Below, piece by piece: positions 1-64,000 of a stretch of 64,000 nt of DNA. The stretch is from Raineyella fluvialis (GTDB taxonomy: Bacteria; Actinomycetota; Actinomycetes; Propionibacteriales; Propionibacteriaceae), in the NCBI RefSeq assembly GCF_009646095.1, contig NZ_CP045725.1, positions 3,038,001 to 3,102,000 on the forward strand. Direction: 5' to 3'. Position 1 is the stretch's first letter, and each line of letters opens with the position of its first letter. The position numbers were made by a program, and so were the translations under genes. The notes beneath the pieces were generated by a model. It was given only the letters and a program-made list of their open reading frames with translations, was not told the DNA's origin and did no database searches.

Positions 1-74
1 ACGTCCTTGAGGACCGTACGGGCGGTCGGTCCGTCACCGTAGGTGTGGGTGACGTGGTCGGCCTCGATCAACAC
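1..74 (-). CDS. ABC transporter ATP-binding protein, N-terminal fragment, probable biotin ECF ATPase (bioM-like)
   Basis: Only the first ~25 codons lie in the window; the gene runs off the left edge. The reading begins at a GTG (74-72) whose bases overlap the TGA stop of the upstream thiolase, implying translational coupling. The visible start, VLIEADHVTHTYGDG, is the usual first beta strand and A-loop tyrosine of an ABC ATPase; Walker motifs lie outside the window. Its position in the same operon as bioY makes the BioM-type ATPase of a biotin energy-coupling-factor transporter the best reading. That is inference from context, since so short a piece cannot separate BioM from other ABC ATPases. 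Confidence 0.6.
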   Translation of the reverse strand, partial: MLIEADHVTHTYGDGPTARTVLKD

Positions 75-1069
75 CGTTCGACCACCATCGCGATTCCTTG
101 TCCGGAGCCGGCGGAGACGGCGGCGAGGCCGAAGCGGCCCTGACCCTGCCGGACGATCTGGGTGAAGAGGCGGGTCATCAGGACCGCCCCGGAGGCACCC
201 CACGGGTGACCGAAGGCGATCGAGCCGCCCTGGCGGCAGACCCGCTCGGGGTCGAGGCGCAGTGTCGTACAGGCAACAAGAACGTTGGAGGCGAACGCCT
301 CGTCGAACTCGATCACGTCGAACTGCTCGAGCTTCAGCCGGGTGGCGTACAGAACCTTTTCGATGGCCGGGACGATGCCCCACCCCACCCGGGCGGGGTC
401 GCAGCCGAACGTGGCGCTGGCCGTGACCCGCAGGCCGGGCTTGCGGAGGCGTCGATGGGTGGCGCCGTCGATCATCAGCACGGCGGCGGCGCCGTCGTCG
501 ATGACCGACGGGTCGGCGTCCTCCCAGCTGAGGTCGTCCGCGGCGACGCCGCCGATCGGGACGATCTCCTGGTTGAACAGCCCCTTGGCGGCGGAGGTGG
601 CGGCCCGGTCGCGGGACCGCTCCGCGTACTCGCGGCGCTGCTCCCGGGTGACGTGGAACTCCTGGGCCAGGGCGTGCGCGGCGTCGGCCATCGCGGGGTT
701 CACCGGGGCGTTCGCCTGGGAGCCGGACTCGGCCCCGCCGGCGATGATGTACCCGGGGGTGTTGACCGACACCAGCTTGTCGGCGGCGTAGTCGATGGCC
801 GAGAGGCCGGAGGCGCGGCCGCGCTCGACGGTCATGGCCGGCACCTCGACGGGCACACCGGCGCGACGCAGGGCGTCGCGGCCCACACCGATGCGACCGT
901 GGGCCTGCCCGATCACGACGTCACGGATCAACTCCGGCTGGGGGCAGGCCTCGTAGAGGTGCTCCAGGACGGGGGCGAGCACGTCGGGGGGAGTGACGTC
1001 GGCCAGCGGGCCGCCATTGTGGGACAGCGGCGTACGAACGGCGTCGATGATGACCGCGTTGTTGATCAC
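68..1069 (-). CDS. Thiolase-fold protein lacking both catalytic cysteines, bioY operon
   Basis: A 333-residue thiolase homologue, about 50 residues shorter than the second thiolase in this window (44440-45585). Known thiolases use a nucleophilic Cys in a CxSG motif, a His in GHP, and a second Cys before the C-terminal GGG loop. Here the first site reads RGRASGL with Arg85 in the Cys position, the C-terminal site has Ser319, and only the GHP His288 remains. DEAFA and GHPWGASGA are conserved, so the fold is probably intact. It starts at GTG 1069 between bioY and the ATPase gene and overlaps the latter. A claisen-type reaction is unlikely; a CoA- or acyl-binding, structural or regulatory partner role is my inference. 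B. subtilis also has a thiolase-like gene (yhfS) beside bioY. Confidence 0.85.
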   Translation of the reverse strand: MINNAVIIDAVRTPLSHNGGPLADVTPPDVLAPVLEHLYEACPQPELIRDVVIGQAHGRIGVGRDALRRAGVPVEVPAMTVERGRASGLSAIDYAADKLVSVNTPGYIIAGGAESGSQANAPVNPAMADAAHALAQEFHVTREQRREYAERSRDRAATSAAKGLFNQEIVPIGGVAADDLSWEDADPSVIDDGAAAVLMIDGATHRRLRKPGLRVTASATFGCDPARVGWGIVPAIEKVLYATRLKLEQFDVIEFDEAFASNVLVACTTLRLDPERVCRQGGSIAFGHPWGASGAVLMTRLFTQIVRQGQGRFGLAAVSAGSGQGIAMVVERC

Positions 1070-1140
1070 AGCATCCTCCAGGGCGTGACGACGGGACGGA
1101 ACCGGCCCGCTGTCAGCAACCCTATCGTCCGGTGGTGGAC

Positions 1141-1749
1141 TCAGGCCTGGACGTTGTGAGGCGTTGCCTCGACGGTCGGCTGCTTGCCGCGCCAGGGGAG
1201 CAAGCCGGGGTAGGCGGCGTGGACACCCTTGGCGATCAGCGTCGCGGCCACGACCTTGATGGCGTCACCGATCAGGTAGGGCAGGTTGGCTGCGATGGCG
1301 GCCGGCAGGGAGAGGTGCGCGACGGCCATCAGGCCGAGGATGCCGAAGGCGTACATCAGGACCATGCCGCCGAGAACGTTGATCAGCAGGCCCCACAGGA
1401 CGGAGTAGGGAGCCCCCTTGCGGTAGGTGAGCCAACCGATCACGCCGGAGCAGACGACGTACCCGACGAGGAAGCCGACGCTCGGGCCGGCGAAGACCCC
1501 GATGCCACCCCGGCCGCCCGACAGCAGCGGCAGACCGATCGCGACCAGCGCCAGGAACAGCAGCTGGGACAGGAAGGCACGCCGGCCGCCCAGGATCGTG
1601 CCGGCGAGGATGACGCCGAACGACTGCGCGGTGATCGGCGCGGGGGAGAACGGCGTGTAGAACGCGGGGATCAGGCCGAGGGCGGCGGTGACGCCGGCGA
1701 AGACAGCGATCAACGCGAGGTCACGGGCGGGGATGCGGGTCTGGGCCAC
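1141..1749 (-). CDS. bioY: BioY, substrate-binding membrane subunit of the biotin transporter
   Basis: A 202-residue integral membrane protein with about six hydrophobic segments, matching the BioY S-component of energy-coupling-factor transporters, which binds biotin and works with an ATPase and a transmembrane partner. Family hallmarks visible are the N-terminal LALIAVFAGVTAALG helix, the PFSPAPITAQSFGV stretch (residues ~33-46) and GPSVGFLVGYV (~88-98). Translation starts at GTG 1749 after an AAGGAC ribosome site. It is the first gene of a minus-strand operon followed by the thiolase-like gene and the ATPase. A tandem palindrome 60-90 bases upstream is a likely repressor site. Confidence 0.93.
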   Translation of the reverse strand: MAQTRIPARDLALIAVFAGVTAALGLIPAFYTPFSPAPITAQSFGVILAGTILGGRRAFLSQLLFLALVAIGLPLLSGGRGGIGVFAGPSVGFLVGYVVCSGVIGWLTYRKGAPYSVLWGLLINVLGGMVLMYAFGILGLMAVAHLSLPAAIAANLPYLIGDAIKVVAATLIAKGVHAAYPGLLPWRGKQPTVEATPHNVQA

Positions 1750-1807
1750 TTCAGGTCCTTCGGTCGTGGGCGAACACCTGGAGTGTAGGTCGGGCGGATC
1801 GCGTTCT

Positions 1808-1838
1808 TGTACACCGTTCAGTAGATGAACACTGTTCA
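1808..1838 (-). promoter_or_regulatory. Tandem BioQ-like operator upstream of bioY
   Basis: Read in the direction of bioY, the perfect palindrome TGAACAGTGTTCA (1838-1826) is followed by a weaker copy, TGAACGGTGTACA (1820-1808). The centres are 18 bases apart. The pattern TGAAC-N3-GTTNN resembles the motif reported for the actinobacterial TetR-type biotin regulator BioQ (TGAACN3GTTAC). It lies 60-90 bases before the bioY start and touches the patatin stop codon. The strong copy recurs unchanged at 43347-43359 before the ligase-thiolase operon. Assignment to BioQ is inference; no bioQ gene is visible here. Confidence 0.7.
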
Positions 1839-2837
1839 GGTGGTGATGCCGGTGGCACCGCCGACCATGCCCGCTCGGTCGAACTCCTGGGCGGCCAGCC
1901 AGCGGCCCAGGGCGATCTGGTCCTCAGCCCGATGGAAGTCGAGGGTGCCGATGGAATCGCGGGGGACGGTCACCAGGACGTCGGGCGGGAACGAGGCGAG
2001 TTGGTAGCGCTGGACGATCGTCTGCATCGTCTCCAGGGACATCGTCATCACGTCGGTCGTCCGCAGGCCCGGTGGCAGCTCGGCGAACAGGTCTTCGACC
2101 GAGGGGGCCCCGGTGTCGGCGGGCTGGGTGCGGGTGCGACCGGTCATGAGGGAGGCGAGCGTACGCAGTGGTTCGGCCTCCATCAGGTGGCCCATGGTGT
2201 GACGCAGCCGCGAGGTCCACTCCTCGTCGGGCTGTTCGTCCGTCGACGTCTTGACCGGCAAGGCGGCGCCGCGGTGTGGCTCGTACCCATCCAGGGTGAC
2301 GCCGACCGTGATGTCGGCCGACGCGGAGGCCAGCACGCTGACCGGCACCTGGTTGAGGACGCCGCCATCGACGAGGAGGCGGCCGTTGAGGACGACGGGC
2401 GGGAAGACGCCGGGCATGGCGATCGAGGCGCGGATCGCCCGGTTGATCGGGCCCTGCTGGAACCAGACCTCGCGCCGCGTCCACAGGTCCGCCGCGACCG
2501 CGGTGAACGGGATGGGCAGGTCTTCGATCCGCTCGACGTCGATGATCTCCGCGACGCGCTGGAGGACGCGTTCGATCTTGACGGTGCTCGGGCCGCGGAG
2601 GTTCGCGTCCATCAGTCGCAGGACCTCGCGTTGCGTACGGAGCTCGAGCACCCAGTCGGTGAAGGCCTCCAGGTTGCCGGCGGAGTACAGCGCGCCGACG
2701 ACGGCTCCCATCGACGTGCCCGCGATCCGGGTCACCCGGTAACCGCGCTCCTCGAGCTCCGCCAGGACGCCGATGTGGGCGTATCCACGGGCGCCGCCAC
2801 CACCGAGGGCGATCGCCACCTCATTGCCATCTGCCAC
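1836..2837 (-). CDS. Patatin-like phospholipase (RssA/YjjU type)
   Basis: A 333-residue serine hydrolase of the patatin family, cytoplasmic, with no signal peptide. The oxyanion loop GGGGARG lies at residues ~12-18, the nucleophile elbow GTSMG at ~40-44 and the catalytic Asp in DGG near 177, so the Ser-Asp dyad is complete. Family members hydrolyse acyl esters of lipids; the substrate here is unknown. It begins at ATG 2837 (MADGNEVAIALGGGG) and stands alone. Its stop codon overlaps the bioY operator, so its transcripts run toward the biotin operon on the same strand. Confidence 0.88.
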   Translation of the reverse strand: MADGNEVAIALGGGGARGYAHIGVLAELEERGYRVTRIAGTSMGAVVGALYSAGNLEAFTDWVLELRTQREVLRLMDANLRGPSTVKIERVLQRVAEIIDVERIEDLPIPFTAVAADLWTRREVWFQQGPINRAIRASIAMPGVFPPVVLNGRLLVDGGVLNQVPVSVLASASADITVGVTLDGYEPHRGAALPVKTSTDEQPDEEWTSRLRHTMGHLMEAEPLRTLASLMTGRTRTQPADTGAPSVEDLFAELPPGLRTTDVMTMSLETMQTIVQRYQLASFPPDVLVTVPRDSIGTLDFHRAEDQIALGRWLAAQEFDRAGMVGGATGITT

Positions 2838-2936
2838 GCTCTCGATGCTAGGCGACGCCGTGTCACGATTGGCGTTCTCCGGGAGGGAGGTAGTAGGGTT
2901 ACTCCTCGTGACCGCGGCTGATTCGCGGCGGTTCCA

Positions 2937-3010
2937 CGGGCTGTAGCGCAGCTTGGTAGCGCACCTGACTGGGGGTCAGGGGGTCGCAGGTTCAAATCCT
3001 GTCAGCCCGA
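2937..3010 (+). tRNA. tRNA-Pro (anticodon GGG)
   Basis: A full cloverleaf can be drawn. The acceptor stem is CGGGCTG (2937-2943) with CAGCCCG (3003-3009) and discriminator A at 3010. The D stem is GCGC/GCGC, the anticodon stem CCTGA/TCAGG around loop CTGGGGG, and the T arm GCAGG-TTCAAAT-CCTGT. The anticodon GGG reads proline CCC/CCU codons. CCA is not encoded. A strong hairpin terminator follows within 30 bases. Confidence 0.95.
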
Positions 3011-3036
3011 CCGTGTGATGTGTCACGACATCGCGG

Positions 3037-3080
3037 ACGCCTGAACCTACGGTTTGTAGGTTCAGGCGTTCTTCGTTTTG
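3037..3080 (+). terminator. Rho-independent terminator after tRNA-Pro
   Basis: A perfect 14-bp stem (3037-3050 with 3056-3069) has a 5-base GGTTT loop and a T-rich tail (TCTTCGTTTTG). Its right arm abuts the end of the transposase relic on the other strand, so it may terminate in both directions. Confidence 0.8.
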
Positions 3081-3330
3081 TGGGTGTTGCTGGTGGTCTG
3101 GCCGGTGGGTTGGTAGTCGCGGGTGGGGTCGATGGTGAGCTCGCGCAGGATTTCGCCGGTGGTGGCGTCGATGACGGTGACGTCGAGGTCGTGGACGAGT
3201 GCCAGTGCGTAGGTCTTCCCGATCCCGCTGCGGTAGAGGGCGCCGTCGCGACGAAGGGGATCGAGTGAGACCCAGTCCCGGGAGACCCCGTAGGTCCGGG
3301 CGACCTCGGACTGCGACGAGCACGCCCCGA
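3062..3330 (-). pseudogene. IS481-type transposase remnant, catalytic core deleted
   Basis: On the minus strand a helix-turn-helix segment, SQSEVARTYGVSRDWVS, is followed almost at once by a sequence that in IS481-family transposases forms the extreme C-terminus: YRSGIGKTYALALVHDLD, then ATTGEILRELTIDPTRDYQP. The whole DDE integrase domain between them is missing. Both parts share one frame, so an internal deletion rather than a frameshift removed the core. I see no clear terminal inverted repeats. It sits right behind tRNA-Pro. The 3331-3623 stretch upstream of it shows no supportable gene and may be further relic. Confidence 0.7.
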
Positions 3331-3623
3331 GGCGGTCATGACCCAAACCCCATCGACATGGCGCACCCTGCCCCACGCACCAGTCAGGGCCCACAGCCGC
3401 CGTCGTTCCAGTTCGACGCCGGGCGTCGGCGCCCGGCTGGTGACTGAAAGCCCGGCGGCTGCGGGACCCCGAAGCCATGCATATTTCCTGCCCGCGTGCA
3501 CTCGATAGCGCCTGCCCGGGAGGCCGAAGCCGCATCGGCGAGTTCCGGCGCCTCCCTGGGGTCCGCGCGTCAGTCGCGACCGGAAGGGGAGATTGACACC
3601 GAAGAGGTCAGTACCCTGAAGGC

Positions 3624-3809
3624 ATGAAGACCCGACGGGTGTTCCTGCTCGTGGCCGGACTCATCCTTGTTCTGATCGGTGCCTTGTGGACGCTCCAGGG
3701 GCTGGGCGTCATGGGGGGAAGTGTGATGTCCGGCGTGACGCTGTGGGCGATCATCGGCCCCGTGGTAGCGATCATCGGCGGCTACCTCCTCGTCAGAACG
3801 CGGCGATGA
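3624..3809 (+). CDS. Small two-helix membrane protein
   Basis: A 61-residue protein starting at ATG 3624 after GAAGG. Two hydrophobic helices (residues ~6-27 and ~38-56) flank a short glycine-rich turn (LGVMGGSVMSG), and both ends are basic. Similar small proteins are common in actinobacteria, usually annotated as hypothetical membrane proteins. Function unknown. It is monocistronic between the transposase relic and the leader region of the sugar locus. Confidence 0.7.
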   Translation: MKTRRVFLLVAGLILVLIGALWTLQGLGVMGGSVMSGVTLWAIIGPVVAIIGGYLLVRTRR

Positions 3810-3930
3810 TTCCGAGCGCGCACCGAGTGGCCGCCAAACTGCGTGGCCGTGGCTGTCACCCTGTCCGGCCAGGCTGCCGATCGACCCGTTGCCCGGCGTC
3901 GGGCAGAGAGCTAGTCTCGCGGGTACACAG

Positions 3931-4097
3931 GGAAGGAGGTGGTCCACATAATGAAGTCTTCTCGGACCGTTTGTGAGGTGATCGGCCGCTGAGGCCGACC
4001 CAGCCGTAGGACCTCGGTGAATCCACACCGATCACCGGACCCGTGGGTGCTGGCAGTGGTCCAGTCAGCAGCGGCGAAGGCTGCAGCCCACGGGTTC
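3931..4097 (+). promoter_or_regulatory. Attenuator-like leader RNA upstream of the deoR/sugar-transport locus
   Basis: This gene-free stretch between the small membrane protein and deoR has dense secondary structure. AAGGAGGTGGTCC (3933-3945) pairs with the 16S 3' end over 13 bases, allowing one wobble, and precedes a 13-codon ORF. GGTGATCGG (3977-3985) is exactly complementary to CCGATCACC (4028-4036). That pairing excludes two local hairpins: 3982-3987/3993-3998 over the ORF stop, and 4015-4019/4026-4030. An 11-bp stem (4037-4047/4087-4097, one G-U) follows directly. Alternative pairings after a tiny ORF suggest ribosome-dependent attenuation; this is inference. The remaining 3810-3930 and 4098-4198 show nothing supportable. 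Confidence 0.4.
3951..3992 (+). CDS. Candidate leader peptide (13 residues)
   Basis: ATG 3951 to TGA 3992 encodes MKSSRTVCEVIGR. Its ribosome site, AAGGAGGTGGTCC, is the most extended anti-Shine-Dalgarno match in the window, although the GGAGG core is 11 bases from the ATG. GGTCC (3941-3945) can also pair with GGACC (3964-3968), which would close the start codon in a hairpin. The last codons contain the strand that pairs with 4028-4036. The peptide has no run of a single amino acid that would name the sensed metabolite. Translation is not proven. Confidence 0.35.
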   Translation: MKSSRTVCEVIGR

Positions 4098-4198
4098 TTC
4101 CCTGCCCACGCCCCTCACCGAGCTGTCGTGACGCCCGCATCACCGCAGGCGAGTCGTTCTCGGGTGCATGAGGCGGACATCAGGGCGCCGGTTGAACC

Positions 4199-4972
4199 AT
4201 GGGAGTGAACGTGTACGCACAGGAGCGGTATCAGGCGATTCTGGATCGCACCCGGGCCGCCGGGCGCGTCGACGTGGCGACCTTGGCGACCGAGCTCGAT
4301 GTGACGCCCGAGACGGTCCGGCGGGATCTGACCCACCTGGAGCGGCGTGGGCTGTTGCGCCGTGTGCACGGTGGCGCGGTCCGGATCGAGCGCGACGGTT
4401 TCGAGCCCGGGCTGGATGCGCGTCAGGGCCGGTTGGCGGCCCAGAAGAAGGCCATCGCCCAAGCGGCGCTGGCAGAACTTCCCGATGGCGGGTCGATCAT
4501 CCTCGACGGGGGCACCACCACCTACAGCCTCGCCGAGATCCTCCCGCCCGATCTCGAACTGAGCGTGGTGACGCACTCCGTGCCCATCGCGGCGCTCCTC
4601 GCCGGTCGCCCCAACATCACGCTCCACCTGGTGGGCGGCACGATCCGCGGCCGCACGCTGGCTGCCGTCGGGGTGTGGGCCGAGCGCTCGCTCGCCGACG
4701 TCCGCGCCGACGTGGCGTTCGTCGGCGTCAACGGTCTCACCGTCGAGGACGGCCTGACCACCCCGGACATGGCTGAAGGCGTGGTCAAGCGGGCGGTGAT
4801 CGGGGCCGGCAAGAGGATCGTCGTTCTGGCCGACCATACGAAGATCGGTCGTACGGAACTGGTCCGGGTGGTTCCGGTCACGGCCGTCGACACGCTCGTC
4901 ACCGACTCCGACCTTGACCCCGCGTTGGTCGAGGAGATCGAGACCGCCGGGGTGCAGGTGGTGCTCGCCTGA
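4199..4972 (+). CDS. DeoR-family transcriptional regulator of the sugar locus
   Basis: A 257-residue DeoR-type repressor. The N-terminal winged helix-turn-helix has the family signature ATELDVTPETVRRDLTHLE (residues ~28-46) followed by RVHGGAV. The C-terminal sugar-phosphate sensor domain shows DGGTTTY and GGTIRG loops and the VGVNGLT segment, as in isomerase-like DeoRC domains. ATG 4199 has no good ribosome site; GTG 4211 has GGGAG six bases upstream and would give VYAQERYQAIL, so the true start may be 4211. It precedes the ABC transporter and catabolic genes, so a phosphorylated sugar from that pathway is the likely inducer. Confidence 0.88.
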   Translation: MGVNVYAQERYQAILDRTRAAGRVDVATLATELDVTPETVRRDLTHLERRGLLRRVHGGAVRIERDGFEPGLDARQGRLAAQKKAIAQAALAELPDGGSIILDGGTTTYSLAEILPPDLELSVVTHSVPIAALLAGRPNITLHLVGGTIRGRTLAAVGVWAERSLADVRADVAFVGVNGLTVEDGLTTPDMAEGVVKRAVIGAGKRIVVLADHTKIGRTELVRVVPVTAVDTLVTDSDLDPALVEEIETAGVQVVLA

Positions 4973-5014
4973 TCGCTCCGGGACCTCGCGCGACGCACTT
5001 ATGCCCGGTTTCTA

Positions 5015-5045
5015 TTGACTAAGTCACACCCCAGGGATTATCCAA
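5015..5045 (+). promoter_or_regulatory. Putative promoter and operator before the sugar-binding protein gene
   Basis: TTGACT (5015-5020) is a good -35 match, with a weak TTATCC or TATCCA 17-18 bases downstream. The perfect 11-base palindrome TGACTAAGTCA (5016-5026) covers the -35 box, a natural place for a repressor such as the adjacent DeoR protein. A near copy (TTGACTTAGTC) lies upstream of the transaldolase gene at 31040-31050. Binding by DeoR is inference. Confidence 0.4.
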
Positions 5046-5086
5046 GTCTTAAGGTGAGCCGATGTCGTCGCACTCAGGAGAGTTCC

Positions 5087-6422
5087 ATGATGGACCGTAC
5101 GCATCCCAGCATCTCCCGCCGGAGCCTCCTGAAGTTGGGACTCGGTCTGGCCGCGACGCCCGCGATCGCCTCCACCCTGAGCGCGTGTGCGGGCGCCAGC
5201 ACGTCGGGCGGCGGGAACTTCACGTTCCTCTCGACGCAGTTCACTCCGGTCCAGGAGAAGAGCAACTTCGAGGAGATCCTCAAGAAGTACGCCCCGAAGG
5301 GCACGACGATCAACTACAACCCGATGACCGTCGGCGACCTCACCACCCAGGTGACGAGCCAGGAGCAGGCGGGCAAGGTCTCGATCAACCTGATCGGCGG
5401 ACTGCACGGTGATCTTGCCGGCCTGACCGACAACCTGCAGGACCTGAGCCAACTGAAGTCCGACCTCGCCTCCGCCGGGATCCCGAACGAACTGTGGAAC
5501 CTGGCCAACCTCGGGGCGGGGCCCCAAGTACGTGCCCTGGATGCAGGCGACCTACATGATCGCGGCGCACAAGTCGACGCTGCAGTACCTGCCGTCGGGA
5601 GCAGATCAGAACAACCTCACCTACGACCAGTACCTGCAATGGGCCACCAATGCCAAGAAGGGCTTCGGCAAGCCCGTCTTCGGCTTCCCCGCCGGGCCGA
5701 CCGGCCTCTACCACCGGTGGTTCCAGGGCTTCCTGCTACCCAGCTACACCGGACACCAGGTCCAGGGCTTCGCCTCGGCGGATGCCGAGACCGCGTGGAA
5801 GTACATGAAAGACCTCTGGGGCCAGATGACCCCCGCCTCGACCAACTACAACAGCCTGCAGGATCCGATGTCGACCGGTGAGGTGCTGGCTGGCTGGGAC
5901 CACGTGGCCCGTCTCGTGAAGGCCCCGGCCTCGAATCCGGACCAATGGGTGATGTTGCCGTCGCCGAGCGGCCCCAAGGGCCAGGCGTACATGCTCGTCG
6001 TCGCCGGGATGGCGGTGCCGAAGGGAGCCGATCTGGGGAAGGCCTCGGCGGTGATCAAGGCGATCTCCGCTCCCGCCCCCCAAGGTGAGACCTTGGCGAA
6101 GAACGCCTTCTTCCCGGTGGTGAAGGGTGACCTGCCGCCCGATCTCCCGCCGGCCGTCGCGCTGGAGGCTTCCGCGGTCAAGCTGCAGCAGTCCAAGGCG
6201 GGGGCGGTCATCGCGCTGCCGCCGGTCGGGGTGGGGAAGCGGGACGGTGACATCTCGCAGGTCTACAAGGACTGCTTCACCCAGATCTGCCTGCAGGGCA
6301 AGGACGTCGCCGCGACGCTGAAGGCCCAGGCCAACCAACTGCAGAGCATCCTGGACCAGCTCAAGGTGCCCTGCTGGGCGCCCGATACGACGGCCCCGGG
6401 CCAGACCTGTTCGGCCGTGTGA
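5087..6422 (+). CDS. Extracellular sugar-binding lipoprotein of an ABC transporter (frameshifted)
   Basis: A family 1 solute-binding protein of about 444 residues. The N-terminus has a twin-arginine motif (SRRSLLKLG), a hydrophobic core and a lipobox ending LSAC, so it is exported through Tat and lipid-anchored. The reading frame changes in the run GGGGCCCC near 5517-5525. Removing one base restores NLANLGAGPKYVPWMQATYM, joining the two halves without loss. I therefore treat it as one gene with an extra base, probably a sequence error. Start ATG 5087 follows CAGGAGAG. It is the first gene of the transport operon (permeases at 6424 and 7335, ATPase at 8247). The ligand is probably an oligosaccharide or glycoside. 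Confidence 0.82.
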
Positions 6423-6423
6423 C

Positions 6424-7338
6424 GTGAGCGTGATGTCCGTCAGCAGCGGCGCCCGGGGCGTCGGGGGCGACGGCGCGGACGGGCCGACCCGCCGTCGTCG
6501 CAGCCCCTCCCCGGTGCTGCTGCTGATCTCCCCGTCGGTGATCTTCATGCTGCTGCTCTTCGCCTGGCCGATGGTGTCCGGCATCTTGCAGGCCTTCCAG
6601 ACCCCGGGCGGCTACGGACTGGAGAACATCACCAGGATGGTGACCGATCCGCAGTTCGTGCCGGCGGTGCGCAACACGGTGTTGCTCATCATCGTGTTGC
6701 TTCCCCTCCAATTCGCCCTGGCCCTGGTGATGGCCTTCCTGCTGCAGGCGAAGCCGAAGCTCCAGGGGTTGCACTTCTACATCTGGGCCGTGCCCATCGC
6801 GGTGTCCGACCTCGCCGCCGGTCTGGTCTGGCTGTCGATCTTCACCGATCGGGGCTTCCTGAACTCGGCCCTGAACCACGTGGGAGTCGGGCCCATCCTC
6901 TGGCTCAGCTACCAGAAGCCGGTGCTGGAGTTCGCCACCATCATCTGTGCGGAGGTGTGGCGGGCCACCTCGCTGGTCATGGTCATCATCGTCTCGGGCA
7001 TGCAGGGGATCCCGAAGGACTACGACGAGGCAGCGAGTGTCTTCGGGGCAGGATTCTGGGATCGGCTGCGGTATGTGTGGCTGCCACTCCTGCGGCCCAG
7101 CATGCAGGTGGCCCTCATCCTGCGGACCATTCTGGCGTTCCAGACCTTCGCCGTCGCCCAGGCGTTGACCGGCCTGAACTTCCCCCTGTTGGTGGGGGAG
7201 ACCTATCGCTTCTACACCCAACTGCAGAACCCGAACGTCGCCGCCGCGCTGGCCCTGGTGGTCATGCTGGTATCGATGGCTTTCGCCTTCCTCTACCTGC
7301 GGCTGCTCCGTGACGACACGAATCAGGCCGCGCGATGA
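6424..7338 (+). CDS. Sugar ABC transporter permease (MalF/UgpA type)
   Basis: A 304-residue inner-membrane permease of the binding-protein-dependent transport family with six hydrophobic segments. The EAA loop that docks on the ATPase is visible as DYDEAASVFGAGFWDRLRYV (about residues 199-218). It starts at GTG 6424, one base after the binding-protein stop, and ends overlapping the next permease by four bases. It pairs with the 7335 gene product as a heterodimeric channel. Confidence 0.92.
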   Translation: MSVMSVSSGARGVGGDGADGPTRRRRSPSPVLLLISPSVIFMLLLFAWPMVSGILQAFQTPGGYGLENITRMVTDPQFVPAVRNTVLLIIVLLPLQFALALVMAFLLQAKPKLQGLHFYIWAVPIAVSDLAAGLVWLSIFTDRGFLNSALNHVGVGPILWLSYQKPVLEFATIICAEVWRATSLVMVIIVSGMQGIPKDYDEAASVFGAGFWDRLRYVWLPLLRPSMQVALILRTILAFQTFAVAQALTGLNFPLLVGETYRFYTQLQNPNVAAALALVVMLVSMAFAFLYLRLLRDDTNQAAR

Positions 7339-8204
7339 CCACACCCCAGACTCGACCGGCCAGCGCGGTGCCCGAAGTCGACCTGCGCCCGTTGCGGCGG
7401 CGCAAGAGGAATCGGGCGCTCGTGCAGCTCGGCTGCATCCTGGTCAGCCTGTTCATGCTGGTGCCCCTCTATCTCATCGCCCTGGCCGCGTTCAGCTCGT
7501 CAGCGGCGCTCGCCCGTTTCCCGCTGCGGTTCTTCCCCACGGATTTCTCCGCGGAAACGATGGGTGCCTTCATCAACTCGACCGGGGTGCTGGCCGGCCT
7601 GATCAACTCGGTCACGGTGGGGATCGGCACGCTGATCCTCTCGCTGCTGGTGGGCGCACCCGCCGGGTACGCGTTGGCCCGCTACGCCTTCCGGGGCAAG
7701 GACCAGTACCAGCTGTTCATGCTCTTCACCCGCGCCCTGCCGATCGTGGTCCTGTCCGTCCCCTTGGCCCAGTTGTTCCTCATCGTCGGGGTGTACGACT
7801 CCGTCCTCGCGGTGGTCCTCCTGCACTCCGCACTGGCCCTGCCGACGACGGTCCTGATCACCTCCAGCGTCTTCATCGCGGTGCCGCGGGACGCGGAGGA
7901 GGCCGCCCGGATCTTCGGTTGCTCTCCACTCGGAGCGTTCCTGAGAGTGGTCCTGCCGATGGCCCTGCCCGGGATCTCGGCCGCCTCGATCTTCACCTTC
8001 GTGATGAGTTGGAACGAAGTCCTGGGAGCCACGATCCTGACGCTGAACCACCGGACGCTGCCGGCGGCGGTGCTCACGTCGCTGCAGGACTCGCCGCTGA
8101 GTTACCGGTTCGCCGGTGGCTTCTTCCTCATCATTCCCGCATTGATCTTCATCGCGATCATGCGCAAGTACCTGCTGAACATGTGGGGCACGACGATCCG
8201 ATGA
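7335..8204 (+). CDS. Sugar ABC transporter permease (MalG/UgpE type)
   Basis: A 289-residue permease with six predicted membrane helices and the EAA-loop motif DAEEAARIFGCSPLGAFLRVV (about residues 183-203, slightly longer than usual to quote). ATG 7335 overlaps the stop of the preceding permease (ATGA), showing tight coupling. The N-terminal cytoplasmic stretch is rich in Arg and Lys (RPLRRRKRNR), as usual for MalG-like subunits. Confidence 0.92.
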   Translation: MTTPQTRPASAVPEVDLRPLRRRKRNRALVQLGCILVSLFMLVPLYLIALAAFSSSAALARFPLRFFPTDFSAETMGAFINSTGVLAGLINSVTVGIGTLILSLLVGAPAGYALARYAFRGKDQYQLFMLFTRALPIVVLSVPLAQLFLIVGVYDSVLAVVLLHSALALPTTVLITSSVFIAVPRDAEEAARIFGCSPLGAFLRVVLPMALPGISAASIFTFVMSWNEVLGATILTLNHRTLPAAVLTSLQDSPLSYRFAGGFFLIIPALIFIAIMRKYLLNMWGTTIR

Positions 8205-8246
8205 CGTACGTTCCTCCACTCCGCACCCGGGAGAAAGCAGAACGCC

Positions 8247-9307
<1,061 letters not shown>

Positions 9308-9311
<4 letters not shown>

Positions 9312-10654
9312 GCCCGAGCCCCCACGTTTCCGACCTGGCGGACCTCGATCGGAGGGCGCGGCAGGTGCTGCGGGACAACGACCTCGGCCAGATGGTGACC
9401 GCGGCGCCGAAGCTCTACCCTCACCAGTGGTCGTGGGACGCGGCCCTGATCTCCATCGGTCTGGCCCACATGTCGATCCCGCGTGCCCTGCGGGAACTCG
9501 AGAATCTCTTCCGCGCGCAGTGGTCCACCGGGATGATCCCGCACATCGTCTTCTCCGACGTGCCGGGCTACTTCCCCGGCCCGGACGTCTGGTCCACCGA
9601 CACCGTTCCCGCCAAGCCGCACGACGTACGTACCAGCGGGATCTGTCAGCCTCCGGTCCACGCCATCGCCGTGGCGCGCATCCTTGACCTGGCCGTGGCC
9701 AAGGGTGGGGAGGATCGCCGGCTGGCCGAGGATTTCGCCCGGACGTCCCTGGACCGGCTGGTCGCCTGGCACCAGTGGCTGATGACCGTCCGGGATCCGA
9801 GCGGCCTCGACCTGGTGGAGATCCACCACGGCTGGGAGTCCGGCATGGACAACTCCCCTCGATGGGACGAGGCGTACGCGAACGTCGTCGTCCCCGAACC
9901 CATCCCGATGGCACGCCACGACATCAAGGTGGTCGGCAACATCGAGGACCGGCCGACCGACCGGGAGTACCAGCGCTACCTGCAACTGATGCGGGAAATG
10001 GCCTCGGTGAACTTCGACGACGCGCAGATCAACGATGTCGTGCAGTTCCGGATCACGGACGTGTTCCTGACCGCCGTCCTGGCGCTCGCCTGTGACGAGA
10101 CCGCACGGTTGGCGGAGCTCCTGGGCCGCGAGGATGTCGCCGACGGGCAGCGGGCGCTGGCCGATCGGGCCCGTCGAGGCGTGCTGAGCTGTGTCTCTCC
10201 GGACACCGGACGTTGCCGGGACTTCGACGTCCGCGCCGGGCAGTGGGTGGACGTCCCCACGATCGCCTCCTGGTCGGTCCTGGTGAGCGGTGGCGATGAT
10301 GCGGTGTGGGCCGACCATCGTGCTGCCCTGGTGGGGGAGCACTGGGCGGGCCACCCGTCGCTGCGGTTCCCCCTGCCCCCGACGGTCTCACCGGACGATC
10401 CCGGCTTCCGGCCCCGTACGTACTGGCGGGGCCCCACCTGGCCGTTCCTGAACTGGTTGCTGACCTGGGCACTGGCGCGGCGGGGTGACCGTGCGCTGGC
10501 CGCCACCTGGCGGGACGCCACCCTCGAACTGCTGGGCGACGGCGCGTTCGGCGAGTACTACGACCCGCAGACCGGGCAGCCCGCGGGAAGCCATGACCAG
10601 TCCTGGACCGCGGCCGTCGCCATCGACTGGATCGCCGGCAGGGCGCAGGAGTGA
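9308..10654 (+). CDS. GH63-type glycoside hydrolase (glucosylglycerate/mannosylglycerate hydrolase-like)
   Basis: A 448-residue (alpha/alpha)6-barrel hydrolase with no signal peptide, so it acts on imported substrate. The N-terminal third has LYPHQWSWDAALISIGLAH, then ENLFRAQWSTGMIPHIVF and YFPGPDVW, as I remember from the mycobacterial glucosylglycerate hydrolase, which has a similar length (about 446 residues). HHGWESGMDNSPRWDEA and the C-terminal FGEYYDPQTGQPAGSHDQSW fit the acid and base regions of that family. The exact sugar is inference. It overlaps the ATPase gene by four bases, so transport and hydrolysis are coupled. Confidence 0.8.
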
Positions 10655-10655
10655 C

Positions 10656-11698
10656 GTGGCCTCGGCGCTGGTCCTCCTGGGGCCCCGGCACCTGGTGGTC
10701 GAGGACATCGAGCCCGTAGCTCTCGAGAGCGGCCAGGCGAGAGTGCGGACCCTGTATTCGGGGATCAGCGCCGGCACCGAACTGGCAAGCTATCGCGGTG
10801 TCTCTCCCTTCCTGACCAAGCACTGGGACCCCGACGTACGACTCTTCACCGACGGTGGGGCCGCCACCTCCTACCCGCTGTCCGGCTGGGGCTACGAAGA
10901 AGTGGGAACAGTGATCGACGTCCACGACCGGGACGATGCGGACCTGGTGGGCGCCACGGTCTACGGCATCTGGGGGCATCGTACGGAGGCGGTCGTGGCG
11001 GTCGACCACGTACGGCGGCGGATCATGCCGGCAGGCCTCGATCCGCTGCTGGGCATCTTCAGCAGGATGGGCTCCATCGCCCTGAACGGGGTCCACGACG
11101 CCCGGATCCGCATCGGTGAGACCGTCGTGGTGTTCGGCCTCGGTGTCCTCGGCCTGATCGTCGTGCAACTGGCCAAGGCGTCGGGCGCGACGGTGATCGG
11201 CGTCGACGGCGTCGCCGCTCGCCGCGACCTGGCCCGGCGGTTCGGCTGCTCGACGGTGTTGGACGTCGCCGAGGACGTGGCCGGTCGGGTCAAGGTCGGC
11301 ACCGAGGGCCGCGGGGCTGATGTTGTCATCGAGGCGACCGGCAGCTCCAGGGCACTGGCCGAGGCGATTCGTTGCGCCGCGTACAACTCGCGCGTCGTCG
11401 CGATGGGGTTCATCCAGGGTGAGGCCCGCGGCCTGTACCTGGCTGAGGAGTTCCATCACAACCGGGTGAGCCTGGTCTGCTCCCAGATCAGCGGCACCGA
11501 CCCCGAGATCGACCACCGTTGGAACGCCCTGCGGCTGGCGCAGACAGTGATGCGGCTGCAGGCAGCGGGCACGCTGGACCTGGCCCCCTGATCAGCCATG
11601 TGTGGGACTTCCGGCGGGCCCCGGAACTCTTCGCCCTCCTCGACGAGCGTCCGGGCGAGGTCATGCAGACCGTCCTCGACTGCAGGGACCCGGGGTGA
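10656..11698 (+). CDS. Zinc-type alcohol/polyol dehydrogenase-like oxidoreductase (frameshifted near the end)
   Basis: A medium-chain dehydrogenase of about 347 residues with the Rossmann motif GLGVLGLIVVQLAK and a substrate domain (YSGISAGTELASYRG). The catalytic-zinc Cys and the GHE motif are not evident, as in the zinc-independent, BchC-like branch. In the given frame translation stops at 11591, just after CCCCC (11584-11588). Adding one C continues the protein as LISHVWDFRRAPELFALLDE to TGA 11698, exactly overlapping the next start. GTG 10656 is the start, two bases after the hydrolase stop. It probably oxidises a sugar or polyol released by the hydrolases. Confidence 0.78.
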
Positions 11699-12714
11699 CC
11701 CCGCGCCTCCGCGTCGGTGTCCTGGGCTGTGGGGGCATCGCCCGGCGTCACCTGGCCGCCTGCCGTCAACTCGCCCAGGAGGGCGTCGCCGACTTGGCCC
11801 CGGTCGCCTTCGCGGACCGTCACCTCGACCGGGCCCAGCGCCTGGCCCACGAGTTCGCGGGCACGAGCGGTCGCGCCTACACCGATCACCGAGCACTCCT
11901 CGCTGATGCCGCCCTCGATCTGCTGATCGTGACGCTCCCGCCCGGCAGCCACGGCACCGAGGTCGCCGATGCCGCGGCGGCGGGCGTCCACCTCCTGCTC
12001 GAAAAACCGCTGGCCCTGACCTCCGCCGATGCCTGGGCCATGGTGGACGCCGTCGAACGCGCGGGCGTCCGCGCGCAGGTGGGTTTCGGCTACCGCTTCG
12101 GTGCGGCTGTCTCGGCCTTCCGGCGGCTGCGCGACTCGGGTGACCTCGGGTCCGTCGGCATGTTCGACGCCCGCTATCTGTGCAACTCCCTGCACGCCCA
12201 TTGGTGGCGGCACAAGGAGGTGTCGGGAGGCCAGCTGCTGGAACAGGTGATCCATCATGTCGACCTGCTGCGTTATCTGATGGGTGAACCCGAGTGGGTC
12301 TACGCCAGCCTGGCCAGCCAGTTCCACCAGCACGTGACCGACTACACCATCGAGGATGCCGGCGTGGCCCTGACGCGTGGGCCGGGCGATCGGCTCGGCA
12401 GCCTCCACTGGAGCAACGCCGCCATTCCGGGACGCTGGGACAAGGCCTTCACGGTCATCGCCGAGCGAGCCACGCTGCACGCGCAGGACCACAACACCGC
12501 CACCTTGTTCTGGACCAGGGAGCCGGTCCGCATCGAGGACCTCACCGGACCGGACCGGGCTCTGGCGGATCAACTGGCCGATCTGGTGGCGGCCATCGAG
12601 TCCGGCTCTGAGACGCGGACACCGATCCGTGAGGGAGCGCGGACCCTCGACCTCGCCCTGGCGATGCTGGAAGCCGACCGGCTGAAGACACCGGTCCAGG
12701 TGGTGACACGGTGA
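11695..12714 (+). CDS. Gfo/Idh/MocA-family oxidoreductase
   Basis: A 339-residue NAD(P)-dependent sugar oxidoreductase. The Rossmann motif VGVLGCGGIARRHL is at the N-terminus, EKPLALTSADAW carries the family EKP motif near residue 103, and GGQLLEQVIHHVDLLRYLMG holds the conserved His pair and Asp of the active site. The start is GTG 11695, overlapping the corrected stop of the dehydrogenase gene; an ATG further upstream is in frame but would overlap that gene deeply. It overlaps the alpha-galactosidase gene by four bases. Confidence 0.88.
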   Translation: MTPRLRVGVLGCGGIARRHLAACRQLAQEGVADLAPVAFADRHLDRAQRLAHEFAGTSGRAYTDHRALLADAALDLLIVTLPPGSHGTEVADAAAAGVHLLLEKPLALTSADAWAMVDAVERAGVRAQVGFGYRFGAAVSAFRRLRDSGDLGSVGMFDARYLCNSLHAHWWRHKEVSGGQLLEQVIHHVDLLRYLMGEPEWVYASLASQFHQHVTDYTIEDAGVALTRGPGDRLGSLHWSNAAIPGRWDKAFTVIAERATLHAQDHNTATLFWTREPVRIEDLTGPDRALADQLADLVAAIESGSETRTPIREGARTLDLALAMLEADRLKTPVQVVTR

Positions 12715-14489
12715 GTGCCGGGGAGGTGATGAGTGTCTTCAACGCTGAGGGAGTGGCCGTGCACGTCCTGGCAGGCCTGGTCAACGGGGTGGTCGACGAC
12801 CGCGTACGCCTGGTGCCCGAGCCCGCTCCGACGGGCCGGTACCGCCTCGTCGCCGACGTCGACCCCGCCGCCTGCGATGCGTTCGGCGTACGACTGCTCG
12901 TCGAGGGCGCGGCTCGCTGGCTCCAGCTCGGCTACCACTCCTGGGACACGAGCCAGTACCTCCCGATCGAAACGGGTGGGACCGGCTATGCCCTCACCCA
13001 GTTGGCGTCCGGCGGCGGTTTCCTGCAGCTCGGCTTCGTCCGCCACGACCGGCTGCAGCACCGCTTCACGCTGCGTGAATCGGCGGGGCAGCGCGTGCTG
13101 GATGTCGAGGCGCTCTGGGATCGACGTCGCCCCGCCGACGGCTCCTCGCCGCCGGCCTCCGAGGAACTGCGGGTGCAGTGGGGCGCCCGGGCCGACGACC
13201 TGCTGAGGGATTGGGCGCAGCAGGTCGCGGTCGGGGGGCCGAGGCCTCGGCGCGGGCCGCCGATCACCGGATGGTCCAGCTGGTACAACCTGTACGCCGC
13301 CATCAGCGCCGATACCCTGCGCGCCGAGCTGGCCGACCTCCGGGACACGGATCGCCGTGAAGGCTGGGGGCTGTCGGTCGTCCAGATCGACGACGGCTTC
13401 ACGCCGGAGATGGGCGACTGGCTGACCACCAAGCCGCAGTTCCCCGACGGCATGAAGCCCCTGCTGAACGAGATCCGCGCCTCCGGCTACGTCCCGGGCC
13501 TGTGGATCGCGCCCTTCCTGATCGGGAACCGCAGCGAGCTCTATGCGACCCATCCCGACTGGGCAGTGGGTGACCGCGAAACGGGACGCCCGTACGTCTG
13601 CATGCGCTTCTACGGCGAGTTCCGCTGGCACAAGCGCAGCGAGGAGTACTACCTCCTCGACACCACGCATCCCGAGGCGATGGCCTACCTGAGGCGCGTC
13701 TTCCGGACCTGGCGCCACGAGTGGGGCTGCGGCTACTTCAAGACCGATTTCCTGTACCACGCGGTGGAGGCCGGCCCGGAGCGGATGATCCGACACCGCA
13801 GCAATCTGTCGCGCGCGGAGATCATCGTCGCCGCCTGCCGGGCGATCCGCGACGAGATCGGCCCGGAAGCGACCTGGGTGGCGTGCGGGGCGCCGTTTTG
13901 GATGCTGGTCGGCCTCGTCGACGCTGTCCGGATCGGGCGCGACGCCGGCGTGAGCTGGCCGGACGGCATGTTCGCGGCGCTCTCGACCCGCGGCTTCGCG
14001 AACGGCATCCTCTGGCAGGCCGACCCCGATGCCCTGCTGCTCCGCGAACGGTTCCACGCGTTGGCTCCCGAGGAGCAGCAGACGATCGCAACGGCCCAGG
14101 CGATGGTCGGCGGAGTGACGATGACCAGCGACAGTGTGGGCGAGTTGAGCCAGGAGCGCCGATCCCTCTTCGCTGCGGCCCTCGACCTCACGCCGGGCAC
14201 CTGCCGCTACCCGATCCTGGGCACCGGGGATCCCGCCTTCGTGCAGTGGCGCCCGGACGCGAATCTGCTGCACCTGGTCAATCCGACTGCGGACCCACTC
14301 CTCACCAGGATCCCGCTGTCGTCGCTGGGACTCTCCGAACCGCCGACGATCAGGCGGGCCTCCCTTACCGGAGCCGACAGCCCGCTGCCCGAGACGGTGG
14401 TCCAGCAGGACGCATCGATCGTGGCGGAGCTGGCCCCGCGTTCCGGTGTCCTGCTTCGCGTTCTCCGGGGCAGCGGTCTCGCTCAGTAA
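12711..14489 (+). CDS. GH36-type alpha-galactosidase (melibiase)
   Basis: A 592-residue cytoplasmic glycoside hydrolase of clan GH-D. The barrel begins at GWSSWYNLYAAI (residue ~185). VVQIDDGF and GLWIAPFL are conserved strands, YFKTDFLY contains the nucleophile Asp and VRIGRDAGVSW the acid/base Asp region. It would release terminal alpha-galactose from an imported glycoside. It is the last gene of the plus-strand sugar operon, overlaps the upstream oxidoreductase by four bases, and overlaps the convergent phosphatase gene by seven. Confidence 0.87.
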   Translation: MSAGEVMSVFNAEGVAVHVLAGLVNGVVDDRVRLVPEPAPTGRYRLVADVDPAACDAFGVRLLVEGAARWLQLGYHSWDTSQYLPIETGGTGYALTQLASGGGFLQLGFVRHDRLQHRFTLRESAGQRVLDVEALWDRRRPADGSSPPASEELRVQWGARADDLLRDWAQQVAVGGPRPRRGPPITGWSSWYNLYAAISADTLRAELADLRDTDRREGWGLSVVQIDDGFTPEMGDWLTTKPQFPDGMKPLLNEIRASGYVPGLWIAPFLIGNRSELYATHPDWAVGDRETGRPYVCMRFYGEFRWHKRSEEYYLLDTTHPEAMAYLRRVFRTWRHEWGCGYFKTDFLYHAVEAGPERMIRHRSNLSRAEIIVAACRAIRDEIGPEATWVACGAPFWMLVGLVDAVRIGRDAGVSWPDGMFAALSTRGFANGILWQADPDALLLRERFHALAPEEQQTIATAQAMVGGVTMTSDSVGELSQERRSLFAAALDLTPGTCRYPILGTGDPAFVQWRPDANLLHLVNPTADPLLTRIPLSSLGLSEPPTIRRASLTGADSPLPETVVQQDASIVAELAPRSGVLLRVLRGSGLAQ

Positions 14490-15139
14490 GAGAGGTCGAG
14501 GGTGAGGAGGATCTCCGCGCCCGCGCCCACCGCCTGGATGTCGGCCACCGAGTCGACCGTCCAGGTCGGATGGTGGTCGGCCGCACGCGGCCCGACGCCG
14601 ATCACGGACATGCCGGCCGCCAGCCCCGCCGCGATGCCGTTGGCGGAGTCCTCGACGACGACGCAGGCGGCGGGAGGGACCTGGAGGCGTCTCGCGGCGA
14701 TGAGGAAGCCTTCCGGGTCGGGCTTACCCGCGGTGGCATCTTCCGCCGTGACGGCGACACGTGGCATCCGAAGCCCCGCCGCACCCATCCGCGCCGCAGC
14801 GAGTTCCCTGGTGGCCGAAGTGACCAGCGCATGGGGGAGGTCGGTGAGTTGGCTGAGCAGAACTCCAGCGCCGGCGATCTCCACGACACCGTCGAGCTCA
14901 GTCGTCTCGCGTGCGAGCAGGGAGCGGTTCTCGGCGATGTTCTCCTCGTGCGGGCGGCCGGGCAGGAGCAGGGCCATGCTGTCGTGGCCCTGCCGGCCAT
15001 GAATGGTCGCCAGCGTCCTCGCGGGATCGACCCCGTGGGCGAGGGACCAATCGACCCAGACGCGCTCGACGATGGCCGTGGAGTCGACCAGGGTCCCATC
15101 CATGTCGAGGAGCACGGCGGCGGCGACGGTCGAGGTCAT
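14483..15139 (-). CDS. HAD-superfamily sugar phosphatase
   Basis: A 218-residue HAD subfamily IA hydrolase. Motif I is LLDMDGTLVDST (residues ~10-21), motif II is LVTSATRE, the Lys is in ATAGKPDPEGF and motif IV is VVVEDSANGI. Such enzymes dephosphorylate sugar or glycerol phosphates in the cytoplasm. It converges with the alpha-galactosidase gene with a seven-base overlap of coding ends and no terminator between. A role in the same sugar pathway is possible but not shown. Confidence 0.88.
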   Translation of the reverse strand: MTSTVAAAVLLDMDGTLVDSTAIVERVWVDWSLAHGVDPARTLATIHGRQGHDSMALLLPGRPHEENIAENRSLLARETTELDGVVEIAGAGVLLSQLTDLPHALVTSATRELAAARMGAAGLRMPRVAVTAEDATAGKPDPEGFLIAARRLQVPPAACVVVEDSANGIAAGLAAGMSVIGVGPRAADHHPTWTVDSVADIQAVGAGAEILLTLDLSY

Positions 15140-15221
15140 GGACCGACCCTACCAATGCCCTCACGACCCCGACCCGGTGAGGACGGGTGCTGCCAGGGCA
15201 GTGTCCTGGAGGCGCGCCATC

Positions 15222-15437
15222 ATGGATGTCATGACCGATCCGGAGTTCGAGACCCCGAACGCCCTGGCCGCCTTGCTCAGGTGGGAGGCGTCCGGAGCGA
15301 CGTGGGAGCTGCGAACGTCGGGCGCGGAGAGAGCGGTCGTCGACCTGTGCACGTGTGACGGGGGCCAGGTGGTGGGCCGACTGGTCTCCTCAGATCCGGA
15401 CTTCCTCGCCCACGTACGCGGCAGTGTTCGCGAGTGA
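15222..15437 (+). CDS. Small conserved-looking hypothetical protein
   Basis: A 71-residue acidic protein starting at ATG 15222 with GGAGG about nine bases upstream; ATG 15231 is a poorer choice. It contains WELRTSGAERAVVDLCTCDGGQVVGRL, a strand-rich pattern with a CTC pair that I do not recognise as a named family. It lies divergent from the phosphatase gene and convergent with the glutamine synthetase-like gene. Function unknown. Confidence 0.5.
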   Translation: MDVMTDPEFETPNALAALLRWEASGATWELRTSGAERAVVDLCTCDGGQVVGRLVSSDPDFLAHVRGSVRE

Positions 15438-15492
15438 CGGTGGCACTGACCCGTCCGCCTCAAGGCGTGGGGTGACTCAGCCGGGCCGGCCT

Positions 15493-16875
15493 TCAGGACC
15501 AGGCCAAGCGGAGGGCCGTCGCCACCTGCTCCACCGGCGTCCCGGCGAAGAGCTCCTCCTCGTACCGGCGAACGGCCACGACCGCGGTTACGACCTGCTC
15601 CCCGAGGAGGCGGGTGGCCAACTGCGATCCCGCGAGCGCGTCGATCATCGTTGCCTGGTCCGGGGCCAGCAGCCGCACCCCGGTGCGGGTGCGCTCGGCG
15701 TCGTCCAGGTCGGCCGGGTCGGTGGTGGTCTCGGCAGGCAAGGGCAGCCGGCGGCGGATGCCGTCCAGCGCCGACCCCAGCAGGGACGCCGTCGCCAGAT
15801 AGGGGTTGGCCGAGGCGTCGACGATCTTGACCTCGACGTTGGCACCATGCGGGGTGGCCGGTCCGCCGCCGATGAGGCGGACCGCCGCCTCCCGGTTCTC
15901 CAGACCCCAGCAGGCGTAGGCCCCTGACCAGGCGCCGGGCTGGAGACGTACGCTCGAGAGGGCTGACCCCGCCAGCACCGCCTGGAGCTGTGGAAGGCCC
16001 GCGACCAGCCCGGCGATGGCGTGTCCGCCGTCCGTCGTCAGGCCGTGGGGTCCGTCGCCGCCGGCGAGCAGCGCGTCGTCCCCGCGATACAGGGACAGGT
16101 GCTGGTGGGCGCCGTTCCCGACCTTGCCCACCGCGGGCATGGGCGAGAAGGAGACCCCCAGGCCGTGTCGTCGTGCGGTCCGTACGATCAGGGAGCGGGC
16201 CAGGATCAGCGCGTCCGCCGCGCGGATCGGATCGTCAGGGCCCAGCGAGACCTCGAACTGAGCCTCGCCGTACTCGGCGTGCACCTGCTCGACGCCGACA
16301 CCGGTGCGCTCGAACCCGGCCAGGAGATCGAGCACGAACTCCTCCCTGGCCAACAGCGCCGTGGCGCCGTAGGGCGTCCAGCTCTGGACGTCGAGCAGTG
16401 ATCCGTCCGGGTGGACCAGCACGAACTCCACCTCGTGGCCGATCAGCGCGCGCAGGCCCTGCTCGGCGAGATCGTCGACCACGCCGGCGAGCACCACGCG
16501 GGGGCAGGCCGGGTCGGGCGTCCCGTCCTGGAAGAACGTGTCGGTCGGACCCATCGCGATGCCGTCGCCGAGCACCCGCACTCCGGAAGGGTCGAGTCGC
16601 AGGCGCAGATCACCCACCCGCCCCACGAACGGAGCATCCGCGATTCCGCCGTCGACGCCGTACGCGCGGTGCACCGGCGACAGGCCGCATCCCGAGCGTA
16701 CGAACGCCGCCAGCCGTCCGACGGGGACACTCTTGGCGAGGACCAGTCCGGCGGCGTTCGTGGCCGTCCCGATGATCCAGGTGACGCCCTCGGCCCGCAG
16801 TTCCTGCTCGAGCCTGTCCAGCACTGTCCCCAGCGGGACACTGCTCCCGGTCGCGTCGGAGCTGGCAGCGGTCAT
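15493..16875 (-). CDS. Glutamine synthetase-like ligase (GlnA/PuuA family)
   Basis: A 460-residue protein of the glutamine synthetase superfamily. Metal- and ATP-site motifs are GHEVEFVLV (residues ~145-153), EYGEAQFEVSL, GNGAHQHLSL (the NGaH loop) and the C-terminal VEVKIVDASANPYLATA. It is shorter at the N-terminus than type I glutamine synthetase and has no adenylylation loop. That fits the gamma-glutamyl-amine ligases (PuuA-like) and other GlnA paralogues of actinobacteria. Amine substrate unknown. Monocistronic, starting at ATG 16875 with a weak ribosome site. Confidence 0.85.
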   Translation of the reverse strand: MTAASSDATGSSVPLGTVLDRLEQELRAEGVTWIIGTATNAAGLVLAKSVPVGRLAAFVRSGCGLSPVHRAYGVDGGIADAPFVGRVGDLRLRLDPSGVRVLGDGIAMGPTDTFFQDGTPDPACPRVVLAGVVDDLAEQGLRALIGHEVEFVLVHPDGSLLDVQSWTPYGATALLAREEFVLDLLAGFERTGVGVEQVHAEYGEAQFEVSLGPDDPIRAADALILARSLIVRTARRHGLGVSFSPMPAVGKVGNGAHQHLSLYRGDDALLAGGDGPHGLTTDGGHAIAGLVAGLPQLQAVLAGSALSSVRLQPGAWSGAYACWGLENREAAVRLIGGGPATPHGANVEVKIVDASANPYLATASLLGSALDGIRRRLPLPAETTTDPADLDDAERTRTGVRLLAPDQATMIDALAGSQLATRLLGEQVVTAVVAVRRYEEELFAGTPVEQVATALRLAWS

Positions 16876-16934
16876 GGATCAAGGATGCCCGGGAAGGGCC
16901 GCGGCCGTGGCCGGTCGTGGCCCGACCCGTGCGG

Positions 16935-17315
16935 TCAGTCCGCGTACTGGGCGATGCCGCCGCCGAAGGACCAGTTCTCCTTGGGCACCTCGACGAGGTT
17001 GATGAAGACGTCCTCGGTCCGCATCCCGACAGCCTCGTGCAGCCCGTCCGCGATCGCCCGGTAGAGGCTCTTCTTCACCTCGACGGTGCGCCCGGCGTTC
17101 AGGGTGATCTGGATGATGAGAGCGCGGTCGGTGCGCTCGACCACGTACGTCGGGTCCAGGATCAGGTGGCTGGGCTCGTGTTCGGAGATGACCATGAACT
17201 TGTCGTTGGCCGGGACGGCCGCGGTGGTCACGAGCGCGTCGTAGACGACGCCGGCGATGGCTTCGCGATCGGAGGACGGGGTGGCGGCGGGGACGTCGAT
17301 GCGGACGAGCGGCAT
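16935..17315 (-). CDS. Tautomerase-family protein
   Basis: A 126-residue protein that starts Met-Pro (MPLVRIDVP), so the mature N-terminal proline needed as the catalytic base of tautomerases is present. It aligns by eye with the double-length or long 4-oxalocrotonate tautomerase relatives. ATG 17315 follows GAAGGAAC at a proper distance. The substrate is unknown. It ends 59 bases before the glutamine synthetase-like start and may share its transcript. Confidence 0.8.
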   Translation of the reverse strand: MPLVRIDVPAATPSSDREAIAGVVYDALVTTAAVPANDKFMVISEHEPSHLILDPTYVVERTDRALIIQITLNAGRTVEVKKSLYRAIADGLHEAVGMRTEDVFINLVEVPKENWSFGGGIAQYAD

Positions 17316-17459
17316 GGGCGAGTTCCTTCGGTGTGAGGGCCAGGTTCCGTGTGCGGTCATGACCAGGGACATGACCGTTGGGGGCAGACTACGGGGACCA
17401 CTTCGCCTCTGGCGTGCCACCCACTGCGTCGGCTCCGCACCGTCGTCGTTCGCGCGAGG

Positions 17460-18626
17460 TCATGCTTCTCCGAAGACGGTGGCGAGCTTCTCCGCGACGT
17501 CGACGGGGCCCGGCATGCCGGCGATCTCTCGACGTACTCGTGCCGCCGCCTCACGGTACCGGGGCTCGCTCAGCAACGCGCTGGTGGCGGCCACGATGGC
17601 CTGGTGCGTGGCGTCCGCCGGATCCAGGGTGATGCCGACCCCGGACTCGCGGCACGCACGAGCGTTGAGGAACTGGTCGGCTCCCTGGGGAAGCAGCAAC
17701 TGGGGGATCCCCGCGCCCAGAGCCCCGAGGAAGGTGCCGGATCCCCCGTGCGAAACGACCACCGCGCAACGCGCTGCGAACACTGTCGCCTGGGGGATGT
17801 ACCGGGCCACGTGCACGTTGCTCGGCAGCTGCCCGAGCACATTCGCCTCGGAGTGCGGGCCGACGGTGGCGACCACCCGGACCGGCAAGGACGCGACGGC
17901 GCGGACCACGTCGGCGAGGATGTCGGGCCGGTTGTAGACCGTGCCGAAGGTGACGTACACCAAGGGGAGCGTGGTCCCGTCCTCGACCCACGTCGGTGAC
18001 GGCTCGCCCACCCGGACAGCCGGTGACACCGGCCTGAGCGGCCAGGTGCGCCCGACATGGGGACGGACCTGGGATTGGAGGCTTGCCGGGTAGATGTCGA
18101 CATAGCAGTGGGTGTAGCGCCCGCCGTAGGGCTGTGGAGTGACGTGATGGCTCCGCCACAACGGTTCCAGTCTGTCCGCCGCGGCCGCGATCCGGGCTTC
18201 GGGGACCAGGGGGCCCAGCGCGTGGGTGATCGCGGGGATCCCGTGCAGGGCCGCCAGCAGCGGGCCGGCGAACTCACCCGAGTCACTGATCACCATCGCC
18301 GGTCCGAACCGGTCGGCGAGGGGGAGCAGGTCGTCGAGCATCGGGCCGGGCAGTGTCTGGCCGAACAGCCAGGGGAAGATCTCGTCGGGCCGCCTCTCAG
18401 CCGGCAGCGAGCCGAGCCGGGCGTGGAATTCCGCGAACCTCTTCAGCGCGTCGGCCTCGTCCAAGCCGGCTGTGGCGGTGGGGATGCCGGCGTCCTGGAG
18501 CCACCCGCAGCCGTTGCGGTCGGTGGCCCACAGCACGTCGTCACCTCGCGCCTGGAAGGCGCGGGCGAGGGCGACCAGGGGAGCGGTGTGCCCCAACCCG
18601 TTGCACGACGTGAACAAGACCCTCAT
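17460..18626 (-). CDS. GT1-family glycosyltransferase (macrolide/UGT-like)
   Basis: A 388-residue nucleotide-sugar glycosyltransferase of the GT-B fold. The N-terminal acceptor domain begins MRVLFTSCNGLGHTAPLVAL, and the donor-binding signature SHGGSGTFLGALGAGIPQLL lies near residue 305, followed by PQGADQFLNA. The start at Met 18626 is supported by the family N-terminus. Such enzymes decorate small molecules such as macrolides, sterols or carotenoids; no biosynthetic neighbour identifies the acceptor. Confidence 0.87.
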   Translation of the reverse strand: MRVLFTSCNGLGHTAPLVALARAFQARGDDVLWATDRNGCGWLQDAGIPTATAGLDEADALKRFAEFHARLGSLPAERRPDEIFPWLFGQTLPGPMLDDLLPLADRFGPAMVISDSGEFAGPLLAALHGIPAITHALGPLVPEARIAAAADRLEPLWRSHHVTPQPYGGRYTHCYVDIYPASLQSQVRPHVGRTWPLRPVSPAVRVGEPSPTWVEDGTTLPLVYVTFGTVYNRPDILADVVRAVASLPVRVVATVGPHSEANVLGQLPSNVHVARYIPQATVFAARCAVVVSHGGSGTFLGALGAGIPQLLLPQGADQFLNARACRESGVGITLDPADATHQAIVAATSALLSEPRYREAAARVRREIAGMPGPVDVAEKLATVFGEA

Positions 18627-18660
18627 GGAAAGAATCCTGGTCTGGCGGAGGCGTCGGCGA

Positions 18661-19599
18661 CTAGTGCCGGGGCCGGGGTAGCAGGGCAAGCACGGCCGCC
18701 TTCGGGCCGACAATGCGACTGCGCAACCACGCAGCGCTCGTCACCACCTCGAACCCGACGCCGTCGAGGGCGCGCCAGACGACGTCCGGGTTACCGAAGG
18801 CCCGCACCTCGCTCGCCAGTTTGAACGAGACCGCATCACCGGCTGCGACGAGCCGCAGGGAGGCATCGACGGCACCGGGGTGCGCCTCCTGCAACTCCCC
18901 AGCCCCGCCGTAGCCGGCATCGGCGAGGGCGGCGAACATCGCGTCGTACGTCTGCGGATCGGCAGCGCGCGCGAACGTGGCCAGATTCTCGCCCGTCAAC
19001 TGCTCCGGGCGGACCGCCTCGCCACGGGCGAGGGGGTGAGCGTGATGGACCGCCACACCCAGCGGTTCGCGGGACACGACTCGGCTGCCGATCCAGCGTC
19101 CGCTGACGACCACCCCACGGACGAGGACCAGATCGAGCATCGGATCGGCCTCGAACATGGTGGCGACGTCGGTGTCGCCAGGCAGGGGTCGAACGCTGAT
19201 GGCGATATCGCCGAGAGCCGCACGTGCCCGCGAGACCAGGCGGGGGAGGAGCAGGGGTGGCAGTGCCGCAACGACTCCGATGGTCAGGTGACCGAGGCCG
19301 ACATCGCGGAAGTGCGACATCGACTGGACCGCCTGCTCCATGCGGGCGAGGACCGCCCGGGACTCCTCCAGGAAGAGCGTGCCGGCAGGCGTCAGTGCGA
19401 CCCGCCGGTTCGACCGTTCCAACAGGACGACGCCCAGTTCATGCTCGATCTGACTGATGGTCTGGCTCACCGCCGGCTGGGCGATGTGAAGTCGCTGGGC
19501 GGCGTGTCCGAAGTGCAGTTCCTCGGCGACCGCCACGAAGCAGCGCAACTGCCGGAGGTCCACAAGCGATGATAAGCACAGCTTCTCATGCCAGGTCAT
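18661..19599 (-). CDS. LysR-family transcriptional regulator
   Basis: A 312-residue LysR-type regulator. The N-terminal winged helix has VDLRQLRCFVAVAEELHFGH and AAQRLHIAQPAVSQTISQIE, the most conserved part of the family. The rest is the two-lobed effector domain. The start could be ATG 19599 (MTWHEKLCLSS) or GTG 19563, directly at VDLRQLRCF, which fits the family N-terminus better. It is divergent from the alpha/beta hydrolase at 19644 and probably regulates it. Confidence 0.87.
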   Translation of the reverse strand: MTWHEKLCLSSLVDLRQLRCFVAVAEELHFGHAAQRLHIAQPAVSQTISQIEHELGVVLLERSNRRVALTPAGTLFLEESRAVLARMEQAVQSMSHFRDVGLGHLTIGVVAALPPLLLPRLVSRARAALGDIAISVRPLPGDTDVATMFEADPMLDLVLVRGVVVSGRWIGSRVVSREPLGVAVHHAHPLARGEAVRPEQLTGENLATFARAADPQTYDAMFAALADAGYGGAGELQEAHPGAVDASLRLVAAGDAVSFKLASEVRAFGNPDVVWRALDGVGFEVVTSAAWLRSRIVGPKAAVLALLPRPRH

Positions 19600-19662
19600 G
19601 CTCGTCTTGGACGCCTCCGGGTGGCCGGGTGTGCACTCGAGATATGACAACCACAACTTCTC
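19566..19662. repeat. Imperfect direct repeat in the LysR/hydrolase divergent region
   Basis: Two 22-base copies, 19566-19587 and 19641-19662, match at 17 of 22 positions and share ACAxCTTCTC at their right ends. They lie 75 bases apart, about seven helical turns, one near the LysR start and one over the hydrolase start. They could be paired regulator sites, but the second lies in coding sequence, so chance similarity is possible. Confidence 0.3.
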
Positions 19663-20434
19663 CCGTCTCCCACCTCTACTGGGAAATCCGCGGCACCGGC
19701 CCGACGGTCCTGTTGATTCCCGGAACACCGGGCGACGGCGGCCAGTTCGACCAACTCGCCGACGCTCTCGCCGGCGACCGAACCGTCGTGCGGTATGACC
19801 GACGAGGCACCTCACGCAGCCCCGCCCCACGGGCTGGGCGGCCACCTCTGTCGCCGAACAGGCCGAGGATGCCGCCGCCGTGCTCATGGCCGCAGGGCGA
19901 GCGGACGCCTTGGTCTACGGGACGAGCAACGGCGCAGCCATCGCCCTCGAACTTGCGCTGCTCCACCCTTCCCTCGTGCGCCGCGCTGTCCTGCACGAAA
20001 TGCCCCTGATGTCGGTCCTGGCCGACCCCGGGCCCGTGGCAGAGCTGGTGTCCGGCGTCATCGGTTCGGGGATGGCCACGGGCGGCCCCCGGGGAGGGCT
20101 CGAGGCCTTCCTCGGGTTCGCGTTCGGGGACGACGTCGTCGCGGCCTGGGAGCCCGGGCTCCGCGATCGCATGCTCGACAACGCGGACATGGTCTTCGGC
20201 GTCGAATTGCCCGCATTCCAGGCCTACCGTCCGGACGAGAGCGCCCTGGCCGCCAAAGCCGTGCCGATCGACGTGGTCGTGGGGGCCGACGAGCAGGCGC
20301 CCTTCTTCAGGGAGGCGGCCGAGTGGCTGGCCACTCAGCTGCACACCTCCGTCCTGGACTGGCCCGGTGCGCACGGCCCCCAATTCACCGGCCCGGACGC
20401 GTTGGCCGACGCGATCGTTTCGCTGGATCGCTGA
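19644..20434 (+). CDS. Alpha/beta-fold hydrolase (frameshifted)
   Basis: A hydrolase of about 263 residues starting at ATG 19644 (MTTTTSPVSHLYWEIRGTG). Oxyanion region GTPGDGG, strand VVRYDRRGTSRS, and nucleophile elbow VYGTSNGAAIAL are present; the catalytic His is probably in PGAHGPQF near the end. The frame changes near the GGG at 19831-19833. Adding one G restores PRGWAATSVAEQAEDAAAV and joins both halves. Divergent LysR regulator upstream. Substrate unknown. Confidence 0.8.
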
Positions 20435-20672
20435 CCGTCCCACCGCGCCGTGACATCGCTGCGGCAGATCGACTTCGCGACCAACTGGCTCTTGCTGAGT
20501 CGCACCTGCTGCTCGGGTGCTGGCGCGACGCTTCGCGCCCGCCCTTGTCGCCGGTGAACCCCGCTGGTCGATGGAGGGCGTTCTGGTGCCCGTCGGCGGG
20601 CTACCGATGCGCATGGCCCAACGCCCACGGCCGGATCTCGCCAAGTCCTGACCCGCCCGGCCACGCTCCGGC

Positions 20673-21931
20673 TCAGCTGAGGCGCTCCACCCGGAAGGTG
20701 AACTCCTGGGCCTGCAGCCGTTCCACGAGGACGTCCCCCAGAGCCGTGGCCGGAGTCAGGACTCCGGACCGCCGGGGGAGACGAGGCGCGTCGAAGGCCA
20801 GGCACAGCGCACTCTCGGCGAGCATGATCGCCGTGCCGTCGTAGCCGGGATCATGGTCGGCCCCGACGACCGTTCGATAGCGCGCCCCGGTCGAGGTGTC
20901 CGCGGTGATCTCCATCCTGAACCGGCCGGCCGCTCGCCGGGCCGCACTCGGTCCCTGACCGGGACGCGGCAGGACGTGGTCAAGGATCGTCCGCGTCGGC
21001 CGCCACGACAGCCCGGCGGCCAGGGACGCCGAGGCCAGGCCCAGGAGCGCGGCCCGCAGGGCTGCCGCCGGCCCGGCTCCCAGGTCGCTCACCTCTCGGT
21101 AGCGGAAGCCTCGTCCGTAGGACCAGTCGGTCAGGGTGTTGGAGAGGCGTACGAGGCGGGTGTTGTAGCCGGCCATGGCGAACGGTCCGGTCCAGCGGCC
21201 GGTGCTCGGGTCACGGCGTGCGGCGACGAGCCGACGAAGTCGGGCGAGCTGGCTCATCGGGCGGTGCGGGTGGCGAGCAGGTTCCTCGGCCCGGCGTGGG
21301 CTGAACGCATACCGATCGGCCAGCACGTGGCGCAGGGTCGGGTCGTCGTTCACCATCAGGATCTGCTGTCGCAGCGAGTCGAGGGTGCCGCCCGAGATGC
21401 CGCCCGCAGCGACGTCACCGCCAGTGTGGTGTCGGCGAGTGTCCCTTGGCCGTCGGCGGCGGCCTGCTGGGCGGTGATCAGGACGCCGAGGTCGGAGGGG
21501 ATCGAGTCGAATCCGCAGGAGTGTACGATCCGGGCCCCGCTGGCCCTGGCCACGGCGTCGACGTTGTCCATGGCCCAGCGGACGAAGAGGACCTCACCGG
21601 TCAGGTCGGCGTAGTGGGTGCCCTCCTCAGCGGCGGCCCGGACCACCTCCTTGCCGAGGCGGGCATAAGGACCCACGGTCGAGGCCAGCACGACGGTCCG
21701 GGCGGCAAGTCGGCGCAGGCCCTCGCTGTCTGCGGCATCGACGGCGACCAGGTCCCAGGCCCGGGCCCGCGCGGGGAGCCCGCGGCGGACACTCTCGAGG
21801 TGGGGGAGCGAGCGGCCGGCCAGGGCGATCCGGGCCTGCGCAGGCGAGGCCGAGGCCAGCTGGGCCGCCGTCAGTGCACCGACGAAGCCAGTGGCGCCGA
21901 ACAGGACGATGTCGTACTCGCGCGTCGTCAT
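20673..21931 (-). CDS. Saccharopine dehydrogenase-like / trans-acting enoyl reductase family protein (frameshifted)
   Basis: A protein of about 419 residues with an N-terminal NAD(P)-binding Rossmann domain (DIVLFGATGFVGALTAAQLA) and the segment ADLTGEVLFVRWAMDN followed by VHSCGFDSIPSDLG, typical of the family that includes mycobacterial Rv2449c/Rv2953-type proteins. One base is missing in the CCC (plus strand) at 21403-21405. Restoring it gives SLRGGISGGTLDSLRQQIL and joins both halves. Start Met 21931. Its reaction is unknown; Rv2953 reduces an enoyl intermediate in lipid synthesis. Confidence 0.8.
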
Positions 21932-22052
21932 GCCAGAAGTCTCACACGGGCACGCGGCAGGCACCTCCGCCAGGACCATGACGCACCTGCTGCACACGCG
22001 TTTCGCTGGCCTACCGATACCTGCGGGGCAGCTGAACAGCTAGGGTCGGAGG

Positions 22053-23894
22053 GTGAGTGACGAAGGGTTCGGGGCCATGGAGCCCCAGACGGTGCCTGAG
22101 ACGGAGACCCAACTCGAGACGGAGCCCCAGCCCGAGACAGCGAGCGGCGCCGAACCGGCCGCCACGTTTGCCGACCTCGGCCTGGAGGACCGCATCCTCA
22201 AGGCCCTGCGCGACCTCGGTTACGAGGTGCCGACGCCGATCCAGGCGGCGACGATCCCGACGCTGCTGGAGGGCCGTGACGTCGTCGGCCTGGCCCAGAC
22301 AGGCACCGGCAAGACAGCGGCGTTCGCCCTGCCGATCCTCAGCCAGCTGGACCTGAAGCAGAAGGCGCCCCAGGCGCTGGTGCTGGAGCCCACACGCGAG
22401 CTGGCCCTTCAGGTGGCGGAGGCCTTCGAGAGCTACTCGACGCACCTGCGCGGCGTCAAGCTGTTGCCGGTCTACGGCGGGCAGGGCTATGGGGTCCAGT
22501 TGAGCGCCCTCAGCCGCGGCGTCCATATCGTCGTCGGGACGCCCGGCCGGATCATGGATCATCTCGACCGCGGGACGCTGGACCTCTCCGAGTTGCGCTA
22601 CCTGGTGCTCGATGAGGCCGACGAGATGCTCAACATGGGCTTCGCCGAGGATGTCGAGAAGATCCTCGCCGGGACCCCTGAGGACAAGCAGGTCGCCCTG
22701 TTCTCGGCGACGATGCCCAGGCAGATCCGGGCCCTATCGAAGAAGTACCTCACCGACCCCGTCGAGATGAGCGTCAAGGCGAAGACTGCCACGGCCCCGA
22801 ACGTCGCGCACCGCTACCTGATCGTGTCGTACCCGCAGAAGGTGGACGCGCTCACCCGCATCCTCGAGGTGGAGAACTTCGAGGGCATGATCGTGTTCGT
22901 CCGGACCAAGAACGAAACCGAGACGCTCGCGGAAAAGCTGCGGGCCCGGGGGTTCTCCGCCACCGCCATCAACGGCGACATCGCCCAGGCGGCCCGCGAG
23001 CGGACGATCAACCAGCTGAAGTCCGGCAAGCTCGACATCCTCATCGCCACCGACGTGGCCGCCCGCGGACTCGACGTCGACCGGATCAGCCACGTGGTCA
23101 ACTTCGACATCCCGACCGACACCGCCTCGTACGTCCACCGCGTCGGGCGGACCGGGCGCGCCGGACGCAGCGGCGATGCCATCTCGTTCGTCACCCCACG
23201 CGAGAGGCGCCTGCTGCGCGACATCGAGAAGGCCACCGGGCAGACGCTCACCCAGATGAACCTGCCCACGGTCGAGGACATCAACGCCACCCGCCTGACC
23301 CGCTTCGACGACGCGATCACCACCGCGCTGGGGGCTCCGGAGAGGATCGACTTCTTCCGCGACGTGGTCTCCCACTACGTGCAGGAGTACGACATTCCGG
23401 AAGTGGACGTCGCCGCCGCGCTGGCGGCCGTGCTACAGGGCGACGAGCCGATGTTGCTCGAGCCCGAGCCGGAACCGAAGCGATCGGCCTTCCGTGACGA
23501 CCGCTCCGGTCAGCGCGAGCGTGCTGGCCACGCCGAGGGCGACCACGGCCCGCGCGGCCGGGACCGGGGTGACGATCGAGACGTACGGTCCGGCAGGGGT
23601 GGCCGTCGGGCCGGTGCCGGCCTGGCCTCGTACCGCATCGCCGTCGGGCGCCGCCAGAAGATCTCCCCGCGCCAGATCGTGGGCGCGTTGGCGAATGAGG
23701 GCGGCCTGCAGCGGGACGACTTCGGCAAGATCGAGATCCGGGCCGACCACTCGTTGGTCGAGCTTCCGGCCTCGCTGCCGCAGGAGGTGTGGGACGCACT
23801 CAGCTCCACCCGGATCTCCGGCCAGCTCATCCATCTCGAGCTGGACCGGGGCCGTCCGCAACGCTCGGAGCGACCGCGCAAGTATCGCGACTGA
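22053..23894 (+). CDS. DEAD-box RNA helicase (DeaD/CsdA type)
   Basis: A 613-residue ATP-dependent RNA helicase. The Q motif region PTPIQAATIPTLLEGRD precedes Walker A AQTGTGKTAAF; then PTRELALQ, TPGRIMDHL, the DEAD box LVLDEADEMLNMGF, SAT, and HRVGRTGRAG. After a charged linker (residues ~470-520, Arg/Gly/Asp-rich) comes a DbpA-like RNA-binding domain beginning RIAVGRRQKISPRQIVGAL. DeaD proteins unwind RNA in ribosome assembly and cold adaptation. It starts at GTG 22053 after GGAGG and has an acidic, Glu-rich N-terminal extension. Confidence 0.95.
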   Translation: MSDEGFGAMEPQTVPETETQLETEPQPETASGAEPAATFADLGLEDRILKALRDLGYEVPTPIQAATIPTLLEGRDVVGLAQTGTGKTAAFALPILSQLDLKQKAPQALVLEPTRELALQVAEAFESYSTHLRGVKLLPVYGGQGYGVQLSALSRGVHIVVGTPGRIMDHLDRGTLDLSELRYLVLDEADEMLNMGFAEDVEKILAGTPEDKQVALFSATMPRQIRALSKKYLTDPVEMSVKAKTATAPNVAHRYLIVSYPQKVDALTRILEVENFEGMIVFVRTKNETETLAEKLRARGFSATAINGDIAQAARERTINQLKSGKLDILIATDVAARGLDVDRISHVVNFDIPTDTASYVHRVGRTGRAGRSGDAISFVTPRERRLLRDIEKATGQTLTQMNLPTVEDINATRLTRFDDAITTALGAPERIDFFRDVVSHYVQEYDIPEVDVAAALAAVLQGDEPMLLEPEPEPKRSAFRDDRSGQRERAGHAEGDHGPRGRDRGDDRDVRSGRGGRRAGAGLASYRIAVGRRQKISPRQIVGALANEGGLQRDDFGKIEIRADHSLVELPASLPQEVWDALSSTRISGQLIHLELDRGRPQRSERPRKYRD

Positions 23895-23980
23895 ACCATT
23901 CGTTCGTGCCTGACCGGGCCGCGTGGCCCGGCCAGGCCACCCGGCGTGGGGGCGCCAGGTCGGGGTGGAATCATGGCGGC

Positions 23981-24919
23981 GTGAGCAACGTCGAGCCCCG
24001 TCCGCTGGATCCGCAGGCCTTCCCCGAGTCCACCGCCTCCGCCCCCGGCATGCGGGTCATCACCGCCGACACGACGCCACGCTTCGGGTCGGTCGCACTC
24101 GGCGTCCCGTACGCCCAGAAGTCCGGGCGTACGCTGCACCTGCAGGTCATCCTGCCGCCGCGTCCGTTGGCCATCCCCGACACCGCCGACGACGTGTACC
24201 CCGCCCTGCTGTGGATCCAGGGGTCGGCCTTCCACGAGCAGGACCTGGGCCACAAACTCCCGGCGCTGGCCGACTTCGCCCGGCGGGGCTACGTCGTCGC
24301 CATCGTCGAGTACCGGCCCAGCGAGGTGGCGCCGTTCCCGGCGCAGGCCAAGGATGCGAAGACCGCCGTGCGCTGGTTGCGCGAGCATGCCGCGCGGTTC
24401 CACGTCGACCCGGACCGCATCGTCCTGGGCGGCGACTCCTCCGGTGGGCACACCGCTCTGATGACGTACGTCACCCAGGATGACCAGGACTATTCCGACG
24501 AACCGGTCGCTGACGAGCTGGGGATCTGCTGCTTCATCGCGTTCTACCCGGTCACCGACATCACCACGATGCACGACCAGCCGTCGGCCCTCGACCACGT
24601 CAGCGCCGACAGCCCCGAGGGGTACCTGATCGGGCGGCACAACGTCCTGGAGCGTCCCGACCTCGTCGCGCCGACGGTGATCGCCAACCACGTGGCGCCG
24701 GCCGCCGAACGGCCGCTCCAGCCACTGCTGATGATGCATGGCTCGCGCGACCGGCTGGTGCCCTTCGCCCAGTCCGTCGAGCTGTACGAGCGACTGGTGG
24801 CCGCGGGACAGGATGTCACGCTCTACCAGCTCAAGGGCGCCGACCACGGCGGCCCGCCCTTCTGGCAGCCGCCGGTGACCGAGATCATGGACGCTTTCAT
24901 CCGGCGTCACCTGCCCTGA
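23981..24919 (+). CDS. Alpha/beta hydrolase, esterase/lipase (BD-FAE-like)
   Basis: A 312-residue serine esterase with no signal peptide. LWIQGSAFHEQDLG is the oxyanion-hole region, VLGGDSSGGHTALM the nucleophile elbow with the GDSSGG signature, LMMHGSRDRLVPF carries the acid Asp and KGADHGGPPF the catalytic His. It resembles carboxylesterases acting on acylated sugars or small esters. GTG 23981 is the likely start. The gene ends at a strong bidirectional hairpin shared with the malate synthase gene. Confidence 0.85.
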   Translation: MSNVEPRPLDPQAFPESTASAPGMRVITADTTPRFGSVALGVPYAQKSGRTLHLQVILPPRPLAIPDTADDVYPALLWIQGSAFHEQDLGHKLPALADFARRGYVVAIVEYRPSEVAPFPAQAKDAKTAVRWLREHAARFHVDPDRIVLGGDSSGGHTALMTYVTQDDQDYSDEPVADELGICCFIAFYPVTDITTMHDQPSALDHVSADSPEGYLIGRHNVLERPDLVAPTVIANHVAPAAERPLQPLLMMHGSRDRLVPFAQSVELYERLVAAGQDVTLYQLKGADHGGPPFWQPPVTEIMDAFIRRHLP

Positions 24920-24926
24920 GCGCGGC

Positions 24927-24958
24927 GGAGCCCCGCCGGTCGTGACCGGCGGGGCTCC
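24927..24958. terminator. Bidirectional terminator hairpin between esterase and malate synthase genes
   Basis: A perfect 14-bp GC-rich stem (24927-24940 with 24945-24958) has a CGTG loop and lies between two convergent coding ends. There is no strong T tail on either side, as is usual in high-GC actinobacteria. Confidence 0.7.
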
Positions 24959-24979
24959 CACATCCACAAGAATCGTTGC

Positions 24980-27208
24980 TCAGACCAATCCGTGCCTTTC
25001 CTTGAACTCTCGGCGACGGGCGTGGAGGATCGGCTCCGTGTAGCCGGACGGCGACCGGGTGCCCTCGAGGGCCAGGTCACGCGCCGCGCACCAGGCGATC
25101 GAGTCCTCGTACGACCCCTCGGGGGTGGACGGGGTCATCGGCAGGTAGGTCGGGTCGCTCGCGTTCTGCTGGTCCACGACCGCGGCCATCCGCCGGAAGG
25201 CATCCACGACGAACTCCGCGGAGACGACGTCGTGGCGGATCCAGTTGGCGAGCATCTGCGAGCTGATCCGGCAGGTCGCCCGGTCCTCCATCAGGTCGAT
25301 GTCGTGGATGTCCGGCACCTTGGAGCAGCCGACGCCCTGTTCGATCCAGCGGACGACGTAGCCGAGGATCGACTGGCAGGAGTTGTCGACCTCGTTGCGC
25401 TTCTCCTCCTCGGTCCAGTCCGTGCTCGGGGCGAGCGGGATCTCGAGCAGCCCCTCGAGGGTGGCCCGACGTCCTTCCTGAAGGATGTCGGCCTGACGCT
25501 CCCAGACGTTCACGTCGTGGTAGTGCGTGACATGCAGGGTGGAGCCAGTGGGCGAGGGCACCCAGGCCGTGTTCGCGCCGGCCGCCGGATGGGCGATCTT
25601 CGTCGCCAGCATGTCCGCCATGAGCTCGGTCATCGCCCACATGCCCTTGCCGATCTGGGCTCGGCCGGGCAGGCCGCAGGCGAGACCGATGTCGACGTTC
25701 CAGTCCTCGTAGCTCTTCATCCACGTGGCGGACTTCATCTCCGCCTTGCGGATCATCGGGCCCGCCACCATGGACGTGTGGATCTCGTCGCCGGTCCGGT
25801 CGAGGAAGCCGGTGTTGATGAAGATGATTCGGTCGGCGGCCTGCTCGATGCAGGACATCAGGTTCACCGTCGTACGGCGCTCCTCGTCCATGATGCCCAT
25901 CTTGATCGTGTTCCGCTCCAGGCCGAGGACGTCCTCGACGGCGCCGAAGAGCTCCGACGTGAACGCGACCTCAGCGGGCCCGTGCTGCTTGGGCTTCACG
26001 ATGTAGATCGACCCGGTGAGCGAGTTCGCCCGCTCGTTGGACTCCGCCAGGCCGGGCATCGCGCACAGGCTCGTGACGAGCGCGTCCAGGATGCCTTCGG
26101 GCAGTTCGTTCCCCTGCTCGTCGAGCACGGCCGGCGTGGTCATCAGGTGGCCCACGTTGCGGCAGAGCATCAGCGAGCGGCCCTTGAGCCGCAGCTCGGA
26201 ACCGTCCGGTGCCGAGAAGAGACGATCGTCGGCGAGGGTCCGGGTGAACGTACGCCCACCCTTCTCCATCACCTCCGCGGCGGTGCCGTCGTTGAGGGCC
26301 AGCCAGTTGCGGTAACCGGTGACCTTGTCGGGCCCGTCGACCGCCGCCACCGAATCCTCGAAGTCCATGATCGCGGTGATGGCGGACTCCAGGACGATGT
26401 CGCTCACGCACGCCTTGTCGGCTCGTCCGATCGGGCTGTCGAAGTTGAACCGGATCTCGATGTGCAGACCATGGTGGCGCAGCAGGATGCTCTTGGGGGC
26501 GCCCGGAGCACCGGTGTAGCCGACGAAGGTGGCCTCGTCGGCCAGGCCGACGACCTCACCGGACTCCAGGGTCACCTGCAGCCGTCGGCCGGCCCGGTAC
26601 TCCACGACATCGGCGTGGGAACCGGAGGCGAGCGGCACCGCCCGGTCCAGGAACGCACGGGCCCAAGCGATGACCCGCTCGCCCCGGATGGGGTTGTACC
26701 CGGTGCCGCGTTCGCCGCCGTCGGCCTCGCTGATCGCATCCGTCCCGTACAGGGCGTCGTAGAGCGAGCCCCACCGAGCGTTGGCCGCGTTGATCGCGAA
26801 CCGGCGGTTCATCACCGGCACCACGAGCTGCGGACCGGCCACGTCGGCGATCTCCGCGTCGACGTTGCGGGTGCGGGCCCGCACGCCGGTCGGCTCGTCC
26901 AGCAGGTAGCCGATGTCGCGCAGGAACTGCTGGTAGGCCTTCGGCTCCGGGACCCCGGGGTGCTCCCCGTGGTAGGAGTCGAGTGCGGACTGCAGCCGGT
27001 CGCGCTCCCGCAGCAGGTCGCGGTTGCGGCCGGTGAACGCGGCGAAGACGCTGACGAAGCCGTCCCAGAAGCGGTCCCGCGGGACGCCCGCGCCGGGCAG
27101 CGCTACCTGGTCGAGGAACTCCACGAGCCTGCGGTCGACCAGGAGGTTGCCGATCTGCTCATGGGTCTCGGTCTGGGTTGACATGGTGGCCCCTGTCGAT
27201 GTGGTCAT
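24980..27208 (-). CDS. glcB: Malate synthase G
   Basis: A 742-residue type G malate synthase, the second enzyme of the glyoxylate cycle, condensing glyoxylate with acetyl-CoA. Family segments include [16 protein letters not shown] with acidic residues near the Mg site, [28 protein letters not shown] and the C-terminal [18 protein letters not shown] region with the catalytic base Asp. Length agrees with GlcB. ATG 27208 has AGGAG at a proper distance. It lies 31 bases downstream of aceA and is probably co-transcribed. Confidence 0.96.
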
Positions 27209-27239
27209 GGAGGTCTCCTCTCTCAGGTGCGCTGTCGGT

Positions 27240-28511
<1,272 letters not shown>

Positions 28512-28587
28512 GGCAGCTTCCTTCGGGTCATCGGGCCAGCGTCCTTGCGTGCCCTGGTGGTACTACCTTGCGTGACCTGCACCACAA

Positions 28588-28611
28588 CTTTCTAGAGGAA
28601 TCTCTTGAAAG
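28588..28611. promoter_or_regulatory. Inverted repeat in the aceA/ramB-like divergent promoter
   Basis: CTTTCTAGAG and CTCTTGAAAG are separated by GAAT; 9 of 10 positions are complementary. It is an AT-rich island in GC-rich DNA, 77 bases before the aceA start and 31 before the regulator start. It is a natural site for autoregulation and control of aceA by the adjacent regulator. It does not exactly match the RamB motif I remember (an AAAGTTTGCAAA-like sequence), so the assignment is tentative. Confidence 0.45.
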
Positions 28612-28641
28612 AAACGCAAAAATTCTGTTACCGTCAATTTC

Positions 28642-30123
28642 GTGCTTGTCAACGATGATCGGCCGGTCGCCCCCGACGAGACCGTGGAGCCTTTCGACCC
28701 GTTTTCGCTGGGTCGCCGTCTGCGCCACCTGCGCAAGGAACGCGACCTCACCCTGGCCCAGGTCGCCGAGCAGTCCGGCGTCGCGGCGTCGCAGCTGTCG
28801 CTGCTCGAGAACGGGAAGCGAGAGGCGAAACTTTCCACGCTGCAACGGATCGCGCGTGTGTACGGCGCCACACTGGACGATCTCACCGCCCCGGTGCCGA
28901 GCCGCCGGGCCCAGTTGGAGATCGAGCTCGAGCACTACATGAACTCCCCGCTGGCGCGGGCGAAGGGTCTGCCGACTGTCCGCATCTCGCCGCGGATGTC
29001 GATGGATGTCCTCGAGGCTCTCGTCGGGCTGCACCACGAACTGGCCCGTGACGCGGCCGAGCGGGTCGCCACGCCGGAGGAGGCACGGCGGGCCAACGCC
29101 CAGTTGCGCGACGAGATGCGCGCCCGCGACAACTACTACGGCGAACTCGAGGCAGAGGCCGCGAAGCTGCTGAAGCGGGTCGGCTACGTCTCGGGGCCGC
29201 TGTCGCAACACCTCATCGGCGAGATGACCGAGCACCTCGGCTTCAGCCTGTACCACGCCAGTGACCTGCCCCACTCGACCCGATCCGTCACCGACCTGAA
29301 GAACATGCGGATCTACCTGCCGGCGACGCTGGGCGACCACGATCCCAAGTCGGTGCTCCTGCAGGCCCTCGGCCACCACATCCTCGGCCACACGCCGCCG
29401 ACGAACTACGGCGACTTCCTGCGGCAGCGGGTCGAGACGAACTACTTCGCCGCCGCGCTGATGATGCCCGAGGAGCCGGCGGTCCGTTTCCTCCGCGAGG
29501 CCAAGGGACGGCGGGAGCTGGCGGCGGAGGACCTGCGGGACAACTTCGCGGTGAGCTATGAGGCGGCCTGCCATCGCTTCACGAACTTCGCGACCCAGCA
29601 CCTCGACATCCAGGTCCACTTCCAACGCGTCCACGAGTCCGGCGTGATCTACAAGGCGTACGAGAACGACGGGGTGATGTTCCCCAAGGACAACCTGGGA
29701 GCGATCGAGGGCCAACCGGTCTGCCGCTACTGGACCTCCCGACAGGTCTTCGACGTCGCGGACAAGTTCAATGCCTTCGACCAGTACACCGACACCCCCA
29801 CGGGCACCTTCTGGTGCTCCGCGCGGGTCGACCGCGCCGGCGCCAGTGGCGCGTTCTCCACCAGCATCGGGGTGCCCTACCGGGATTCCAAGTGGTTCCG
29901 GGGCCGCGACACCAAGGAGCACTCCGTCTCGAAGTGCCCCGACGAGAGCTGCTGCCGTCGGGCGCCAGCGGGCCTGACGCAGCGCTGGTCGGCCTATGCG
30001 TGGCCGAGTGCCCGGACCCATGCGCACCTTCTGGCCGCTCTGCCTCCCGGCACCTTCCCCGGCGTCGATGATGCGGAGGTCTACCAGTTCCTCGACTCAC
30101 GCTCCGGCGAGAAGGAATCCTGA
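28642..30123 (+). CDS. ramB: RamB-like XRE regulator of acetate/glyoxylate metabolism
   Basis: A 493-residue regulator with an N-terminal XRE helix-turn-helix (LRKERDLTLAQVAEQSGVAA, SQLSLLENGKREAKLSTLQR), a central IrrE/ImmA-like domain and a C-terminal DUF2083-type short-chain fatty-acid regulator domain. The zinc-protease motif is degenerate: QALGHHILGH replaces HExxH, so it is not a protease. A Cys-rich segment CPDESCCRR lies near residue 437. GTG 28642 has no ribosome site, so leaderless translation is possible. Known RamB represses aceA and glcB in corynebacteria; its place here opposite aceA supports the same role. Confidence 0.85.
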   Translation: MLVNDDRPVAPDETVEPFDPFSLGRRLRHLRKERDLTLAQVAEQSGVAASQLSLLENGKREAKLSTLQRIARVYGATLDDLTAPVPSRRAQLEIELEHYMNSPLARAKGLPTVRISPRMSMDVLEALVGLHHELARDAAERVATPEEARRANAQLRDEMRARDNYYGELEAEAAKLLKRVGYVSGPLSQHLIGEMTEHLGFSLYHASDLPHSTRSVTDLKNMRIYLPATLGDHDPKSVLLQALGHHILGHTPPTNYGDFLRQRVETNYFAAALMMPEEPAVRFLREAKGRRELAAEDLRDNFAVSYEAACHRFTNFATQHLDIQVHFQRVHESGVIYKAYENDGVMFPKDNLGAIEGQPVCRYWTSRQVFDVADKFNAFDQYTDTPTGTFWCSARVDRAGASGAFSTSIGVPYRDSKWFRGRDTKEHSVSKCPDESCCRRAPAGLTQRWSAYAWPSARTHAHLLAALPPGTFPGVDDAEVYQFLDSRSGEKES

Positions 30124-30181
30124 CCCACTAGCCTGGCATCACCACGAAGGGGCAGGGGTGCCTCCGAGGAAGGAGACAGCC

Positions 30182-30943
30182 GTGCGTACGGTCCGACTCA
30201 GGAACGTTTCCCTCGGTGAGGGGAGGACCAAGGTGATCGTCCCGATCACCGGGCGCACGTCCGACGAACTCGTGGCCCAGGCGTCCGAACTGGTGAGGCA
30301 TGACCTGGACATCGTCGAGTGGCGGGTGGATTTCCTCGACGTGGCGCCCAACGTGGAGCAGGTCGTCGCGGCAGGTCGTCGCGTCGTGGAGGCGCTGGAC
30401 GGCACGCCGGTGCTGTTCACCTTCCGCACGGCCGACGAGGGCGGCGAGAAGGCCATCACACCCGCTGACTACGTCCAGCTCAATCTCGGAGTCATCGAGT
30501 CGGGGCTCGTGGACGCCGTGGACGTGGAGCAGTTCTTCGACGCCGAGGCGGGCGACGCCATCCTCGCCGCTGCCCACGCGGCCGGGGTGCCCGTCGTCGG
30601 CAGCAACCACGATTTCCAGGCGACGCCCCCGGCAGACGAGATCGTGGCCCGCCTCGTCGCCATGCAGGACCGAGGCATGGACGTCGCGAAGATGGCGGTC
30701 ATGCCGACCGACGCCGGCGACCTCCTGCGCCTGCTCGAAGCCACCTGGACGATGGCCTCCAGGCATGACAAAACGCCCGTGATCACCATGTCGATGGCCG
30801 GGCTCGGAGTCGTCTCGCGGATGGCCGCACAGGTGTTCGGCTCCTCGGCGACGTTCGCCATGGTCGGGCGCGCCTCCGCGCCCGGGCAGGTCCCGGTCGA
30901 GGAGCTGCAGCCCATCCTGCGCCTGATTGCCGAGAATTGCTGA
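30182..30943 (+). CDS. aroD: Type I 3-dehydroquinate dehydratase
   Basis: A 253-residue type I dehydroquinase. The catalytic His lies in SNHDFQATP (about residue 143) and the Schiff-base Lys in AKMAVMPTDA (about 168). DIVEWRVDFL and MSMAGLGVVSRM complete the barrel signature. The enzyme dehydrates 3-dehydroquinate in the shikimate route or, in catabolism, the quinate route. GTG 30182 follows AAGGAGA. No other aro or qui gene is nearby; many actinobacteria use a type II enzyme for shikimate synthesis, so a catabolic role is possible. Confidence 0.92.
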   Translation: MRTVRLRNVSLGEGRTKVIVPITGRTSDELVAQASELVRHDLDIVEWRVDFLDVAPNVEQVVAAGRRVVEALDGTPVLFTFRTADEGGEKAITPADYVQLNLGVIESGLVDAVDVEQFFDAEAGDAILAAAHAAGVPVVGSNHDFQATPPADEIVARLVAMQDRGMDVAKMAVMPTDAGDLLRLLEATWTMASRHDKTPVITMSMAGLGVVSRMAAQVFGSSATFAMVGRASAPGQVPVEELQPILRLIAENC

Positions 30944-31026
30944 TCTTTGCCCACCTGTCGCATCGGGGAGGACGTGGGGCGTACGTGACATGACCAGGGT
31001 TATGTGCGTCGCATCACAAGGCTTTG

Positions 31027-31050
31027 TATGTACATATTCTTGACTTAGTC
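31027..31050 (+). promoter_or_regulatory. AT-rich palindromic promoter region before the transaldolase gene
   Basis: The perfect palindrome TATGTACATA (31027-31036) lies next to TTGACTTAGTC (31040-31050), a -35-like box that repeats the pattern before the sugar-binding protein gene (TTGACTAAGTC, 5015-5025). The 190-base interval between aroD and the transaldolase gene holds no other supportable element. Confidence 0.35.
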
Positions 31051-31135
31051 CTGTCATGAGTGTTGAATCGTCATGTGGCCATCACCTGGGCGGCATCGGC
31101 GCCTCCCACGCCACCGACCCAGGAGCTTCAGGTCC

Positions 31136-32229
31136 ATGAATGACACGGCCTCCCTTGATACGACGCTCGTCGCTGGTCCCCTGTTGGAGGCCGCACGAAC
31201 CACTCCCACCGCACTGTGGAACGACTCCTCCGACCTGGAGGAGCTCCGGCAGTCCATCTCCTTCGGGGGCGTGGGCGCCACCTGCAACCCGGTGATCGCC
31301 TACACCACCATCTCCAAGCACCCCGAGGTGTGGACCGACCGCATCCGCGCCATCGCGGCCGCCCACCCCACGTGGGGGAGTCGGCGATCGGCTGGCAGGC
31401 GGTCAGGGACATGTCGGTCGAGGCCGCCCAGCTGCTGGAGCCCATCTTCGTCGAGCACAAGGGGCGCAACGGCCGCCTCTCGGTGCAGACCGATCCGCGC
31501 CTGGCCCGCGACGCGGAGGCGATCGTCGCCCAGGCGGTCGAGTTCAGCGAGCTGGCGCCCAACATCGTCGTGAAGATCCCGGCCACGCAGGTCGGCATCG
31601 CGGCGATCGAAGAGGCCACCTACCGCGGCGTGTCTGTCAACGTCACCGTGTCCTTCTCGGTCGCCCAGGCGGTCGAGTCGGCGGCGGCGATCGAGCGGGG
31701 CCTGGCGCGGCGGGAGGCCGACGGACACGACACGTCCGCCATGGGGCCGGTGGTGACCATCATGGTCGGACGCCTGGACGACTGGATCAAGCATGTGGTG
31801 GCACGGGACAAGATCTTCCTCGATCCGTCCGCGCTGGAATGGGCCGGAGTGGCCGCGTTCAAGCACGCCTACGCGATCTTCCAGCAGCGCGGCTACCGCT
31901 CGCGGCTGCTCTCGGCGGCCTTCCGCAACGTGCACCACTGGGCGGAATTCGTCGGTGGTGACGTGGTGGTCTCCCCGCCGTTCAAGTGGCAGGCACTGAT
32001 CAACGCCTCGGACTACCGAGCCGAGCCCCGGATGGACGTCCCCGTCGACGCGCGCTACCTCGAGCAGCTGCTGCGGGTCCCCGACTTCGTCCGCGCCTAC
32101 GAGGTGGACGGCATGACCCCGGCCGAGTTCGAGGAGTTCGGGCCGACGCGGAAGACACTGCGCCAGTTCCTCGCCGCCGACGCCGACCTCGACGCCCTGG
32201 TGCGCGACATCCTGATCCCGGCCCCCTGA
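31136..32229 (+). CDS. tal: Transaldolase family protein (frameshifted)
   Basis: A transaldolase of about 364 residues. ALWNDSSDLEELRQSISFGG and VGATCNPVI form the N-terminal strand with the catalytic-site Asn-Pro, and NIVVKIPATQVG contains the Schiff-base Lys. VNVTVSFSVAQA and the late KHAYAIFQQRGYRSRLLSAA also fit. The frame changes in GGGGG (31374-31378); adding one G gives HPTWGESAIGWQAVRDM and joins both halves. Start ATG 31136. It may act in pentose phosphate or related sugar-phosphate metabolism; this long variant is often a paralogue rather than the housekeeping enzyme. Confidence 0.83.
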
Positions 32230-32350
32230 GGCCGCACCTGCTTCCCCCTACTGGTCCGTCCCTGACCCACTCCAGGAGCGGTCACACTCCTGCTTTCCAC
32301 GGCCCTGCATGTCGAGAGTGGATCCGTCGGTACCAGCAGGGGGAGGGAAA

Positions 32351-32387
32351 GGTCCCGGGTCCCGAGCAGCATCGTGGACCCGGGGCC
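32351..32387. terminator. Hairpin between convergent transaldolase and molybdoenzyme genes
   Basis: A 12-bp stem (32351-32362 with 32376-32387, one G-U pair) has a 13-base loop. It lies between two convergent genes and has no T tail. Confidence 0.5.
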
Positions 32388-32441
32388 CGTTCGTCCCCGC
32401 ACTCGTCCTGCCTGGACTCCGGTGTACGTGCTGCCGGGGGC

Positions 32442-33496
32442 TCAGCGGGCGATGATCGCGACCCGCTGGATCGCGTTGTTCCCTATCCCCTGGACGTTCC
32501 ACACCTCGTCGGGCTGGGTGTTCCCGGCCTCATCGGTGGCTCGGCACGACAGCACATGTTCGCCGGGCGCGACGTCGCAGGTGCCCGACCAGGCCCGCCA
32601 GGCGTACGGTTCGCCGACCGGGCCCAGCTCGGCGCTTGCCAGTGACCGTCGACCGCCACCTCGACGCGGCGGATCGGCCCCTGCCCACTCCAGGCCCGCC
32701 CCCGCACGCTGAGGCGGCCGGCCCCGACATAGCGGTGCCGCTCAGGGAAGTCCGGGTAGCCCGGCGGCATCATCAGCGCCCGTACCCGGATCCGGGTCAC
32801 CGGCTCGCCAATGTCTTCGGGCGTGGCCTGATAGCGGTACGCCTCCGCCTGCTGGTATCCCCGGAACGGCTCGGCGACGGCCTCGACCCCGGTGAGCCAC
32901 TTCACGCTCGTCATGCCGTACCAGCCCGGCACGAGCAGGCGTAGCGGGGCGCCGTGTTGCGGCTCGAGCGGCCGCTCGTTCATCGCGTAGGCGAGGAGCA
33001 CCTCGTCGCGGCGGGCCTCGGCCACAGGGAGGGAACGCTGGTAGTCCTGCTCGACCCCGCCCTGCACTCCGTGATCGGCCCCGGTGAAGACCAGTTCGAT
33101 GGCCGCGTCGTCGAGGCCGGCATCATCCAGGACTCCTCGCAGCGGCGTCCCGGTCCACCGCGCCGTGCCGATCGCTTCGAGGAGCCAGGGCTGCGACTCG
33201 GCCCTCGGCGCCATCCGCGCCCGGCCGTTCCCCGCACACTCCATCGTCACGGTCACCGTCCGTGTGGGGCGGGCCGACAGGTCCGCGAGGGAGAGGGTGA
33301 GTGGCGTACGGACGAGACCACCGACGGTCAGGCGCCACGAGTGGTCGAGCTCAGGCATGTCGAAGTGGGTCAGCAGGTAGTGGAGCCCCACCGGCGTGAC
33401 GTCGTGGCGCAGCGCCTCGAGGGGCATCCCACGGTTGCGGAAGGCGTTCTGCAGTTCGACCAGGGAGAACCGGTCCGGCGACTGACTGGCGGCCAT
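32442..33496 (-). CDS. Sulfite oxidase-family molybdopterin oxidoreductase (frameshifted)
   Basis: A molybdopterin-binding oxidoreductase of about 351 residues without a heme domain or clear signal peptide. VTVTMECAGNGR contains the Mo-ligand Cys, and QHGAPLRLLVPGWYGMTSVKW is the family signature. The C-terminal Mo-co dimerisation domain is out of frame after VDGHWQA because one base is missing near 32632-32635. Restoring it gives AELGPVGEPYAWRAWSG and runs to the TGA at 32442. Start Met 33496. The substrate is unknown; sulfite or an oxidised small molecule are possibilities. Confidence 0.8.
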
Positions 33497-33563
33497 GCTC
33501 CACCATAGGGTTCCTCGCCCGCCCTGCGGTAGGGAGGCACGAGATCTGCCTGGGCGTGCTCGT

Positions 33564-33869
33564 TCACCGCGGGGGCGGCCCCGCCAGCGGCCAGCCACCG
33601 GCGGCCAGGCGGGCCGAGACCCGGCGGACGTCCTCGGGCTCCGGCTCCTCCTGCACCACCCTGCGGATCATCTCGCGGACCTCGTCCTCCGAGACCGGGT
33701 GCCCCGGGTTCTTGCGCTCGGCGATCCGTCGGACGATGGTCTCGATCTCCTCCTTGGTCAGCGTGCGGTGCAGGATGCTGTAGAGGGCGATGTAGTCGTT
33801 CTCGGGGATGCCCTGCGGATACCCTGCCCGCAGCCATTCGACGACGCGATGGAAGACGCTCTCGGGCAT
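33564..33869 (-). CDS. DUF3349-like small protein
   Basis: A 101-residue protein starting MPESVFHRVVEWLRAGYPQGIP. The helical pattern and the segment EEIETIVRRIAERK followed by DEVREMIRRV match my memory of the actinobacterial DUF3349 family of unknown function. It is the last gene of a minus-strand group after the phosphate transporter and the small membrane protein, five bases downstream of the latter. A link to phosphate transport is only positional. Confidence 0.75.
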   Translation of the reverse strand: MPESVFHRVVEWLRAGYPQGIPENDYIALYSILHRTLTKEEIETIVRRIAERKNPGHPVSEDEVREMIRRVVQEEPEPEDVRRVSARLAAGGWPLAGPPPR

Positions 33870-33874
33870 GGTGG

Positions 33875-34167
33875 TCAGCCCTTCTTCAGGAGGGTCGGGA
33901 GGATGTGCTGGAAGGAGACGACGTAGCCGAAGCCGGCGGCCACGATGATGGCCAAGCCGATGGCGATCACGGCAAGGACGACCGCGAAGCACGCGAGGGC
34001 GAGGGCGGTGTAGGCAGGGCGCGCGGGGCGTGGCTGGTCTCGGCGTCGCCGCCGGCACCAGCGGCCATCCACCGCACACCGAGGGCGAACACGCCGGGCA
34101 GACCGGCGCCGACGAGGATGCAGATGAGCAGGACCTGGCCGGTCGCCGCAAGGAACAGCTGGAACAT
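33875..34167 (-). CDS. Small two-helix membrane protein next to PitA (frameshifted)
   Basis: A protein of about 97 residues. The first half (MFQLFLAATGQVLLICILVG, then LGVRWMAAGAGGDAETSHAP) and second half (PAYTALALACFAVVLAVIAI, then FGYVVSFQHILPTLLKKG) are in different frames. They join if one base is restored near 34017-34027. Two membrane segments are predicted. Its ATG overlaps a TGA in the sequence TGATG and has AGGAG five bases upstream. Similar small proteins stand beside pit-type transporter genes in other actinobacteria as I remember, so an accessory role in phosphate uptake is plausible. Confidence 0.65.
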
Positions 34168-35418
34168 CAGGCTCCTAGGAGGTCGGGGAGGCGGGGCGGC
34201 AGCAGCCAGCCCCGGTCCCCAGTCGTCGTTCACGTTGTGGGCGCCGATGGGCGTACGGCGGGAGCGGGCGACCAGGTAGGCCACCATCGCCAGCAGGATC
34301 GCGAAGACCACGAACGGGCCGAGCCAACCGTCGGCCACGCCGGACAGGCCATTGGCGATCACGTACATGGCGGCTCCGACGAGGGCAGCCGCCGGGAGGG
34401 TGACCAGCCAGGCCACCACCATGCGTGCCGCGACGCCCCAGCGCACTTCGGCGCCACGGCGGCCGAGGCCGGTGCCCAGGATGGATCCGGTCGCGACGTG
34501 GGTGGTCGACAGGGCGAAGCCCAGATGCGACGAGGCCAGGATCACAGCCGCTGAGGAGGCCTCGGCGGCCATGCCCTGCGGCGAATCGATCTCGACCAGA
34601 CCCTTGCCGAGGGTACGGATGATCCGCCAGCCGCCCGTGTAGGTGCCCAGCGCGATCGCCCCGGCGCAGACGACCTTGACCCACAGCGGAATGCTCGTCG
34701 TCTGGTTCCACGAGCCGTAGCCGATCAGGGCCAGGGTGATCACCCCCATCGTCTTCTGGGCGTCGTTCGTGCCATGGGCCAAGGACACCAGGGACGCGGT
34801 GCCGATCTGTCCCCAGCGGAAGCCCGTCTCGCGGTATCGCTCGGCGACACCGTTGGTGATCCGATAGATGAACCAGGTCCCGATCATCGAGACGATGACG
34901 GCGACCACGGGGGAGACGAGGGCCGGCAGGATCACCTTGCCGAGGATCCCGTCCAACTTCGTGCCGTCGCCGGCCCAGTTGACACCGCCGAAGCCCAGCG
35001 CCGCGATCGTCGACCCGACCAGGCCGCCGAACAGGGCATGCGAGGAGCTGGACGGCAGGCCGAGGAGCCAGGTGAGCAGATTCCAGAAGATGCCGCCGAT
35101 CAGCCCGCAGAACACGATGATCAGCAGCAGGTGTCCGTGGTCCGCCAGGAATTGGGCCTTGGGCATGCCGCTCTTGTCCTGGATCTTCACCACGGCGTTC
35201 GTCACGGTCAGGGCGACCTGCACCGACAGGAAGGCGCCGATGAGGTTCAGCACGGCCGACAGGATCACGGCGGTCTTCGGCCCCAGAGCTCCGGTGGCGA
35301 TCGACGTCGCCATCGCGTTACCGGTGTCATGGAAGCCGTTGGTGAAGTCGAAGCCGATGGCTGTTACGACGACCAGCGCGAGGATCGCCAACTCAAGAGT
35401 CACACGTCGATTGTTCAC
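34167..35418 (-). CDS. pitA: Inorganic phosphate transporter, Pit family
   Basis: A low-affinity phosphate permease with about ten membrane helices. The repeated Pit signature appears as GFDFTNGFHDTGNAMATSIA near the N-terminus and SLAHGTNDAQKTMGVITLAL in the middle. LGLPSSSSHALFGGLVG and HLGFALSTTHVATGSILG are the paired pore motifs. Translation begins at 35418. The C-terminus is uncertain: the frame given runs without a stop into the next gene's ATG, whereas a one-base shift would end at the TGA of TGATG (34169-34167). Either a fusion or a further missing base explains this. Confidence 0.88.
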
Positions 35419-35483
35419 CCTCGCGTAACGCGATCGTCACCGGCCCTGTGATTCACCTGAGCAGGCGTGGCGAAGGCCGCCGT

Positions 35484-35954
35484 TCACTGTCCGTCCGTCA
35501 CGGTCAGGGGGAGACCTCGGTCCCGGACGAGGGTCTTCATCACGATCGTGGACTCCAGCCGCCGTACGCCTGGAAGGGTGGCCAGGTGGGTGTCCCACAG
35601 CCGCTGATAATCCGGCAGGTCCGCCGCGATGATGCGCAGCAGGTAGTCCGGCGAGCCGAAGAGGCGCTCAGCGCGGATCACATGGGGGACGGCCACCACC
35701 GCGGTCTCGAACGCCGCCACCGTTGCGGCGCTCGTCGAATCCATAGTGACGAAGACCAGCGCCTCGAAGGTCAGCCCGACCTTGGCCGGGTCCAGTTGGG
35801 CGTGGTAGCCGGTGATGACTCCTTCGTGTTCGAGAGCCCTCAGCCTGCGGTGACATGGGGACACGCTCAGGCCCACCCGCCCGGCCAATTCGGTGAGTGT
35901 CAGCCGTCCGTCGCCTTGCAGTTGGGAAAGAATTTCGCGGTCAAGCAGGTCCAT
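35484..35954 (-). CDS. Lrp/AsnC-family transcriptional regulator
   Basis: A 156-residue regulator. The N-terminal helix-turn-helix has LLDREILSQLQGDGRLTLTE and LAGRVGLSVSPCHRRLRALE; the C-terminal RAM domain binds an amino acid effector. Start Met 35954. It is divergent from the LysE-type exporter gene at 36058, the standard arrangement in which the regulator turns on amino acid efflux. Confidence 0.92.
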   Translation of the reverse strand: MDLLDREILSQLQGDGRLTLTELAGRVGLSVSPCHRRLRALEHEGVITGYHAQLDPAKVGLTFEALVFVTMDSTSAATVAAFETAVVAVPHVIRAERLFGSPDYLLRIIAADLPDYQRLWDTHLATLPGVRRLESTIVMKTLVRDRGLPLTVTDGQ

Positions 35955-36057
35955 GGCGACATTCTTTCTCACGATCGGGCAGATGCGGGTGAAAGTGAGA
36001 AGCACTTATCGCAGATAGTCTTCTATTGTTCTCGCATCGACGAACACGGGGGGCGAG

Positions 36058-36678
36058 ATGGCGATCGGATCACTGGCGGCGTTCTGGGTGGTGTCGTTCC
36101 TGCTCGTCCTGACTCCGGGAGCCGACTGGGCCTACGCGATCAGCGCCGGCCTGCGCCATCGGTCGGTCATCCCTGCCGTCGGGGGACTGCTGTCCGGCTA
36201 TGTGATGATCACCCTCGTCGTGGCGGCCGGTGTCGCGGCGCTACTGGCCCGGACTCCGGGTGCCCTGGGCGTGCTCACCTACGCCGGAGCCGGCTACCTG
36301 GCCTGGCTCGGCCTCACCACGATCCGCCATCCACCCACGCCGCAGCAAGCAGCCGACGCCCCGGACAACTCCTGGATGGCGCAGTTGTGTCGTGGGGCCG
36401 CGGTCAGCGGCCTGAACCCGAAGGCGTTGCTGCTCTTCCTGGCGCTACTGCCCCAGTTCACCGATCCGGCTGGCCACTGGCCGGTCGCCCTGCAGGTGGC
36501 AGCCCTCGGCGGCCTCCACATTGTCTCCTCCGGCGTGGTCTACCTCGGTGTCGGCTCGGGATCCCGGGCAGTGCTGCGGACGCGTCCGGCGGCCGCCCGG
36601 GCCGTGGGTCGCTTCTCCGGCATCGCGATGACCCTGATCGCCATCGGCCTGTTGGTCGAGCAGTTGACTCGTCTCTGA
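36058..36678 (+). CDS. LysE/RhtB-family amino acid exporter
   Basis: A 206-residue membrane protein with about six helices. LVLTPGADWAYAISAGLRH is the LysE family N-terminal signature and NPKALLLFLALLPQF the second conserved block. It exports an amino acid or related metabolite; specificity cannot be read. ATG 36058 lies 103 bases from the divergent Lrp-type start. The interval contains CTTATC-GCA-GATAG, a possible operator half-site pair. Confidence 0.9.
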   Translation: MAIGSLAAFWVVSFLLVLTPGADWAYAISAGLRHRSVIPAVGGLLSGYVMITLVVAAGVAALLARTPGALGVLTYAGAGYLAWLGLTTIRHPPTPQQAADAPDNSWMAQLCRGAAVSGLNPKALLLFLALLPQFTDPAGHWPVALQVAALGGLHIVSSGVVYLGVGSGSRAVLRTRPAAARAVGRFSGIAMTLIAIGLLVEQLTRL

Positions 36679-36805
36679 GCAGAAGTGCGGGTCGTGACTG
36701 ACCGTGGATCCGCGCGAGGGCCTGTACTGCGTGCGACTGGGCCCGCCCGCGCGCGCCACTCCGTGGGCGACTGAGCCGAGCCTGTGCCCAGCGGCGGGAA
36801 CGGGC

Positions 36806-36842
36806 AGCCCCGGTAGCGCTCCCCGGGGGCGCTACCGGGGCT
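36806..36842. terminator. Bidirectional terminator between lysE-like and phospholipase C genes
   Basis: A perfect 14-bp stem (36806-36819 with 36829-36842) with a nine-base GC-rich loop lies between convergent genes, 18 bases before the phospholipase stop. Confidence 0.75.
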
Positions 36843-36859
36843 GGCCCGGGCTCCTCGTG

Positions 36860-38881
36860 TCAGCGACCGAGCTGTGGGTCGCTGCTGCTCGCGGCACCAT
36901 TCTCGATGTGCCCTGCGAACGTCCGCGTCCAGCTGCCGTCGGAGGCCCGGAGGGTGACGTCGTACCAACCGGACGTCTTGCGCAGGTCCAGGGTGAGCGC
37001 TCCGTTCCCGTTCAGGCGTCGCTCGCCGCTGCCGTACGCGTCGGTGACGACGACCTCCTGGCCGGGCCTGCCGCTGAGCTTCAGCTGCAACTGATGGGAC
37101 TCACCAGCCGTGGCGATGTCGGCGAGGAGGGTGCTGTCGCCGCGACCGGCGAGACGGCGGAAGAAGCCGTTGGGCCCGTGCACCTGCACGTCGTAGTCCC
37201 CGCTGACCGGCCAGGAAGCGTCCAGGGTCGCCCCCGCGGCCACCGTGCAGCTGTGCGGCGCACCGGCTGGCTGGATCAGTCGCGCCTGGAACTGGGCGCC
37301 CAGCTTGCCGTCGTTGTGGAAGGTGACCGCGATCCGGCCGGCCCGGGACCGCTCGGTCATGCCGAGGTCGTACCCGAGGGGACGTGCGGGGCGGACCCCC
37401 GACTCCTGCTTGGGCATGCTGGCGGCAGTGGGCGCGGTGGGGGAGTAACTGGCGTGGCGCTGCTTGTCCTTCGGGGCCATCCCGGCCGTGTTCGGCAGCG
37501 TGGGCATGGACCGGGTCGTGCTGAAGTCCAGGGCGGACGTCAGATCGCCGGCCACCGTACGGCGCCATGGGGTGATCTGCGGCTCCTTGACGCCGAAGCG
37601 CGACTCCATGAAACGGATGATCGAGGTGTGGTCGAAGGTCTCGGAGCAGACGAAGCCGCCGGTGCTCCAGGGAGAGACGACGAACATCGGCACCCGGGGA
37701 CCCATCCCGTAGCTGCCGGCCGGGTAGCCCGCGTCGCCGGCCTTGCCGGGATAGAACTCGTTCTCGATCGACACCGTCGAGGCACCGGGGATCCGCGGTG
37801 AGTTGGCATGCGGCGGTACGAGGTGGTCGAAGAACCCGTCGTTCTCGTCGTACGTGATGAACAGGACGGTCTTGCTCCAGACCTCCGGGTCACTCGTCAG
37901 GGCGTCGAGCACCTTGGCGATGTACCAGGCGCCGAAGTCAGAGGGCCAGTTCGAGTGCTCGCTGAAGGCCTCGGGTGCGGAGATCCAGCTGACGGCCGGC
38001 AGGTTCCCGGACGTGACATCGGCGCGCAGGAGTTCGAAGTAGTCCTGGCCCTCACGGGCCTTGGTGCCGCGGCGGGCCTTCTCGTAGAGCGGTTCGCCGG
38101 GCTGCGCGTTCTGGTAGTCGTGGAAGTAGAGCACCGAGGTGTCACCGTAGTTGCCGATGAACGGGTCCGAGGTCCAGCCCCAGGACCCCGCGGCGTCCAG
38201 GCCGGTGCCCTCGTCCTGGTAGATCTTCCACGACACCCCGGCCTTCTCGAGACGCTGCGGGTAGGTCATCCAGTCGTAGCCCAGCTCGTCGTTGTAGAGG
38301 ACGGGACCGCCGCCCTTGCCGTCGTTGCCGGTCCAGCCGGTCCACAGGTAGTACCGGTTCGGGTCGGTGTTGCCGATGAAGCCGCAGTGATAGGCGTCGC
38401 AGACGGTGAACGCATCGGCGAGGGAGTAGTGGAAGGTGAGGTCCTGGCGTTCGTAGTGGGCCATCGACAGGTCGCCCTTGGCGGGAATCCACTGGTCGTA
38501 GTTGGCGTCGTTGAAGGCCTGCTGGCCACCGCGCCAGCTGTGGTCGAGACCGGAGAGGAAGGCGCCGCCGAGGTCGGGCGCACTCGGGTGCCACGGCAGC
38601 ACCTCGTGGTGGCTGTCGGCCTGGTGCCAGACGTTCTTGCCGTTCGGCAGGACAGCCGGGTGCGGATCACCGAAGCCTCGCACCCCGCGCAGCGATCCGA
38701 GGTAGTGGTCGAACGACCTGTTCTCCTGCATCAGCACGACGACGTGCTCGACGTCCTTCACGGTGCCGGTGCGGTGCGCCGGGGCGATCGTGGCTGCGCG
38801 GGCGATGCTCTGCTGCAACGCGGACGCGGCGACGCTCGCGCCGGCGACCTGGAGGAAGCGCCGACGATTCAGGTCGACCAT
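36860..38881 (-). CDS. Tat-exported phospholipase C / phosphoesterase family protein
   Basis: A 673-residue secreted phosphoesterase. The N-terminus has the twin-arginine motif NRRRFLQVAGASVAA (start ATG 38881, preceded by GAAGGAG). Metal and active-site motifs of the PLC/AcpA family are HVVVLMQENRSFDHYLG with the catalytic-site Asn/Ser region, GFIGNTDPNRYY, FITYDENDGFFDHLVPP and FDHTSIIRFMESRFG. Two C-terminal DUF756-type beta domains occupy residues ~470-660, as in PlcC of mycobacteria and Pseudomonas. It probably cleaves phospholipid head groups outside the cell and may serve phosphate supply, given the nearby Pit transporter. Confidence 0.92.
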   Translation of the reverse strand: MVDLNRRRFLQVAGASVAASALQQSIARAATIAPAHRTGTVKDVEHVVVLMQENRSFDHYLGSLRGVRGFGDPHPAVLPNGKNVWHQADSHHEVLPWHPSAPDLGGAFLSGLDHSWRGGQQAFNDANYDQWIPAKGDLSMAHYERQDLTFHYSLADAFTVCDAYHCGFIGNTDPNRYYLWTGWTGNDGKGGGPVLYNDELGYDWMTYPQRLEKAGVSWKIYQDEGTGLDAAGSWGWTSDPFIGNYGDTSVLYFHDYQNAQPGEPLYEKARRGTKAREGQDYFELLRADVTSGNLPAVSWISAPEAFSEHSNWPSDFGAWYIAKVLDALTSDPEVWSKTVLFITYDENDGFFDHLVPPHANSPRIPGASTVSIENEFYPGKAGDAGYPAGSYGMGPRVPMFVVSPWSTGGFVCSETFDHTSIIRFMESRFGVKEPQITPWRRTVAGDLTSALDFSTTRSMPTLPNTAGMAPKDKQRHASYSPTAPTAASMPKQESGVRPARPLGYDLGMTERSRAGRIAVTFHNDGKLGAQFQARLIQPAGAPHSCTVAAGATLDASWPVSGDYDVQVHGPNGFFRRLAGRGDSTLLADIATAGESHQLQLKLSGRPGQEVVVTDAYGSGERRLNGNGALTLDLRKTSGWYDVTLRASDGSWTRTFAGHIENGAASSSDPQLGR

Positions 38882-39025
38882 GGAGGCTCCTTCGATGAGG
38901 CGAAATGTGCATCGCTCAGACTCCGCTCGCCCGGAGAACTTCACGCGACCTCGACGCGACATCGGATTGAACCTTGTGGACCGGCAGCCTGAACACGGGT
39001 GCCGTCCCGATCACGGATCCAGCAC

Positions 39026-39934
39026 TCAGGGGAGCGCGGCGCGCGTCCGAGACTCCGTGCGGGAGTGCGGATGGAAGTGGGAGAGGAGGACGACACCGAT
39101 GACCCCGAGGGCAGCGGCGACGACCATCATCACCGCCGCCGGTGGGGTGAGCGCCGCGCCCTCACCCAGCACAGCGATGCCGAAGAGAACAGCGACCATC
39201 GGGGCGGCCGCATTGGTGGTGCCCATGACGGTCTCGGCCGGGCCGTGCGCGTAGCCCTGCTGGGTGAAGGCACCGGCCAGCAGGGATCCGAGGACCAGAG
39301 CCACCCCGAGGGCCCAGAAGATGACCGAGCCCCGCCACGCCTCGTGCCGTACGTACTCACCGAGGACTCGTATCAGGCCGGACTCCTGCCCGAAGATGAC
39401 CGAGCCGGCGCTCGCCCAGGCAAGGCAGCGCCACGCCCGTGGCCCGCGCCAGCCGAGGAGGGCCAGGAGACCGGCAGCGGCGAAGACGACCAGGACCCCT
39501 GCGACGACGCCCTTGTCGTCGTACGTGTCGTGGTCGACCGTGTGGGCGACGGCCACCAGGGTGAACCCGGCGGTGCCCGCCACCGTCAGACCGACGGCGG
39601 CCCACATCAGCGGCGGCACACGGAAGCGGTGGATGCGACTGGCCAGGATCACCGTCCACGGCACCGCGAGGACGGCGAGGGGAGCGACGACCGTCAACGG
39701 GGCCAGGACCAACGCCCCGACGGAGAGGACCGCGCCCAAACCGTTCAGTCCCGCACCCAGCCACCACCGCGGCGAACGGATCAGCGACCACAGCTGCCGT
39801 ACGCTCAGGCTCTCCCGCCGGTGCGGTCCGCCGGACCGCTGGCCGACAGCCTGGTGCTGCAGGGTGGCGGCCACCGCGAAGACAACGGTCTTGCCGATCG
39901 TGAGCAGGATGGCCAGGGGAATGTCGTGCTGCAT
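39026..39934 (-). CDS. DMT-superfamily (EamA-like) membrane transporter
   Basis: A 302-residue protein with about nine to ten membrane helices in two repeats. The ATG at 39934 (MQHDIPLAILLTIGKTVVFA) has GGAAGGGG upstream and is preferred over a longer reading. The second repeat ends VMGTTNAAAPMVAVLFGIAV followed by EGAALTPPAAVMMVVAAALG, a drug/metabolite transporter pattern seen in DMT family proteins of actinobacteria. Substrate unknown. Confidence 0.8.
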   Translation of the reverse strand: MQHDIPLAILLTIGKTVVFAVAATLQHQAVGQRSGGPHRRESLSVRQLWSLIRSPRWWLGAGLNGLGAVLSVGALVLAPLTVVAPLAVLAVPWTVILASRIHRFRVPPLMWAAVGLTVAGTAGFTLVAVAHTVDHDTYDDKGVVAGVLVVFAAAGLLALLGWRGPRAWRCLAWASAGSVIFGQESGLIRVLGEYVRHEAWRGSVIFWALGVALVLGSLLAGAFTQQGYAHGPAETVMGTTNAAAPMVAVLFGIAVLGEGAALTPPAAVMMVVAAALGVIGVVLLSHFHPHSRTESRTRAALP

Positions 39935-40115
39935 CGCGCCCCTTCCGGGATTCTCGAGGCTCACGTCCATCATCCGCGCCGCTGCCAGGAGAGGGTTGCT
40001 TGGGAGGGCAGCGGAGCATCCATACCGGATCTTGACCGAGTGTGGGGCGGACGTTGAGGAGACTCCCCAAGACTGGGGGCGCCCAGCACCGATCCCACAC
40101 CGGAAGGCACACCCC

Positions 40116-40793
40116 ATGTCCTTGACCGATCAGTCCCCGGACGTCCTCCTCGCCGACGAATCCGAGGCGCGTGGACGCAGTCCGCTCCTGGTCACGTTCG
40201 CCGGTCTCACGCTCGTCCTCGCGGTCGCGGCGTTCCTGTTGCCCGACCGCACCGTCGGACCGGGCGACGGCATGCTGTCGACCCACTACATGGGTCTGCT
40301 GGCCACCAACCAGCCGTGGAACCTCCTGATGTTCATGGCCGTTCCGGTCATCCTCGCCGAGACCCTGGCGGTGACCGAGCTGGTGATCCTGCGCGGCGGG
40401 TCCGTCGGGCCGGTCGTCGCCGGCCTGAACCGCTGGGCCGGGCTGATCGCCGGCCCGTACATGATCGCGGTCACCGTGCACCTGCTCCGCAACGCTGTCA
40501 TCCCGCTGACCGCGACGGGTGGCTGGCGTGGAGCGGCCGACGTGATCGCCGTGTCGTTCTACCTGCTCGGAACGGTCCCGATGGTCGGGCTGACGCTCGT
40601 GGAGTTGGGCCTGGTCGGACGGACGCATGAGAGTGCGCGCACCTGGCACACCGTCTTCGTCGGCGCCTTCCTGGTGATCGCCCACGTGGCGATGATCGTC
40701 GGCATGCTCGATCCCACGGTCCTCGGCTGGCGCGCCTCGACCGGGCATACGATGCCCGACGGCAGTGTGATGCCGGGGATGACGCACAACTGA
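40116..40793 (+). CDS. DUF6803-like membrane protein with Met/His-rich tail
   Basis: A 225-residue protein with five or so membrane helices, starting at ATG 40116 after GGAAGG. Helices contain LNRWAGLIAGPYMIAVTVHL and HTVFVGAFLVIAHVAMIVGM, with histidines inside the membrane segments. The C-terminus ends HTMPDGSVMPGMTHN, a Met/His-rich tail of the type that can bind copper. The family is uncharacterised to my knowledge. Metal transport or heme-linked function is inference. Confidence 0.7.
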   Translation: MSLTDQSPDVLLADESEARGRSPLLVTFAGLTLVLAVAAFLLPDRTVGPGDGMLSTHYMGLLATNQPWNLLMFMAVPVILAETLAVTELVILRGGSVGPVVAGLNRWAGLIAGPYMIAVTVHLLRNAVIPLTATGGWRGAADVIAVSFYLLGTVPMVGLTLVELGLVGRTHESARTWHTVFVGAFLVIAHVAMIVGMLDPTVLGWRASTGHTMPDGSVMPGMTHN

Positions 40794-40882
40794 GAGCACT
40801 CATCCCTCGTCCGGGACGATACTGGCTGGCGTCCGGGCGTGAGGCGCCGGACCGTCCGGATCCCTGACGCTGGAAGGTGACC

Positions 40883-41178
40883 ATGAAGTACCTGCTCCGT
40901 TACGCGATGGCCGAGGGTGTGGACCTGGCGAGGATCCGGGACCTGTTCCCGGCGCACCACGACCATTGGGCCGCCTACCAGGCGGACGGCACCCTTCTTG
41001 CGATCGGCCCGATGGAGGATCCCGCCGACGGGGCCCTCGGTGTCTTCACGACGTACGAGGCCGCCGAACGCTTCGCCACCGCCGATCCTTTCGTCACCGA
41101 GGGGCTGGTCGGACGATGGGACATCAAGGGGTGGCGGGAGGCGATCCTGGCTCCCCAGGAGGGCCCTCCGGCTCCTGA
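40883..41178 (+). CDS. YCII-domain protein (end probably frameshifted)
   Basis: A small protein of about 98 residues. MKYLLRYAMAEGVDLARIRD, HHDHWAAYQADGTLLAIGPM and AAERFATADPFVTEGLVGRW match the YCII family, whose conserved His and Asp form a putative catalytic pair. ATG 40883 has GGAAGG six bases upstream. In the given frame the protein would run on for 280 residues antisense to the TetR gene, which is not credible. One added base near 41155-41172 would end it at TGA 41178, just before a hairpin. The shift is inferred. Confidence 0.72.
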
Positions 41179-41185
41179 CGCTCGG

Positions 41186-41214
41186 GGAGGCCGGCGGCGC
41201 GTACGCCGCCTCCC
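41186..41214. terminator. Hairpin between convergent YCII and TetR genes
   Basis: GGCGGCG (41193-41199) and CGCCGCC (41204-41210) pair around CGTA. An outer GGGA/TCCC pairing extends the stem across a small bulge. It lies only eight bases before the TetR stop. Confidence 0.55.
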
Positions 41215-41221
41215 TCGTGCA

Positions 41222-41914
41222 TCACTCCGGCAGCAGGGTGGACGCGAGGAAGCGGTAGGCCAGCTCGATGTAGGCGTCCGTCGGCCATCCCCGGTGCAGG
41301 ACGAGGGACTCGTAGAGCTCGCCCGCGACGAGCAGGAGGATGTCGCGCACCTGGTCGGCCGTCAGGCCGGGGCGTACGTGGCCGCCCTCGATCAGGTAGG
41401 CGGCGTTGTGCGTCATCCGTGCCTCCCGCTGCCGCTCAACCTCAGTGAACATGCGGGCAGCGTCCGCGTCCACCTGGGCCGCCGCCCTCATCATCGCCTG
41501 GAGGGGGGCACCCAATTCGCTCACTTCGGCGGAGAGCACGGCCCAATTGCGCAGGATGACCCGCGGGTCGTGTGCGGAGGAGGAGACCTCGTCCGATCGG
41601 GTGTACGCCGGACGCTCGCCACGGCCGGCCAGCGCCCGGTCCCACACTGCGGCGGCCAGCTCCGCCTTGGAGCCGAACGCCTTGTAGATGAACTCGGGGC
41701 TGACCTCGGCGTCCCGGGCGACCTGGGCCACGGTCGTCGCCACGAAGCCGTCGGAGAGGAATCGAGCCCGGGCGGCGTCCAGGACCAGGAGGCGCCGCTT
41801 CTCCGCCGCCTCCCGACGACCGGCGCTGTCGTACCGGCGGGCGCTCCTCTGCGCAGCCGGCCGACTCCGTGGGCCAGTCCGGGCCCTGTTCGCCCCCTTG
41901 AATTCGTGGTCCAT
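41222..41914 (-). CDS. TetR-family transcriptional regulator
   Basis: A 230-residue TetR-type repressor. The helix-turn-helix is VLDAARARFLSDGFVATTVA followed by QVARDAEVSPEFIYKAFGSK. ATG 41914 (MDHEFKGANRAR) is preferred because longer readings would cross the operator. An Arg-rich tail precedes the DNA-binding domain. It is divergent from a SnoaL-like/NAD-binding operon and separated from it by a perfect palindrome at 41931-41956, so it very probably represses both. The ligand is unknown. Confidence 0.9.
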   Translation of the reverse strand: MDHEFKGANRARTGPRSRPAAQRSARRYDSAGRREAAEKRRLLVLDAARARFLSDGFVATTVAQVARDAEVSPEFIYKAFGSKAELAAAVWDRALAGRGERPAYTRSDEVSSSAHDPRVILRNWAVLSAEVSELGAPLQAMMRAAAQVDADAARMFTEVERQREARMTHNAAYLIEGGHVRPGLTADQVRDILLLVAGELYESLVLHRGWPTDAYIELAYRFLASTLLPE

Positions 41915-41930
41915 GGGATGCATCCTAGCT

Positions 41931-41956
41931 ATTGGATACAAATAACTGTATCCAAT
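41931..41956. promoter_or_regulatory. Perfect palindromic operator between tetR and the SnoaL/NAD-binding operon
   Basis: ATTGGATACA (41931-41940) and its exact complement TGTATCCAAT (41947-41956) flank AATAAC. The 10-bp arms without mismatch, in an AT-rich island 17 bases from each start codon, are typical of a TetR operator. Confidence 0.8.
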
Positions 41957-41973
41957 GTCCGACGGAGGGCACC

Positions 41974-42420
41974 ATGTCCCAGATCCAGGGCCTGCCACCG
42001 ACGCTCGAGCGTCTGGTGACCGTCACCAACCAGCATGACCTCGATGGCTTGGTCGCGTGTTTCGCCGACGACTACCGCCTCGTCATGCCCAACCATCCTT
42101 CTCGCAACTTCGTTGGCCCCGGCCAGGTCCGACGCAACTGGGAACAGTTCTTCCGGGTCATCCCCGACATCACGACCACCATCAGGGCGGTGGCCGCAGG
42201 GCGCGACGACCAGTGGTGGACCGAGTGGGAGATGACCGGCACCCGACTCGACGGCGCGCCCCACCTCATGCGCGGCGTGATGATCTTCACCGTCGGCTCG
42301 GGTGAGTCCGATCTCATCCGCGCCAACCGCTTCTACGTGGAGCCGACCGATCCGGAGGGCTCTGGATCCGGCATCGACGCCGCGGTGGCGGCGCTGGTCG
42401 GGGGAGGTGAGTCCCGATGA
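41974..42420 (+). CDS. SnoaL/NTF2-like protein
   Basis: A 148-residue cone-shaped fold protein (MSQIQGLPPTLERLVTVTNQ, HDLDGLVACFADDYRLVMPN, FVGPGQVRRNWEQFF). Members are polyketide cyclases, isomerases or ester hydrolases with a hydrophobic pocket. ATG 41974 follows GGAGGG. It overlaps the next gene by four bases (ATGA) and is controlled with it by the divergent TetR protein. Confidence 0.82.
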   Translation: MSQIQGLPPTLERLVTVTNQHDLDGLVACFADDYRLVMPNHPSRNFVGPGQVRRNWEQFFRVIPDITTTIRAVAAGRDDQWWTEWEMTGTRLDGAPHLMRGVMIFTVGSGESDLIRANRFYVEPTDPEGSGSGIDAAVAALVGGGESR

Positions 42421-43310
42421 TCAGCATCGTGGGTGGGACGGGTCGCCTCGGTGGCCTCGTCGCCGTCAGGCTGCTCGCCGACGGCCACCGAGTTCGGCTG
42501 ATCTCGCGGCAAGCTCATGCAGATATGCCGCAGGGTGCGGAGTTCGTGGCCGCCGATGTGCGTCGGCCCGAGACCCTGACGGCTGCACTCAGCGGCTCAC
42601 GGGTGGTGGTGGCCGCCATGCACGGCGTGGATCCGGCCTCGGGGGAGTCGCCGGCCGAGGTTGATCGGGACGGCAGCACCGCACTCTTCGCGGCCGCCCG
42701 GGCGGAGGGTGCCGACATTGTGTTCGTCTCGATCCGTGGGGCCTCAGCGGACCATCCGATGGAGCTTGTCCGGATGAAAGGCCTCGCCGAGCAGGCGCTG
42801 CGCGCGGGCGAGTCGGCCCGGAAGGACTGGACGATCGTGCGGCCCACCGCTTACGTCGAGACCTGGGCAGATCTGATCCGGCAGACAGCTGCCCCTCGAG
42901 GGGTTCCGACGGTCTTCGGTAAGGGGCTGAATCCGATGAACTTCGTCACCGTGAACGATGCGGCGGTGGCCGTGACACGCGCCGTCACCGACGCGGGTCT
43001 GCGGGGCTCGGTGATCGACGTCGGAGGGCCGCAGGACCTCACCATGGTCGAACTCGCGCGCCTGGTCACGCATCAGCAGAAGGTCAACCACGTACCGCGC
43101 GTCATGCTGCGCATCCTGGGGACGGTGCTGGCCTCTGCCAAACCCGCCCAGGCCAGGCTGATCCGGATGAGTCTGCAGATGGACACGCTGCCCTTGACCT
43201 TCGACCCGGGCCCGGTCCGTGAGGCGTTTCCCTGGCTGCCCTGCACCCCGGTGCAGGAGGCCCTTGCGGGGGCAGGAGGAGTTGATCGCCGGCCTCGAAC
43301 GGCAGCGTGA
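42417..43310 (+). CDS. NAD(P)-binding NmrA/SDR-type protein
   Basis: A 297-residue atypical short-chain dehydrogenase. The N-terminal ISIVGGTGRLGGLVAVRLLA is the dinucleotide fold; SIRGASADHPMELVRMKGLA and IVRPTAYVETWADLIRQT are the NmrA-like middle. No classical YxxxK pair is clear. Start ATG 42417 overlaps the SnoaL gene. Probably a reductase or redox sensor acting with it. Confidence 0.8.
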   Translation: MISIVGGTGRLGGLVAVRLLADGHRVRLISRQAHADMPQGAEFVAADVRRPETLTAALSGSRVVVAAMHGVDPASGESPAEVDRDGSTALFAAARAEGADIVFVSIRGASADHPMELVRMKGLAEQALRAGESARKDWTIVRPTAYVETWADLIRQTAAPRGVPTVFGKGLNPMNFVTVNDAAVAVTRAVTDAGLRGSVIDVGGPQDLTMVELARLVTHQQKVNHVPRVMLRILGTVLASAKPAQARLIRMSLQMDTLPLTFDPGPVREAFPWLPCTPVQEALAGAGGVDRRPRTAA

Positions 43311-43346
43311 CTCGATCCGCACCTCGGACGGCGCCCTTCCCTCGAC

Positions 43347-43359
43347 TGAACAGTGTTCA
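43347..43359 (+). promoter_or_regulatory. BioQ-like operator upstream of the acyl-CoA ligase-thiolase operon
   Basis: The palindrome TGAACAGTGTTCA is identical, and in the same orientation relative to its genes, to the strong site before bioY (1838-1826 on the minus strand). It lies 38 bases before the ligase start. I noticed no third strong copy when reading the window. This suggests common control of both operons by one regulator, probably BioQ. Confidence 0.7.
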
Positions 43360-43396
43360 AATAGGTGATGACAGGTCGACCCGAGCGGGAGGTTCG

Positions 43397-44443
43397 ATGA
43401 GGGCAGGCCGAGACGGCATGGATCCTGACGATCCCCACGGTGCACCAGTCCGCGTGCTCGAGCGCGCGGATCCGGTGGCCGCGTTCTGGCAGGCTCATCG
43501 GGAAGGCGCCGACATCGCGCTCGCGACGTCGGGCACCACGTCCGGGACACCGCGCACCATCGTCCGGACCACCGCCTCCTGGGTGGACAGCTTCCCCGCG
43601 TGTGCACAGCGCCTCCAGCTCCAGACGTCCAGCCGGTTCTGGATCCCCGGCCCGTTGGCGGCCACCATGAACCTCTTCGCCGCCTGCCTGGCCACGTCAG
43701 TGGGTGCGGCGTGGAGCACCGAGCCGGCCGGCTGCACCCACGCCCAACTGACACCGACCCAGCTTCGTCGGCTGCTCGAGGACGCGCCGACTCCCGGCCT
43801 GCACGTCCTGGTCGCCGGTGATGCCCTCGAGCCGTCGCTGCGCCGGCTGGCCGAAGGTGCGGGGCTGTTGATCGACCACTACTACGGTGCCGCGGAACTG
43901 TCCCTGATCGCCTGGGGGCACGACGCCGGCGACCTGCGCCTCTTCGACGAGGTGAGCGCCGAAGCGCGAGAAGGGACCCTGTGGGTCCGTTCGCCCTGGT
44001 TGTCACGCCTCGTCACCGACGACCGGGGCTTCGCCACCGTCGGGGACCTGGTGCGCCTGGACGGTGACCACGTCGAGGTCCTCGGCCGCCCCGGGTCGGC
44101 CACCACGGCCGGGGCGACCGTGGAGCTGGCACCGATCGAGGCCGAATTGCAGGGTCACAGTCGCGGACGGCTCGTCGTCGTCGCCGTGCCCGACGGCCGG
44201 GTCGGGCAGGTGATCTGCTGTGCGACCACTGCCCAGGACCGCGCTAGCGTGCGGCAGTGGGCCCGTACGCACCTGACAGGCGCCCGGCGTCCTCGACGAT
44301 GGATCGTACGGGAGCACCTGCCGATCACGCCGACGGGGAAGATCGACCGTACGCGGCTGGCCGACGAGATCGTGGCTGGCGACCGTCGGCGACAGGCCGC
44401 CCGGACGCGGCCACGACCGCAGGATGAAGGGGAACGTGGATGA
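43397..44443 (+). CDS. Short acyl-CoA ligase (ANL superfamily), biotin-regulon candidate
   Basis: A 348-residue adenylate-forming enzyme. The phosphate-binding loop is ATSGTTSGTPRTIVRTTASW near residue 42. HYYGAAELSLIAWG is motif A5, TVGDLVRLDGDHVEVLGR motifs A7-A8, and ITPTGKIDRTRL carries the invariant A10 Lys. It lacks about 120-150 N-terminal residues of a full ligase, like short MenE-type enzymes. ATG 43397 follows GGGAGG; longer readings would cross the operator. It overlaps the thiolase gene by four bases. B. subtilis has an acyl-CoA ligase/thiolase pair (yhfT-yhfS) beside its bioY homologue, so a biotin-precursor or acyl-CoA role is a reasonable inference. The substrate is unknown. 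Confidence 0.83.
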   Translation: MRAGRDGMDPDDPHGAPVRVLERADPVAAFWQAHREGADIALATSGTTSGTPRTIVRTTASWVDSFPACAQRLQLQTSSRFWIPGPLAATMNLFAACLATSVGAAWSTEPAGCTHAQLTPTQLRRLLEDAPTPGLHVLVAGDALEPSLRRLAEGAGLLIDHYYGAAELSLIAWGHDAGDLRLFDEVSAEAREGTLWVRSPWLSRLVTDDRGFATVGDLVRLDGDHVEVLGRPGSATTAGATVELAPIEAELQGHSRGRLVVVAVPDGRVGQVICCATTAQDRASVRQWARTHLTGARRPRRWIVREHLPITPTGKIDRTRLADEIVAGDRRRQAARTRPRPQDEGERG

Positions 44444-45585
44444 GGGATCCGGAGGAGTGCCCGGTCATCGTCGACGCGTTGCGCACGCCGATCGGCACCG
44501 TCGGCGGAGCCCTGCGCGCGATCAGTGCCGGTGATCTGCTGGCGCCGGTCCTGGCGGAGCTGGCCGACCACTGCGACGCTCCGATCGACGAGGTCGTGAT
44601 CGGCAACATCCGCGGCCCCGGTGGCAATCCGGCGCGCGTGGCGACACTGGCGGCGGGACTGGATGTCGCGACGCCGGCCGTGACGATCGACCGGCAGTGC
44701 GGTTCCGGGATGGCGGCCATCGAGTACAGCGTGGCGATGCTGAGCGGACCACGACAGGGTTTCCAGATCGCCGGGGGCACCCAGTCCGCCAGCACCCAGC
44801 CGCTCACCTTCTGGCCGGCAGCGAGCCCGGACGACGAGCCGCGGCAGTACTTCCGGGCGCCGTTCACCGACGCCGGACATGCCGACCCCGAGATGGGGGC
44901 CGCGGCGGATCTGCTGTCCGCCGAGCATGGCATCGGCCGGGAGCGCCAGGATGCGTACGCCGCCCGCTCCCACCAGCGCGCGGTGACGAGCGCCGATGCG
45001 GGGGCCTTCGCAGGCGAACTCGTGCCTGTCGGCGGCCTGGACCGGGACGAGCGTCCCCGCCGCGGGTTCACTACGCAACGGCTGGCCCGCTTCCGCCCCG
45101 CCTTCACCCCGGAGGGCACCGCCACGGCCGCCAACAGTTGCGGCGTCAACGACGGTGCGGCCGCCGTGCTCATCTGCGATGGGAGGACCGCCGCGCGACG
45201 CGGGTTGCCTGGACTGCGAGTCCTGGACGCGGTCACCGTCGGCTGTGATCCCGAGCGTCCCGGCTGGGGCATCGTCCCGGCAGTGCAGTGGTTGGTCGAA
45301 CGTTCCGGGGTCCACCTCGACGACGTGGACCTGCTGGACTTCAATGAGGCCTTCGCCGGCCAGGTGCTCAGCTGCCTTGACGCCCTGGGCATCGATGAGC
45401 TTCGGAACTGCCCGCAAGGTGGAGCCATCGCCCTCGGGCATCCCTGGGCGGCCACCGGGGCGGTTCAGTTGACCCGGATGTTTACCCAGATGGTTCGGCA
45501 CAACACGACGGGAGCACGGCTCGGTCTGGCCGCCATCGCCATTGGTGGGGGACAGGGCAGCGCGATGCTCGTCGAGGCCGTCTGA
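44440..45585 (+). CDS. Thiolase family protein with nucleophilic Cys but no second Cys
   Basis: A 381-residue thiolase. The nucleophile Cys87 sits in DRQCGSGMAAI and His334 in ALGHPWAATGA; FNEAFAGQ is also present. The second catalytic Cys, normally two residues before the C-terminal GGG, is Ala367 (LAAIAIGGGQG). It could therefore load an acyl group but lacks the usual base for condensation or thiolysis. It shares the unusual GCDPxRxGWGIVPA segment with the bioY-operon thiolase at 68-1069, so the two are paralogues. It is coupled to the ligase by ATGA overlap. Confidence 0.87.
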   Translation: MRDPEECPVIVDALRTPIGTVGGALRAISAGDLLAPVLAELADHCDAPIDEVVIGNIRGPGGNPARVATLAAGLDVATPAVTIDRQCGSGMAAIEYSVAMLSGPRQGFQIAGGTQSASTQPLTFWPAASPDDEPRQYFRAPFTDAGHADPEMGAAADLLSAEHGIGRERQDAYAARSHQRAVTSADAGAFAGELVPVGGLDRDERPRRGFTTQRLARFRPAFTPEGTATAANSCGVNDGAAAVLICDGRTAARRGLPGLRVLDAVTVGCDPERPGWGIVPAVQWLVERSGVHLDDVDLLDFNEAFAGQVLSCLDALGIDELRNCPQGGAIALGHPWAATGAVQLTRMFTQMVRHNTTGARLGLAAIAIGGGQGSAMLVEAV

Positions 45586-45596
45586 CCCTGAGCGGC

Positions 45597-45612
45597 CCGT
45601 GGTGCGCCACGG
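45597..45612. terminator. Short hairpin after the ligase-thiolase operon
   Basis: CCGTGG and CCACGG pair around TGCG between the convergent thiolase and HxlR genes. The stem is only six base pairs, so the function is uncertain. Confidence 0.4.
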
Positions 45613-45618
45613 CCCCGG

Positions 45619-45981
45619 TCAGGTGGGGTCCGCCACCGTCCCGGCGTCGTGGACGCGCATCACCTCGGGCATCACGTCGTAGATCGCCTCGACCACCCCT
45701 TGCAGGGCCACGGCGATCCGCCGGCCGGCCTCGGTGAGCCGGTACTCGACACGCTGGCCGGAGTGCTCGATCCGCGTGACGAGGCCGTCGGTGGTCAGTG
45801 TCGTGAGGGTGCGCGCCAACATGCGGTCGCTGATCCCCCCGACCGTACGGGCCGTCTCGGAGAAGCGGTGGGGACTGTCGATGAGGGCGACCAGCACCAG
45901 CGCCGACCAGCGGTCGACGACGTCGTCGACGATCTCTCGCGACGGGCAGTCGTGGTCGAACACATCGAATGGACGAGTCAT
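45619..45981 (-). CDS. HxlR-family transcriptional regulator
   Basis: A 120-residue winged-helix regulator. The family Cys is in FDHDCPSREI, followed by VVDRWSALVLVALIDSPHRF and ISDRMLARTLTTLTTDGLVT. A single Cys near residue 12 is the redox or quinone sensor of several HxlR proteins. It is divergent from a QorB-like reductase gene and probably represses it through the palindrome at 46017-46043. Confidence 0.9.
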   Translation of the reverse strand: MTRPFDVFDHDCPSREIVDDVVDRWSALVLVALIDSPHRFSETARTVGGISDRMLARTLTTLTTDGLVTRIEHSGQRVEYRLTEAGRRIAVALQGVVEAIYDVMPEVMRVHDAGTVADPT

Positions 45982-46016
45982 GGTGGTCCCCTTGGATCCG
46001 TGGTGCTTACCTGAGT

Positions 46017-46043
46017 ATAGTGCTTACCGTTCGTAAGTGCTAT
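46017..46043. promoter_or_regulatory. Operator palindrome between hxlR-like and quinone reductase genes
   Basis: ATAGTGCTTAC (46017-46027) and GTAAGTGCTAT (46033-46043) flank CGTTC; 9 of 11 pairs match, including a perfect inner CTTAC/GTAAG. TGCTTACC occurs again 17 bases upstream (46004-46011) and ACCGTTCG again at 46056-46063, so several half-sites may be present. Confidence 0.65.
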
Positions 46044-46076
46044 CGATTCATACGTACCGTTCGGAAGGAACTCCTA

Positions 46077-46922
46077 ATGACCCTCGCAGTCACCGGCGCC
46101 ACTGGCCACCTCGGCGGCCTCGTCATCGACCACCTGCTCGACCGCGGCACGCCGGCCGCCGAGGTGGTCGCCCTCGTCCGCGACCCGGCCAAGGCATCGG
46201 ATCTCGCCGCCCGAGGCGTCGACGTGCGTGGCTTCGACTACGACCGGCCCGATCCGTCCGCGCTCACCGGTGTCGACTCGATGCTGCTGGTCTCCGGAAC
46301 GGCGGTCGGGCAGCGTCTGCCGCAGCATACGGCGGTCGTCGATGCCGCGGTGGAGGCCGGGGTGGGCCGTCTCGTCTACACGAGCGCTCCGCGCGCGGAC
46401 GCGTCGATCAACCCCGTCGCGCCGGACCACAAGGCGACCGAGGAGTACCTGGGGGCGTCGGGCCTGCCCCACGTCATCCTCCGCAACGGGTGGTACCACG
46501 AGAACTTCCTGGCTGACCTCGATGCCGCCGCGCACACCGGCCAGGTCCTCACCGCCGCCGGGGACGGCCGGGTGGCGAGCGCTTCGCGCAGCGATCTCGC
46601 CGAGGCCGCAGCTGTCGTGCTCGCCGGCGAGGAGACCGGGCGTACGTACACCTTGACGGGCGACGTCGCCTGGAGCTTCGAGGACCTCGCGGGGGATTTC
46701 TCCGCCGTGCTCGAGCGTGAGGTCACCGCGGTGCAGGTGGCACCGGAGGAGAAGTCGGCGGCGTTGGCCGGCGCGGGCCTCGACTCCGGTCTTATCGGCT
46801 TCCTGGTGGCCGTCGATGACGCCATCGCCGCCGGCGAACTCGCCGATCGCACCGGCGAACTCGCCGCACTCATCGGGCACCCGACGGCTCCGATCGCCGA
46901 GACCCTTCGCTCCCGAGCCTGA
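46077..46922 (+). CDS. QorB-like NAD(P)H-dependent quinone reductase
   Basis: A 281-residue atypical SDR. MTLAVTGATGHLGGLVIDHL is the nucleotide-binding fold; RLVYTSAPRADASINPVAPD and VILRNGWYHENFLADLDA match the QorB (YtfG) family that reduces quinones. ATG 46077 follows GAAGGAAC. The divergent HxlR-type regulator suggests induction by quinones or electrophiles. Confidence 0.88.
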   Translation: MTLAVTGATGHLGGLVIDHLLDRGTPAAEVVALVRDPAKASDLAARGVDVRGFDYDRPDPSALTGVDSMLLVSGTAVGQRLPQHTAVVDAAVEAGVGRLVYTSAPRADASINPVAPDHKATEEYLGASGLPHVILRNGWYHENFLADLDAAAHTGQVLTAAGDGRVASASRSDLAEAAAVVLAGEETGRTYTLTGDVAWSFEDLAGDFSAVLEREVTAVQVAPEEKSAALAGAGLDSGLIGFLVAVDDAIAAGELADRTGELAALIGHPTAPIAETLRSRA

Positions 46923-47017
46923 TCCCCAAAAGCGACAAGGAGCGCCGCCGAGCCGGGTGGTGTGGTAGAGAGGGACTCCCTGCGGGCCCCCTGCCCGCCT
47001 CCTGGAGGAGAGCCGAC

Positions 47018-47407
47018 ATGAGGATCCGTCTCACCAGTGTCATGGTCGATGACCAGGACCGAGCTGAGCATTTCTACACCGACATCCTGGGTTTCGTGAC
47101 GAAGCACGACATCCCGCTCGGCGACGCCCGCTGGCTGACCGTCGTCTCCCCCGAGGACCCGGACGGCACCGAGCTCCTGCTCGAGCCGAGTAGTCACCCT
47201 GCCGTCAAGCCCTTCAAGGACGCCCTCGTGGCCGACGGCATCCCGTTCGCCCAGTTCGCGGTCCAGGACATCCGCGCGGAACACGCCCGACTCGTCGGCC
47301 TGGGCGTGCGTTTCACCCAGGAGCCCGTCGACATGGGCACCGTCACCACCGCGGTCCTCGACGACACCTGCGGGAACCTCATCCAGCTGGTCGAATCGCA
47401 CCTCTGA
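47018..47407 (+). CDS. VOC/glyoxalase-family protein
   Basis: A 129-residue protein with two beta-alpha-beta-beta-beta modules: DDQDRAEHFYTDILGFVTKH and DTCGNLIQLVESHL are the module ends. The metal ligands are poorly conserved (Glu in TELLLE, Glu in QLVE). Functions in the superfamily range from glyoxalase to resistance proteins. Monocistronic; ATG 47018 follows GGAGGAGAG. Confidence 0.85.
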   Translation: MRIRLTSVMVDDQDRAEHFYTDILGFVTKHDIPLGDARWLTVVSPEDPDGTELLLEPSSHPAVKPFKDALVADGIPFAQFAVQDIRAEHARLVGLGVRFTQEPVDMGTVTTAVLDDTCGNLIQLVESHL

Positions 47408-47441
47408 CAGCCAGTGCTGGGCGGCCCGAGGGCCGGTGGCC

Positions 47442-48593
47442 TCAGACCAGTACGTGGTCGTTCATCACCGGCTCCAGCCCTCGGGCCCGCACAGCCGCAC
47501 ACACCTGCGCCAGGTCGCGGCCGTCGGCGATCTCGAACTGCTCATCGCCGGACGAGAGCCCCTCCGCGTGGTCGCCGACACCCGTGCTGACCCCGGCCGA
47601 CACCTTGGTCGCCACGACGCCGATCACGTTGTCGCGGAACCCGGCCCGCTCCCGGGTCGAGACCGTGATGCTGGCGTACGGCAGGAAGAGCCGATAGGCG
47701 CACAGGATCTGGAAGAGCTGGCGCTCGTGCACGTCGCGGGCATTGACGGTGGCGTCGGCGACCGTGGGGCGCAACCGGGGGCAGGACAGGCTGATCTCCG
47801 CGGCCGGGTAGGCCTGTTGCACCAGGGACGCATGGAGCCCGGTCGCCAGCGCGTCGGTGTGCCAGTCGTCCAGGCCGAGCAGGGCGCCGAACCCCACACT
47901 GCGCATCCCGCCGCGCAGGGCCCGCTCCTGGGACTGGAAGCGGTAGGGGAAGCTGCGCTTGCGCCCCCCTGGGTGCAGCGGGTCGTACGCGTCCGGGTTG
48001 TACGTCTCCTGGTAGACCGACACCGCGTCGGCACCGGCATCGTGCAGCAGGCGGTAGTCGTCGGTGTTGACCGGCTGGATCTCCAAGCCGACCGTCCGGA
48101 ACAGCCGGGCGGCTTGCCGGACGGCGTCGGCGATATAGGCGGTGTTCGAGAACTTGGGGCTCTCACCGGTCAGGATCAGGACCTCCTCGAAGCCGAGGTC
48201 CGCGATCGCCCTCAGCTCGGCCTCGATGCCCTCCGGCGTCAGCCGCATCCGGTGGATCCGGTTGTCCGCGGCGAAGCCGCAGTAGGTGCACAGATTCGCG
48301 CAGTAATTGGCGATGTAGAGCGGCGTGAAGAGCTGGATCGAGGTGCCGAAGTGGGCCCGCGTCTCGCGCTGGGCAGCGCCGGCCAGGTCCTCCAGCAGCG
48401 GGGCGGCGGCGGGGGACAGACAGGCGGCGAAGTCGTCGATCGTCCGGGTCCTATGGCTGAGGGCGGCCTTCACGTCGCGGCTGGTGAACACCGAGAAGTC
48501 GGTCTGCCCGACCCGGTCCAGCACCTGGTCCATCAGGCCGGAGCCGAGGTCCTCCTGCCGGGGGTAGAAACCCATGTGGTCGGTGTGCCTCAT
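47442..48593 (-). CDS. thiH: 2-iminoacetate synthase ThiH
   Basis: A 383-residue radical-SAM enzyme that cleaves tyrosine to give dehydroglycine for the thiazole ring of thiamine. The cluster motif [10 protein letters not shown] (CxxxCxxC) is near residue 90, followed by ILTGESPKF and the [20 protein letters not shown] segment. Its ATG overlaps the thiG stop (ATGA), so the two enzymes are translationally coupled, in line with their known complex. Confidence 0.95.
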
Positions 48594-49378
48594 GCGGGCA
48601 CCTCGTCGAGACCCATCTCGTCGAGAAACGCGGTGAGCGGGCTGGATGCCTCCCCGCCTCGTTCGAGGACCCGGCCGGGCCCGGCCAGGTAGCCCTCGCG
48701 GCCCGCCTCGATGGCCAGCCGGAACGCTCGCGCCATGGCGGGAATGTCGGACGCCGTGGCGATCGCGGTGTTGGCCATGATCGCGGTGGCGCCCATCTCC
48801 ATCGCCTCGCACGCCTGGGACGGACGACCGATGCCCGCGTCGACGATGATCGGCACCTCGATCTCGTCGATCAGGATCTGCAAGAACTCCTTGGCGGCCA
48901 ACCCGCGGTTCGAGCCGATCGGGGCGGCCAACGGCATCACCGCCGCCGCACCGGCGCCGACCAGGTCACGGGCGACGTTCAGATCGGGGTGCATGTACGG
49001 CAGCACGACGAACCCCTCGCCGGCCAGGATCTCGGTCGCCCTGATCGTCTCCTGGTTGTCCGGCAGCAGGTACTTCGTGTCACGGATCACCTCGACCTTC
49101 ACGAAGTCACCGCAGCCGAGCTCGCGGGCGAGGCGAGCGATCCGTACGGCCTCCTCGGCAGTACGGGCGCCGGAGGTGTTGGGCAGCAGGGTGATGCCGG
49201 CCGGGATGTGGTCGAGGATGCTCGGTGCATCGGTGTTCGCCCGCCGCACAGCCAGCGTGATCATCTGCGCGCCGGCGTGGTCGAGCGCCGCTCGGACCAG
49301 TTCGAGGTTGAACTTGCCGGAGCCGAGGATGAAACGGGACGAGAACTCGTGTCCACCGAGGGTGAACGTGTCAGTCAT
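48590..49378 (-). CDS. thiG: Thiazole synthase ThiG
   Basis: A 262-residue (beta/alpha)8 enzyme forming the thiazole phosphate of thiamine. The Schiff-base Lys is in FVKVEVIRD, and [18 protein letters not shown] and [20 protein letters not shown] are family blocks. Met 49378 ([12 protein letters not shown]) fits better than the in-frame GTG at 49393. It follows directly on a TPP riboswitch. thiS, thiF and thiE are not adjacent, so the sulfur carrier must be encoded elsewhere. Confidence 0.95.
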
Positions 49379-49388
49379 GTGTTGTGGA

Positions 49389-49482
49389 CTCACTTCCTAC
49401 GCCGGCATGATCCGGACAGGTTCGACGGTCCGAGCGCGTCAGCTCGATCTCAGCCCCTGCTGGGGCACCCGCGGGATGTGAG
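49389..49482 (-). promoter_or_regulatory. TPP riboswitch (THI element) controlling thiGH
   Basis: On the minus strand the conserved core is clear: GGGTGCC then GGGGCTGAGATC, later ACCGTCGAACCTGTCCGG, ATGCCGGCGTAGGAAGTGAG at the 3' side. CTCAC (49482-49478) pairs with GTGAG (49393-49389) to close P1. It ends 10 bases before the thiG start, so thiamine pyrophosphate most likely blocks translation initiation. Confidence 0.95.
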
Positions 49483-49624
49483 AACGCTATACCCCGGCAA
49501 AGAGGCCACGACCGCGGGGTCGCCAGCGTGGGGTCGCAGCCCGCGGGTGAATGGCTGTTCCCGCCCTCGTGGCGTCGCTCAGACGTCTAGCCTGGAGGCA
49601 GTACGGACGAGGAGGCTGGGCGTG

Positions 49625-49861
49625 ATGGGCAAGAACAAGAAGCAGTGGCGGGACCTTCCGCCGGCGGCGCGTGGCATCATCGCGGTCGGCGGGACCGCCG
49701 ATCTCGTGCTGCGCGCGTGGGCGATCGTCGACCTCATCAAGCGACCTCAGGACCAGATCCGGGGCAGCAAGGCGGTGTGGGCGGTGGCCCTGGCCGTGGT
49801 CAACAGTGCCGGCGCCGTCCCCATCGCGTACTTGACCTGGGCGCGTCAGCTCCAGGACTGA
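49625..49861 (+). CDS. Small membrane protein
   Basis: A 78-residue basic protein with two membrane segments (AARGIIAVGGTADLVLRAWA and VWAVALAVVNSAGAVPIAYL) separated by KRPQDQIRGSK. The layout resembles short PLDc_N-type actinobacterial proteins of unknown function. GTG 49622 is in frame just upstream of ATG 49625 and could be the start. Monocistronic. Confidence 0.65.
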   Translation: MGKNKKQWRDLPPAARGIIAVGGTADLVLRAWAIVDLIKRPQDQIRGSKAVWAVALAVVNSAGAVPIAYLTWARQLQD

Positions 49862-49922
49862 CGCGCGCCCGACGAATTCCGGACGGCCTGCGCCCGGGCC
49901 GAGTTCCGGCCTGCCCGGACGG

Positions 49923-50525
49923 TCACGGGGAGGGCTGCCGCTTCTGCGGGTAGATCGTCTCGTGCCGGGCGAGCATGGCGACGTACTGCGCGATCTTGCG
50001 TTCCCGGGTCTCCTGCCGCTTGACCGACGTGGTCCGGTAGATGAGGGCGTACCTGTTGGTCGAGGTGAGCATGTCGAACATCGCCTGTGCCTCGGGGACG
50101 GCGGCGATCGCGGCAGCAAGGTCCGCGGGGACCTCGGCCGTCGCGGCTCCGGCATAGGCCATCTCCCAGCGCCCGTCGGCCTTCGCCGCGTCGACAACGG
50201 CTCGGCCGGCGGGGGTCATCCGTCCCTCGGCCTCCAGTCGGGCGACCCGGTCCACGTTCGACTGCGACCATCGGCTGGTCCTGGTCCGTGGGGTGAAGCG
50301 GACGGCCGAGCTTCCGGCGTCCCGCGCCCGCAACTGTCCGTCGATCCAGCCGAAGCAGAGGGCTTCCTCCACGGCCGGCTCGTACGTCAGTGCGGTGACA
50401 TCGCCGCCCTTCTTGTGCATCACGAGCCAGACCCCTGGGCTGTCGGCATGGTGGGCCTCGAGCCAAGCCCGCCATGCGGGCGCATCGGGGACGAGGAGTT
50501 CGGGCAGTTCCTGGGCCACGGTCAC
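49923..50525 (-). CDS. YdeI/OmpD-associated family protein
   Basis: A 200-residue protein starting at GTG 50525 (GTGA overlap with the upstream membrane protein gene) or GTG 50519. Blocks ALTYEPAVEEALCFGWIDGQ, FTPRTRTSRWSQSNVDRVAR and the end REKIAQYV-like RERKIAQYVAML are typical of the YdeI family. Function is not established. Confidence 0.82.
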   Translation of the reverse strand: MTVAQELPELLVPDAPAWRAWLEAHHADSPGVWLVMHKKGGDVTALTYEPAVEEALCFGWIDGQLRARDAGSSAVRFTPRTRTSRWSQSNVDRVARLEAEGRMTPAGRAVVDAAKADGRWEMAYAGAATAEVPADLAAAIAAVPEAQAMFDMLTSTNRYALIYRTTSVKRQETRERKIAQYVAMLARHETIYPQKRQPSP

Positions 50526-51412
50526 ACCACTGACCGTTGGCGTCGGGCTGGCGAGTGATCCAGCCGGGGACTGTGCCGTTTGATCTCCGAGGCCCAGAAG
50601 ACCATGAAGAGGCCCAGCTCCAGGGTCTCGGTCCACAGCAGGGCACTGGAGAGGTGAGCCAGTCTGAGGACGGCCCACAGCAGCGGACCGCCGGCCAGCA
50701 TGCCCAGCGTCAGCGCTCGGTACAGGGCCAGGGTCCCGGGCCCCAGGTCGTCGTCACCCGACCGGGGGAGCTTGTGACGAGGGGCGACCACATGACTGGC
50801 GACCGCGACGCCGAGGTTCGTGATCAGGAGCACGGCCGCCGCCAGGTGCACGCCGGCGAACCTGCCGTTCACCTCAACGAGCCGCACGATGACCAGCCCC
50901 AGGTAGGCCACCAGGGCGAGGAGTGCGCCGAGCAACAACAGGCGCGTGCCGGTCGAGGTGGCATGCCACAGCCGGCCCAACGGCCAGGGGTCCTGCCTCT
51001 GGGCGCCGACGGCGAACACGAGGGCCACCACGAGGTAACACACCAGGATCGCTCGCAGCGCCGTCGCGGGTGAGGTGCTCGCGGCGAGGTGGACCGAGGA
51101 CGTGGTCGCATCGAAGTCGTACGGGACGAAGGCCACGAACGGTGCGTAGAACCCGGCGGCGTTGAGGGCGAAGTCCTCCAGGTCGGAGGTGCCGCGGAAG
51201 GCGATGATTCCCATCGCAGTGGCGAGCATGCAGCCCACGAACACGTCGCGGGTGGGGCCGCCGTAGTAGGCGGAGATCGAGTCGTTGAGCCGGCCCGCCA
51301 GGATCGAGAACACGATGATGGCCAGGGCGAGCAGCGAGATCGGCGCGAAGATGAGGATGCGCAGTGTCCGCTGCCCGTCCTCGCCGTCACTCGATCGTCC
51401 GAGGCTCTCCAT
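50522..51412 (-). CDS. DUF998-like multi-span membrane protein
   Basis: A 296-residue protein with about eight hydrophobic segments. NDSISAYYGGPTRDVFVGCM after the first helix, and FRGTSDLEDFALNAAGFYAP, resemble the DUF998-type conserved loops (S-YY and RD-F--G). No catalytic motif is evident. It overlaps the YdeI-like gene, so both are co-expressed. Function unknown. Confidence 0.65.
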   Translation of the reverse strand: MESLGRSSDGEDGQRTLRILIFAPISLLALAIIVFSILAGRLNDSISAYYGGPTRDVFVGCMLATAMGIIAFRGTSDLEDFALNAAGFYAPFVAFVPYDFDATTSSVHLAASTSPATALRAILVCYLVVALVFAVGAQRQDPWPLGRLWHATSTGTRLLLLGALLALVAYLGLVIVRLVEVNGRFAGVHLAAAVLLITNLGVAVASHVVAPRHKLPRSGDDDLGPGTLALYRALTLGMLAGGPLLWAVLRLAHLSSALLWTETLELGLFMVFWASEIKRHSPRLDHSPARRQRSVV

Positions 51413-51445
51413 GGAGGCATCCTGCCATCCCGGACGCCGGGCGGG

Positions 51446-52783
51446 TCACGCCTTGGCCGCGAGCCGGTCCAGATCGGTGTCGATCTCGGCGGGCGACAAC
51501 CGTGGACCGAGGGCCCCGCACCCGGCGACCAGCACCGCTCCCAGAGCGAGTAGCCCGACGGGCGCTCCCTGGTGGCCGAGCCACCTCTCCAGCGTCGGCA
51601 GGTAATAGGGATAGAGGGCCGGTCCGACGATCGACAATGAGTAGGCCGTGCCGTACGCGGTGGCTCGGACGACGGTGGGGAAGCGCTCGTTGATATAGGC
51701 ACCGATGGGGCCGTACGCGGTGACGGTCACGATCTGCAGCACCGCCGCGCCCACGCCGGCCGCGACCGCCGAAGGCGCTGACCCCAAGATCCACCACCAC
51801 AGCACCGGTCCGCCGATCAGTCCGGCCAGCCCCCAGACCACGAAGAAGCGGCGCCGCCCCAGCAGGGTCGACCAGTGACCCGCCAGTGCCATCACTATCG
51901 CCTGCCCGACCGAGGCGATGGCCATCGCCAGGGCGACGCCCGAGGCGGACAGGTGCAGATCGGAGGTCAGGCGTTGGGCGAGGACGATGACGGTCAGGTT
52001 GGTCATGATCCACAGGCCCGTCATGAGCCCGAAGATCTGCCAGAAGGCGGCCGCCCAGTGCCCGAACAGCACATCCGCGAGACCGGCGCGCGGGCCCTCC
52101 GCCTGCGACTGCCGATGCTGGATCGGCGCGTCAGCCACCCGCAGCGAGTAGTAGACGAGCATCCCGACCGAGGCGACCGCACCGAGGAGGAACGACAGGC
52201 GCCAGCCCCAGTCGGCGTACGACTGCGGGCCGAGCAGGGCCAGCAGGAGCAGCGTCACCAGCGCGATGGTGGCCTGCGCCGAAGGTGACATGGCCATGAT
52301 CAGGCCGGAGCCCTTGCCCCGCTCGCGGGGTCGTGACCACTCCATCGCCAGGGGGATGGCGGAGGTGTATTCGCCGGCGAGGAAGATGCCGCCGAGGAAA
52401 CGGAGGGCGATGACGAGCCCGATCGCCCACAGACCGATCTGCTGGTGGGTCGGGACCAGCGCGATCCCCAGGGTGCAGGCCGCGGTGCCGGCGATGGCCA
52501 GTCGGGTCGTCGCCGTACGGCCGTACGTGTCGGAGATCCGCCCGAAGATGATCGCGCCCAGCGGGCGCCCGATCAGGGTGGCCATCACGACGTACGCAGC
52601 AGTCGCCCCGACGGCCGAGCGTCCCGCCAGCGACGGCAGTGCCGGGCCCAGCGCGACCACGGGAAGGAAGATGTCGAACTGGTCGACGAAGTTGCCCAGG
52701 ATGCCGCCACGGACGGCGGCGCGACTGGCTCGGGGCAGGTCCGGGGCGATGAGGCCGCGGCGTGAGCGGCGCACCAGCTTCAT
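51446..52783 (-). CDS. MFS transporter (metabolite:H+ symporter type)
   Basis: A 445-residue twelve-helix transporter. FGRISDTYGRTATTRLAIAG is the helix 2-3 loop signature, RFLGGIFLAGEYTSAIPLAM lies in helices 4-5, and WSRPRERGKGSGLIM follows, all matching the MHS branch for organic acids or osmolytes. It is on the same strand as the epimerase-like gene upstream (46-base gap), so its substrate may be related to a uronate or other sugar acid. Confidence 0.88.
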   Translation of the reverse strand: MKLVRRSRRGLIAPDLPRASRAAVRGGILGNFVDQFDIFLPVVALGPALPSLAGRSAVGATAAYVVMATLIGRPLGAIIFGRISDTYGRTATTRLAIAGTAACTLGIALVPTHQQIGLWAIGLVIALRFLGGIFLAGEYTSAIPLAMEWSRPRERGKGSGLIMAMSPSAQATIALVTLLLLALLGPQSYADWGWRLSFLLGAVASVGMLVYYSLRVADAPIQHRQSQAEGPRAGLADVLFGHWAAAFWQIFGLMTGLWIMTNLTVIVLAQRLTSDLHLSASGVALAMAIASVGQAIVMALAGHWSTLLGRRRFFVVWGLAGLIGGPVLWWWILGSAPSAVAAGVGAAVLQIVTVTAYGPIGAYINERFPTVVRATAYGTAYSLSIVGPALYPYYLPTLERWLGHQGAPVGLLALGAVLVAGCGALGPRLSPAEIDTDLDRLAAKA

Positions 52784-52829
52784 CGCTGCCCTCTCTTCCT
52801 TCGACGGCTCGACCCGGTGCCGCAGAGCC

Positions 52830-53645
52830 TCAGGAGTTGTTCGGCCAGTCCGGCGGGGTCGGCTGGTCGGGGTCCTCGTGCTCGCCCGGGTGCTCCGGGT
52901 AACGATCCTTCGGACGGTAACCCAGTTCCAGCATGGTGTTGGTCACGTCCCAGCGACGATTCGGATTGTCCGAGATGGCGTAGTAGAGGCCGAAGGTCAC
53001 GTCGGCCTCGATCGCGCAGCGGACCACCTGCTCGGTGTCGTCCTCACTGAGCCACATCGCGTGCAGTAGGTCGATGTCGCGGTCGTCGGGGTCATCCGTC
53101 GACCAGCCGATCCGCAGCGCGATGAAGTCGAGACCGTACGTGTCGTGGTAGAAGCGGCCCAAGGCCTCGCCGAACGCCTTCGAGACCCCGTACAGCGAAT
53201 CCGCCCGGGGGAGGGTCGTGGGATAGACGGGCCACTCGCCGAGCTTGTCGTACATGCCCATCAGGTGATTGGACGAGGCGTAGACGATCCGGCGGACGCC
53301 GCGCGTCCTGGCCCCCTCGAGGACGTTGCGCAGCCCGATGATGTTGGCTGCCAGGACGTCCTCCCAGGACGAGGTCGGTGCCGACGCTCCAGCCATGTGG
53401 ATGACGGTGTCGACGCCATCCATCAACGCAGCGACGGCCGCCTCATCGGTGAGGTCGGCCAGGTGAAACCGTTCGGCCGTCTCCCCGGAGGGGGCTGTAT
53501 GCCCGTGCAGCACCAGCTCATAGTCGGCGTCGAGCCGCTCGGACAGCAGCGACCCGATCCCACCCGTCGCGCCTGTCAGTAGCACTCGACGTCTCGGGTC
53601 CGTCGGGGGCCGGAGATCTTTCGGATCCTGAGGAGTCACACTCAT
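52830..53645 (-). CDS. NAD-dependent epimerase/dehydratase family protein (uronate dehydrogenase-like)
   Basis: A 271-residue extended SDR. VLLTGATGGIGSLLSERLDA is the cofactor fold, SSNHLMGMYDK has the catalytic-Ser strand, and YGVSKAFGEALGRFYHDTYG the YxxxK pair. The short length and NHLMGMY-type segment resemble uronate dehydrogenases. Start Met 53645. The MFS transporter follows on the same strand. Sugar-acid oxidation is inference. Confidence 0.82.
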   Translation of the reverse strand: MSVTPQDPKDLRPPTDPRRRVLLTGATGGIGSLLSERLDADYELVLHGHTAPSGETAERFHLADLTDEAAVAALMDGVDTVIHMAGASAPTSSWEDVLAANIIGLRNVLEGARTRGVRRIVYASSNHLMGMYDKLGEWPVYPTTLPRADSLYGVSKAFGEALGRFYHDTYGLDFIALRIGWSTDDPDDRDIDLLHAMWLSEDDTEQVVRCAIEADVTFGLYYAISDNPNRRWDVTNTMLELGYRPKDRYPEHPGEHEDPDQPTPPDWPNNS

Positions 53646-53740
53646 GCCTGCTCGTTTACCCACCGTTCGCCGCGTCAACCGCAGGCATCTCGGATGTGTC
53701 AGCCCTTCCCCTCCGGCCGTCCCATCGCTTGACTTGGCGC

Positions 53741-54349
53741 ATGGAGGCACGAGTGTGGTTCACCACGGCGGCGGACGGGTTCCTGGCGGTCGTGGACGGG
53801 ATCGAGCCCGACAGGTGGGAACGACCCGGTCTGGGCGTGTGGGATGTCCGTTCCCTCCTCGGCCACGCCGCGCGGGCCTTCGCGACGCTGGAGAGCTACC
53901 TGCGGCCCGGCACGACCGGAGACGTCGCCCTGCCGGCGGCGGTCGACTACTACCGGGCCGTACGATCGGGGCTCTCCGACCCCGCGCAGGTCGCCGAGCG
54001 CGGTCGACAGGCCGGCGAGGCCCTCGGGCCGGAGCCGAGGGCCCGTGTCCACGACATCGCTCAGCGCGCCCAGTCCCTGGTCCGGGACTGCGCCGACGAC
54101 ACGCTGGTCGAAACGCCGGTCGGCGCGATGACGCTGCGGGGGTATCTACCCACCCGTGCTTTCGAACTGACCGTGCACGGCATCGACCTGGCCCGGGCGA
54201 CCGACCAGCGGATCCCCACCGCCCTGGTCGATGCCGCTGTGCCCGCGATGGACCTCGGCGCCGCGATGGCCTCTGCCGAACAGCGCATCGAGCTACTACT
54301 GGCGATGACCGGGAGGACGACGCTTCCCGAGGGCTTCAGCGTGGTGTGA
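53741..54349 (+). CDS. Maleylpyruvate isomerase (MDMPI)-like protein
   Basis: A 202-residue protein with the DinB-like four-helix N-terminus of mycothiol-dependent isomerases. WDVRSLLGHAARAFATLESY carries the first metal His, and AFELTVHGIDLARAT the second His and Asp. These proteins use mycothiol as cofactor, in line with an actinobacterial host. ATG 53741 has no clear ribosome site. Confidence 0.8.
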   Translation: MEARVWFTTAADGFLAVVDGIEPDRWERPGLGVWDVRSLLGHAARAFATLESYLRPGTTGDVALPAAVDYYRAVRSGLSDPAQVAERGRQAGEALGPEPRARVHDIAQRAQSLVRDCADDTLVETPVGAMTLRGYLPTRAFELTVHGIDLARATDQRIPTALVDAAVPAMDLGAAMASAEQRIELLLAMTGRTTLPEGFSVV

Positions 54350-54464
54350 GGACGCGGACGTTTCCGGCATGCCAGCATCGACCTGAGCCCTGAGTACGCG
54401 GGAGACGCACAGGGACACGGCCAATGACCCCCGGAAGGGCCGCCGGCCATGGTGAGCTAGGCGT

Positions 54465-55477
54465 ATGCATGGAGCAGTCATCTACGGCAAGCAGGACGTC
54501 CGCTATGAGGAGCGTCCGGATCCGACCATCCTGGAACCGACCGACGCACTGATCCGCACGGTCGCCGCCTGCGTCTGCGGCTCCGATCTGTGGCGCTACC
54601 GCGGCATCGCCCCCGTGCCCCGGCCGAAGCCGATCGGACACGAGTACTGCGGCATCGTCGAGAGCGTGGGGGAGGCGGTCCGTACGATCACCCCCGGACA
54701 GTTCGTGGTCGGGGGGTTCCTGCATTCGGACAACAGCTGCCCGATCTGCCGCAAGGGTGCGCACGCCAACTGCCAGCACGGCGGCGGCTACGACGGTTGC
54801 CAGGCCGAGAAGATCCGGGTGCCGCACGCCGACGGCACGCTGATCGCCACTCCCGAGGTGCCCTCAGACGAGCTGGTGCCCAGCATCCTGGCCCTGTCCG
54901 ACGTGATGTGCACCGGGTGGCACGCGGCGGTGAGCGCCGGCGTCGGACCGGGTACGTCGGTGGCCGTGGTCGGCGACGGAGCCGTCGGCCTCAGCGCTGT
55001 CCTGGCAGCGGTCCAGCTCGGCGCCGCGACCGTGATCGCGATGAGTCGGCACGCCGACAGGCAGGCGATCGCCCGCGAGTTCGGGGCGAGCGATGTGATC
55101 GCGGAGCGGGGCGACGAGGGTATCGCCCGGGTGAAGGAGCTCACCGAGGGCATCGGCGCGGATTGCGTCCTGGAATGCGTGGGCACCGAGGACGCCCGCC
55201 TCCAGGCCGTCGGTGCCGTCCGTGACGGCGGCCAGATCGGACTCGTCGGCGTCCCGCACGGCGAGCTACCGGTGGACCAGCTGTTCTGGCGCAACGTGGG
55301 CATCAAGGGGGCCCGGCCCATGTCCGGGCCTACCTTCCCCACTTGCTGGACCTCGTCCTCGCCGGGACCATCAACCCCGGACGGGTGTTCGACCTGGAGC
55401 TGCCGCTCTCGCAGGTCGCCGAGGCGTACGCCGCGATGGATGAGCGGCGCGCGATCAAGGTGCTGTTGCGCCCCTGA
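54465..55477 (+). CDS. Zinc-dependent alcohol dehydrogenase (frameshifted)
   Basis: A medium-chain zinc dehydrogenase of about 337 residues. The catalytic zinc site is CGSDLWRYRG with GHEYCGIVESVG, and structural-zinc cysteines lie in CPICRKGAHANC. Cofactor loop VAVVGDGAVGLSAVLAAVQL. The frame breaks at GGGGG (55307-55311). Adding one G gives GIKGGPAHVRAYLPHLLDLV and runs to TGA 55477 (AYAAMDERRAIKVLLRP), the normal end. ATG 54465. Substrate unknown. Confidence 0.85.
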
Positions 55478-55504
55478 CGGGGTGGACGGCGGTCGTCACG
55501 CGGC

Positions 55505-55968
55505 TCAGTGGGCCCGGACGAGCCCCGTGACGCTGCCCCAGGCCACGGTGTGGTCCGCGATCTCGTCGAGCACGTGCTGGGTGGAGGAACCGCGGCTGAC
55601 GGCGTCGAGGGCGTACACGGCGAAGACGTAGCGATGCGTGCCGGAGGGGGACAGGGCGGGTACCAGCCGGGCAGCCGGCCACTGTTCGGCATCTCCCGGG
55701 CGCCCTGTGGGGCAGCGCCCTCCCGGAACCTGCCGTCGTGAGGCGGCAGGCCGGTCACCAACCAGTGCAGGAAGGGGCCGTGCGGCGCGTCGGGATCACT
55801 GACGACCACGGCTACCGACCTCGCGCCGGAGGGAATCCCCGACCAGGCGAACCCGGGCGAGACGCCTTCCCCATGGCAGGTGAAGCGCAGCGGGATCGGC
55901 CCACCGTCGGGGAACTCCGGGCTGGTGACCTTGACCGTACGGGTCAACGATGGCTGGGGAATCTTCAT
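55505..55968 (-). CDS. YbhB/YbcL-type Raf-kinase-inhibitor-like protein (frameshifted)
   Basis: A phosphatidylethanolamine-binding-protein-like protein of about 154 residues. LRFTCHGEGVSPGFAWSG and VVVSDPDAPHGPFLHWLV are the ligand-pocket motifs. One base is missing at 55646-55650 (GGGGG on the plus strand). Restoring it gives CPPSGTHRYVFAVYALDAVS and continues to the TGA at 55505. Start Met 55968. Function of bacterial members is unclear. Confidence 0.83.
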
Positions 55969-56076
55969 GGCGCCTCCTCGCAACATCCCCAGTATCGACC
56001 GGGAACGGCGCGGGGACCCGACCGAAGGGGAAAGGGCCCCGCACCCCGACCAGGAAACGGGCCGGGCTGCGTCGTC

Positions 56077-57006
56077 CTACCTACCGTCGCAATCCTCGGG
56101 GCCCGACGGCCAGCCGATGGCCTCGGCGGCCTCGACCCGGCGCCGCGGCAGGGTGGTGGGCTCCTCGAGGTGGACGGCGCCGCTGGGCAGGAGGCCCGCT
56201 CCGCCGAAGCGGCGCATCACCCGCCACTGGGCCAGCACGTCCTCCCCGACATGGACCGGCGGCAGCCTGCGCCAGAAGTCGAATCCGCCGACCGCCTCGA
56301 GCGCGTCGCGGCGATAGAGAACACAGCCGCCCACCCAGGCCACCCGGTAGGTGAGCCAGCCGTCGTCGGGCAGGTCGGTGTCGGCAGCGACGTGCACCAG
56401 GTTTGCGGCATTGTGCAACGAGTGCCGGGCAAAGGCGTCGGTGTCGCGGGTGATGGTCTCGGGGGCGACGGCGCCGCCCCAGGGCTCGAAACCGACGAGC
56501 TCGGAGGGTCTGCGATCGCCCAGATGGGACAATCCCTGCACCGCGGATCCGACGAACCCGCCGCCGATCCGGGTCAGCGCCTCGTCGAGGCGTGCCAGCA
56601 GACCCGGCTCCAGCCAGACATCATCGTCGAGGAAGAGCACCCGCGCCGTACGGGCCTGCTCCAGCAGGTACTGCCGCTGCTCCGCCATCCCCCGCGGAGG
56701 CAGGTGGCGACAGACGTCGACCTCCCGGCCCTGGGCGCGCAGCACCCGCAGCATGGTGGCGACCGGCGGTGCATCCTCGGCCGGAGTGTCGGACTGGTCA
56801 CTGATGACCACCCGGAAGGGTGGATCGTCCTGGGCAGCCAGACCCGCCAGGGTGACGGCGAGCGCGGCAGCGCGGTCCTTGGTCGGGATCAGGACGTCCA
56901 TGGCAGGGTCCGGGTGGTGGTCGGGCGGCGCTCCCCACTCGGCGGAACCACGCCTGCTGGGTCGCGTCCGGGTGACATCGCTCGGGTCTCGGCGGTCATC
57001 GGCCAT
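56077..57006 (-). CDS. Family 2 glycosyltransferase
   Basis: A 309-residue GT-A glycosyltransferase. MDVLIPTKDRAAALAVTLAG starts the fold, VLFLDDDVWLEPGLL contains the DxD-type metal motif, and VHVGEDVLAQWRVMRRFG is the acceptor-side block. ATG 57006 has GGAGG and adds about 35 residues before the domain; Met 56901 is an alternative. It lies beside the heptose cluster and probably builds the same surface glycan. Confidence 0.85.
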   Translation of the reverse strand: MADDRRDPSDVTRTRPSRRGSAEWGAPPDHHPDPAMDVLIPTKDRAAALAVTLAGLAAQDDPPFRVVISDQSDTPAEDAPPVATMLRVLRAQGREVDVCRHLPPRGMAEQRQYLLEQARTARVLFLDDDVWLEPGLLARLDEALTRIGGGFVGSAVQGLSHLGDRRPSELVGFEPWGGAVAPETITRDTDAFARHSLHNAANLVHVAADTDLPDDGWLTYRVAWVGGCVLYRRDALEAVGGFDFWRRLPPVHVGEDVLAQWRVMRRFGGAGLLPSGAVHLEEPTTLPRRRVEAAEAIGWPSGPEDCDGR

Positions 57007-57263
57007 GGGTCCTCCTGTCGTCGCGGAACCTGTACCCCGTCCGGGCTCCTCGACACAGGGACACCCCACGAGAGGGCCGTCCCGCCGCACAAGGACGGAG
57101 CGGCTTCCTGCCTCCCTCGCCACCGCGCTGGCATCGAGCGCATACCTGGGGTTTCAGTGGGTATGGACACGGTGATGGTTGCGCGGGCGGGAGGCCTCAC
57201 CGTCGATCCGTGCCGCACACCGTGGAGGCCGCGTCGACGAACATCCCAGGAGGGGCGATCATC

Positions 57264-57668
57264 ATGCCTGACCAACCCGAAGTCCTGCCCAGCCAGGTGA
57301 GCTATCACGTCGGCCCGTTCGACCGGTTCGCGTCGCGCGCCTCCAGTTTCGTGAGCCGCGCGTGGTTCTTCGTCGCCTGTGTGCTGCTGGTGGTCGTCTG
57401 GGCGCCGAGCATCCTCATCCTGCATGACGTCGACGTCTGGCAGCTGGTGATCAACACGATCACCACGATCGTGACTTTCCTGCTCGTCGCCCTGCTGCAG
57501 AACACCCAGGTGCGCACCGACAATGCCACCCAGCAGAAACTGAACGCCGTGGCCATCGCCTTGGGCGAACTGCTCGACGAGCACGCCGCGGCCGGCTCCG
57601 AGAGGCTCCGGGAGGCGAGCCGGGAACTGCACCGCTCGGTCGGTCTGGAGGAGCACGAGAGTTCCTGA
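57264..57668 (+). CDS. Low-affinity iron permease-like membrane protein
   Basis: A 134-residue protein with two membrane helices (AWFFVACVLLVVVWAPSILI, LVINTITTIVTFLLVALLQN) followed by TQVRTDNATQQKLNAVAIAL, the signature of the low-affinity iron permease family (PF04120). ATG 57264 follows GGAGGGG. Bacterial members are not proven iron transporters. Confidence 0.83.
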   Translation: MPDQPEVLPSQVSYHVGPFDRFASRASSFVSRAWFFVACVLLVVVWAPSILILHDVDVWQLVINTITTIVTFLLVALLQNTQVRTDNATQQKLNAVAIALGELLDEHAAAGSERLREASRELHRSVGLEEHESS

Positions 57669-57689
57669 CAGCGCGGGCGCGGGCCGGCG

Positions 57690-59297
57690 TCAGTCGCCGC
57701 CGTTGACGCGGATCCGGCGGACGACCTCCGAGGTGGAGTGGTCCGGCACGTAGTCGAGGATGGCCACCTCACCGCCGTACGCCTCGACGGCCGGGGTTTC
57801 GGCCAGGGTGTCGGGACTGTAGTCGCCACCCTTCGCGTACGTGTCGGGGCGGAGTCGCTCGATCACGGAGACCGCGGTGTCCTGCGAGAACACGGTCACG
57901 TGGTCGACGCAGCTCAGGGCGGCCAGCACGGCTGCGCGGTCTGCGGCCGGATTGATGGGCCGATCGGGACCTTTCAGGCGGCGGACCGACTCGTCGTCAT
58001 TGATCGCCACGATCAGCGCGTCCCCCAGATGCCGGGCCTGCTCCAGGAAGCGGGTGTGCCCCCGGTGCAAGACGTCGAAGCACCCGTTGGTCAACACCAC
58101 ACGCTGGCCCTCGTGGTGGTAGACCTCCACGCGCCGGACCAGGTCCTCGAGGTCGATGACGACGTTCCCGAGGCCTCCGAGGTACGTCTCCATGTCGGCG
58201 GTAGTGCACACCGATGTCCCCTGTCGCTGGACCACGACGTCAGCAGCGGCCTGGGCGAGGTCCAGGGCCACCGGGGCCGGCAGACCCGACGCGAGGCCGA
58301 GGGTCAAGCAGGCCACGAACGTGTCCCCGGCGCCGGACGCCTGCTTCTCGCTGGTGGGGCGCGCCCAGGTGCGGTGGTCGGTGATCCGACCGCCCCCGCC
58401 ACGCCCCCCAGCAGTCTGGGCGGTGCCCAGGGCGACATCGTCCCCCGGGAGGGCGAGCGTGCCGTCCCGGTCCATCGTCACGACGACACACCTGGCCCCG
58501 GTGGCCTCGAGCAGTGTCTGTCGATGCGCCCGCATAAGTGCCGCCCGGTCGGGCGACGCCGCGACGCCCACGAGCAGACGCAGGGCCTCCTCGGCGTTGG
58601 GCGTCGCCACGTCGGGCCGCAGGTCGCGCCACCGGCCGACGTCATGCGCATCAACCACCACGAGCGGGGGACGGGCGCCGTGGGCATCAACGTCTCCGGA
58701 TCGGCGTCCGGAGAGCAGCCCCAGCAGACACTCGCGGACGGCGCCGTCCAGCGTTCCGCCGCCGTAGTCACACACCAGTACGGCGTCGGCGCTCGGCAGC
58801 ACCTCGGCCAGGCGGGCGGCCAGCTGCCGCTGCACCGCTTGCCCCGGTCCGTTCCCCGCTTCGTCGAGCCGGGCGACGATCTGGTCGCCGGCGACGATCC
58901 GGCTCTTCGTCGTCGTGGTGGTGTCCGGGTCGGCCAGCAATCCCGAGCAATCCACACCGTCGCGTTCGAGGAGGCGCCGGAGACTGGTGCCGGCGGCATC
59001 CGCTCCCGTAACGGCGACCAGGGAGACGACGGCGCCAAGACACGCGGCGTTGAGGGCGGTGTTCGCCGCACCACCCGGAGCTTCCTCCCGGTCATGGACC
59101 TCGACCACCGGCGCCGGCGCCTCGCGGCACATCCGCCGGACATCGCCGTGCCACCAACCGTCGAGCATGACGTCTCCGACGACCACGACCCGTGGGGCTG
59201 CCTCGGCGATGAGCCGGGGAACCTCGGCGGAGGGGGCGGCCACCTTCGCGAGCCGTGACCGCTCGGGCCCGGCCGTGAGATCCTGGGTGATCGTCAT
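57690..59297 (-). CDS. hldE: Bifunctional heptose kinase/nucleotidyltransferase, HldE-like (copy 1)
   Basis: A 535-residue fusion. The N-terminal PfkB kinase has VVGDVMLDGWWHGDVRRM, APGGAANTALNAACLGA and the catalytic ASGAGDTFVACLTLG. The C-terminal nucleotidyltransferase starts VVLTNGCFDVLHRGHTRFLE with the HxGH motif and includes YAKGGDYSPDTL. In the known pathway HldE phosphorylates heptose-7-phosphate at C1 and then activates it with a nucleotide. It is divergent from a GT9 gene 78 bases away. A paralogous fusion is encoded at 61398-62794. Confidence 0.9.
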   Translation of the reverse strand: MTITQDLTAGPERSRLAKVAAPSAEVPRLIAEAAPRVVVVGDVMLDGWWHGDVRRMCREAPAPVVEVHDREEAPGGAANTALNAACLGAVVSLVAVTGADAAGTSLRRLLERDGVDCSGLLADPDTTTTTKSRIVAGDQIVARLDEAGNGPGQAVQRQLAARLAEVLPSADAVLVCDYGGGTLDGAVRECLLGLLSGRRSGDVDAHGARPPLVVVDAHDVGRWRDLRPDVATPNAEEALRLLVGVAASPDRAALMRAHRQTLLEATGARCVVVTMDRDGTLALPGDDVALGTAQTAGGRGGGGRITDHRTWARPTSEKQASGAGDTFVACLTLGLASGLPAPVALDLAQAAADVVVQRQGTSVCTTADMETYLGGLGNVVIDLEDLVRRVEVYHHEGQRVVLTNGCFDVLHRGHTRFLEQARHLGDALIVAINDDESVRRLKGPDRPINPAADRAAVLAALSCVDHVTVFSQDTAVSVIERLRPDTYAKGGDYSPDTLAETPAVEAYGGEVAILDYVPDHSTSEVVRRIRVNGGD

Positions 59298-59374
59298 CGT
59301 TCCTCACCTGCTCCGACCCGGAAAGCCGTGGGGATTGCTTCCCCAGCAGCCGTCCCGATGCCTAGTGTGCTGAC

Positions 59375-60615
59375 ATGGATGGGAGACCTCAGGCCATCGG
59401 CCCGCTGCATCCCCGTTTCTCGGGGATCCGACGGATCGCCGTCCTGCGCGGTGGCGGCCTGGGGGACGTACTCTTCACCGTCCCAGCGCTCCACGCGCTC
59501 GCGCAGACCTACCCGGAGGCCGAGATCACCTTGCTCGGAACGCCGCTCCACGTCGGCCTGCTCGAGTCGCGGCCCGGCCCCGTCCACACCATCGAGGTCC
59601 TGCCGTACGCCGAAGGGGTACGACCGGGCCCGGAGGACCACGACGAGGTCGACGCGTTCCTTGCCCGGATGCGTGAGCGGGAGATCGACCTGGCGGTCCA
59701 GCTCCATGGGGGCGGGCGATTCTCCAATCCGTTCCTGCTGAGACTCGGCGCCCGCCACACCATCGGGACCCGCACCCCGGACGCCGCCCCGCTGGAACGC
59801 AGCCTCCCGTACGTCTACTACCAGCACGAGGTCCTGCGGGCCCTCGAAGTGGTCGGCCTGGCGGGGGCTTCGACGGACTGCGTGGTGCCGCTGCTCGCCG
59901 TCACCGACCGGGATCTCGAGGCCGCGAGGCCGGTGCTGGAAGATCCGTCGCCCGGCCGGTCCGGACCGCGCCTCGCCCTCCACCCGGGCGCCTCGGACCC
60001 CGCCGGCGTTGGCCGGTCGAGCATTTCGCCATGCTGGCCCGGTGGGCCGCCGAGGACGGCTGGGAGGTGCTCGTCATCGGGGACGAGGCCGATCGGACAC
60101 TCGCGGAAGAGGTCGTCCGGGGGGCCCTCGACGACGGTCTGGCCGAGGCCGCCCGCGCGGGCCGACGGGAACCCGCCGCAGCGTGGGGGCCGGACGAGGG
60201 CCGCCGCCTGGACCGGGTGGACCCTGTCTCCGCGGCGCCGGGCACCGTACGCTCGGTCGCCGGGCAGCTCAGTGTCCGGGGTCTGGTCGGCCTGCTCGCC
60301 GGATGCGACGCCATGGTCGGCAACGACAGCGGACCGCGCCATCTGGCGCAGGCCGTCGGCACCCCGACGGTGGGGATCTTCTGGATCGGCAACACCGTCA
60401 TGGCGGCGCCGCTGGGCAGGGCGGAGCACCGCATCCATTCGGGTTGGACGACGCATTGCCCGGTCTGCGGCACCGACCTGACCCAGCTCGGCTGGACCGC
60501 GACCGACTGCGGGCACGTGGTCGGCCTCAACGACGCGGTCCGTCCCCAGGACGTCTACGCGGACGTCCTGGACCTGCTCGAGGCGAGGGTCTCCGAGGGT
60601 CCCGCCCGAGGCTGA
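59375..60615 (+). CDS. GT9-family glycosyltransferase (heptosyltransferase-like, frameshifted)
   Basis: A transferase of about 413 residues related to ADP-heptose:LPS heptosyltransferases. RIAVLRGGGLGDVLFTVPAL is the N-terminal signature and AMVGNDSGPRHLAQAVGTPT the donor-site block. The frame changes at CCCC (59998-60001). Adding one C gives HPGASDPRRRWPVEHFAMLA and joins both parts. In an actinobacterium without LPS it probably adds heptose or a similar sugar to a wall or membrane glycan. Confidence 0.85.
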
Positions 60616-60638
60616 GGGTCCGTCCCCGCGGGCGCCCA

Positions 60639-61378
60639 TCACGGCCACGAGTCCTCCAGTTCCGGGGCGACCAGCAGTTCGCGCACCTCGCAACCGGGGG
60701 GTTGCGTGAGGGCGAAGATGACGCTGCGGGCCACGGCCGACGGATCGTTGAGCCGCGAGGTGTCAGCCGGGCGGTACTGCTCGGCCCGGTCATCGAAGAA
60801 GTGAGTGTCCATCCCCCGGGGATGAGGGTGGTGACACCGATGCGGCCGGCGGTCTCGGCGGTCAGCGCGCGGCTGAAGCCGAGGATGCCGAACTTGGACG
60901 CGCAATACGCGGTGGCATCGCTGACGCCGCGCAGGGCGAGGGTCGAGGCAACGGTGACGACGCGACCGTGGGAGGCGAACAGGTGGGGAAGTGCGGCGCG
61001 GACCACGTTGACCGTCCCGAGCAGGTTGACGGCGATGACCCGGTCCCATTCAGTGGCCGGAACATCGTCCAGAGCACCACAACGGTCGATACCGGCGGCG
61101 GTGACGACCGCGTCGAGGCCGCCCAGTTCGGCGGCCGCGGCACTGATCGCCTGCTCGACCGACACGCTGTCGGTGACGTCGACCTGATAGGTGCGGCTCG
61201 AGGTGTTCTCGGTCGGGGCGAAGTCGAGGACGACGGGGGTGCCGCCGGCCGCTTCCACGGCGGCGACCACCGCGGCGCCGAGTCCCGACGAGCCGCCGGT
61301 GACGAGGACACGCCCCGGCCCCTGCTGTTGCGGCGAGGCGGCCGCGTCGGGCTGGGTCCGTACGGTCGAGCTTGTCAT
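60639..61378 (-). CDS. Short-chain dehydrogenase/reductase of the heptose cluster (frameshifted)
   Basis: A classical SDR of about 246 residues. VLVTGGSSGLGAAVVAAVEA is the cofactor motif, VTAAGIDRCGALD and AYCASKFGILGFSRAL the catalytic YxxxK region. At CCCCC on the plus strand (60813-60817) one base is missing. Restoring it gives LIPGGMDTHFFDDRAEQYRP and the normal end at 60639. It lies 19 bases downstream of the second HldE-like gene, so it probably modifies the heptose or its precursor. It is not an HldD-type epimerase by sequence. Confidence 0.83.
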
Positions 61379-61397
61379 GGTCGTTTCCTTTCGGGGT

Positions 61398-62794
61398 TCA
61401 GCTGTCAGTGGAGATTCGCTCCAAGACGGTCACCAATGAGGTGGTGGATCGGCCCGGATGGAACGGCACCGCGACGCACCGGCCGCCCCACTCGCTGAGC
61501 AGTCGATGTTCGGGGAGCAGTTCGGGGATGTAGTCGCCGCCCTTCACCCAGATGTCGGGCCGCAACTCGTCGAGGATGCGCAGTGGGGTGTCCTCGTCGA
61601 AGATCGCGACCGCATCCACGCAGTCGAGGGCCAGCAGCAACTCGGCCCGGTCGTCCTGGGGCATGAGTGGTCGCTCCGGCCCCTTGAGCCGGGTCACGGA
61701 GGTGTCCGCGTTGAGACAGACGATGAGGGTGTCCCCGAGGGCACGGGCTGCCCGCAGGGTGCGGAGGTGACCGGCGTGCAGCAGATCGAAGCAGCCGCCG
61801 GTGGCGACGACCGTTCCGCCGGCTTCCTTGACCCGGCGGACGATCTCGACCGGGTCGGGGCAGCGGGTCGATCCCGCCCGGACCTCGTCGACAGGCCCTG
61901 CAGTGGGTGACGTCAGGGCACCCACGCCGCCGTGCCGGAGGAAGTCGGCCGTCCCGGCGATCGCGGCGGCGATGGCGTCCACCAGATCGGCATCACCACC
62001 TGCGGCGAGCGCGACGGCCAGGCCGGCGGCGAAGCTGTCACCGGCCCCGCAGGTGTCGACGTCGCCCACGGCGGGTGTGGGTACGTGGTGCCCCCGGTCG
62101 AGCGGCCGTCGTGCAGCCAGGCCCCGTCGGCTCCCGCCGTGACGGCCACCGCGTCCGCCTGCCACATCTTTCGCAGCCTCTCAGCGGCCTGCCCGGCTGC
62201 GCTGCTGTCACTGTCGGGGGGAAGGCCCGCGAACCCCAGGGCCTCGGCGAGGTTGGGCGTGGTGACCCTGATCCCCGGCACGGGGTCAGCGCCGCGGGGA
62301 TGAGGATCCCAGACCACGGGGAGGCGCTCTGCGCATCGAGCGATGGCCACGCGGATCATGCTGTTGGCGAGCAGGCCCCGCCCGTAGTCGGCGACGACCA
62401 CGGCGTCCGCGCCGTCGAGGGCGGCCACCATCTGCGGTGTCGCCGACGGCACCGGGGCGGTCCCACAGCCCTCGTCGACGCGTACGACAGCGCAGCCGTC
62501 CTTGAGCACCCGGGTCTTCACCGGTGTCGGGGCACCTGACGGGCCGGCGACCACCTCCACACCGCGGAGGCAGCGGCGCAGACTCCGAGAGGCCCCGTCG
62601 TCGGAGAGCACCGTCACCAGGGTCGTGCCGTGACCTGCGGACGCCAGCAACCGCGCCACCAACCCGGCGCCTCCGGGCCGTACGGTGCTGCGCGCGACAT
62701 CCACCACTGGTGCGTGGCCGTCCGGGCTCAGCCGGGTGGAGGGGCCGTCGAGATCCTGGTCGAGCAGGACGTCTCCGATCACGACGATATTCAC
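61398..62794 (-). CDS. Bifunctional PfkB kinase/nucleotidyltransferase, HldE-like (copy 2, frameshifted)
   Basis: A fusion of about 465 residues. The kinase part begins [20 protein letters not shown] at GTG 62794, has RPGGAGLVARLLASAG, and ends in GDVDTCGAGDSFAAGLAVAL with the catalytic GAGD. The transferase part has VVATGGCFDLLHAGHLRTLR and WVKGGDYIPELL. One base is missing in CCCCC on the plus strand (62091-62095); adding it gives TGGHHVPTPAVGDVDT. GTG 62794 overlaps the gmhA stop (GTGA). Having two such fusions may mean two different activated sugars or two anomers. Confidence 0.85.
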
Positions 62795-63441
62795 GCGTGG
62801 TCCCTCCCCGCCGGGCGGTCCCGGCGCGCATGCGCGACCGAGGCGTCGAAGGCCCTGCACAGGGCGTGCAGGGCGATCAGGTGGCACTCCTGGACGCTGG
62901 CCGAGGGTCCCTCGATCGCCACGTGGTCGTCCGTGGCGGCGGCGAGGGGGTTGGGCGTGGGGCCGGTGAGCGCCCACGTGGTGATGCCGAGCTCGTGCGC
63001 CCCCTCGGCCGCGCGCAGGAGGTTGCGGCTCTGCCCGCTGGTGCTGAAGAGCATCAGGATGTCCCCGCGCCGACCGTGGCCCTGCACCTGTCGGGCGAAG
63101 ACCTCGTCGTAGCCGTAGTCGTTGGAGATGGCGGTCAGCGTGGAGGTCTCCGCATGCAACGAGATCGCGGCGAAGGACTCGCGCTCACCGTCGAAGCGAC
63201 CGACCAACTCCGCGGTGAGGTGCTGGGCCTCGGCAGCAGATCCGCCGTTGCCCGCGGCCAGCAGGCGGTGTCCGTCGAGGAGCCGATCGCTGAGGACCGC
63301 ACCCCAATGCGCCAGGCGTTCGGCAGACCCGCGCAGCGAGTCCAGGGAGTGCGGGACCTCGTCCAGGTGCGCACGGACGAGGTGGGCCACATCGGGGCCG
63401 ACGGGTGTCAGCGAGGGGACTGCCCTCAGGTACGCGGTCAT
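62791..63441 (-). CDS. gmhA: Sedoheptulose-7-phosphate isomerase (GmhA-like SIS protein)
   Basis: A 216-residue SIS-domain protein. [20 protein letters not shown] and [20 protein letters not shown] are the sugar-phosphate loops, and the spacing [19 protein letters not shown] holds the zinc/active-site Glu and His of GmhA. It converts sedoheptulose 7-phosphate to D-glycero-manno-heptose 7-phosphate, the first step of heptose activation. It overlaps neighbours by four bases on both sides, so GT4-gmhA-hldE2 form one operon. Confidence 0.9.
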
Positions 63442-64000
63442 GAGGCCACCTCGGTCGACAGGGAGAAGTCCGGTGCGGCGGGCGGCACGCTGCTCTGCGC
63501 CAGCGCGTCAAGATAGGCGGCCTCGGTCAGGGCAGCCACGTGGTCCCAGGAGTACCCGGCCTCTACCCGGGCCCTTCCTGCCGCGCCCAGCTCACGACAC
63601 GTGGCCGGGTCCTCGAGCAGTCGTCGGAGCGCCGCCGCGAGGGCCTCGGGGTCGCGGGGTGGCACGTGGATGCCGGTGACTCCGTCCACGACAGAGTCCT
63701 GCAACCCACCCACTTGGGCGACCACGGCGGGCACTCCACAGGCCATCGCCTCCAGCGGGACGATGCCGAAGGGCTCGTACCACGGAGTGCACGCCACTGC
63801 GGTGCAACTGCGCAACAGTGCCGGCATCTGCTCCCGGGAGAGCTGACCACGGAAAACCACGTGGTCCGACACACCGAGCTCGTCGGCGAGGTCCTGGAGG
63901 CGTCGGGCTTCGGGGTCCTCCTGCAGACCGCCGGGGCCCGCACTCCCGCCGACCACCTGGAGCTCCACGTCGCCGACCCCCTGGTCGATCAGGCTCCGCA
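63438..64000 (-). CDS. GT4-family glycosyltransferase, C-terminal part (continues beyond the window)
   Basis: The last ~187 residues of a GT-B glycosyltransferase; the gene extends past 64000. [20 protein letters not shown] contains the ExxxxxxxE donor-site motif, followed by [20 protein letters not shown] and the usual C-terminal helix. Its stop overlaps the gmhA start by four bases. The acceptor is unknown; it probably works with the GT9 and GT2 enzymes on the same glycan. Confidence 0.88.

Follow-up and report, generated by a model that had tools for sequence, protein, structure and literature searches.

A ligase–thiolase pair with a predicted BioQ-type operator shared with bioY and bioB in Raineyella fluvialis

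The closest described counterpart of the genes considered here is yhfS-yhfT of the BirA regulon in S. aureus and B. subtilis. Extracts of earlier accounts place yhfS and yhfT downstream of bioY (PMC11089781) and describe how BirA represses the yhfS-yhfT promoter of S. aureus in a biotin-dependent manner (PMC6391492). A second system relies on the TetR regulator BioQ, for which the cited sections give the sites in Corynebacterium as TGAAC-N3-GTTCA and describe clustering of bioQ with bioB in Propionibacterium and others (PMC3398298). In M. smegmatis, bioFD and bioB are reported to be under BioQ control (PMC9302846, in part). The sections cited name no ligase or thiolase in the BioQ regulon of Corynebacterium or Mycobacterium (PMC3398298, PMC9302846).

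The window analysed is a stretch of 64,000 nucleotides from R. fluvialis containing a ligase–thiolase operon and, remote from it, the start of a bioY operon (Table 1). The pair has in common with yhfS-yhfT the combination of a ligase with a thiolase relative and the link to bioY, while repression in the presence of biotin, described there (PMC6391492), is here predicted. It differs in having a site of the BioQ type where those genes have a BirA site, and in its ligase–thiolase gene order. Both proteins also score far below NF005797 and NF005212, which are taken here to be the yhfT and yhfS models, in a comparison that used these models only and no Firmicute sequences. The ligase has NF005797 as its best NCBIfam match at 58 bits against a cut-off of 518, and the thiolase reaches 300 bits with NF005212 against a cut-off of 498. 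The locus is a YhfT/YhfS-like module, with a bioY-linked ligase adjoining a thiolase relative, but its proteins are not curated equivalogs.

Table 1. Features of the ligase–thiolase and bioY operons and of the bioQ candidate; locations without a prefix are window positions.
Feature	Location	Strand	Evidence or remark
Predicted BioQ operator TGAACAGTGTTCA upstream of ligase–thiolase operon	43347..43359	+	Exact match
Short AMP-forming acyl-CoA ligase, 348 aa from ATG 43397	43397..44443	+	PF13193
Thiolase-like protein, 381 aa	44440..45585	+	PF00108/PF02803
Predicted BioQ operator TGAACAGTGTTCA upstream of bioY	1826..1838	-	Exact match
Second, imperfect operator copy TGAACGGTGTACA upstream of bioY	1808..1820	-	Sequence match
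bioY, biotin transporter S component	1141..1749	-	PF02632, 123.6 bits vs cut-off 25
Short thiolase paralogue, 333 aa, bioY operon	68..1069	-	Thiolase relative directly after bioY
bioM (ECF ATPase), start only	1..74	-	Continues past window edge
bioM, full	L011:7382-8080		PF00005; best NCBIfam match TIGR04520, below its cut-off
bioN, after bioM, outside window	L011:6771-7385		PF02361
TetR gene, bioQ candidate	L134:11093-11647	Divergent from bioB	PF00440 + PF02909

The sequence-only reading of this DNA proposed that an identical operator precedes bioY and the ligase–thiolase operon. Both copies were found at the distances it gave, and an exact search of the whole window located TGAACAGTGTTCA at these two places and none besides. 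The operator lies 76 bases from the bioY GTG (1749) and 37 bases from the ligase ATG, which is preceded by GGGAGG. With up to two mismatches allowed, the window contains five matches against a shuffle mean of 0.28. Neither sigma-70-like promoter hexamers nor a terminator were found at the ligase start (43250-43450). Across the one-contig genome of 3,649,865 bases, TGAACANTGTTCA has exactly two exact copies, upstream of bioY and of the ligase–thiolase pair. The looser palindrome TGAACNNNGTTCA has three exact places, the third at C1:593971-593983 between bioB and the divergent TetR gene. Instead of recurring before many unrelated genes, exact sites of this type are confined genome-wide to the bioB/bioQ, bioY and ligase–thiolase units, all biotin-linked; places with one mismatch number 30 and include the second bioY copy. 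As a reversed control pattern has two exact places and a mononucleotide estimate expects 0.67, the argument lies in where the three sites are located and not in the number three.

Conservation points to the same sites. Across four Raineyella genomes the perfect palindrome is kept at the bioB, bioY and pair units in 12 of 12 cases. The ligase promoter around the site is scrambled among these genomes while the site itself is kept: when the four promoters are aligned on it, 11 of 13 columns are invariant within the site, compared with 4 of 120 upstream and 2 of 20 downstream. The second, imperfect copy before bioY has a like one in G001 and G003 and is absent from G002.

A search of the genome for bioQ and bio genes had been recommended, and it identified bioB adjoining the third site (383.9 bits against a profile cut-off of 225) with the bioQ candidate alongside. 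The best PDB match of the candidate is 5yek at 135.7 bits, and its best chains are 5yek, 5xs9 and 5yej, whose PDB records are labelled TetR family only; these are presumably M. smegmatis BioQ. The suspected resemblance of the motif to a BioQ site is borne out, as it fits TGAAC-N3-GTTCA in the cited section (PMC3398298) and a bioQ candidate lies beside bioB. Both the site type and a TetR regulator are shared with the Corynebacterium and Mycobacterium regulon. Together, the sequence evidence is strong for a predicted regulon of bioB, bioY and the ligase–thiolase pair. Since the pair shares its type of control site with genes for biotin uptake and biotin synthase, it is predicted to be switched on when biotin is short. 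Binding by BioQ and a biotin response of the operon are very probable, judging from the sites and by analogy with the biotin-repressed S. aureus yhfS-yhfT promoter (PMC6391492, in part).

The pair had been described as apparently wired into the bioY regulon despite its remoteness from bioY. The shared site type supports the wiring, whereas such a distance is seen in Raineyella and a few others and is not a rule. The distance between pair and bioY is 41 kb in the window and 41 to 245 kb within Raineyella. In relatives the pair is mostly near bioY, often inside a bioYMN operon and in many cases between bioY and bioM. Comparison of bioY neighbourhoods, also suggested beforehand, showed the arrangement to be conserved in actinobacteria and alphaproteobacteria. 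Among 80 named loci retrieved in a thiolase similarity search, the ligase is directly upstream of the thiolase in 64, and 58 of these 64 have bioY in the stretch. All 18 panel genomes with the pair contain bioY and five contain bioB. Sharing a genome with bioY is by itself not significant in the panel (32 of 39 genomes without the pair also have it, p 0.085), and absence of bioB is no commoner with the pair than without (p 0.39); one of the 13 pair-bearing genomes without a bioB match, G005, is only 82% complete. In a Rhizobium etli plasmid the pair is present without adjoining bioMNY.

The exact site is less widespread than the pair. In G023 and G048 a perfect site precedes bioY, ligase, thiolase and bioMN, which form one operon, and 12 of 59 bioY places have such a site (nine Nocardiaceae, one Micromonospora and two Microbacteriaceae loci). 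Exact palindromes are present at least once in 45 of 57 panel genomes, and many of these palindromes certainly have nothing to do with the pair. Of the 11 panel genomes whose bioY operon includes the pair, nine lack an exact site; at 1e-15 a BioQ match is missing from six of them, and the matches of the other three reach no more than 81 bits. In G028 a BioQ match scores 100 bits, yet neither bioY nor the pair has an exact site. Eight alphaproteobacterial loci were searched for TTATMKATAA, which is taken to be the BioR box pattern. A box with one mismatch was found right before bioM in one (L191) and none in that position in the other seven.

The bioY of the window is the sole BioY match in the genome, and the short thiolase paralogue that follows it, overlooked in the sequence-only reading, is 40–45% identical to the paired thiolase. 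In this paralogue the nucleophile Cys is replaced by Arg, the NEAF Asn by Asp and the CxG Cys by Ser, and three gaps of 6–21 alignment columns each are present. Its model retains the thiolase fold (pLDDT 91.4). It is predicted to be non-catalytic and is perhaps a partner subunit. A thiolase fold with lost catalytic motifs is shared with mycobacterial TLP1, however TLP1 is 15% identical to the Zoogloea thiolase and the cited section gives it no link to biotin (PMC3406046). In a tree of 41 hand-picked rows the paralogue groups next to the pair clade of Propionibacteriaceae, but its branch is 1.16 changes per column long. This length makes its origin unsure and, in turn, any account of how the pair left bioY.

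The ligase has the expected features of an ANL-type enzyme, with a P-loop, a catalytic C-terminal Lys and the ANL fold in sequence and model; Lys296 of P0121 is invariant in 45 sequences. The model (P0121, 329 aa from a later start) has a pLDDT of 91.9, its best PDB fold is E. coli MenE 5c5h and its top Foldseek matches are ANL enzymes. The fold is nearest to MenE, oxalyl-CoA synthetase and MatB and not to long-chain ligases, a weak likeness at ~20% identity. The protein is ~140 residues shorter than an annotated Azospirillum ligase of 488 aa, the missing part being N-terminal. Its N-terminal domain is incomplete, with the P-loop at residue 44 counted from ATG 43397, compared with 148 or later in seven alphaproteobacterial loci with a ligase match, where longest open frames make the positions upper bounds. 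The substrate is not nameable from the fold or sequence.

By its sequence the paired thiolase is not an ordinary one. Alignment to solved thiolases shows that the nucleophile Cys87, the NEAF Asn302 and His334 are retained, while the CxG base Cys has become Ala367. In the Zoogloea thiolase the corresponding Cys378 is described as the base for proton abstraction (PMC3406046, in part). Ligase-linked members share with the Zoogloea, PcaF and BktB thiolases full-length sequence likeness, the nucleophile Cys and the His of GHP, but the base Cys is missing from every readable one: 0 of 62 named loci and 0 of 17 panel members (79 together, with panel genome G014 and named locus L179 being the same, and with the thiolase of the window represented in the panel by the incomplete L002 copy). 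It is kept in 13 of 13 thiolases without a ligase and without bioY, bioM or bioN in the stretch. Ligase-linked thiolases also have GHPW, GHPY or GHPF where ordinary thiolases have GHPL or GHPI. The nucleophile Cys and GHP His are present in all 64 named ligase-linked loci, while Thr or Val takes the place of the NEAF Asn in 25 of the 64, for which reason KAS-like decarboxylating condensation was rejected as a general mechanism. Because the Cys and His alone are universal, the protein probably transfers acyl groups by a Cys-His mechanism instead of carrying out ordinary thiolysis or condensation of acetyl-CoA.

Several roles can be weighed against these data. The sequence-only reading suggested that the pair supplies a biotin precursor acyl-CoA, in a BioW- or BioZ-like manner. 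This would agree with the type of site common to the pair and bioB, with the BioZ route, in which a beta-ketoacyl synthase can start biotin synthesis (PMC11089781, in part), and with the presence of bioA, bioD and bioB together in two panel genomes with the pair (G003, G023). For R. fluvialis itself the role was rejected, as profile searches of its genome, which has bioB, gave no match to bioD, none to bioA above the cut-off and no free-standing bioF. The sole bioF-like match is inside a 1252-aa polyketide-type protein (domains read by eye), and as the bioF cut-off is uninformative, being passed by none of 57 genomes, the bioF argument rests on the match sitting in this fusion. The search covered bioA, bioB, bioD and bioF. 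The wider panel also speaks against precursor supply, as the bioB match is missing in 13 of the 18 genomes with the pair, making this role highly improbable. With no recognisable bioA, bioD or free-standing bioF, salvage of biotin or of a related acid is the likely role of the pair. Salvage during biotin starvation is modestly favoured. When biotin is plentiful, BioQ would repress the ligase–thiolase operon through the type of site common to bioY and bioB. Under starvation BioY would take up a biotin-related carboxylic acid, the ligase would convert it to its CoA ester, and the thiolase-like protein would pass on the acyl group through its cysteine. That the pair acts on something imported by BioY, based on its position inside the transporter operon in many relatives, has an even chance of being correct.

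Oleate spares biotin, and the pair may instead serve scavenging of fatty acids. Low biotin would lower acetyl-CoA carboxylase activity, and fatty acids from outside the cell would be activated by the ligase and transferred as acyl groups to a carrier by the thiolase-like protein, which would save malonyl-CoA. Such a role fits the occurrence of the pair in both bioB-containing and bioB-less genomes, the retention of just Cys and His in a thiolase-fold protein, and BirA control in S. aureus (PMC6391492, in part) alongside a BioQ-type site here. It is nonetheless unlikely, as it leaves unexplained the pair between bioY and bioM in many operons and agrees poorly with a short ligase nearest in fold, weakly at ~20% identity, to MenE, oxalyl-CoA synthetase and MatB. 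A more specific form of salvage, repair of the biotin side chain, is a long shot: BioY would import shortened products of biotin breakdown, for example bisnorbiotin, the ligase would form the CoA ester, the thiolase-like enzyme without its base Cys would add two carbons by decarboxylating condensation and household reductases would rebuild biotin, with the cysteine-less paralogue as a regulatory or structural partner. Where a source gives the homologues a name, it is acetyl-CoA acetyltransferase, thiolase family protein or CoA ligase, as would suit an ordinary beta-oxidation pair whose site arose by chance or serves a different TetR protein; palindromes of TetR regulators can resemble one another, and two exact places exist for the reversed control pattern. 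Three exact sites at three biotin-linked units, kept in four genomes, together with the loss of the thiolase base cysteine, make this scarcely credible.

If the side-chain repair variant were true, it would provide a biotin source independent of bioF, bioA, bioD and bioB. In actinobacteria and alphaproteobacteria, as reported for Firmicutes, a ligase and a thiolase relative accompany the biotin transporter. The pair keeps a biotin-repressor-type site even away from bioY and is found in genomes without recognisable biotin synthesis. The loss of the base Cys throughout, the site and the spread among genomes narrow the question to which acid is activated when biotin is low, and to what it is passed.

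The proposal of the sequence-only reading that one 13-mer, TGAACAGTGTTCA, precedes both bioY and the ligase-thiolase pair is confirmed, with no further exact copy within the 64-kb window. The claimed spacing also holds on reading the sequence, with 76 bases from site to bioY GTG and 37 from site to ligase ATG. In the whole genome, a single contig of 3,649,865 bases, TGAACANTGTTCA occurs at two exact places and TGAACNNNGTTCA at three, the third lying between bioB and a divergent TetR gene. A reversed control pattern also gives two exact places, hence the count of three is by itself weak proof; the weight of the argument is that all three exact places are at biotin-linked promoters. Many exact copies before unrelated genes, which the same reading had named as evidence against it, were not found in the genome-wide scan. 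Allowing up to one mismatch gives 33 places versus 10 for the control, and one of the 30 beyond the exact three is a second copy at bioY. Sequence evidence argues strongly for membership of the pair in a biotin (BioQ-type) regulon.

Coordinates of the features discussed (window positions unless a contig or locus is named)
Feature	Position	Strand
Short thiolase paralogue	68-1069	-
bioY	1141-1749	-
One-mismatch site at bioY	1808-1820	
Exact site before bioY	1826-1838	-
TetR gene and divergent SnoaL-like and NmrA-like genes	41222-42420	
Exact site before ligase	43347-43359	+
Ligase	43397-44443	+
Thiolase-like protein	44440-45585	+
Three imperfect palindromes at TetR gene by MFS exporter, own genome (L012)	C1:3203475-3203550	
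1252-aa protein with bioF-like match, own genome	L133:9361-13119	
Second cysteine-less short thiolase, G001	L136:1497-2495	
Tandem palindromes, G056	C1:3685389-3685979	

The TetR protein beside bioB contains TetR_N and TetR_C_1 domains and has no second relative in the genome at 1e-15. The solved structures that match it best are 5yek, 5xs9, and 5yej, which we take to be M. smegmatis BioQ. This protein is a BioQ candidate and the predicted binder of the three sites. The BioQ motif and the clustering of bioQ with bioB are described in the accessible text of PMC3398298. Elsewhere in the own genome, a TetR gene by an MFS exporter has three imperfect TGAAC-type palindromes at its start, spaced by ~31 bases, which probably serve another TetR protein as operator. 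Within the window, a palindrome-like ATTGGATAC...GTATCCAAT stretch separates a TetR gene from divergent SnoaL-like and NmrA-like genes. In the panel genome G056, two exact tandem palindromes precede the gene of a weak relative of BioQ (61 bits), which lies far from bioY.

Raineyella antarctica and other Raineyella provide close named homologues. The four Raineyella genomes read (G000-G003) all have a perfect palindrome before bioB/bioQ, bioY, and the pair (12/12), with 3, 4, 3, and 6 exact palindromes genome-wide, respectively. Across their four ligase promoters, 11/13 columns are invariant in the site, versus 4/120 upstream and 2/20 downstream. Perfect sites also lie upstream of the joint bioY-pair operons of G023 and G048, the exact site being absent at 9/11 such operons in the panel. 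G027 has a perfect site upstream of bioY; its pair contig ends in the ligase, leaving the pair promoter unreadable. Among the matches listed, the exact BioQ-type site is upstream of 12/59 bioY places, among them every one of the nine Nocardiaceae.

Of the 57 panel genomes, own genome included, 18 have a thiolase like that of the pair (at least 258 bits; next-best match 212), and it adjoins the ligase in all 18. The pair and bioY share an operon in 11 of these, are ~10 kb apart in G014, and are separate in six (the four Raineyella, G027, and G028). In the best 80 named loci among the matches listed, the ligase is directly upstream of the thiolase in 64, 58 of which have bioY in the stretch (same strand in 37). 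Holders among the matches listed include actinobacteria (Propionibacteriales, Nocardiaceae, Geodermatophilaceae, Pseudonocardiaceae, Streptosporangiaceae, Micrococcaceae, and Microbacteriaceae) and alphaproteobacteria (Shinella, Ensifer, and Rhodobacteraceae). An annotated Azospirillum plasmid has the order bioM-bioN-bioY-ligase-thiolase, and on an annotated S. meliloti plasmid the thiolase follows bioMNY with an unannotated ligase match in between. Downstream of this S. meliloti thiolase come genes for a thioesterase and a zinc alcohol dehydrogenase, and R. etli plasmid pC carries thioesterase-ligase-thiolase without bioMNY (L241, L243). All nine listed Nocardiaceae loci (L168-L171, L175-L177, L180, L188) have a second ligase-like gene ~400 bases after bioN, 27-31% identical to the window's ligase.

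As the pair is mostly near bioY in other genomes, the Raineyella arrangement is unusual: the pair is remote from bioY, its operator is present, and a cysteine-less paralogue is in the bioY operon. The pair lies 41 kb from bioY in the own genome, ~58 kb in both G001 and G002, and ~245 kb in G003. In a tree of 41 hand-picked rows, the window's thiolase groups with other Raineyella copies and then the G023 operon copy, both groupings carrying a star. The pair may formerly have belonged to the bioY operon and later moved out.

The bioY operon runs bioY, a 333-aa thiolase relative, bioM, bioN. The 333-aa paralogue carries Arg for the nucleophile Cys, Asp for the NEAF Asn, and Ser for the CxG Cys, replacements common to five copies (own genome, two in G001, G002, and G003); three gaps of 6-21 columns fall at the place of the loop domain of other thiolases. 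Arg occupies the nucleophile position in 13/13 full-length homologues of this type from a protein search, two of them from named Raineyella. The structure model (pLDDT 91.4) retains the thiolase fold, and the tree places the paralogue near Raineyella/G023 thiolases on a long branch. We predict that the paralogue has no catalytic activity; that it is conserved suggests retention for some role. A second cysteine-less short thiolase in G001 lies on the opposite strand, ~13 kb away from the bioY operon.

Solved thiolases align over the length of the pair thiolase, which keeps the nucleophile Cys and GHP His. Its CxG Cys is Ala, unlike in the Zoogloea thiolase, where this residue (Cys378) is the proton-abstracting base according to the accessible text of PMC3406046. 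Among the best 80 matches listed, Cys and His are present in 64/64 ligase-linked named loci, and the CxG Cys in 0/62 readable matches listed (two unreadable) and 0/17 readable panel loci. The CxG Cys is kept in 13/13 listed thiolases without ligase, bioY, bioM, or bioN in the stretch. Three further loci in which no ligase was called (L183, L201, L215) have Ala or Gly there and adjoin bioY or bioM-bioN, two at a contig edge. Since Cys and His are universal and the CxG Cys is gone, the thiolase-like protein is predicted to perform Cys-His acyl transfer instead of ordinary thiolase chemistry. Of the 64 ligase-linked named loci among the matches listed, 39 have Asn, 15 Thr, and 10 Val at the NEAF position, and clades with Asn could still catalyse condensation. 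The ligase keeps its P-loop and catalytic Lys, and its model has the fold of ANL enzymes, with MenE the nearest structure; the N-terminus is shortened in Raineyella, G023, and G028.

The earlier idea that the pair supplies a biotin precursor acyl-CoA was rejected for the own genome, on a search covering bioA, bioB, bioD, and bioF. The own genome has bioB, with no bioD match at 1e-5 and no bioA over the cut-off (best match 239 bits vs 405). Its only bioF-like match is an oxoamine synthase domain ending a 1252-aa polyketide-type protein with acyltransferase and carrier parts (domains read by eye); open frames of similar length contain the match in G001 and G003. The pair does not need bioB: 13/18 pair-bearing panel genomes lack it and five have it (G000-G003, G023). 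Both bioA and bioD are present in two of the 18 (G003, G023). Missing bioB is not enriched in pair-bearing versus pairless panel genomes (p 0.39).

The accessible text of PMC6391492 shows that BirA represses S. aureus yhfS-yhfT in a biotin-dependent manner, and that of PMC11089781 places yhfS and yhfT downstream of bioY. The literature searched, with Brune 2012, Tang 2014, and Wei 2018 known through citations only, gave no account of this ligase-thiolase pair in a BioQ regulon, its lost cysteine, or its function. The main rival explanation is fatty-acid scavenging by the pair. The best reading of function is that the pair would salvage an acid brought in by BioY.
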